Shown here piece by piece: positions 1 to 25,193 of a stretch of DNA of 25,193 nucleotides (positions within the stretch are counted from its first letter, which is position 1; each line of letters begins with the position of its first letter). Source of the stretch: Nitrospirota bacterium (lineage in GTDB: Bacteria > Nitrospinota_A > UBA7883 > JACRGQ01); the NCBI GenBank assembly GCA_024275955.1, contig JAJRYD010000015.1:1-25193 (forward strand), read 5' to 3'. A model generated the notes under the pieces. The model was not told where the DNA came from and ran no database searches. It saw nothing but the letters and a program-made list of their open reading frames with translations. Position numbers and translations under genes: made by a program.

Positions 1-141
1 CTCTTCAAGCCCTTTTATTATGGTGCGGAGTGCCTGCTCTCGCACCGGCTTTTTAAATATCCCTTTGCGATACTTTATAGGGGTCACAAAATGATAGTGA
101 ATTTGATATACATTATGTCTACTTCGCCGGAGCGTTCCCAT
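1..141 (-). CDS. IS200/IS605-type Y1 transposase TnpA, N-terminal part (runs off left edge)
   Basis: Only the first 47 codons are in the window. The reading from the ATG at 141 begins MGTLRRSRHNVYQIHYHFVT and continues with an IKYRKGIF segment. The basic RRSRHNVY start, the H-Y-H pair and the KYR motif are typical of HUH single-strand transposases of the IS200/IS605 family and of related REP-associated transposases. In the family the H-hydrophobic-H pair binds the catalytic metal and a tyrosine further downstream, outside this window, cuts DNA. A hairpin at 166-185, upstream of the start, fits the element's left-end recognition structure. Whether the full gene is intact cannot be judged. The family assignment is fairly secure; IS200 versus a RAYT-type member is open. 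Confidence 0.75.
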   Translation of the reverse strand, partial: MGTLRRSRHNVYQIHYHFVTPIKYRKGIFKKPVREQALRTIIKGLEE

Positions 142-691
142 GCACTCCTTATATAAGGAATCTCACCCCGCAGCAAGCTGCGAGGAATTACAAGTTAAAC
201 GATGTAGCCGTCTGGAGCTAATTGCCCTTTCTAATTTATTTAAAAAATCGGCAAAGAAAGCTTACGAAGGCGCAGAGGAGTCAGTTAAAAACTCTATAGA
301 TAAATTTATAAAAAACGAATCGAGTAGCATGCCTAGAGGTAGTGCTAACAAGGAAAAACGAAAGGTAATAATAGAAAAGTGTACGGAAACGACTTTTAGA
401 AAGCTTTTGCCAGTAATAATCGATTTGGATGATAAGCATATTACCGAAAATATTATCGAAGATATTAAGAGAAAAGATTTTTTCCATCCTCATGGTTCCG
501 CCGCCGTAAGCGAGGTAGGCATAGTAGGGACTCATACAATAAATGAAACAGTTCTTGCGAGCAATCAACTCGATTTGGCAAGCATCTTAAGCGCTATCGA
601 TGAGCCGATTGCGAAATATTGCCTAAAACCGTGGGTTCTCGATTTTACGTCCAAGGTTATTATCCCGCCGCCAGCGCCAGATATAGATTAG
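140..691 (+). CDS. Hypothetical protein, probably 5'-truncated by the IS200-like element
   Basis: An open frame of 183 codons that I do not recognise. The first ~20 codons read straight through the transposon-end hairpin (the stretch SHPAASCEEL is that hairpin translated), and the ATG at 140 overlaps the transposase start on the other strand in a palindromic CATG. No Shine-Dalgarno sequence precedes it. The rest, from about CSRLELIAL onward, has an ordinary composition: a basic, helix-rich first half (KKSAKKAYEGAEESVKNSIDKF), then a mixed second half ending in a proline-rich tail (IIPPPAPDID). No transmembrane segment or known motif is visible. It may be the C-terminal remnant of a gene cut by the insertion. 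The next gene on the right converges, 18 bp away. Confidence 0.4.
   Translation: MHSLYKESHPAASCEELQVKRCSRLELIALSNLFKKSAKKAYEGAEESVKNSIDKFIKNESSSMPRGSANKEKRKVIIEKCTETTFRKLLPVIIDLDDKHITENIIEDIKRKDFFHPHGSAAVSEVGIVGTHTINETVLASNQLDLASILSAIDEPIAKYCLKPWVLDFTSKVIIPPPAPDID
166..185. repeat. IS200/IS605-like subterminal hairpin
   Basis: CGCAG (169-173) and CTGCG (178-182) pair around the loop CAAG. The stem extends beyond one mismatch through CC (166-167) with GG (184-185). Small imperfect hairpins of this kind, just upstream of tnpA, are what HUH transposases recognise as single-stranded DNA. Position and shape support this as the left end of the element whose transposase starts at 141. The exact cleavage point is not determined. 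Confidence 0.5.
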
Positions 692-709
692 TTTTCTATC
701 AGCCCCTCT

Positions 710-1375
710 TCACTCCGCCGCACAGCCGCAACCGCCGGAAAACTCCGGGTGCATTGCCGCCTCTACCGTTTCCTTCCCCTCTTTCGCGATAAGCAGTGAC
801 AAACCGACAGCCCCCACCGAATCTGCCCACCAAAGTGACGGGGCGAGAAGGAAAACTATGCTCCCCGCAAAAAGTATGAACGAAAGTTTTATGCAGGCCA
901 TCGAGCATGCCGCGTCTTTCATCATCGTGGAGCTGTCGAGAGCAATAGCAACTTTTCGTTTGGCGTAGTAGAGAAAAAACATGAACGCGATGCTAAGCGA
1001 TGAGATAATAAGCCCCGGCACGGTACTGGCAGGATGACTGCCGGAATAGAGCTGATACGACCCGCCAAAGAACGTAGCGAACGCGAGAAGAAGAAAAAGA
1101 ACGCCTATAACAAAGGTCGCCCTTTTCTCCTTTTCAAGCGATACAACAACACTACCGCCTCTCTTAGACTGAAACCGCCAAAGAACCATCGTAGCGGAAG
1201 CTACCTCTATAAAGCTGTCAAACCCGAAACCGGCAAGCGCCACCGACCCGTCGGCAACGCCGAAGAAAATTGACACAGCCCCTTCAAGCAGATTGTAGGC
1301 GATAGTAAGCGACGAAAGGAGCAAAGCCTTTTTTACGAAATATTGGAAACGGGGTTCATCTACACTATCCAGCAT
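710..1375 (-). CDS. Cation diffusion facilitator-like membrane transporter
   Basis: A 221-residue polytopic membrane protein with about five or six hydrophobic helices, resembling the transmembrane domain of CDF (PF01545-type) cation efflux proteins. The second-helix signature is present as ALAGFGFDSFIEV and a later helix carries MKDAACSMACIKLS. In canonical CDF proteins two helices supply (H/D)xxxD pairs that bind Zn or Cd. Here the first site keeps only one aspartate and the second reads DxxxC, so metal preference is probably altered. The C-terminal cytoplasmic domain of full-length CDF proteins (about 290 residues) is missing, replaced by a short GGCGCAAE tail with two cysteines. It is the last gene of a leftward run, 34 bp after yhbY. 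Membrane location is clear; the substrate is not. Confidence 0.7.
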   Translation of the reverse strand: MLDSVDEPRFQYFVKKALLLSSLTIAYNLLEGAVSIFFGVADGSVALAGFGFDSFIEVASATMVLWRFQSKRGGSVVVSLEKEKRATFVIGVLFLLLAFATFFGGSYQLYSGSHPASTVPGLIISSLSIAFMFFLYYAKRKVAIALDSSTMMKDAACSMACIKLSFILFAGSIVFLLAPSLWWADSVGAVGLSLLIAKEGKETVEAAMHPEFSGGCGCAAE

Positions 1376-1409
1376 ATTATCTATCCCCAGCTAGGCCGGC
1401 CTCTCTTTT

Positions 1410-1721
1410 TCAAGGAAGTTCCAGTTCCCGCCTTTCCTTATCATCTTGCTGGCGGAAAAAGATAGCAACGTTGCCTACCATGCCGACCATTTCGCTGGAA
1501 GTTTTTTCCTCTATCGTTGCCGATAGCTCTTTTTTCTCTTTTTTAAAATCGTCGAACTTTACCTTTATAAGCTCATACTGTTCGAGAGCTGTATCTATAG
1601 CTGTGACAACCCCGTCGGTAAGGCCGTTGCGCCCTATCTGCACGTCGTTGGCAAGGGCATGCGCCTTGCCCCTCAAATATTTCCTTTGCCTACCGCTTAG
1701 TTTTTTATCCATAGCCGACAT
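1410..1721 (-). CDS. yhbY: YhbY-family CRM-domain RNA-binding protein
   Basis: 103 residues, the usual size of bacterial YhbY. The start of the CRM fold is plain: LSGRQRKYLRGKAHALANDV, then VQIGRNGLTDGVV (the GxxG-type RNA-binding loop is GRNG) and ALEQYELIKVKF. Family members associate with the large ribosomal subunit or its precursor and assist assembly. The ending, with NVAIFFRQQ, matches the family's last strand. A second in-frame ATG three codons in (MDKKLSG) is an equally possible start. The gene lies 36 bp after the aldehyde dehydrogenase stop and 34 bp before the cation transporter start, so it is probably cotranscribed with both, which is an unusual setting for a ribosome-associated protein. 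Confidence 0.9.
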   Translation of the reverse strand: MSAMDKKLSGRQRKYLRGKAHALANDVQIGRNGLTDGVVTAIDTALEQYELIKVKFDDFKKEKKELSATIEEKTSSEMVGMVGNVAIFFRQQDDKERRELELP

Positions 1722-1757
1722 AGTATCCGCAAAAGCCCAAATAGATAAACGAAAAAA

Positions 1758-3152
1758 CTAGATAACGGAAGAACGGATAACTATCATCTTTTCTTCGGTC
1801 ATCTCTTCCATTGTGGGGAGTATCCCGCCGATGCCAAGCCCGGAAGCTTTGCGCCCGCCAAACGGCATCCAGTCTACGCGGAAAGCTGTATGGTCGTTCA
1901 CCATTACCGCCGCCGCCTCTAGCCGGTTTGCGGTGTCGATTGCTACATCAAGGTCTTTTGTAAACAAAGCGGCCTGAAAAGAGTACTCCAAGCTGTTGGC
2001 CCTTTTAATAGCTTCTTTTCTATCCTTGTATGAATAGACAGATATCACCGGCCCGAAAATCTCTTTTCTGGATAGCGTCGCGTCGTCGGGCGGGTTAAGG
2101 ATTACTGTCGGCTCATAGCAGGTGGTTCCTATTTTATTTCCGCCTGTAATTATCGTTCCGCCTTTATCGACAGCTTCCTTTACCCATTCGTCGATACGGT
2201 CTGCCTCTTTTTCGGTTATCAGAGGCCCTACCTCTGTTTTTTCATCTTTAGGGTCGCCCACCACCATCGCCTTGCCTAGTTCTGCCAGCCTATCGGCGAC
2301 ATACTCGGCGATGCTCTCATCCGCGTAAACCCTCTGCACCGAAACGCATACCTGACCGGCATGATAAAAACCGCCTTTAGCTAAAAGAGGCAGTGCGTCT
2401 TCGAGATCTGCATCGGCTTCTATTATCACCGGCGCGACACCGCCATGCTCCAGCGCCGCTCTTGTCCCGTGCGAGAGCTTAGAATGAAGGCCCCAGCCAA
2501 CCTCGCCGGAACCGATAAAGGAAAAGAACGCCACTCGGCTATCGGTAACAAGTTTTTCGGCGATAGTTCTATCGCAGACGACAACACGGCACCACTCCTC
2601 CGGCAAACCTGCTTCATACAGCGCGCCGACAAGGTTTAGGCAGGAAAGCGGCGTAAGGCCGGCAGGCTTTACTATCACGGGACAGCCGACAGCGATAGCC
2701 GGAACAACCTGATGGACTATTAGGTTAAACGGATGATTGAACGCGCTGATAGAAACCACCACTCCTATAGGCTCACGAACGGTAAAAGCTATACGGTTAA
2801 GAGAAGATACAGTCATCCCCATAGGGATTTCCCGCCCCACAAGCCGACCTACAGAGCGGGCCGCCTCTCTTATCCCCTGCACAGCCCTTGCAAGCTCCAC
2901 GCGTGAGTCTATCAACGGCTTACCGCCTTCCGCCGCCGCCTCAAGAGCGAACTCTTCCGCTCTCTCTTCGACTATATTCGCGGTTTTTTCAAGAATCTCG
3001 ATTCTCTTTGGAAGGGGTATCAGGTTGTCTCTGTCGCTTGCAAGCTGATGGGAGACAGCAAGAACAGTTTCAACCTTCTCCCAGTCGTCCATATTTATTT
3101 CTGATATAAGGCTACCGTCATAAGGAGAACAGACTTTCAAAGTTTTAGACAT
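1758..3152 (-). CDS. NAD(P)-dependent aldehyde dehydrogenase
   Basis: A 464-residue member of the ALDH superfamily, which oxidises aldehydes to acids with NAD(P). Visible landmarks are the Asn of SISAFNHPFN (about N139), the cofactor-binding VIVKPAGLTPLS (about K162), FIGSGEVG, the general base in EHGG (about E235, usually ELGG), the catalytic cysteine in GQVCVSVQR (about C269), and EIFGPVISV followed by the C-terminal MPFGGRKASGLG. Overall it resembles the branch of lactaldehyde, phosphonoacetaldehyde and non-phosphorylating glyceraldehyde-3-phosphate dehydrogenases, but the substrate cannot be read from sequence. It starts 27 bp after the stop of the TPP enzyme gene, so the two are probably cotranscribed. 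A simple reading is that the TPP enzyme produces an aldehyde that this enzyme oxidises; that is inference. Confidence 0.92.
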   Translation of the reverse strand: MSKTLKVCSPYDGSLISEINMDDWEKVETVLAVSHQLASDRDNLIPLPKRIEILEKTANIVEERAEEFALEAAAEGGKPLIDSRVELARAVQGIREAARSVGRLVGREIPMGMTVSSLNRIAFTVREPIGVVVSISAFNHPFNLIVHQVVPAIAVGCPVIVKPAGLTPLSCLNLVGALYEAGLPEEWCRVVVCDRTIAEKLVTDSRVAFFSFIGSGEVGWGLHSKLSHGTRAALEHGGVAPVIIEADADLEDALPLLAKGGFYHAGQVCVSVQRVYADESIAEYVADRLAELGKAMVVGDPKDEKTEVGPLITEKEADRIDEWVKEAVDKGGTIITGGNKIGTTCYEPTVILNPPDDATLSRKEIFGPVISVYSYKDRKEAIKRANSLEYSFQAALFTKDLDVAIDTANRLEAAAVMVNDHTAFRVDWMPFGGRKASGLGIGGILPTMEEMTEEKMIVIRSSVI

Positions 3153-3179
3153 TTACTTCCCTCCAATTTAAACAGCATT

Positions 3180-4823
3180 TTAAAGTACGCAGGTTTTAGA
3201 CTTTAGTTCATCTATTAGAACCTTTTCATTTTCCGAATAGTCGACAGGAATCTCTACAATATGAACTCCCCTGCTCTCCAGACATCTCTTTAGCATCTGA
3301 GGTAAATCTTTTGCAGATTCAAGCCGGTGTCCGTGCGCCTTATAACTTTCGGCATATTTCACAAAATCAGGGTTGCCGTAATCTAGCCCGAAATCGTCAA
3401 AACCCATACCAGCCTGCTTCCATTTAATCATCCCGTAGGCATCGTCGCGCAGTATCAGGATGACGATATCAAGGCCAAGCCGTACCGCCGTCTCGACTTC
3501 CTGCGAGTTCATCATAAAACCTCCGTCGCCGCATATAGCGACAACCTTTTTATCCGGGCAACTAATCTTAGCGCCGATAGCGGAAGGAAGACCGGCCCCC
3601 ATAGTCGCAAGAGCGTTATCCAGAAGCACAGTATTCGACGCGTGCGCCTTATAATTTCTGGCAAACCAGATTTTATACACTCCGTTATCAAGAGCTATAA
3701 TTCCATCGGAAGGCATTACCTCCCTTACGGCGGAAACAAGGTACTGGGGAATAACAGGGAACCGCGCGTCGGCGTTCTTGTCGTTGATATGTTCTTCCGC
3801 CTCTTCTTTCACCTTGCCGTAGTAACTTAAATCCCAGTTATCGTTTTTCTCAAGCTTCTCCGTCAAAGCTTCGATAGCATCTGCCATATCTCCGATAACG
3901 TTTAGCTGGGGGAAATAGACTTCGTCTATATTGGCGGGGAAGTTGTTTATATGTATTACTTTCGTTCCGCCGGCAGTCATAAAAAACGGCGGTTTTTCTA
4001 TGACGTCGTGTCCCACGTTTATTATGAGGTCGGCGCGGTCGATAGCGCAGTGGAGATAATCGCTGGCAGAAAGAGCGGCCGTACCGAGGAAAAGCGGATG
4101 CCTTTCATCCACCACCCCTTTGCCCATCTGTGTGTTAAAAAAATATATGCCTGTTTTATCTACAAACTTCGGCAAGGCGTTGCATGTTCTATTACGGTTT
4201 GCCGCCGCACCAATCAGCAATAACGGCATTGTCGAGCGGTTAATCATATTAACAGCCTTATCAATCGCATATCTATCGGGGCTTGGGCGGCTTACTTTCA
4301 GCACTTCATAAGGTTTCGTATCGCACTCCTCCGCCGCGATATCTTCCGGCAGTTCAAGGTGTACAGCGCCCGGCCTCTCCTCCTGCGCTATGCGTATAGA
4401 TTCCCTGATATGCACAGGGATATTGTTGCCGTTTACTATCTGCTTTGTAAACTTTGTAATCGGCTTCATCATCTCCACTATGTCGATAATCTGAAACCGG
4501 CCCTGCTTGCTCTTTTTTATAGGTTTTTGTCCGGTAATCATAAGCATAGGCATTGCGCCGAGCTGTGCATAAGCCGCCGCGGTAACAAGGTTAGTGGCGC
4601 CGGGGCCGAGCGTAGCAAGACAAACCCCCACCTTTCCGGTAAGCCGTCCGTATGTCGCCGCCATAAAACCGGCACCCTGCTCGTGCCGCGTAAGAATTAA
4701 TTTTATCTTTTTCGAGGTTCTTAAAGATTCCAGTATGTCGAGGTTCTCTTCGCCCGGAACACCAAAAATATATTCCACCCCCTCATTCTCAAGAGAACGG
4801 ATAAAAAGATCCGAAGCTTTCAC
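3180..4823 (-). CDS. Acetolactate synthase-like TPP-dependent enzyme
   Basis: 547 residues from a GTG start at 4823, preceded six bases upstream by a strong GGAGGAGG ribosome binding site; the upstream ATG at 4853 has none and would add a tail unlike the family. Three TPP-enzyme domains are visible: the N-terminal pyrimidine-binding part with the catalytic glutamate in GVPGEENLD and the ATLGPGATN loop, a central domain (MINRSTMPLLLIGAAANR), and the C-terminal TPP/Mg site GDGGFMMNSQEVETA with DDAYGMIKWKQ. In acetolactate synthases the product is 2-acetolactate from two pyruvates, but related enzymes are 2-oxoacid decarboxylases. No regulatory small subunit (IlvN) is nearby, which suggests a catabolic or decarboxylase role. 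It heads the leftward run with aldehyde dehydrogenase, yhbY and the cation transporter. Confidence 0.88.
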   Translation of the reverse strand: MKASDLFIRSLENEGVEYIFGVPGEENLDILESLRTSKKIKLILTRHEQGAGFMAATYGRLTGKVGVCLATLGPGATNLVTAAAYAQLGAMPMLMITGQKPIKKSKQGRFQIIDIVEMMKPITKFTKQIVNGNNIPVHIRESIRIAQEERPGAVHLELPEDIAAEECDTKPYEVLKVSRPSPDRYAIDKAVNMINRSTMPLLLIGAAANRNRTCNALPKFVDKTGIYFFNTQMGKGVVDERHPLFLGTAALSASDYLHCAIDRADLIINVGHDVIEKPPFFMTAGGTKVIHINNFPANIDEVYFPQLNVIGDMADAIEALTEKLEKNDNWDLSYYGKVKEEAEEHINDKNADARFPVIPQYLVSAVREVMPSDGIIALDNGVYKIWFARNYKAHASNTVLLDNALATMGAGLPSAIGAKISCPDKKVVAICGDGGFMMNSQEVETAVRLGLDIVILILRDDAYGMIKWKQAGMGFDDFGLDYGNPDFVKYAESYKAHGHRLESAKDLPQMLKRCLESRGVHIVEIPVDYSENEKVLIDELKSKTCVL

Positions 4824-4916
4824 CTTGCCTCCTCCGGCCACAAAGAAATTCAAAATACAAAAATCAAGATGCTATACATAATTGCACGGAAAATTAACCA
4901 CTACAGGCTCTATAAA

Positions 4917-4950
4917 ATTATACATCAGTTGCCGTAAACCGGCACAAAAC
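4917..4950 (-). promoter_or_regulatory. Candidate promoter for the TPP enzyme operon
   Basis: Read on the minus strand, a consensus TATAAT (4917-4922) lies about 95 bp upstream of the GTG start at 4823. A poor -35 candidate (TTGTGC) stands about 19 bp upstream of it. Between them is a perfect 5-bp inverted repeat, TGCCG-GTTTA-CGGCA, which could be an operator or part of the preceding operon's end. Evidence is limited to these matches. Confidence 0.4.
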
Positions 4951-4973
4951 CTACGGCACTAAAATTCCAGCAT

Positions 4974-5873
4974 TCAAGAAGCGATAACAGCTATTACCTC
5001 ATTTCCGTTGCCCTGATATTCGAGCCTGCTAAAGCTCATGCCGTTCGCCATGGCGATACCCCGTCCATGAGTATCAAAAGCCCTCTCGGGGCTTATTTCT
5101 AAGTATTGGTTCCAGTCGAAACCGTTACCTTCATCCTTTATTACAAAAGATACTTTGCTGCCGTTTTTCTCTATTGTTACTTTTACAAGCTTACTGGCAT
5201 TCTCCGGCAAAGCCTGCCTTCGCTCCACCTCTTCTTCCCAAGCACCGTCATCATTAAGGGCAGACTTATCGTCGTATGTAATTCCAAGATTGCCATGCTC
5301 TACAGAATTTACAAACAGTTCGTTGAGTCCCATCACAACCTTATCTGGGTTTGGGCAGGCGTTTGCCAGAAGTGTCGCTAGGTTTTTTCCATCGCGCAAT
5401 GTTTTAAAGGAAAAACTGCCGGACGATATAAGCCCGATGGTGCCGGCGCCTTCCCTAAGCTCCGCCTGAATATCTATATAGGTATGATAATCCGAAACGG
5501 CAGTTCGCAAAATGGCGATTAGCGCCTCTTTTTCAAACGGCTTTGTTAGGTAGTAGTAAGCTCCGCCCTCAAGGCCTTTTAGCACATCCTGTTTGGATGC
5601 CTTGGCTGTCTGCATTATCACCGGCAACATTTTCATCTTTTCATGGTTTTTTATTTTTTCAAGCACCTCCATTCCGCCCATCCGCGGCATCATCCTATCC
5701 AGAAGAACCGCGCTGAATTTCTCTGGGGTTTTTTCTAACAGTTCCCATGCCTGAACGCCGTCCTCTGCAGGTGTCGAGATATAGTCTCCCGCCTCCTCAA
5801 GATGCTCCAAAAGAATCTCAAGATTAAAACGCTCGTCATCCACCACTAAAATTTCAGCTTTACCGCCTGTCAT
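4974..5873 (-). CDS. Response regulator fused to an RsbW-type ATPase domain
   Basis: 299 residues in two parts. Residues ~7-125 form a receiver domain: acidic pair D12-D13, phospho-acceptor D59 in LLDRMMPRMGG, and the switch lysine in LTKPFE. Residues ~140-299 form a HATPase_c_2-type fold: N-box NELFVNSVEHGN, G1 box DEGNGFDWN, G2 box THGRGIAMANG. This ATPase type is known from anti-sigma kinases such as RsbW and SpoIIAB, so phosphorylation of the receiver may control binding or phosphorylation of a partner, for example an anti-sigma-factor antagonist; none is encoded nearby. The start overlaps the upstream HD-GYP gene by 14 bp, implying translational coupling. It is the last gene of the operon beginning at 10882. 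Confidence 0.88.
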   Translation of the reverse strand: MTGGKAEILVVDDERFNLEILLEHLEEAGDYISTPAEDGVQAWELLEKTPEKFSAVLLDRMMPRMGGMEVLEKIKNHEKMKMLPVIMQTAKASKQDVLKGLEGGAYYYLTKPFEKEALIAILRTAVSDYHTYIDIQAELREGAGTIGLISSGSFSFKTLRDGKNLATLLANACPNPDKVVMGLNELFVNSVEHGNLGITYDDKSALNDDGAWEEEVERRQALPENASKLVKVTIEKNGSKVSFVIKDEGNGFDWNQYLEISPERAFDTHGRGIAMANGMSFSRLEYQGNGNEVIAVIAS

Positions 5874-6969
5874 TTTGTCCTCCTTTTTTCTTTGGCTCTA
5901 TAAAACTATTTTTTATTTTAAAAATTTCCTGCAGTGCGGTTATGAACGCGCCTACAATCTCCGGGTCAAACTGCTTCCCCGAACCCTCTTTGATGTAATC
6001 GACAGACTTTTCATCCGACCAAGCCTCTTTATAAGGCCTTTTGGAAGTAAGAGCATCGAACACATCAGCCACGGCAACAATTCTGCCGACTAATGGAATA
6101 TCCTTTTTTGCAAGGCGATTGGGGTAGCCTGTTCCATCCCACTTTTCATGGTGGTTTAAGGCGATAAGATGCGCTGTCGCCAAAAGGTCGGAATCATGCC
6201 CCGCGAGAATATCCGCGCCTATAGTGGTATGAGTTTTCATTATTTCAAACTCATCTTCGTCCAGTTTTCCCGGCTTTAACAGTATGCTGTCTGGAATCCC
6301 TATCTTGCCTATATCATGCATCGGAGCGGCATGAAGAAGTATCTCGGCATTCGTGTCGCTCATTCCTATCACTTTCCCTATTGCCATGCTAAACCTGCTC
6401 ATCCTCATGATATGAAACCCTGTTTCATTGTCGCGGCACTCAGACGCCATACCGAGCCTGTTTGTAATTTCGAGCTGGGTTTGCTTTAGGTCAGCAGTTC
6501 GTTCATCAACTTTTCGTTCGAGAATCATGTTGCTTTCCTTGAGCCTTCTTTGTGCTAGACGCATCTCAAGAAGGTTTTTTGTTCGGGAAATTACTTCCTG
6601 CCCGTTGAAAGGTTTTACGAGATAGTCGCTGGCACCGCCAGAAAGAGCCTTTAGCCGGACCTTCGTGTCTAATACCGCGGTAAGCATCAAGACAGGCGTA
6701 TCGACATCTTTTTTAACTTTCTTAAACCTTTCCATCACTTCAAAACCATCCATGCCGGGCATCAGCAAATCGAGCAAAACAATATCAAAGTCGTTTTCCT
6801 CAAAAAGCTCCACAGCTGTATACGGAGAGCTGGCACACGTGAACAATCTGTATCCAGCGCTACTGAGAATCTCGGCCAGTATCTCCATGTTCAGCTCTTC
6901 GTCGTCTACCAGAAGAATATTCGCGTTATGGACATCTATCGGTAATTGCTTTTCAATAAGTTCACGCAT
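5860..6969 (-). CDS. Receiver-HD-GYP response regulator, cyclic-di-GMP phosphodiesterase (RpfG-like)
   Basis: 369 residues from the ATG at 6969, chosen because GGAGAGG stands just upstream; an in-frame GTG at 6981 lies inside that site. The N-terminal receiver has D22-D23 and phospho-acceptor D67 in LLDLLMPGMDG. A coiled linker (ERKVDERTADLKQTQLEI) leads to an HD-GYP domain with HDIGKIGIPD, the ALNHHEKWDGTGYP signature and VADVFDALTSKRPYK. HD-GYP enzymes hydrolyse cyclic-di-GMP with a bi- or trinuclear metal centre, and the metal-binding residues appear intact. Receiver control should tie cyclic-di-GMP breakdown to the two kinases encoded upstream in the same operon. There is a 53-bp gap from the larger kinase gene and a 14-bp overlap with the next response regulator. 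Confidence 0.93.
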   Translation of the reverse strand: MRELIEKQLPIDVHNANILLVDDEELNMEILAEILSSAGYRLFTCASSPYTAVELFEENDFDIVLLDLLMPGMDGFEVMERFKKVKKDVDTPVLMLTAVLDTKVRLKALSGGASDYLVKPFNGQEVISRTKNLLEMRLAQRRLKESNMILERKVDERTADLKQTQLEITNRLGMASECRDNETGFHIMRMSRFSMAIGKVIGMSDTNAEILLHAAPMHDIGKIGIPDSILLKPGKLDEDEFEIMKTHTTIGADILAGHDSDLLATAHLIALNHHEKWDGTGYPNRLAKKDIPLVGRIVAVADVFDALTSKRPYKEAWSDEKSVDYIKEGSGKQFDPEIVGAFITALQEIFKIKNSFIEPKKKGGQNDRR

Positions 6970-7022
6970 ACGCCTCTCCACTTTTGAGAATCAGCCTCAC
7001 ACTACTTTTGCTTTGTCATTTT

Positions 7023-9803
7023 TCAATAAGCGACAGCCGCTACCTCTACCGGCAGATCTACTAAAAAAATGGTATTACCGCTTAGAGTACTCTCCGCTCT
7101 TATATCGCCTCCATGCGCCGCGATAATCTCTTTGCATATAGCAAGCCCCAGCCCCGTGCCTCCAGCGCCGGTTTTAGTTTTACTGCTCTGGACGAATTTA
7201 TCGAAAACAGACTCCAGCTCCGCTTCGGGAATTCCGATACCTTCATCCGTAACAGCTATAGAAATTGACGGCACGCCGCCACTTCCATTGTCGTTAGGTA
7301 TCATGGAGCTACTGAAAGAAACCGTAACAGTTCCATTAACAGGCGAAAACTTGATGGCGTTGGAAATAACATTCCGCAAAACCTGAATTATCTTATCCAA
7401 ATCAAACGTAGCTATTGTGTCTATCTCCGGCGACACCACATCAAGCTTAATCGACTTTTCGTTCATTATGCCGTCTAGTTCTTCCGCTACTATCTGCACC
7501 GCTTCCGTAATATCGTTTCTGCGGATTTCAAAATCCATTTTACCCGACTCAAGCTTTGAGAGGTCGAGCAGATCGTTTAGAAGCCGTAACAGGCGATACC
7601 CGCTTTCATGGATATTAGAGAAGTAGCGAGATATTTTTTTTTGCTCTAAACCTTTAGTTTTCCCTTGTCCCATATCGGCAAAGCTCAGTATCGCGTGCAT
7701 AGGCGTGCGAAGTTCGTGAGACATGTTCGCCAGAAATTCAGATTTCGCTATGTTCGCGTTCTCGGCGACATCCTTCGCTCTCTGGAGTTTCTCCTCGCTT
7801 TCTTTAATCTCCGTAATGTCGGTGACAATGCCTATATACCCTGCAGACTCGCCTACCTTTGCTTTTTCCGAAACCGACATTATCTGTACCCACAATATCG
7901 TGCCGTTCTTGCATTTGTATCTCGATTCACACTTAAAAGTTCCGCCGTTACCGCGAAATTCATCCCACCGCTTAACAACCCGCTTGGCGTCATCCGCGTA
8001 CAACGGCAAAAGCCAACCCTTGCCATACGCTTCTTCCTGCTGGAGGCCGGTCATACTGCACCACTGCTCATTGACATAAAAACAGTTGCCCTCGGCATCT
8101 GTGCGGAATATGCCGGCGGGTGAAATTTCCATAAGAGCCCTGTATCGCTTGTTGGCGCTTTTAAGGCTTCCGGTCTGCTTATCGACCAATTCTTGGAGAT
8201 GGTTTTGATGCTTACGCAACTCTCCCTCAATTATTTTCATCTCTGTAATATCCCGCCCCTCAGATATAAGCAGGGTAGTTTCGCCATTTTCATTCTTTAA
8301 AGGAGTAATGGAAAAATCTATATAGTGTTCCTGCCCGTCTAGCGCGGGTATAGAACTCTCGTAACGGACGAACTCCCCCTGCAAAGCGATTGTTATGGCA
8401 TCTTTAGCTTTTTTCTGCTCTTCCTTGGAATGTCTCCACCACGAAGCTTCCCAAAAGAGCACCCCTTGCACCTCGGCAAGACTAGAGCCAAGAACACTAA
8501 AAGCCTTTTTATTAGCGTTGAGAATAGTGCCGTCTGGCGAGACCACTCCTATCAGCTGAAATGCGTCGTCAAAAATCGCTCGAAAGAGTGTTTCGCTGTC
8601 GAGAAGCGCTCGCTCTACCTCTTTCCTATCTTCTGCCTTACCTTTAAGAGATCTCTGTTTTTTGCGGAATAAGAACGCTATATTCTTTGCAGGCTCTAAA
8701 GCCTCGTCATTCCTGTTTATGATTAGAGCCACAAGTCCAAAAAGCAAAGCAACAGTTACCGACAAAGCGGCTAGGATAAAATATTTGATATAAAAATAGA
8801 GCTTATACGCCTCGGAAACGTCAATTTCCGTGGCAACTCCAATGTCATAAGATGGTATCCATTTCCATATGCCGACAACAAGCAAACCACGGTAGTTTCT
8901 GTAGCCATCAAAGTTACTGCCATACCCTCTGGTTCTAATAGCCTCCCTTGTCATAAGCGTAAACGGATGCTCGCCGCGCGGAACAGATAGACTGGACAGC
9001 TTATCTCCTCCGGTATCGCGAATATCAATATTGAGACTACGCGTACCGTTTTCTAGCGGCCCTACGGAGCTAAGGCCGGAGTTAAGACGAGGCTTGCTCA
9101 AGAGCCTTGCACTAGAATCGAAAAGGTAGGTTTCACCTGTTTCACCAATGCGCCCGGGGCGCACCGAGCTGGAAAAACCTCTGCTTGGGTCAAGCCGAAA
9201 TAAAAGCGCGGCAATAACCTTACCGTAACTGCCATATACCGGAGTGGCAACAAACATCGCAAGGCGATGCCCCGAGCCGCCGGCAAAAGTGATGTCACTG
9301 TTTAAGGCGACATGAAACGGAGGACTCGATGCTGTTTCTCCATGGAAAATCTTTTTTAGATAACTGCTATCAAGGCCTGCAATATCTCTCTTGCCAAGAT
9401 TAAAATCATTCGTAGACGCGATGCTGGTCATTTCTGGAGAAATAGCAAGGAAGTCGTAATAACCGCGAGCCCCTAAAACATCCGCAAGGCTATCTCTCAA
9501 ACCTTCAAGCCCCTTCCCCTTTAAATCCTTACCGGAACGGTATGCCAAAAGCTGTTCTTCTACAAAACTAATAACCAGCGGACGGCCAGCCTGAAACTTT
9601 ATCGTGTCATGGTGAGCCTTACCCCAGTTGCGTAGCGCTTCATCCGCGGCAAAGAGTGCCACCTTCATACTGCTTTCAAGGTTCGAGCGAACGGCCAGCT
9701 CTACCCTATTCAGCGCTAGAAACGACGCGGCGCATATTACTAATATAAGCGCAATAAGGAAACCTGCCCTGCTCCATTTGGATACTGCAAACAGCCTCTT
9801 CAT
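7023..9803 (-). CDS. Membrane-bound Cache-PAS-PAS sensor histidine kinase
   Basis: 926 residues. A transmembrane helix at ~13-31 is followed by a large extracytoplasmic sensor of ~300 residues, probably a double-Cache fold (segments such as LAMFVATPVYG, GETGETYLFDSSARLLS and IGVATEIDVSEAY). A second helix lies at ~338-363. Two PAS domains follow, starting near ~410 (LFRAIFDDAFQLIGVVSPDG) and ~560 (RYRALMEISPAGIFRTDAEG), each closed by a PAC-type GRDITE or VTDITE motif. The kinase core has the H-box MSHELRTPMHAILSF (H696), N-box NVISNAIKFSP, G1 DEGIGIP, F-box and GTGLGLAI. There is no HAMP domain and no attached receiver, so phosphate must pass to separate receivers; two are encoded just downstream. 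The first codon overlaps the stop of the upstream kinase by 4 bp. Confidence 0.92.
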   Translation of the reverse strand: MKRLFAVSKWSRAGFLIALILVICAASFLALNRVELAVRSNLESSMKVALFAADEALRNWGKAHHDTIKFQAGRPLVISFVEEQLLAYRSGKDLKGKGLEGLRDSLADVLGARGYYDFLAISPEMTSIASTNDFNLGKRDIAGLDSSYLKKIFHGETASSPPFHVALNSDITFAGGSGHRLAMFVATPVYGSYGKVIAALLFRLDPSRGFSSSVRPGRIGETGETYLFDSSARLLSKPRLNSGLSSVGPLENGTRSLNIDIRDTGGDKLSSLSVPRGEHPFTLMTREAIRTRGYGSNFDGYRNYRGLLVVGIWKWIPSYDIGVATEIDVSEAYKLYFYIKYFILAALSVTVALLFGLVALIINRNDEALEPAKNIAFLFRKKQRSLKGKAEDRKEVERALLDSETLFRAIFDDAFQLIGVVSPDGTILNANKKAFSVLGSSLAEVQGVLFWEASWWRHSKEEQKKAKDAITIALQGEFVRYESSIPALDGQEHYIDFSITPLKNENGETTLLISEGRDITEMKIIEGELRKHQNHLQELVDKQTGSLKSANKRYRALMEISPAGIFRTDAEGNCFYVNEQWCSMTGLQQEEAYGKGWLLPLYADDAKRVVKRWDEFRGNGGTFKCESRYKCKNGTILWVQIMSVSEKAKVGESAGYIGIVTDITEIKESEEKLQRAKDVAENANIAKSEFLANMSHELRTPMHAILSFADMGQGKTKGLEQKKISRYFSNIHESGYRLLRLLNDLLDLSKLESGKMDFEIRRNDITEAVQIVAEELDGIMNEKSIKLDVVSPEIDTIATFDLDKIIQVLRNVISNAIKFSPVNGTVTVSFSSSMIPNDNGSGGVPSISIAVTDEGIGIPEAELESVFDKFVQSSKTKTGAGGTGLGLAICKEIIAAHGGDIRAESTLSGNTIFLVDLPVEVAAVAY

Positions 9804-10882
9804 CGCAAAACTTCCGCGTTGTGGCGTACAGGAATCTTAATTGAAAACTGCGCGCCGCCGTTGGCATTGTTTCTGGCATTTATAATTCCACCATGAGCTA
9901 GAATAATATTTTTTGAAATTGCCAGCCCCAAACCTGTACCTCCAGCGCCGGTTTTTGTTTTGCTACTCTGTATAAATTTATTGAAGACAGACTCTAACTC
10001 TTCTGATGGTATACCGATGCCCTGATCGCTTACCTTCATAAAAATATGAGGAACACCGTCTCTAGCTCCATCCTCTACGGAAGCTGTGGAAGAATTAAAA
10101 GATACATTTATTTTCCCTCCTTTGGGAGAAAATTTTATCGCGTTTGAAAGTACATTCCATACCACTTGTGCTATTTTTTTTCTATCGACAAAAGCGTTCA
10201 TACCTATTCCACTGGGAGCGGTCTCGACAACAAGTGATTTTTCTTTCAAAAGATAGGATAGTTCATCAATCTGCCTCTCCGTAATCTGCATCAAATCATT
10301 ATCCTTAAAATCAAATTCGGCTTTCCCAGCTTCCAACTGTGAAAGATTGAGCAGGTCATTCAGCAAAAAAAGAAGCTTCTTACCGCTTTGCCGTATATGT
10401 GAAAAATAGCGTAGAAAATGCTTATCCTCTAATGAACCGCTTTTGTCCATCCCCATAGAAGAAAAACTGAGTATAGCGTGCATCGGGGTACGCAGTTCGT
10501 GGGACATATTTGAAAGAAACTCCGACTTGGCTCTGCTAGTGCTTTCTGCCACTTCTTTGCGTAGTTCAAGGTTGTGATACGCTTCTTCTAGCTCTATTTT
10601 TGCGCGGTAGAATTCTTTTACATGCGAAACGAGCGGCTCAAAAAAGAAAATATAAATCGCAGGAGCAATAAATATTACAAGCAAAGCCGAGTTTAAAAGA
10701 ACTTCTATGAACGGCGACATGGCAGGCAAAAAGTTTATCAAGAGCATTATCAAACTCCCCGAGACAAAAACCAGCACAACTACAAATAAAAAGAGGTAAA
10801 GCGGTAACAACAAATCAACAGAAGAGGGTGAGAAGGAGCTGTAAAAAATCTTTCTCTCGACTGTCTGCTTACTGCATTTCAT
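9800..10882 (-). CDS. Membrane histidine kinase with short sensor region
   Basis: 360 residues. Two hydrophobic helices near ~22-50 and ~60-82 are separated by only a short loop (PAMSPF), so there is no sizeable periplasmic sensor; ligand sensing may occur in the membrane or through a partner. A coiled segment (HVKEFYRAKIELEEAYHNLEL) leads to the H-box MSHELRTPMHAILSF (H128), N-box NVLSNAIKFSP, G1 DQGIGIP and GTGLGLAIS. The kinase core closely resembles that of the next gene: identical 15-residue H-box and the shared stretch QSSKTKTGAGGTGLGLAI, indicating duplication. Its stop overlaps the next start by 4 bp, giving translational coupling. It is the first gene of the operon. A GGGGATGG-like ribosome binding site precedes the ATG. 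It may act as heteromeric partner or antagonist of the larger kinase. Confidence 0.9.
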   Translation of the reverse strand: MKCSKQTVERKIFYSSFSPSSVDLLLPLYLFLFVVVLVFVSGSLIMLLINFLPAMSPFIEVLLNSALLVIFIAPAIYIFFFEPLVSHVKEFYRAKIELEEAYHNLELRKEVAESTSRAKSEFLSNMSHELRTPMHAILSFSSMGMDKSGSLEDKHFLRYFSHIRQSGKKLLFLLNDLLNLSQLEAGKAEFDFKDNDLMQITERQIDELSYLLKEKSLVVETAPSGIGMNAFVDRKKIAQVVWNVLSNAIKFSPKGGKINVSFNSSTASVEDGARDGVPHIFMKVSDQGIGIPSEELESVFNKFIQSSKTKTGAGGTGLGLAISKNIILAHGGIINARNNANGGAQFSIKIPVRHNAEVLR

Positions 10883-11236
10883 CTACCATCCCCAGCGATG
10901 ACATCTGTTGGCATAGCAAAGAAAAAACATGCCTCTATAGCTAACTATCAAAAACGCCTCCAATGAGCGGCCAAACGAGGTTTGAAAAACCGCCTGAAAC
11001 CATCACGCAAAAGCATACGCTTCGTGCAAAACGGATAAGTTTCTCCGCTAAAGAAAAATAGTTCGACAAATAAACTGTTAAGCTCAGTATAGCTTCTAAC
11101 CAGCTTTTTCAAAAAGCTATTCGAAAAAAAAAAACGCAGTGAAAAAATCTGGTGCGAAAAAATATTTACGCCCAAAAGAAGTAAAAAGCGGTGGTCGCCT
11201 TCTGGGAATTTTTAAACAGCTGTGTCAACTATATCT
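10883..11236. other. AT-rich intergenic stretch, no gene seen
   Basis: This is the upstream region of the kinase operon. It holds A/T tracts and short inverted motifs around 11100-11135 (AGCTTTTTCAAAAAGCT). Open frames here have no recognisable coding character. No convincing promoter for the kinase operon could be picked out by eye. Confidence 0.4.
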
Positions 11237-11530
11237 AGTTCTCCCTGATAAAGTTGCGTCATACTGGAAATAAAGGTTAATATCGAATTTTAACTCTTTG
11301 GAAATCGCAAGAAAAATGAAGAAGCAATCAAAAACATAGTTATTAAACTCAAGGTTATTTGCAAAAACCTCCTCCTTAGCGAAGCGGAAGGAGGGGTCGC
11401 CCGAAGGGCGGGTGGTGGTTCTTATTGGTAACCCTTCCGGAGTTCGACAGGCTCACGCCGCCTTCCCTTCTTAAAAAGGGAAAGGTTTTTATAATCGTTT
11501 AAACAATAAACAGCTTTATCAGGTTCGACT
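11237..11530 (+). mobile_element. 294-bp non-autonomous element (family 2), uninterrupted copy
   Basis: The left end, AGTTCTCCCTGATAAAGTTG, and the inverted right end, AGTCGAACCTGATAAAGCTG, match at about 16 of 20 positions. The copy is flanked by a 4-bp direct repeat ATCT (11233-11236 and 11531-11534). A second copy lies at 24556-24970 with the same internal sequence. Internal features are small hairpins (CCTCCTT with AAGGAGG; CGCCC with GGGCG; TTCCCTT with AAGGGAA). No coding frame is seen, so it looks like a MITE that would need a transposase from elsewhere. Confidence 0.8.
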
Positions 11531-11643
11531 ATCTATGCAAGGTTACCTGAACGGCTAATGTTTAACGTCGCTTATGCTCTACCTGTGCTGTAGGTTTCTT
11601 CTCTTTTGAGCCTCTTTACTTCGCCATGCACTCCACGCATCTA
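11531..11643. other. Spacer between two mobile elements
   Basis: About 110 bp between the 294-bp element and the first 130-bp element. I see no gene, repeat or clear regulatory site in it. Confidence 0.3.
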
Positions 11644-11772
11644 GTGGCTGTTGCCGAAATAGGTTTTGAAGTATTTGAAAGAAAGACTCATCTTTTAACT
11701 TCTTCAAAATAGATGTTTTAGCGATCGGTAATTTTAAACAAAATCAAATTTATCGGATTTGGTAACAGCCAC
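11644..11772 (+). mobile_element. 130-bp MITE family 1, copy 1 (variant B)
   Basis: 129 bp. The left end GTGGCTGTTGCCGAAAT pairs with the right end ATTTGGTAACAGCCAC. The interior shares long blocks with the other copies, for example CTCATCTTTTAACTTCTTC and AATCAAATTTATC. It is non-coding. No clear target duplication remains at this copy. Confidence 0.8.
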
Positions 11773-11795
11773 CGAATGACACACGCTTGCTTCCA

Positions 11796-11890
11796 CTACA
11801 AATTGCCAATATATAAAGGCTTTATTTTTAAGGAATTAGAAAATAAACTTCCCATTAAAATATTCAAAAAACTATTTTGAAAACAGTTCC
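11796..11890 (-). mobile_element. MITE family 1, copy 2 (truncated, variant A)
   Basis: Only about 95 bp of the ~130-bp unit is present. The end GAAAACAGTTCC and the interior match the copies at 13592 and 24293, but the GGGGCTGTTGCCGAATGAG end is missing. It lies 23 bp from copy 1, suggesting insertion or deletion events in this cluster. Confidence 0.7.
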
Positions 11891-11964
11891 AGCAGGCATA
11901 AAAAAGGCTAAAGCGAAGATATGGCGGGAAAGGGAGGGCTAGCAGTAAATAGAGAGAAACAGAG

Positions 11965-13446
11965 CTACGGCTTCAAGAGCTTGTTGTTGTCACAGGAGGT
12001 ATCGTCGTCCTTCTTGCCATACCCCATCTCCATCAGTTCCCTTACGGAGCCGTTAAGCTGTTTAGCCTGCTCCTTTAGTTCGCTGGCAAATGCCGAGGTC
12101 TCTTCAGCGTTTGCGGCGTTCGTCTGTATAGTCTTGTCAATCTGCTCGACAGCGATGTTTATCTGGCTAACTCCCTGGGCCTGTTCCTCGCTCTGGGTAG
12201 CGATGCTCGAAAGCTTGGAATCTACATCGGTAATAGATTCCGCTATTTCGTTAAGCGATTCGGCCGCATAGTTTACAAGTTTTCCGCCTTTTTTGGAATT
12301 GGCATCTGCTTCTTGAATAAGCGCCGATGTATCTCTTGAGGCGCTGGCCGTCCGTTGCGCTAGGTTCCTCACCTCTTCCGCCACAACGGCGAACCCTTTG
12401 CCATGCTCGCCGGCTCTTGCCGCCTCTACCGCGGCGTTTAGCGCGAGAAGGTTCGTCTGAAAAGCTATCTCCTCTATCAGTTTTATAACCTTGGATATTT
12501 CAAGGGAACTTTTGGATATCTCCTTCATGGCATCGACAGCTTTGTCCATCTGTTCTTTGCCGCCCACTGCCAGGCTGTTTACATTTTTGGCAAGGTTGCT
12601 TGCCTCGTTGGCATCTTTGGCGTTTTTCTGCGCCGCGCTTGAAAACTCCTCTAGTGTCGAGGATGTCTCTTCTATCGAGGCGGCCTGCTCGACCGATGCC
12701 CCGGAAAGCTCCGTACTCGCATCGGCTATGTGGGTGGTAGTCTCCTCCACCTTACACGAATTATCGGTAAGATCCTCTATAACGCCGAAAAGAATACCGT
12801 TAACATTCTTCCGAACGATAAGATAAAGAACCCCCAACACCAGCAAAAGCTCGATGATGAAAATAAAGATCTGTTTTTTCGTATCGGCCATCGTCTCTTT
12901 ATCTGTTTTTTCCATTGATACAACAAGATTGATAGCACCGTTAACCGTTCCCTCCTTGCCGTCGTGACACTCCATGCAGTCTATCCCGCCCCTGTCGGCA
13001 GACATGACAAAAGGAACAATAGCGCGCAAACCTCTTTTGCCGGACGCATCTACCTGAATGCTGAAAACGCTGTCGCCGGTTTCAAGAACACTTTGTTCCA
13101 GCTCGTCCTTCGGCTGTTCATCGGCGCCAATTCCATCGCTCTCGAACTGCTTGTTGACAGACTCCGACCTGAACACCCTAAGCTCGTCAAGGCCGGAACT
13201 GGTTTCCTTTAAGAACTTGATGAAAACTTCCCTCTCGCTTATGGTGTCGTTAATCATCATTGTGTTAAGGGAGCTGAGAACCGTCTCCGCAATACCTGTG
13301 GCGAACTCCTTGGCTTGGGTTTCTGAAAGCTCGTTTGAAGCGGAAACGAACGAATAGATGTTAAAGGCATAGAGGCAGAGCAAAAGAAGACCAACCTGAA
13401 CCATGAACTTCGGCCCAAGACCAAGCCGGCAAAACCAACCCCGCAT
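11965..13446 (-). CDS. Methyl-accepting chemotaxis protein with periplasmic c-type haem motif
   Basis: 493 residues. Transmembrane helices lie at ~14-33 and ~193-212. The intervening ~155-residue periplasmic domain contains a c-type haem attachment motif C157-M-E-C160-H161 ([14 protein letters not shown]) and resembles the DUF3365/Tll0287-like haem sensor fold ([19 protein letters not shown]). After the second helix there is little room for a HAMP domain, and the signalling region starts almost at once. The conserved hairpin tip is intact: [20 protein letters not shown], then [20 protein letters not shown]. No C-terminal methyltransferase-docking pentapeptide is seen. Haem-containing receptors of this type are known in metal-reducing Geobacter relatives and are thought to sense redox state or small ligands. 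No other che genes are in the window, so it works with a core system encoded elsewhere. MITE clusters lie on both sides. Confidence 0.93.
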
Positions 13447-13502
13447 CTACACCCCCGTACCCCGAAAATAAAACCCACAAGAAATGGGTAAAAACTGGGG
13501 AG

Positions 13503-13534
13503 ATTATAACACTTTCCAACCTTAATGAAAGGTT
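13503..13534 (-). promoter_or_regulatory. Candidate promoter and inverted repeat upstream of the chemoreceptor
   Basis: Read on the minus strand, a consensus TATAAT (13503-13508) stands about 57 bp upstream of the start codon, with a weak TTTCAT -35 at 16-bp spacing. The -35 overlaps an inverted repeat AACCTT-TCATT-AAGGTT (13518-13534), which could bind a repressor or activator. A GGGGGTG ribosome binding site precedes the ATG at 13446. Confidence 0.45.
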
Positions 13535-13591
13535 AAAAATCTACACACGAAAAGCCGGACGCTTATACCGAGACTGACAGCCTCCCTAAAC

Positions 13592-13720
13592 GGGCTGTTG
13601 CCGAATGAGATAAATTTGATTTTTCTATAAATTACCAATCTCTAACGGCTCTATTTAAAAGAAGTTTAGAAATGAACTTTCCCTTAAAATAGTCAAAAAA
13701 ACTCTTTTGGAAATAGTCCC
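13592..13720 (-). mobile_element. MITE family 1, copy 3 (variant A)
   Basis: 129 bp running from GGGCTGTTGCCGAATGAG to CTCTTTTGGAAATAGTCCC. The flanks TAAAC and TAAAG (13587-13591, 13721-13725) look like a 5-bp target duplication with one later change. It is near-identical to the copy at 24293 and to the reverse of those at 14124 and 21211. Confidence 0.85.
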
Positions 13721-13735
13721 TAAAGCTCCGTTCGA

Positions 13736-13861
13736 GGGGCTGTTGCCGAAATAGATTTTGGAGCATTTGAAGGACAAACTCATCTTTTAACTTCTTCAAA
13801 ATAGATATTTTAGCGGTTGGTAATCTAAAATAAAACCAAACTTACAGGCTTTGCCGACAGG
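13736..13861 (+). mobile_element. MITE family 1, copy 4 (variant B)
   Basis: It begins GGGGCTGTTGCCGAAATAG and keeps the variant-B interior (CTCATCTTTTAACTTCTTC). The right end (GGCTTTGCCGACAG) is diverged from the expected GGTAACAGCC, so this copy has probably decayed. It sits 15 bp from copy 3. Confidence 0.7.
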
Positions 13862-14123
13862 ACATCGCACCAGCCCTGATAATATCTTAAGGCTTCTCTG
13901 TTTGTACATAACGACGGTACCAAAGCCCCGCCATGAAGAAGGCAAAACCTCATTATACTCATCTTTCCTCTCATTTACAGCCTTACTCTTTTACAGCTCT
14001 TTTGCTATATTGGGGACAAAGAGCGGGGAGCCACACGATTTAAATTGTATATCGTTTCATCTATAAAAGAGGATGGTCTACCCCGCTTCTTTTTCTTTTG
14101 CTCCCGCGTGAAGCTAAGCTTTT
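13862..14123. other. Intergenic spacer between MITE copies, no gene seen
   Basis: About 260 bp with no convincing reading frame and no RNA gene I can recognise. The segment near 14060-14110 is C/T-rich. Confidence 0.3.
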
Positions 14124-14251
14124 GGGGACTATTTCCAAAAGAGTTTTTTTGACTATTTTAAGGGAAAGTTCATTTTCTAACTTCTTAAAAATAGAGCCGT
14201 TAGAGATTGGCAATTTTAAGCAAAACAAATTTACGCCATTTGGCAACAACC
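14124..14251 (+). mobile_element. MITE family 1, copy 5 (variant A)
   Basis: It runs from GGGGACTATTTCCAAAAGAG to CCATTTGGCAACAACC. The interior is close to the copy at 21211 and the reverse of 13592. With copy 3 it forms a pair in opposite orientation about 400 bp apart. It ends about 22 bp beyond the phospholipase stop codon and could act as a long hairpin at the 3' end of that transcript. Confidence 0.8.
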
Positions 14252-14273
14252 TTTCAGCAAGCTCCAACCAGTT

Positions 14274-15428
14274 CTACCTACCCATAAACTGCTCTATCTC
14301 GCCTTTCATTGCCAAAGCATCGTTATAGCCAAGCTCTAAAAGCGGTGAAGTATATCCGCTATTAAACGCTATATAGCTAAGCAGTTCCCCGCCGGATTCG
14401 CCGGTAGCACCGATACCTTTGAGCAGGTGACGAAGAAGCATAGGAAAACTTGAATACTGGTCGGCCGCCATTGCCCCCAAATCTCGTGACGGGTTTACTG
14501 TCAGCAGAGGAACATTGCGCAGTTTGTCGGGATGCAGTTTCCGCCTCTCTTCTACCATTGTGTCTATTGTTCTGTTTATCCTCTCTGCCCGTTCTATATC
14601 AGACTGAAGCGAGTCCATAAATATCGCGTTTAAAAGAAGGCCGACTATATCGGCAATATAGACATTCTCAATTCTAAGCCTGTTTACCTGATGCAGATAG
14701 TTGGTCGTTCTTTTGTTGCGTATGCCGATGGCAAATAGCTTCTCCGCCCCAAGATGGATAGCAGGGCTCAGCGGCGAGGCAAGCCTTATATTGCCGTCTC
14801 CGTAATAGCTGTTGTCGAGCAGGACCGGCGGAAAGAAAATCGGGATGGCGGCAGAAGCCATAATATGCTCCACTCCCAGCCGTGTCTTTTTTGAGATTCT
14901 CTGGTTCCTTGTCCAGTCCTCTATCTTATTATCTGCTTCATAAAAGGTTATGTTGGTACCGCTCTTATAGTTGGTGGCGCTTATACCGAGGCTCCGCAAC
15001 AGCCCCTTATCGACATTCTCCCGCAAAGAATCAAAGTCTATCTCTCTTTCAAGCAGTTGCCTTAGAGGCGCGTTATTTAGCAGATAATTGGAAGAAGGCC
15101 TGCCGGCCCTGCCGCCGAAGGTAGTATCGAAAAGAAGCCTAAGGCCGATATTAAACAGCGAGGAGATATCTGACCTAAAGACATCCTCAAAGCGGAGCTT
15201 ATGCCAGATGTTCCATAAATTTTTAGTGGCATTGTCATAGTCGGCTGCTCCAGAGGCTATAGCAACGCCGTTTAGCGCACCAGCAGAAGCGCCAACGATT
15301 ACCTGAAATGGAACGGTGTCGCAAGGAACAATCTCCGCGACTGCTCTAAGCACGCCGGCTTGATAAGCGGCACGCGCGCCGCCGCCGGTAAGCACAAGCC
15401 CTATGACAGGTTTTTCCTTTTCATCCAT
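14274..15428 (-). CDS. Patatin-like phospholipase
   Basis: 384 residues from the ATG at 15428, with GAGGGA about eight bases upstream; the open frame runs on to a TTG five codons earlier, which is less likely. The patatin fold is clear: oxyanion loop GGGARAAYQAG (residues ~15-25), nucleophile in GASAG (S48) and the catalytic aspartate in YYGDGNIR (D211), forming the Ser-Asp dyad. The longer C-terminal part (~230-384) is typical of bacterial members of unknown substrate. No signal peptide is present, so the enzyme is probably cytoplasmic or peripherally membrane-bound, acting on membrane phospholipids or neutral lipid. It is a single-gene unit with its own promoter at 15486-15514 and the potassium channel gene upstream. 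Confidence 0.9.
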   Translation of the reverse strand: MDEKEKPVIGLVLTGGGARAAYQAGVLRAVAEIVPCDTVPFQVIVGASAGALNGVAIASGAADYDNATKNLWNIWHKLRFEDVFRSDISSLFNIGLRLLFDTTFGGRAGRPSSNYLLNNAPLRQLLEREIDFDSLRENVDKGLLRSLGISATNYKSGTNITFYEADNKIEDWTRNQRISKKTRLGVEHIMASAAIPIFFPPVLLDNSYYGDGNIRLASPLSPAIHLGAEKLFAIGIRNKRTTNYLHQVNRLRIENVYIADIVGLLLNAIFMDSLQSDIERAERINRTIDTMVEERRKLHPDKLRNVPLLTVNPSRDLGAMAADQYSSFPMLLRHLLKGIGATGESGGELLSYIAFNSGYTSPLLELGYNDALAMKGEIEQFMGR

Positions 15429-15485
15429 CGGCGATTCCCTCAACGATTATGATTGACCGGCACAGCCCCGCACCCCATGCATACC

Positions 15486-15514
15486 ATTATCGCCTATATA
15501 TAGATGAAATTCAA
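15486..15514 (-). promoter_or_regulatory. Candidate sigma-70 promoter for the phospholipase
   Basis: On the minus strand TTGAAT (15509-15514) and GATAAT (15486-15491) are separated by exactly 17 bp. This places transcription start near 15479, giving a leader of about 50 nt. Spacing and both hexamers are good, but it is a visual match only. Confidence 0.55.
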
Positions 15515-15564
15515 AAAGGGACTACATAGATAAGAATGGAACGAAGCATTCCATAAAAACAGGA

Positions 15565-17001
15565 TTAACCTATCATTATCGGCTCTTCCGCGAACTGATA
15601 GTGCGCTTCACGTTTACCTGTGGCAACTACCATCGCTACGGTCAAAGGGCCGAGCCTTCCCATAATCATTAGCAACGTGATAATTATCTTTCCGTAGTCG
15701 CTTAGCAATGGGGTAATGCCTATCGAAAGGCCGACTGTTCCAAAAGCGGAAACCGCCTCGAAAAGAACGGAGAGGAAATATCCTCTTTCGTTTATATGTA
15801 TAGGGTTCAGCTGAGATTCCGTAATCAGCAAAAGGAAGATTGAGACTACAAGAACAATTATTGATATAAACACGATGGAAACCGCCCGGGATATCGTATG
15901 CTCAGGAATAGACCTGTTCATAATATCTGTCTTTTCTCTTCCTCTAATTCTAGAGAGTCCCATCCCTATAATTACGGCGAGCGTGGTAACTTTTATTCCA
16001 CCTGCTGTAGATACCGGCGCGCCGCCTATAAACATAAGAATTATAAATATATAAAGGCTTACATCGCTAAAGCTGGAAATATCGACAGTCGAAAAACCGG
16101 CGGTGCGGGAAGAGGCGGCATGAAAAACCGAGCTGACTATCTGCTCTTCTATCGGCATTCCAGAGTGAGCGTTGCCTTCTTCAAAAATAAGAATAAACAA
16201 AGAGCTGACAGCGATAGACAAAAAGGTATATATCATAATTACCTTAATCTGCAGTGACCATCTCCATCTATTCTCTGCCCTCTTTTTTTTACTTAAAAAC
16301 ACCAGCTTGAGCCTGTCAAAAAGCTCGCCGATAGTTAGAAAACCGATACCGCCGGCGACAAGAAGAACCACGAATAAAATACTGGAGGGGATATCTTTAT
16401 CAAAGCCTATAAGGCCGTCAGCAAATGTAGATATACCTGCATTGCAAAATGCTGAAACAGCGTGGAATGCTCCATGAAAAAGCGCGCTTCCAAAGCCGAG
16501 CTCCGGCCACCATAAATAGGCGAACAATAACGCTCCGGAAACTTCAAAAGCCAACAGGTATATAACTATCCTCTTTACAAGCCTGTTGATATTAACTCTT
16601 TGAGAGGCTGTGAAGGTATCGTGGATTATTGAGGAATTTTTCATAGAAACAGACTCCCCAAGCATAAGGAGAAACAGCGAAGATACCGTTATTATCCCTA
16701 TCGCCCCAAGTTCCATCAGGATCATTATCACAGCTTGCCCAAAGCCGGTAAACACTTCCGCGACATTGATGGTTAAAAGACCTGTTACACAGGTTGCCGA
16801 TGTGGCGGTAAACAGAGCATCTATGAGCGATAGAGGTTGCTTATGTGAAACAGGAAGCATTAGCAACAAGGTGCCGGCAAGGATGATTACTGAAAACATC
16901 AATACCGTGTAGTGCGCCACAGTAAGATGCTCTTTAAAAGTGCCGGCACTCTTTTTAACAGCCTGCGCGGCCCCTTTTTTACCTGTACTAACTGACAACA
17001 T
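15565..17001 (-). CDS. ktrB: KtrB-type potassium uptake channel subunit (TrkH/KtrB family)
   Basis: 478 residues from the ATG at 17001, where GGGG lies nine bases upstream; a longer frame from a GTG at 17067 lacks such a site and adds an atypical tail. Four membrane-pore-membrane repeats are recognisable, each with a selectivity-filter loop: TSATCVTGL, AFCNAGIST, SSRTAGFST and AFGTVGLSIG, with the key glycine conserved in all four. The first pore region is close to KtrB (TLLLMLPVSHKQPLSLIDAL). These proteins carry K+ (with Na+ dependence in Ktr systems) and need a cytoplasmic RCK partner, KtrA or TrkA, to gate them. No such gene is in the window. It lies leftward of, and possibly cotranscribed with, the DUF2231 gene, though two hairpins separate them. 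Confidence 0.9.
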   Translation of the reverse strand: MLSVSTGKKGAAQAVKKSAGTFKEHLTVAHYTVLMFSVIILAGTLLLMLPVSHKQPLSLIDALFTATSATCVTGLLTINVAEVFTGFGQAVIMILMELGAIGIITVSSLFLLMLGESVSMKNSSIIHDTFTASQRVNINRLVKRIVIYLLAFEVSGALLFAYLWWPELGFGSALFHGAFHAVSAFCNAGISTFADGLIGFDKDIPSSILFVVLLVAGGIGFLTIGELFDRLKLVFLSKKKRAENRWRWSLQIKVIMIYTFLSIAVSSLFILIFEEGNAHSGMPIEEQIVSSVFHAASSRTAGFSTVDISSFSDVSLYIFIILMFIGGAPVSTAGGIKVTTLAVIIGMGLSRIRGREKTDIMNRSIPEHTISRAVSIVFISIIVLVVSIFLLLITESQLNPIHINERGYFLSVLFEAVSAFGTVGLSIGITPLLSDYGKIIITLLMIMGRLGPLTVAMVVATGKREAHYQFAEEPIMIG

Positions 17002-17116
17002 TAGCTTTTTCCCCACGCACGGTACGGTAAGCAGTTTTACCGCTTTTGCATTGAAACAGTATACCACTACCGCAAAAGAGACAGCCTAGACAATCGCGCA
17101 GGCCGGCAAATTATTC

Positions 17117-17171
17117 GGGCGGAACCCTGTAAAGGGTCCCGCCCTTGGAGGGAGCCTCCTTTTAAAGGAGA
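17117..17171 (-). terminator. Two stable hairpins downstream of the DUF2231 gene
   Basis: Hairpin one pairs GGGCGG (17117-17122) with CCGCCC (17139-17144) and, inside one mismatch, ACCC with GGGT. Hairpin two is the near-palindrome CTCCTTTTAAAGGAG (17157-17171). They follow the stop codon at 17180 in the direction of transcription. There is no U tract, so this could be a Rho-assisted terminator, an RNA stabiliser or a repeat. Confidence 0.4.
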
Positions 17172-17179
17172 GGAGCGTT

Positions 17180-17677
17180 TTAATCGTCGTCGTCATCTTT
17201 CAAAAAACCGCCGGAAGATATACCGCCGCCCATTGCGTCGGGGGTAGAATAGGCGCTTCCGGCGTTATGTTTATAAACAAGCTCGGCACCGGCATGGCCT
17301 GCCTGCATAGCAAGGCCGGCCACCAAAAAAGCAGAGGCAACAGCGCCGCCTTTAAGCGGTAAATTGTTCTTAAACATTATTAAGCCCGCAAGCAGTAGAG
17401 GAAGTATGGTAGCCCATGTAAAAACCTCGGCCGCTTCTTCGTGTTCCTCGAATGCCTGCTTGGTGACGATTTTTTCTACCCTTTCCTCTTCGTTCTCACC
17501 AGCCTCACCGGCAATAAATGAAGAGACTGTCAGAAACAGGCAAAGAGAAAATATAATCGCCCATACCTTACGGTGATTCTCTGTCTTTTTGCTAAGCACT
17601 ATCGCTGTTATCATTGCAAGCGGGATAATAATGGCCAAAACTATAGGAAAGTGAACAAGCATCGGATGTAACGGCAT
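17180..17677 (-). CDS. DUF2231-like integral membrane protein
   Basis: 165 residues with four predicted membrane helices (~6-28, ~38-57, ~88-104, ~112-128). The opening MPLHPMLVHFPIVLAI is the hallmark of DUF2231-type proteins, in which histidines (H4, H9) near the first helix are conserved; another histidine pair lies in GHAGAELVYKHNAG. Those residues suggest haem or metal binding, not shown here. The C-terminus ends in an acidic run KDDDDD. Function is unknown for the family. It is transcribed divergently from the membrane-anchored regulator at 17816, sharing a 138-bp intergenic region, which makes that regulator a plausible controller. Confidence 0.75.
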   Translation of the reverse strand: MPLHPMLVHFPIVLAIIIPLAMITAIVLSKKTENHRKVWAIIFSLCLFLTVSSFIAGEAGENEEERVEKIVTKQAFEEHEEAAEVFTWATILPLLLAGLIMFKNNLPLKGGAVASAFLVAGLAMQAGHAGAELVYKHNAGSAYSTPDAMGGGISSGGFLKDDDDD

Positions 17678-17771
17678 TTCTTCTCCTTAAAAATGGTTTT
17701 AGACTGAAACAGACAGCCCTTTTATTGATAAGATAAGGCGGTAAGAGGTATCGCGCCATTAGGCATTAGGT

Positions 17772-17782
17772 ATACAGTGTAT
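17772..17782. promoter_or_regulatory. Palindrome in the divergent DUF2231/regulator promoter region
   Basis: ATACAGTGTAT is a perfect 11-base palindrome about 34 bp before the regulator's ATG, preceded by two tandem CATTAGG copies. A TATAAG -10-like hexamer follows downstream. It could be an operator controlling one or both divergent genes. Visual evidence only. Confidence 0.35.
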
Positions 17783-17815
17783 TTGCTTAATTTATAAGAG
17801 GTTACAGAATCAACT

Positions 17816-18343
17816 ATGTCAAAAGACAAGCTGGCTACCGGCTTTTTGGTAGCTATATCTATCATTAGCTTTATTGATATTTTTGAAGATCTTGTTCACG
17901 GCAAAACGCTCGATTACCTCGCCGTTGAGGGAAGCATTTTTTTAATCGCCATTTTAGGCACGTTTCTGATAGTGAGGGAAAATATCACAGTGAGGAAACA
18001 GAATGTAAAACTGCAAACCGACCTAGATAAATCCCGGGCAGACCTTTTAATCTGGAAAGAGGATTCGGAGAAACTTCTGGCAGGGCTTGGTGAAGCGATA
18101 GACAAGCAGATGTCCCGCTGGGAACTTACTCCGGCAGAAAAAGAGGTGGGACTGCTTTTGCTCAAAGGCTTTAGCTTTAAGGAGATTGCCGATTACAGGG
18201 ATACCACCGAAAGAACGGCACGGCAGCAATCTTTGGAAATCTATAAAAAATCGGCCCTTGCTGGTAGGGCAGAGTTTTCCGGCTTTTTCCTAGAAGACCT
18301 TCTTATTCCAGTTAAAGAGACCGAAAAAAATAATCTAATCTAG
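17816..18343 (+). CDS. Membrane-anchored LuxR-type helix-turn-helix regulator
   Basis: 175 residues. Two membrane helices (~8-27 and ~35-54) are followed by a coiled-coil-like linker (RKQNVKLQTDLDKSRADLLI) and a C-terminal winged/LuxR-type HTH at ~103-150: LTPAEKEVGLLLLKGFSFKE, then IADYRDTTERTARQQSLEIY. The LTPAE...LLLKGFS.KEIA pattern is the LuxR/GerE signature. There is no receiver or autoinducer domain, so signal input probably comes through the membrane part. Similar small membrane-tethered LuxR proteins occur in many proteobacteria without a known function. It starts with a GAGGTT-like site upstream and diverges from the DUF2231 gene. Regulation of that neighbour or of itself is inference. 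Confidence 0.8.
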   Translation: MSKDKLATGFLVAISIISFIDIFEDLVHGKTLDYLAVEGSIFLIAILGTFLIVRENITVRKQNVKLQTDLDKSRADLLIWKEDSEKLLAGLGEAIDKQMSRWELTPAEKEVGLLLLKGFSFKEIADYRDTTERTARQQSLEIYKKSALAGRAEFSGFFLEDLLIPVKETEKNNLI

Positions 18344-18397
18344 ACCGCGCTCCGCTCTGGAGAAGCTCCACTCTTCTTCAATCCAACAACTCCTTTA

Positions 18398-18526
18398 GGG
18401 AACTGTTTCCGAAAAAGTTTGTAGCGTTTAAAGAAAAGGCTCATCTTTTAATCTTTTTAAAATAGATGCTTTAGCGGTTAGCAATTTCAAACAAAATCAA
18501 ACTTATAAGATTTGGCGATAGTTCTC
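18398..18526 (+). mobile_element. MITE family 1, copy 6 (variant B)
   Basis: 129 bp from GGGAACTGTTTCCGAAAAAG to GATTTGGCGATAGTTCTC. The interior matches variant B (GGCTCATCTTTTAATC; AAATCAAACTTATAAG). Flanks TTTAG and CTTAG at the two ends may be a 5-bp target duplication with one change. The rest of 18344-18666 shows no gene. Confidence 0.75.
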
Positions 18527-18666
18527 TTAGCTACTTAAACTACCGCATGCCTCCCGCGTTTTAGGCGCACTCTCTTTTTTAGCTCTGCCTTTAGCTTCGC
18601 TCGCAAAAACCTGCTTCTATTGAAAAGCCGGTGTAATTCGTTTTGGCATGCTGGCGTATCTTTAGC

Positions 18667-19053
18667 CTACACCGGCGGCTTAAGCAAATGCTTTTTGTCG
18701 CTGTAGTTGAGAAAAACAGATACGATTAACGCAAAAGCGAAAGATATTGCCGTCAGCCAATCGAGCAGGGCCGAGCTTATGTCGAGGCCTGTCATGCTGT
18801 CGGCAAGGTACTTTATGTAGGACGACGGCATATCGTAAACGCCGAGCTTTTCCTTTATCACCCAATGGGCGTGCGTGCAGGGACAGTAGCCAAGCCCGTA
18901 CCATGCGCCCAAAACCGTCCACGAAAAACCTGTGAGAAGTAGTACGCAAAGGTTCGCTCTTCTTGTAGCTTTCCATGCCCAGCCGAATAGGTTGAAAAAT
19001 ATAAGCGCGAGATGAAAGATGAGCAGAAGCTTATCGGCTATTAAAAGGAGCAT
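18667..19053 (-). CDS. DUF2784 small membrane protein
   Basis: 128 residues from the ATG at 19053, giving MLLLIADKLLLIFHLALIFF, the usual DUF2784 start. Three to four membrane helices are seen. The family landmarks are the FHLALIFFNLFGWAW first-helix motif and the WYGLGYCPCTHAHWVIKEKLG segment with two closely spaced cysteines and histidines. Function is unknown. The HNH endonuclease stop codon (19066) lies 12 bp before this start, with no clear ribosome binding site, so the two may be cotranscribed or the endonuclease may have inserted just upstream and displaced the original promoter. Confidence 0.8.
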   Translation of the reverse strand: MLLLIADKLLLIFHLALIFFNLFGWAWKATRRANLCVLLLTGFSWTVLGAWYGLGYCPCTHAHWVIKEKLGVYDMPSSYIKYLADSMTGLDISSALLDWLTAISFAFALIVSVFLNYSDKKHLLKPPV

Positions 19054-19065
19054 AGTAATCAAATA

Positions 19066-19734
19066 TCATAACAAATCATTTTTACCTATATTGCATTTTG
19101 AACAAAGGGTTTGGAGATTTTCGGGAACTGTTTCCCCTCCTTTTGACCAAGGTTTAATGTGATCCGCATGAAGGAGAGTCGTTGGGTCTTTTGATGGGCT
19201 TGCACCACACATTTGGCAAATACAACTGTCCTTAATTAAAGTCTTTGCCCTTAACCGCCAGTTGATTCTTCTTGGCGTTCTTTTGGTTCCCTTTGAAGGC
19301 GAATTAGGTTTTTCGATTTCGTCTGGCAAGTGTCCAGATTCAACAAACCTACTGAATTCCAAAAGGGCATTATTCCAAGAACTGAAACGATTGTCATAAG
19401 TTTTCGCTGTGAACTGGGATGGATTTTGGTTCATGTCTTGGTAAACCGGCTGCCTGCCCAATTTCATCCATACATCAGCTATATTTTCCAGCAAGGATTC
19501 AATAGGATTATTTATCTGTCTTTGGGAACTTTCCAGCTCGGCTATTTCCAGTGCTTTATACCATAAACCAAATCTTCGACGTATTGTTGTACCTGAAAAT
19601 TCACCGTTAGCTTCGTAGTCATCCCCTGTCAATGAACTCTTACCGATTTCCGAGGCAACACGTTTCATGTCCTTTATTAGTTCTTCGTCACTTATATTTC
19701 TCTTGTTCAACTTTACTTTGAAATTTTCCCCCAT
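19066..19734 (-). CDS. HNH endonuclease with homing-endonuclease-associated repeats
   Basis: 222 residues from the ATG at 19734 (MGENFKVKLN); the frame is open further upstream, but that part runs into a hairpin-rich region and has no family resemblance. Two copies of the ~50-residue homing-endonuclease-associated repeat are visible: residues ~14-66 (EELIKDMKRVASEIGKSSLT ... RRRFGLWYKALE) and ~75-125 (SLLENIADVWMKLGRQPVYQ ... YDNRFSSWNNALLEF). The HNH nuclease at ~170-222 has CQMC, the catalytic HADHI, KPWSKGGETVPENLQTLC and CSKC, so two Cys pairs frame the metal fold. Such repeats are thought to bind DNA and the protein is probably a free-standing homing or site-specific endonuclease. It sits immediately downstream of tmRNA, and a decayed relative lies on the other side. 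Confidence 0.85.
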   Translation of the reverse strand: MGENFKVKLNKRNISDEELIKDMKRVASEIGKSSLTGDDYEANGEFSGTTIRRRFGLWYKALEIAELESSQRQINNPIESLLENIADVWMKLGRQPVYQDMNQNPSQFTAKTYDNRFSSWNNALLEFSRFVESGHLPDEIEKPNSPSKGTKRTPRRINWRLRAKTLIKDSCICQMCGASPSKDPTTLLHADHIKPWSKGGETVPENLQTLCSKCNIGKNDLL

Positions 19735-19851
19735 GAGTCCAAGTGTATTGCACACATGCCTAGGGCACAAGTTTGGACCCATGCGGGAGTCGCCTACTAC
19801 AGACGTCCTGCCTGTAGTGCGCTCCTTCCTCAGTCGCGCCGTTCGTATCGT

Positions 19852-20026
19852 TTCGACTCCCCTCGCCAATCCAGAATATTTTCTGCGTATTCACAACGTC
19901 AGGCCAGAAGAACAACCTGAATGTGAAGGGAGCCTGCATCTGGCAGGTGACCGAACATGAAGGGCAGTTCGACGAAGCCTGACTAAGTGAATAGACGCAG
20001 AAATGGTGGAGGCGAGGGGAGTCGAA
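19852..20026. repeat. Inverted partial copy of the tmRNA 3' end
   Basis: The plus-strand segment from 19852 starts with TTCGACTCCCCTCGCC, identical over 16 nt to the tmRNA 3' region on the minus strand (20011-20026). Farther out the two arms still share TTCTGCG, ATTCAC and GTCAGGC in the same order (to 19904 and back to 19977). The arms are about 50 bp long and 72 bp apart, so a transcript reading through would form a long imperfect hairpin. It may be a remnant of recombination at the tmRNA gene. Confidence 0.6.
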
Positions 20027-20362
20027 CCCCTGTCCGAAAAAGGTCATCCGGTGGGACTACATGCTTAGTCTTTCATTAAATTCTCGCGGACATCGTGCCG
20101 AAAGACAGGTCGTCTCATCCGCCAGCAACAAAAGTTTCGCTTACCGCACCGTTGCCAAACGGCAAGCTATCCCGGATTTGTATAACATCCTAACGAGACG
20201 CCCCGAGAAGGCTTCACGCAGGACGAAGCCGTCTTAAATTAAGCGGCTAAAGCGTAATCGTAATTGTCGCCAATTATGATTGGTTCCACTTTTTTACGTG
20301 GTGTGGACCCTCGGCATGCCCCGAGCCAGAATCGTCAATCCCGTCGAAACCGTTACGCCCCC
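20004..20362 (-). ncRNA. ssrA: tmRNA (transfer-messenger RNA)
   Basis: 359 nt. The 5' end GGGGGCG (at 20362) pairs with CGCCTCC near the 3' end (one G-U), followed by the discriminator A and an encoded CCA (20004-20006). The T-arm is AGGGG-TTCGACT-CCCCT. The tag frame (stop TAA at 20239-20241, resume codon GGC at 20269-20271) encodes GDNYDYALAA, with the ALAA ending recognised by proteases. tmRNA rescues stalled ribosomes with SmpB, whose gene is not in the window. The 3' end of ssrA is a well-known integration site for mobile DNA. The leader toward the DUF302 gene is AT-rich and probably holds divergent promoters. Confidence 0.95.
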
Positions 20363-20438
20363 GGTTTCTTTGGCTCTATAATGATAATATGATACCAAGT
20401 GGCGAATAAGTCAACCTTAAGTAGGAGGAGGAAGTTTA

Positions 20439-20834
20439 ATGGAAACAACAAAATTCGGCATAAGACGAAAAGTAGATATGACACCGGATGAAGCAGAAAC
20501 CAAAGTACGGGCGACCCTTATGGAACAGGGGTTCGGGATACTGACAGAAATAAATGTGCAGGCTATCATGAAAGAAAAAATGGATTTAGAGATAAAACCG
20601 TACAAAATCCTCGGCGCGTGCAACCCGGGCTACGCCAGCAAAGTTATCGAATCCGAGCCGGAGGTAGGGCTTTTGATGCCGTGCAACGTAATAGTCTATA
20701 CCGATAAAAATGGCGACACAATAGTATCGATGATGGACCCTGTCTCTGTAATGGGGATGGTAGATAACGCAGATGTGGCGGCTGTCGCTAACGAAGTAAA
20801 GGTAAAGCTGACTGCCGCACTGGAAGCAGTTTAG
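20439..20834 (+). CDS. DUF302-family protein
   Basis: 131 residues with a strong AGGAGGAGG site seven bases before the ATG. The DUF302 fold is recognisable through DEAETKVRATLMEQGFGILTE, then ILGACNPGYASKVIESEPEV, GLLMPCNVIVYTD and the closing MMDPVSVMGMVDN. No signal peptide or membrane helix is seen, so it is probably cytoplasmic. The family is widespread, often near redox or oxidase genes, with no established reaction; the conserved cysteines (C in LGACNPG and MPCNV) could bind metal or act in redox. It is transcribed divergently from tmRNA with a 76-bp gap and ends at a candidate hairpin terminator at 20967. Confidence 0.9.
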   Translation: METTKFGIRRKVDMTPDEAETKVRATLMEQGFGILTEINVQAIMKEKMDLEIKPYKILGACNPGYASKVIESEPEVGLLMPCNVIVYTDKNGDTIVSMMDPVSVMGMVDNADVAAVANEVKVKLTAALEAV

Positions 20835-20966
20835 CCAGATAAGGGGGTGGAGCCGCTAGTCGCCACGCGGTGGATATGGGTTTGGTAGGATAACCGTTCT
20901 CGCCGGTGCAAAGGAAAATCAGAGCAGGGGAGCCAATTAGTGCTATCAACTACACTAAACGGGTGA

Positions 20967-20996
20967 GAGAGGCTCCCTGAGGAGCTTCTCGCTTTT
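20967..20996 (+). terminator. Candidate terminator after the DUF302 gene
   Basis: GAGAGGCTCC (20967-20976) and GGAGCTTCTC (20981-20990) form a 10-bp stem with one G-U pair and a CTGA loop, followed by GCTTTT. It lies 132 bp beyond the stop codon, so the transcript would have a long structured 3' region. The T run is short. Confidence 0.5.
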
Positions 20997-21027
20997 ACGG
21001 TAGTAGCCTGCGCAGGGCGGTTTACAT

Positions 21028-21869
21028 TCATTCACTTATCAAAGGCGTTGCCCTTTCGCCGAGGTTGTACTTGCTACATTTTGCTTGAAGATTTTCTTTG
21101 ATTGTCTCACCGCCACGAGATTAAGGAATAATGTGGTCAACATGCAATTCAACGCATGGTGAATTTATTGGACTTTTTCCAGATGACCTACACCTAAACC
21201 CATCTCTAAGGGGACTGTTTCCAAAAGAGTTTTTTTGAGCATTTTAAGGGGAAGTTCATTTTCTAACTTTTTAAAAATAGAGTCTTTAGAGATTGGTAAT
21301 TTATAAAAAAATCAAATTTATCTCATTCGGCAACAGCCCCCTAAGAAGAATCGAAAAGCGCAACCTATTAGATACTTCTCTTTTTGTTCTCTTTGTAGCA
21401 GTTACGTTTTCCTTCCAACTGAAAGATGCCGCTTTTGGGGAGCTACGCACCTCTTGCTCATCCCCACTGCTATCCTCATTCGTATATTTTACGAATTTTT
21501 TTAAGGTTTTTCGCCAAGAACCAAGTCTCTTAATCGTAGGTTCCAGCGGAATACCTTGACAGGGGCTTTTTGAACTCCACATATTTCGGTTACCTCCCCA
21601 AGGTAATCCACACATCCTTTATATTGTTAAACAATTCTTCATCAGGGATATTCAGTTTGGAACGGCTTTCTCGGAGACCTGCTTTTTTCAACACATCAAA
21701 CCAAGATCTAAAGCGCCTCTGGAGGGTAGATGGATGATATTTTCCAAACTTTTCATAATCAGCTATCGTAACCGTCTTTCTTACGGTTTTCTTGGCAACG
21801 TTTTTTTACATCCTCGATAAGGTTTTCATCCGGGGTGTTGCGATGGTATTGATCAATTTCAAACTTCAT
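21028..21869 (-). pseudogene. Decayed HNH endonuclease with homing-endonuclease-associated repeats, split by a MITE
   Basis: Reading from an ATG at 21869 (MKFEIDQYHRNTPDENLIED), frameshifts and stops break the frame, but the pieces align in order with the intact gene at 19066-19734. A first repeat ends in YHPSTLQRRFRSWFDVLKKA. A second contains EELFNNIKDVWITLGR (then a stop), PKYVEFKKPLSRYSAGTYD and RLGSWRKTLKK. After RLRFSILL comes a 130-bp MITE with duplicated CTTAG. Past it the frame resumes exactly with RDGFRC, then VELHVDHIIP, a stop, SRGGETIKENLQAKCSKYN and a terminal TGA at 21028. So at least three lesions besides the insertion. It was probably a homing-type nuclease that has lost function. 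It is not a recent copy of the intact gene: similarity is at family level. Confidence 0.85.
21211..21340 (+). mobile_element. MITE family 1, copy 7 (variant A), inserted in the HNH pseudogene
   Basis: 130 bp from GGGACTGTTTCCAAAAGAG to CTCATTCGGCAACAGCCCC, flanked by a perfect 5-bp direct repeat CTAAG (21206-21210 and 21341-21345). Removing the element plus one CTAAG restores the endonuclease frame, so both boundaries are defined to the base. Confidence 0.93.
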
Positions 21870-21928
21870 TGTCAATCGCCCCCTGATTCCTTACGCAAAC
21901 CTGATAACACCCTCTTGACCTTTCCAGC

Positions 21929-22327
21929 CTACTCCCTAAACATCTTTAATGTAGTACAAGCTTCAATGCTGTCAAAATCGCTGTCCTTATGTAAAAGGGT
22001 AAGTCCGTTCTCAATAGATATCGCGGCGATGATGCAGTCGACGGTCTTTCTTACGGTCTTGCCCTTTTTCCTGCAAGCCCTGTAAATCTCGGTCGCTTTC
22101 AGGTAGGTCGCAATCCCTTTTGGTTTGTAAATAGGGAATTCCAGAAGGCACTCTTTCACTCTCTTGAAATCCTTATCTTCCTTTATCCCCTGAAGGATTT
22201 CCGTGAAGATTATCTCTGTAATGGAGATATCCTCTTCATCATTGATGAGCCTATGCAGGGCATGGCGCTCACGGGAGTTCGTACCCCGCAGGAAGTCGAC
22301 CCATACGCTGGTGTCGACAAGGATCAT
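21929..22327 (-). CDS. vapC: VapC toxin, PIN-domain ribonuclease
   Basis: 132 residues. PIN-domain acidic residues are in place: D5 in MILVDTSVWVDFLRG, E43 in IFTEILQG, D97 in VDCIIAA, and the D115/D117 pair in LLHKDSDFDSI. VapC toxins are Mg-dependent ribonucleases that cut tRNA or rRNA and are held inactive by VapB. The start overlaps the antitoxin stop by 4 bp (ATGA), so the two are translationally coupled. It appears complete and unmutated, unlike the pseudogene just downstream. Its RNA target cannot be read from sequence. Confidence 0.93.
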   Translation of the reverse strand: MILVDTSVWVDFLRGTNSRERHALHRLINDEEDISITEIIFTEILQGIKEDKDFKRVKECLLEFPIYKPKGIATYLKATEIYRACRKKGKTVRKTVDCIIAAISIENGLTLLHKDSDFDSIEACTTLKMFRE

Positions 22328-22524
22328 ACTCTGCTCTTCCTCATATCACCAAGTTTGCCTGTCCATTTCACCTTACCCTCGATATCAAGGAGCTTCTTGC
22401 GCTTTATTTTGCTTACGAGTTCCTTAAGGGCGTAATTTACAAGCTCTTTTTTTGTCTTCTTGCGCGTTAGCTTCATCCCCTCTTTCACCAGCTTTTCGTC
22501 AAGCTCAATATTTGTCCTTAACAT
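22324..22524 (-). CDS. vapB: VapB-type antitoxin
   Basis: 66 residues from the ATG at 22524, with GGAGG nine bases upstream; earlier in-frame starts would overlap the ribosome binding site. The N-terminal MLRTNIELDEKLVKEGMKLT is the DNA-binding ribbon-helix-helix part typical of the VapB_antitoxin family, and KKTKKELVNYALKELVSKIK continues it. The C-terminal tail (DIEGKVKWTGKLGDMRKSRV) would wrap the toxin's active site. The first gene of the pair, it is probably autorepressed through the inverted repeat at 22546-22577. Confidence 0.92.
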   Translation of the reverse strand: MLRTNIELDEKLVKEGMKLTRKKTKKELVNYALKELVSKIKRKKLLDIEGKVKWTGKLGDMRKSRV

Positions 22525-22543
22525 AGTCCCATACCTCCTCTGC

Positions 22544-22577
22544 ATTATACACAAACAATAGTGAAATTATGTGTATA
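22544..22577 (-). promoter_or_regulatory. vapBC promoter and operator
   Basis: On the minus strand a consensus TATAAT (22544-22549) precedes the vapB ribosome binding site. It is overlapped by one arm of an inverted repeat, TATACACA (22546-22553) and TGTGTATA (22570-22577), perfect over 8 bp with a 16-bp spacer, which places half-sites about 24 bp apart. VapBC complexes usually repress their own promoter by binding such repeats. Confidence 0.65.
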
Positions 22578-22654
22578 AAACAAGCGGAGAATCTAGGGTG
22601 GTTTGAAAAGCTGTATAGCCGAATAAGGTTTGAGACTCTCCACAGATTTAATTA

Positions 22655-22693
22655 TCTCGCCTAGCGAGAACTGGCTCCACGCCCCTTGCGTGG
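22655..22693 (-). terminator. Two hairpins just after anmK
   Basis: CCACGC (22677-22682) pairs with GCGTGG (22688-22693), adjoining the anmK stop codon, and TCTCGC (22655-22660) pairs with GCGAGA (22664-22669). Neither is followed by a clear U tract. They may end the anmK transcript or insulate vapBC. Confidence 0.35.
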
Positions 22694-23821
22694 TTAGAGG
22701 CGGGTGATTTTCCCCAGTACTACGGCACGTTTCGCGCCGGTTACTAAGGGGATGTTGCCCGGCTCGCCTTTTAGGGTGCGGTTTGCGAGTATCGCCATCA
22801 ACACCGCTTCCACCGCTTTTTTATCTATGCCAAGCTTGGAGGAAGATACGACACTACCCCTCTCTCCCAATGCGTTTTGTATCCCAAGCACCACCGCAGT
22901 ATTATATGCTCCGCCGCCGGATATAATCCATCTGACCGGCGGTACAATATCCAAAAACCGGAACGCCTGACCAACCGATGAAAAGGCGGTGAAGGCGGCA
23001 ACGGTACGCAGAAAGTCTGGTTCACTTAATCTTTTAAACTTGGCGTAAAGCTCATCGAAATAGTCAACGCCAAAAACCTCCAGCCCTGTCGATTTCGGCG
23101 GTTTTTTATTGAGAAACGGATGCGAAAGGCAGTAGGTAAGCATGCTTTTATTTACCTCGCCTTTGAGCGAAAGTTTTCCGCCTTTGTCGTAGCTTTTCAC
23201 TCCGTCAGTAAATTTGCGTACAGCGATATCAAGGAGGGAATTGGCAGGCCCTGTATCAAACCCTGTAACATCTTTCAGCTTTCCGCCTTTTTTTAGGAAT
23301 GTGATGTTGCTGATACCGCCGAGGTTGTGGACTATCCGAGCTTCACTGCCGCTCGAAAAAAGGTCGTAATGGGCAATCGGAGCGAGAGGCGCGCCCTGAC
23401 CGCCGACAGCGATATCGGCAGGCCTAAAATCTGACACTACTGTGCAACCTGTTAGCGCCGCTATCTCTGCCGGTTCGCCTATCTGAAGTGTCGAGCGGTT
23501 TTTGCCTGTCGGATGATGCCTAATTGTCTGACCATGCGAACCTATGAAGCTGATTTTGGATATAGATACCCTTCTCTTGCTACAGATCTCCACTGCCGTC
23601 TTGCCGAAAAGCTTCCCAATCTTTACATTCAATTCACAAATCAGTTCGGACCTACCGTCAGGCCCAGAGGCCGAAACAACCTCCTCCATAAGTTTTTTGG
23701 GAAAGGGAGTAAAACGGTGAGCTAAAAGCTCCGTCCCATTTTTGGAAAACCGAACCAGCGCGGCATCTATACCATCGCACGATGTGCCGGACATAAGCCC
23801 TATTCCAAGTTTTTCAGCCAT
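22694..23821 (-). CDS. anmK: Anhydro-N-acetylmuramic acid kinase
   Basis: 375 residues from the ATG at 23821 (MAEKLGIGLMSGTSCDGIDA), the usual AnmK start and length. AnmK opens and phosphorylates 1,6-anhydro-MurNAc released from peptidoglycan, giving MurNAc-6-phosphate for recycling. Landmarks are the nucleotide-binding MSGTSCDGIDAAL, SHGQTIRHHP, STLQIGEPAEIA, VSDFRPADIAVGGQGAPLAP, FDTGPANSLLD and the late ISGGGAYN. The ribosome binding site before this ATG is weak, and the frame stays open upstream through a hydrophobic stretch (VLGRLLLAIAVGVV), but a signal peptide would make no sense for this cytoplasmic enzyme. No other recycling genes are adjacent. It appears monocistronic. Confidence 0.93.
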   Translation of the reverse strand: MAEKLGIGLMSGTSCDGIDAALVRFSKNGTELLAHRFTPFPKKLMEEVVSASGPDGRSELICELNVKIGKLFGKTAVEICSKRRVSISKISFIGSHGQTIRHHPTGKNRSTLQIGEPAEIAALTGCTVVSDFRPADIAVGGQGAPLAPIAHYDLFSSGSEARIVHNLGGISNITFLKKGGKLKDVTGFDTGPANSLLDIAVRKFTDGVKSYDKGGKLSLKGEVNKSMLTYCLSHPFLNKKPPKSTGLEVFGVDYFDELYAKFKRLSEPDFLRTVAAFTAFSSVGQAFRFLDIVPPVRWIISGGGAYNTAVVLGIQNALGERGSVVSSSKLGIDKKAVEAVLMAILANRTLKGEPGNIPLVTGAKRAVVLGKITRL

Positions 23822-24116
23822 AGGCAAACAACTTACCACACCAACCGCTATAGCCAACAGCAATCGGCCCAACACTGACAAAAACAGGATAAAGGAAAAA
23901 GTATATAAGAAACAACCTGTTAACCTTACAACCTACCAACATGGAAAATACCTCAACTGCGGTATTTTTGTATAAAAGCTATTATTCAAATAAATCCAGA
24001 TTTTACTGATAGTAACGGCATTCAGCTAAATGATGCGGTATTTCAGTTACAGCCAAAAGAGATAAGGTTGGTATACTTAAACCTCTATCTATATGAAATA
24101 TAAGGATGTTTCATTA
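23822..24116. other. Intergenic region upstream of anmK
   Basis: About 295 bp without a gene. It holds a 7-bp stem AAATACC...GGTATTT near 23946-23967 with loop TCAACTGC, followed by Ts on both strands; this could be a weak bidirectional terminator. The rest is AT-rich and may carry the anmK promoter, which I could not place. Confidence 0.35.
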
Positions 24117-24132
24117 TGGCATGCTAGTTGCA
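24117..24132 (+). promoter_or_regulatory. Sigma-54 type (-24/-12) promoter
   Basis: TGGCATGCTAGTTGCA matches the RpoN consensus TGGCAYG-N4-TTGCW completely, with the invariant GG and GC exactly 10 bp apart. Transcription would start about 12 bp after the GC, near 24142-24144. No protein-coding gene follows before a strong terminator at 24200. No enhancer site was identified. Confidence 0.7.
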
Positions 24133-24141
24133 TTTACAAAG

Positions 24142-24232
24142 GTCGAGGCGGCGCAATGTCGCTTCAAATTAGATCACCCTCTAACCTCCCCTTAGAGATG
24201 GGAGGGAGCCACCCCAGCTCCCTCCCTTTTTT
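24142..24232 (+). ncRNA. Candidate sigma-54-dependent small RNA with C-rich loops
   Basis: Between the promoter at 24117 and the terminator ending at 24232 lies a ~90-nt region without a plausible coding frame. Predicted structure: an 8-bp hairpin GAGGCGGC (24145-24152) with GTCGCTTC (24158-24165); then TTAGA (24169-24173), TCTAA (24180-24184) and TTAGA (24192-24196), where the middle element can pair with either neighbour, exposing the loop TCACCC or CCTCCCC; then the terminator. ACCTCC in the second loop is the complement of the Shine-Dalgarno core GGAGGU. sRNAs with such loops in other bacteria bind ribosome binding sites. The call rests on sequence layout only; I recognise no known family. 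Confidence 0.55.
24200..24232 (+). terminator. Strong intrinsic terminator of the small RNA
   Basis: GGGAGGGAGC (24200-24209) and GCTCCCTCCC (24217-24226) form a perfect 10-bp stem with loop CACCCCA, followed by six Ts. It is the best intrinsic terminator in the window and reads on the plus strand, with no protein gene before it. Confidence 0.9.
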
Positions 24233-24292
24233 ATTTCAACGAGTTATCAAGTTTTGATAACGTGCAATCTCTTTAGCGGTATGCGGTATTAT

Positions 24293-24422
24293 GGGGCTGT
24301 TGCCGAATGAGATAAATTTGATTTTTCTACAAATCGCCAATCTCTAAAGGCTCTATTTTAAAGAAGTTAGAAAATTAACTTCTCCTTAAAATGCTCAAAA
24401 AAACTCTTTTGGAAACAGTCCC
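24293..24422 (-). mobile_element. MITE family 1, copy 8 (variant A)
   Basis: 130 bp from GGGGCTGTTGCCGAATGAG to CTCTTTTGGAAACAGTCCC. Flanks ATTAT and ATTGT are a likely 5-bp target duplication with one change. It is nearly identical to copy 3. Confidence 0.87.
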
Positions 24423-24555
24423 ATTGTATGTCGAAATATTGTCTACCTTTTGACTAGGCTTCAATTATTAAATATACAAAACTTTTGGGAAAGATAACGC
24501 CATATAGCCTTTAGAGATGGAAGGCGCAGATAAAAGCAGTCTGGCAGGGCTATTT

Positions 24556-24970
24556 AGTCGTCCCTGAAAAAGTTGTTTCATACCGCGAACAAAGGTTAAT
24601 ATCGGTTTTTAACTCTTTGGAAATCGCAAGAAAAATGAAAAAGTAATGAAAAGATGGTTATTTAACTCAAGGGAACCTCTAAAAATCTATTTTTGAAGTT
24701 CTGGCTTTTGGTTGGTCGAATTATAGATGGGGATTTAGTGCTATTGTCGAAACCGATGAAGAAAATCACTTATTTTTAGAGGAACCCTCAAGGTTATTTG
24801 CAAAAACCTCCTGCCTTAGCGAAGCGGAAGGAGGGGTCGCCCGAAGGGCGGTGGTGGTTCTTAGTCGGTAAGCCTTCCGGCGTTCGACAGGCTTGCGCCA
24901 CCTTCCCTTCTTAAAAAGGGAAAGGTTTTTATAATCGTTTAAGCAATAAGCAACTTTTTCAGGTTCGACT
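24556..24970 (+). mobile_element. 294-bp element (family 2), copy interrupted by a 115-bp insertion
   Basis: The ends AGTCGTCCCTGAAAAAGTTG and (inverted) AGTCGAACCTGAAAAAGTTG agree at 18 of 20 positions, better than in copy 1. Flanks ATTT and ATGT are a probable 4-bp target duplication. Total length is 415 bp; removing the nested 115 bp plus one 6-bp duplication leaves 294 bp, exactly the length of the copy at 11237. Confidence 0.85.
24672..24786 (+). mobile_element. 115-bp nested element (family 3)
   Basis: The ends GGAACCTCTAAAAAT and (inverted) GGTTCCTCTAAAAAT match at 13 of 15 positions. A perfect 6-bp direct repeat CTCAAG flanks it (24666-24671 and 24787-24792), and the intact copy at 11237 carries the unduplicated site (CTCAAGGTTATTTGC). 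It is non-coding. It is the only copy in the window. Confidence 0.8.
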
Positions 24971-25004
24971 ATGTAAATCGGAACAGGTTCTAATTTCAAA
25001 AAGT

Positions 25005-25044
25005 AAAAAAAAAAGCCGGCCCTGTCGTAGTGACAAGGCCGGCC
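25005..25044 (-). terminator. Intrinsic terminator of the CoxIIa-like ORF
   Basis: GCCGGCC and its complement GGCCGGC frame a TGTC/GACA inner stem and a 5-base loop. On the minus strand this is followed by a run of ten Ts. It lies about 25 bp past the stop codon at 25067. Confidence 0.85.
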
Positions 25045-25066
25045 TGAAAATCATTCGATTAGCTGT

Positions 25067-25192
25067 CTAGCTAACATGCCAGAGCGCGCCGAGAAATTTC
25101 CAGTTAAAGTAATAGTAGAGCGCAAAAACAGCAAGGAATATATAAACCAATATCACTGTTCCTGCCGGCTCTTCTTCTTTTTTCAGTTCCAT
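25067..25192 (-). CDS. Small membrane protein resembling cytochrome ba3 oxidase subunit IIa
   Basis: 41 residues: an acidic/basic N-terminus (MELKKEEEPAG), one membrane helix (TVILVYIFLAVFALYYYF) and a short tail (KFLGALWHVS). Size and layout (E/K-rich head, PxGT/A before a single helix, aromatic residues at its end) fit the ~35-45-residue CoxIIa subunit of ba3-type oxidases, which completes the fold of subunit II; CcoQ-type or other single-helix oxidase subunits are alternatives. It is the last gene of a unit entering from the right edge and is followed by a strong terminator. The rest of the operon, presumably oxidase subunits I and II, lies beyond the window, so this is a prediction. The start at 25192 is one base from the window edge, and a longer N-terminus is not excluded. 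Confidence 0.55.
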   Translation of the reverse strand: MELKKEEEPAGTVILVYIFLAVFALYYYFNWKFLGALWHVS

Positions 25193-25193
25193 A

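Follow-up and report, generated by a model that had tools for sequence, protein, structure and literature searches.

A putative sigma-54-dependent small RNA with an invariant C-rich core predicted to pair with G-rich ribosome-binding sites

The window analysed here is a single contig of 25,193 bases from a 2.45-Mb genome assembled in 56 contigs. The small RNA (sRNA) predicted near one end of the window (Table 1) would have its own transcription unit, because it is flanked by anmK (22694-23821) and by a gene at the contig end, both on the minus strand, with no gene in the stretch between them. The closest plus-strand gene upstream ends at 20834 and is separated from the locus by three minus-strand genes, which rules out that the terminator belongs to a longer transcript entering from upstream, a possibility raised in an initial annotation of this DNA. 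Several other features of the surroundings are worth recording. Just 3′ of the sRNA, a non-coding repeat of ~137 bp (24286-24425) has another copy on the minus strand at 21208-21344 and is dispersed through the genome in the order of at least 100 copies (206 BLAST pieces with 24233-25000 as the query). Also on the minus strand are a VapC toxin-family gene (21929-22524), with a short overlapping upstream gene where an antitoxin would sit, and a tmRNA (20004-20362) with the tag peptide GDNYDYALAA. The 16S gene of this genome is interrupted by a contig end.

Table 1. Predicted features of the sRNA locus (positions in the window)
Feature	Start	End	Strand	Remarks
Candidate enhancer-binding-protein site TGCGGTATTTCAGTTACAG (palindrome)	24034	24052	+	83 nt 5′ of the −24 box; family-conserved
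Sigma-54 −24/−12 promoter TGGCATGCTAGTTGCA	24117	24132	+	GG, A and TTGC invariant in 11/11 homologues
Predicted sRNA, ~90 nt	24143	24232	+	start 24141-24143, inferred from promoter spacing
5′ hairpin	24145	24165	+	sequence differs between genera
Hairpin 1, TTAGA-TCACCC-TCTAA, alternative to hairpin 2	24169	24184	+	not formable in G002
Invariant core CCCTCTAACCTCCCCTTA	24177	24194	+	identical in 11/11 genomes
Hairpin 2, TCTAA-CCTCCCC-TTAGA, favoured in this genome	24180	24196	+	not formable in G008
Putative seed TAACCTCCCCTTA inside the core	24182	24194	+	
Intrinsic terminator	24200	24232	+	10-bp stem, 7-nt C-rich loop CACCCCA (stem-loop 24200-24226), then TTTTTT

The promoter, hairpins and terminator that the initial annotation had described are all present where it placed them, including the perfect 10-bp stem with its six Ts and the two overlapping hairpins that share a TCTAA arm; the 5′ hairpin and the upstream palindrome are two further elements. 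The promoter had been called a complete match to the −24/−12 consensus, which holds for the form TGGCAYG-N4-TTGCW (0 mismatches), whereas the strict TGGCACG form is missed by one position (T for C). Even with one mismatch allowed, this is the sole match to TGGCAYG-N4-TTGCW in the window, for which the chance expectation is 0.44. The predicted transcript folds much more stably than shuffled sequences (z −5.3; 0 of 200 shuffles as good). An Rfam search with the whole window, and with 24030-24250 at a permissive threshold, brought no family near its cut-off, in agreement with the earlier impression that the RNA has no link to a named family.

A gene at this locus is supported by its conservation. 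By BLAST with the sRNA stretch, all ten other genomes of the family proved to have a copy, and the 11 family genomes, which represent seven genera, carry one copy apiece. Across them the core CCCUCUAACCUCCCCUUA is without any change while its flanks diverge, the sigma-54 box lies 43-58 nt 5′ of the core in every member, and the terminator stem has acquired compensatory substitutions. The initial annotation had named in advance, as evidence against an sRNA gene, a promoter conserved apart from its terminator or the reverse; both are retained together with the core in 11 of 11 genomes. A covariance search, which it had also proposed, indicates that the RNA is specific to the family, with scores of 64-117 bits in members and at most 32 bits in the 374 other genomes among the 385 searched. 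Neither pattern nor covariance searches found it in the 13 other genomes of the phylum, and the exact core had no match in viral contigs. No neighbouring gene is conserved beside the sRNA across the family: rlmN lies upstream in some genera, anmK adjoins it in this genome, and the neighbourhoods differ between genera. Thus, the RNA is retained in its own right, not as part of the leader or trailer of any single gene. We regard 24117-24232 as a predicted stand-alone sRNA gene composed of a sigma-54-type promoter, a 5′ hairpin, a C-rich core and an intrinsic terminator, and a conserved sRNA gene at 24143-24232 as almost certain.

Two readings that deny a functional RNA were weighed against this evidence. 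The initial annotation had stated that the locus has no coding frame, which in the strict sense is not so for this genome, where a 33-codon frame opening with ATG runs through the core. That this frame is a short translated gene is nevertheless very improbable: start codons and frames are not common to the homologues, indels shift the frame 5′ of the core, and the frame includes the terminator stem. We rejected the short-ORF reading on account of the differing starts and frames. Less probable still is a functionless chance assemblage of promoter-like and terminator-like sequence. A sigma-54-like match by itself is not unusual, as the expected 0.44 per window with one mismatch indicates, but the joint conservation of all parts in 11 genomes of seven genera already refutes this explanation.

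How the promoter might be controlled is suggested by a family upstream element, TGCGGTAA-N5-TTACAG. Using a matrix trained with the genus under test left out, and significance assessed against shuffles, we recovered it at the expected place (p < 0.05) in 9 of the 11 members; it is weak in G010 and G006. It lies at −83 in this window, at −92 to −95 in five genomes and at −103 to −105 in genus g6, spacings that differ by steps of ~10.5 bp, or about one helical turn. Because it is conserved in the family and moves in helical-turn steps, we read this element, which looks like a sigma-54 activator site, as a candidate binding site for such a protein. Seven activator proteins of the GAFTGA type are encoded in this genome. 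The initial annotation had suggested control linked to nitrogen, the envelope or motility, and no finding here hints at any of these as the signal for the predicted activator. The sigma-54 DNA-binding domain is present in the ten other family genomes, but neither rpoN nor this domain was found in the 56-contig assembly of this genome. This absence is probably an assembly gap, since the activators are present and the flagellar genes of this genome carry −24/−12 promoters of the sigma-54 type. Overall, sigma-54 control of the sRNA is highly probable.

Our results do not support the proposal that the two overlapping hairpins form a switch presenting one or the other C-rich loop. The hairpins do compete: four genera favour hairpin 1, and three, this genus included, favour hairpin 2. 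CCUCCCC occupies the loop where hairpin 2 is favoured and becomes a linker 5′ of the terminator where hairpin 1 is favoured. However, G002 lacks hairpin 1 and G008 lacks hairpin 2, and the predicted unpaired probability of CCUCCCC is 0.76-0.99 in 10 of 11 members (0.38, mostly paired, in G007). Because each hairpin is lost in one species while the exposure persists in 10 of 11, what is conserved would be the exposed sequence and not a switch, and we rejected the switch as a conserved feature. The related claim that the RNA exposes a stretch resembling an anti-Shine-Dalgarno (anti-SD) sequence is supported by the same predictions. Upstream in the RNA, GATCACC (24172-24178) is identical to a stretch of the bacterial 16S 3′ tail that adjoins its anti-SD; mimicry of this longer tail is not strict, since the position reads GATAACC in G002.

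Target prediction against ribosome-binding sites, as the initial annotation had proposed, was carried out on this genome, pieced together to 2.43 of its 2.45 Mb and with genes called by a simple finder. With a pairing cut-off below −8 kcal/mol, the seed UAACCUCCCCUUA pairs with 468 of 1775 windows just 5′ of start codons compared with 133 windows further upstream. Twenty shuffled seeds reached a mean of 247 and a maximum of 422 pre-start windows, and the true 16S anti-SD reached 472. With 468 windows against 472, the sRNA matches ribosome-binding sites as well as the ribosome's own anti-SD does, and it favours GGGG. At start regions, the whole core gave duplex energies no better than those of shuffled cores. 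On balance, we think that the sRNA probably pairs with ribosome-binding sites.

The best-scoring sites point to a narrower possibility. Nine of the 46 genes with a CXXCH motif (cytochrome type) fall among the 60 best seed sites, where 1.35 would be expected (hypergeometric p 4e-6), although this enrichment comes from a single genome, was noticed as a pattern ahead of the test and is partly common to other C-rich seeds (5-7 of 60). Among 60 shuffled seeds the mean was 2.9 and the maximum 7, and the 16S anti-SD gave 0. Independently of any action of the sRNA, GGGG occurs within 20 nt 5′ of the start in 16 of 46 CXXCH genes compared with 185 of 2006 others. Profile searches identified, among the genes with top sites, ccoN, ccoO, ccoP, cd1 nitrite reductase and a [NiFe] hydrogenase large subunit, as well as NuoL, NuoN and glutamate synthase. 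The regions of the relatives that we examined contain just one CXXCH gene. The idea of respiratory targets is tentative, and we would put it at clearly below even odds.

Features of the same kind occur elsewhere in this genome. On contig C12, a tandem pair (39320+ and 39549+) near an enhancer-binding-protein gene combines sigma-54-like promoters with orphan hairpins whose loops read TTCCCCAC and CTCCCC. An intergenic sigma-54-like promoter on C5 (41017+) is likewise accompanied by an orphan hairpin and has a similar upstream site at −81, and further such promoters followed by orphan hairpins lie on C4 (18200+) and C29 (101229+); the TGCGGTA-type upstream element is found at both the C5 and C29 candidates. 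Among intergenic hairpins, a sigma-54-type promoter precedes 3 of the 17 whose loops are C-rich (the C12 pair and the present sRNA), compared with 0 of 12 with G-rich loops and 3 of 323 others. The C5 and C12 candidates have no homologues in the family by sequence, so the other candidates remain leads.

These observations suggest the following mechanism. An enhancer-binding protein at the upstream palindrome would activate sigma-54 RNA polymerase at the sRNA promoter, and the resulting RNA would expose UAACCUCCCCUUA, either in the hairpin 2 loop or in a linker 3′ of hairpin 1. The exposed sequence could then pair with ribosome-binding sites of the GGGGAGG type and block ribosome entry without Hfq, which a profile search did not detect in any of the 11 family genomes (the same model was positive in 5 of 14 control genomes). 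The mRNAs preferred as targets may be those with G-rich ribosome-binding sites, perhaps enriched in respiratory cytochromes such as ccoO and ccoP beside ccoN, cd1 nitrite reductase and cytochromes c, in which case the RNA would lower the output of proteins that are iron-rich or serve electron transport. As the best explanation of the whole, we favour a gene for a trans-acting regulatory RNA of ~90 nt under sigma-54 control that pairs with G-rich ribosome-binding sites, at a probability of about two in three (roughly 0.68). The fullest version, in which a signal through sigma-54 and its enhancer protein produces an Hfq-free anti-SD mimic that lowers respiratory and iron-rich proteins with ribosome-binding sites that are unusually G-rich in this genome, as the conserved member of a set of sigma-54 sRNAs with C-rich loops, strikes us as rather unlikely.

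Two alternatives share the sigma-54-driven or C-rich sRNA and differ in its partner. The more serious is that the sRNA has one or few specific, non-respiratory mRNA targets and that its C-rich seed is simply the usual means of access to a ribosome-binding site. An invariant stretch of 18 nt suggests a long, specific duplex, and the best scores in this genome belong to frr, the best single site, which is perfectly complementary over 12 nt at its ribosome-binding site, and to a chemotaxis receptor gene. With an 11-nt seed, however, frr is not conserved as a target in the relatives, and it was rejected as a conserved target; the enrichment of cytochrome-type genes among the top sites also speaks against a few non-respiratory targets. 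We place this alternative somewhat short of an even chance. It is improbable, by comparison, that the C-rich core binds a protein as a sponge or scaffold (cf. CsrB, CrcZ) instead of mRNAs. In favour of such a role are the 18 invariant nt of the core, set against predicted mRNA sites that lack conservation, the presence of genes for RRM-type RNA-binding proteins in this genome, and the failure to detect Hfq. Yet the exposed stretch outperforms all 20 shuffled seeds at ribosome-binding sites, which a protein motif need not do, the repeated motif expected of a sponge is missing, and GGA of the CsrA type is confined to the variable terminator stem.

Regulatory RNAs of uncultured bacterial groups are barely known, and the locus described here offers a clean family-wide case: sequence is enough to recognise a candidate activator site, a promoter, an invariant seed and a terminator, in bacteria in which Hfq went undetected. 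If cytochrome targeting is true, it would link sigma-54 control with how the respiratory chain is composed, via the composition of ribosome-binding sites, and would offer a testable explanation of why cytochrome genes have G-rich ribosome-binding sites.

The Qrr RNAs of Vibrio have stand-alone genes, each with a sigma-54 promoter, activator sites upstream of it and a short core that does not vary; they act with Hfq under LuxO and are multicopy relatives. The sRNA described here resembles them in its stand-alone gene, sigma-54 promoter, candidate upstream site and short invariant core but differs in having one clear copy per genome, no detected Hfq and no Rfam match. In Xanthomonas, sX13 acts through exposed C-rich stretches, repressing mRNAs that have G-rich motifs close to their start codon, and Hfq is dispensable (PMC3771888). 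Our sRNA shares with it the exposed C-rich stretch, the G-rich motifs by the start codon (predicted here) and the apparent independence from Hfq; sX13, from plant-pathogenic gammaproteobacteria, has three C-rich loops and no sequence relation to it, and the parts of that report available to us mention no sigma-54 promoter (PMC3771888), whereas one is present here. IsrR (Staphylococcus) and FsrA (Bacillus) use single-stranded C-rich regions to pair with Shine-Dalgarno sequences, and nitrite reductase, glutamate synthase and further iron enzymes are among the targets of IsrR (PMC9410917). These are the kinds of target predicted for our sRNA, although IsrR is an iron-starvation RNA under Fur and the promoter here is of the sigma-54 type. 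In Campylobacter jejuni, CJnc230 (FlmE) is an RpoN-dependent sRNA of ~98 nt that brings a single-stranded anti-SD motif to ribosome-binding sites (PMC11187230), but its motif is CCUU and it is mainly processed from flgE mRNA, whereas our sRNA has an autonomous promoter and no flagellar neighbour. The rhizobial alpha-r14/NfeR1 RNAs keep an ultraconserved, unpaired anti-SD motif of the CCUCC type among variable stems, with CCUCCUCCC in each of three hairpins and a promoter without a sigma-54 signature (PMC10746234); our sRNA likewise keeps an unpaired motif of this kind while its stems vary, but it has CCUCCCC and UCACCC once each, besides the C-rich loop of the terminator, and so lacks that three-hairpin layout. 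Although our sRNA has no sequence match to sX13, IsrR, FsrA, alpha-r14/NfeR1 or CJnc230, its exposed C-rich stretch complementary to ribosome-binding sites places it with sX13, IsrR and FsrA in functional kind. It is likely a trans-acting translational repressor, filed in neither the sX13/IsrR nor the Qrr family: a new family that would work like sX13 and IsrR under a Qrr-like promoter.
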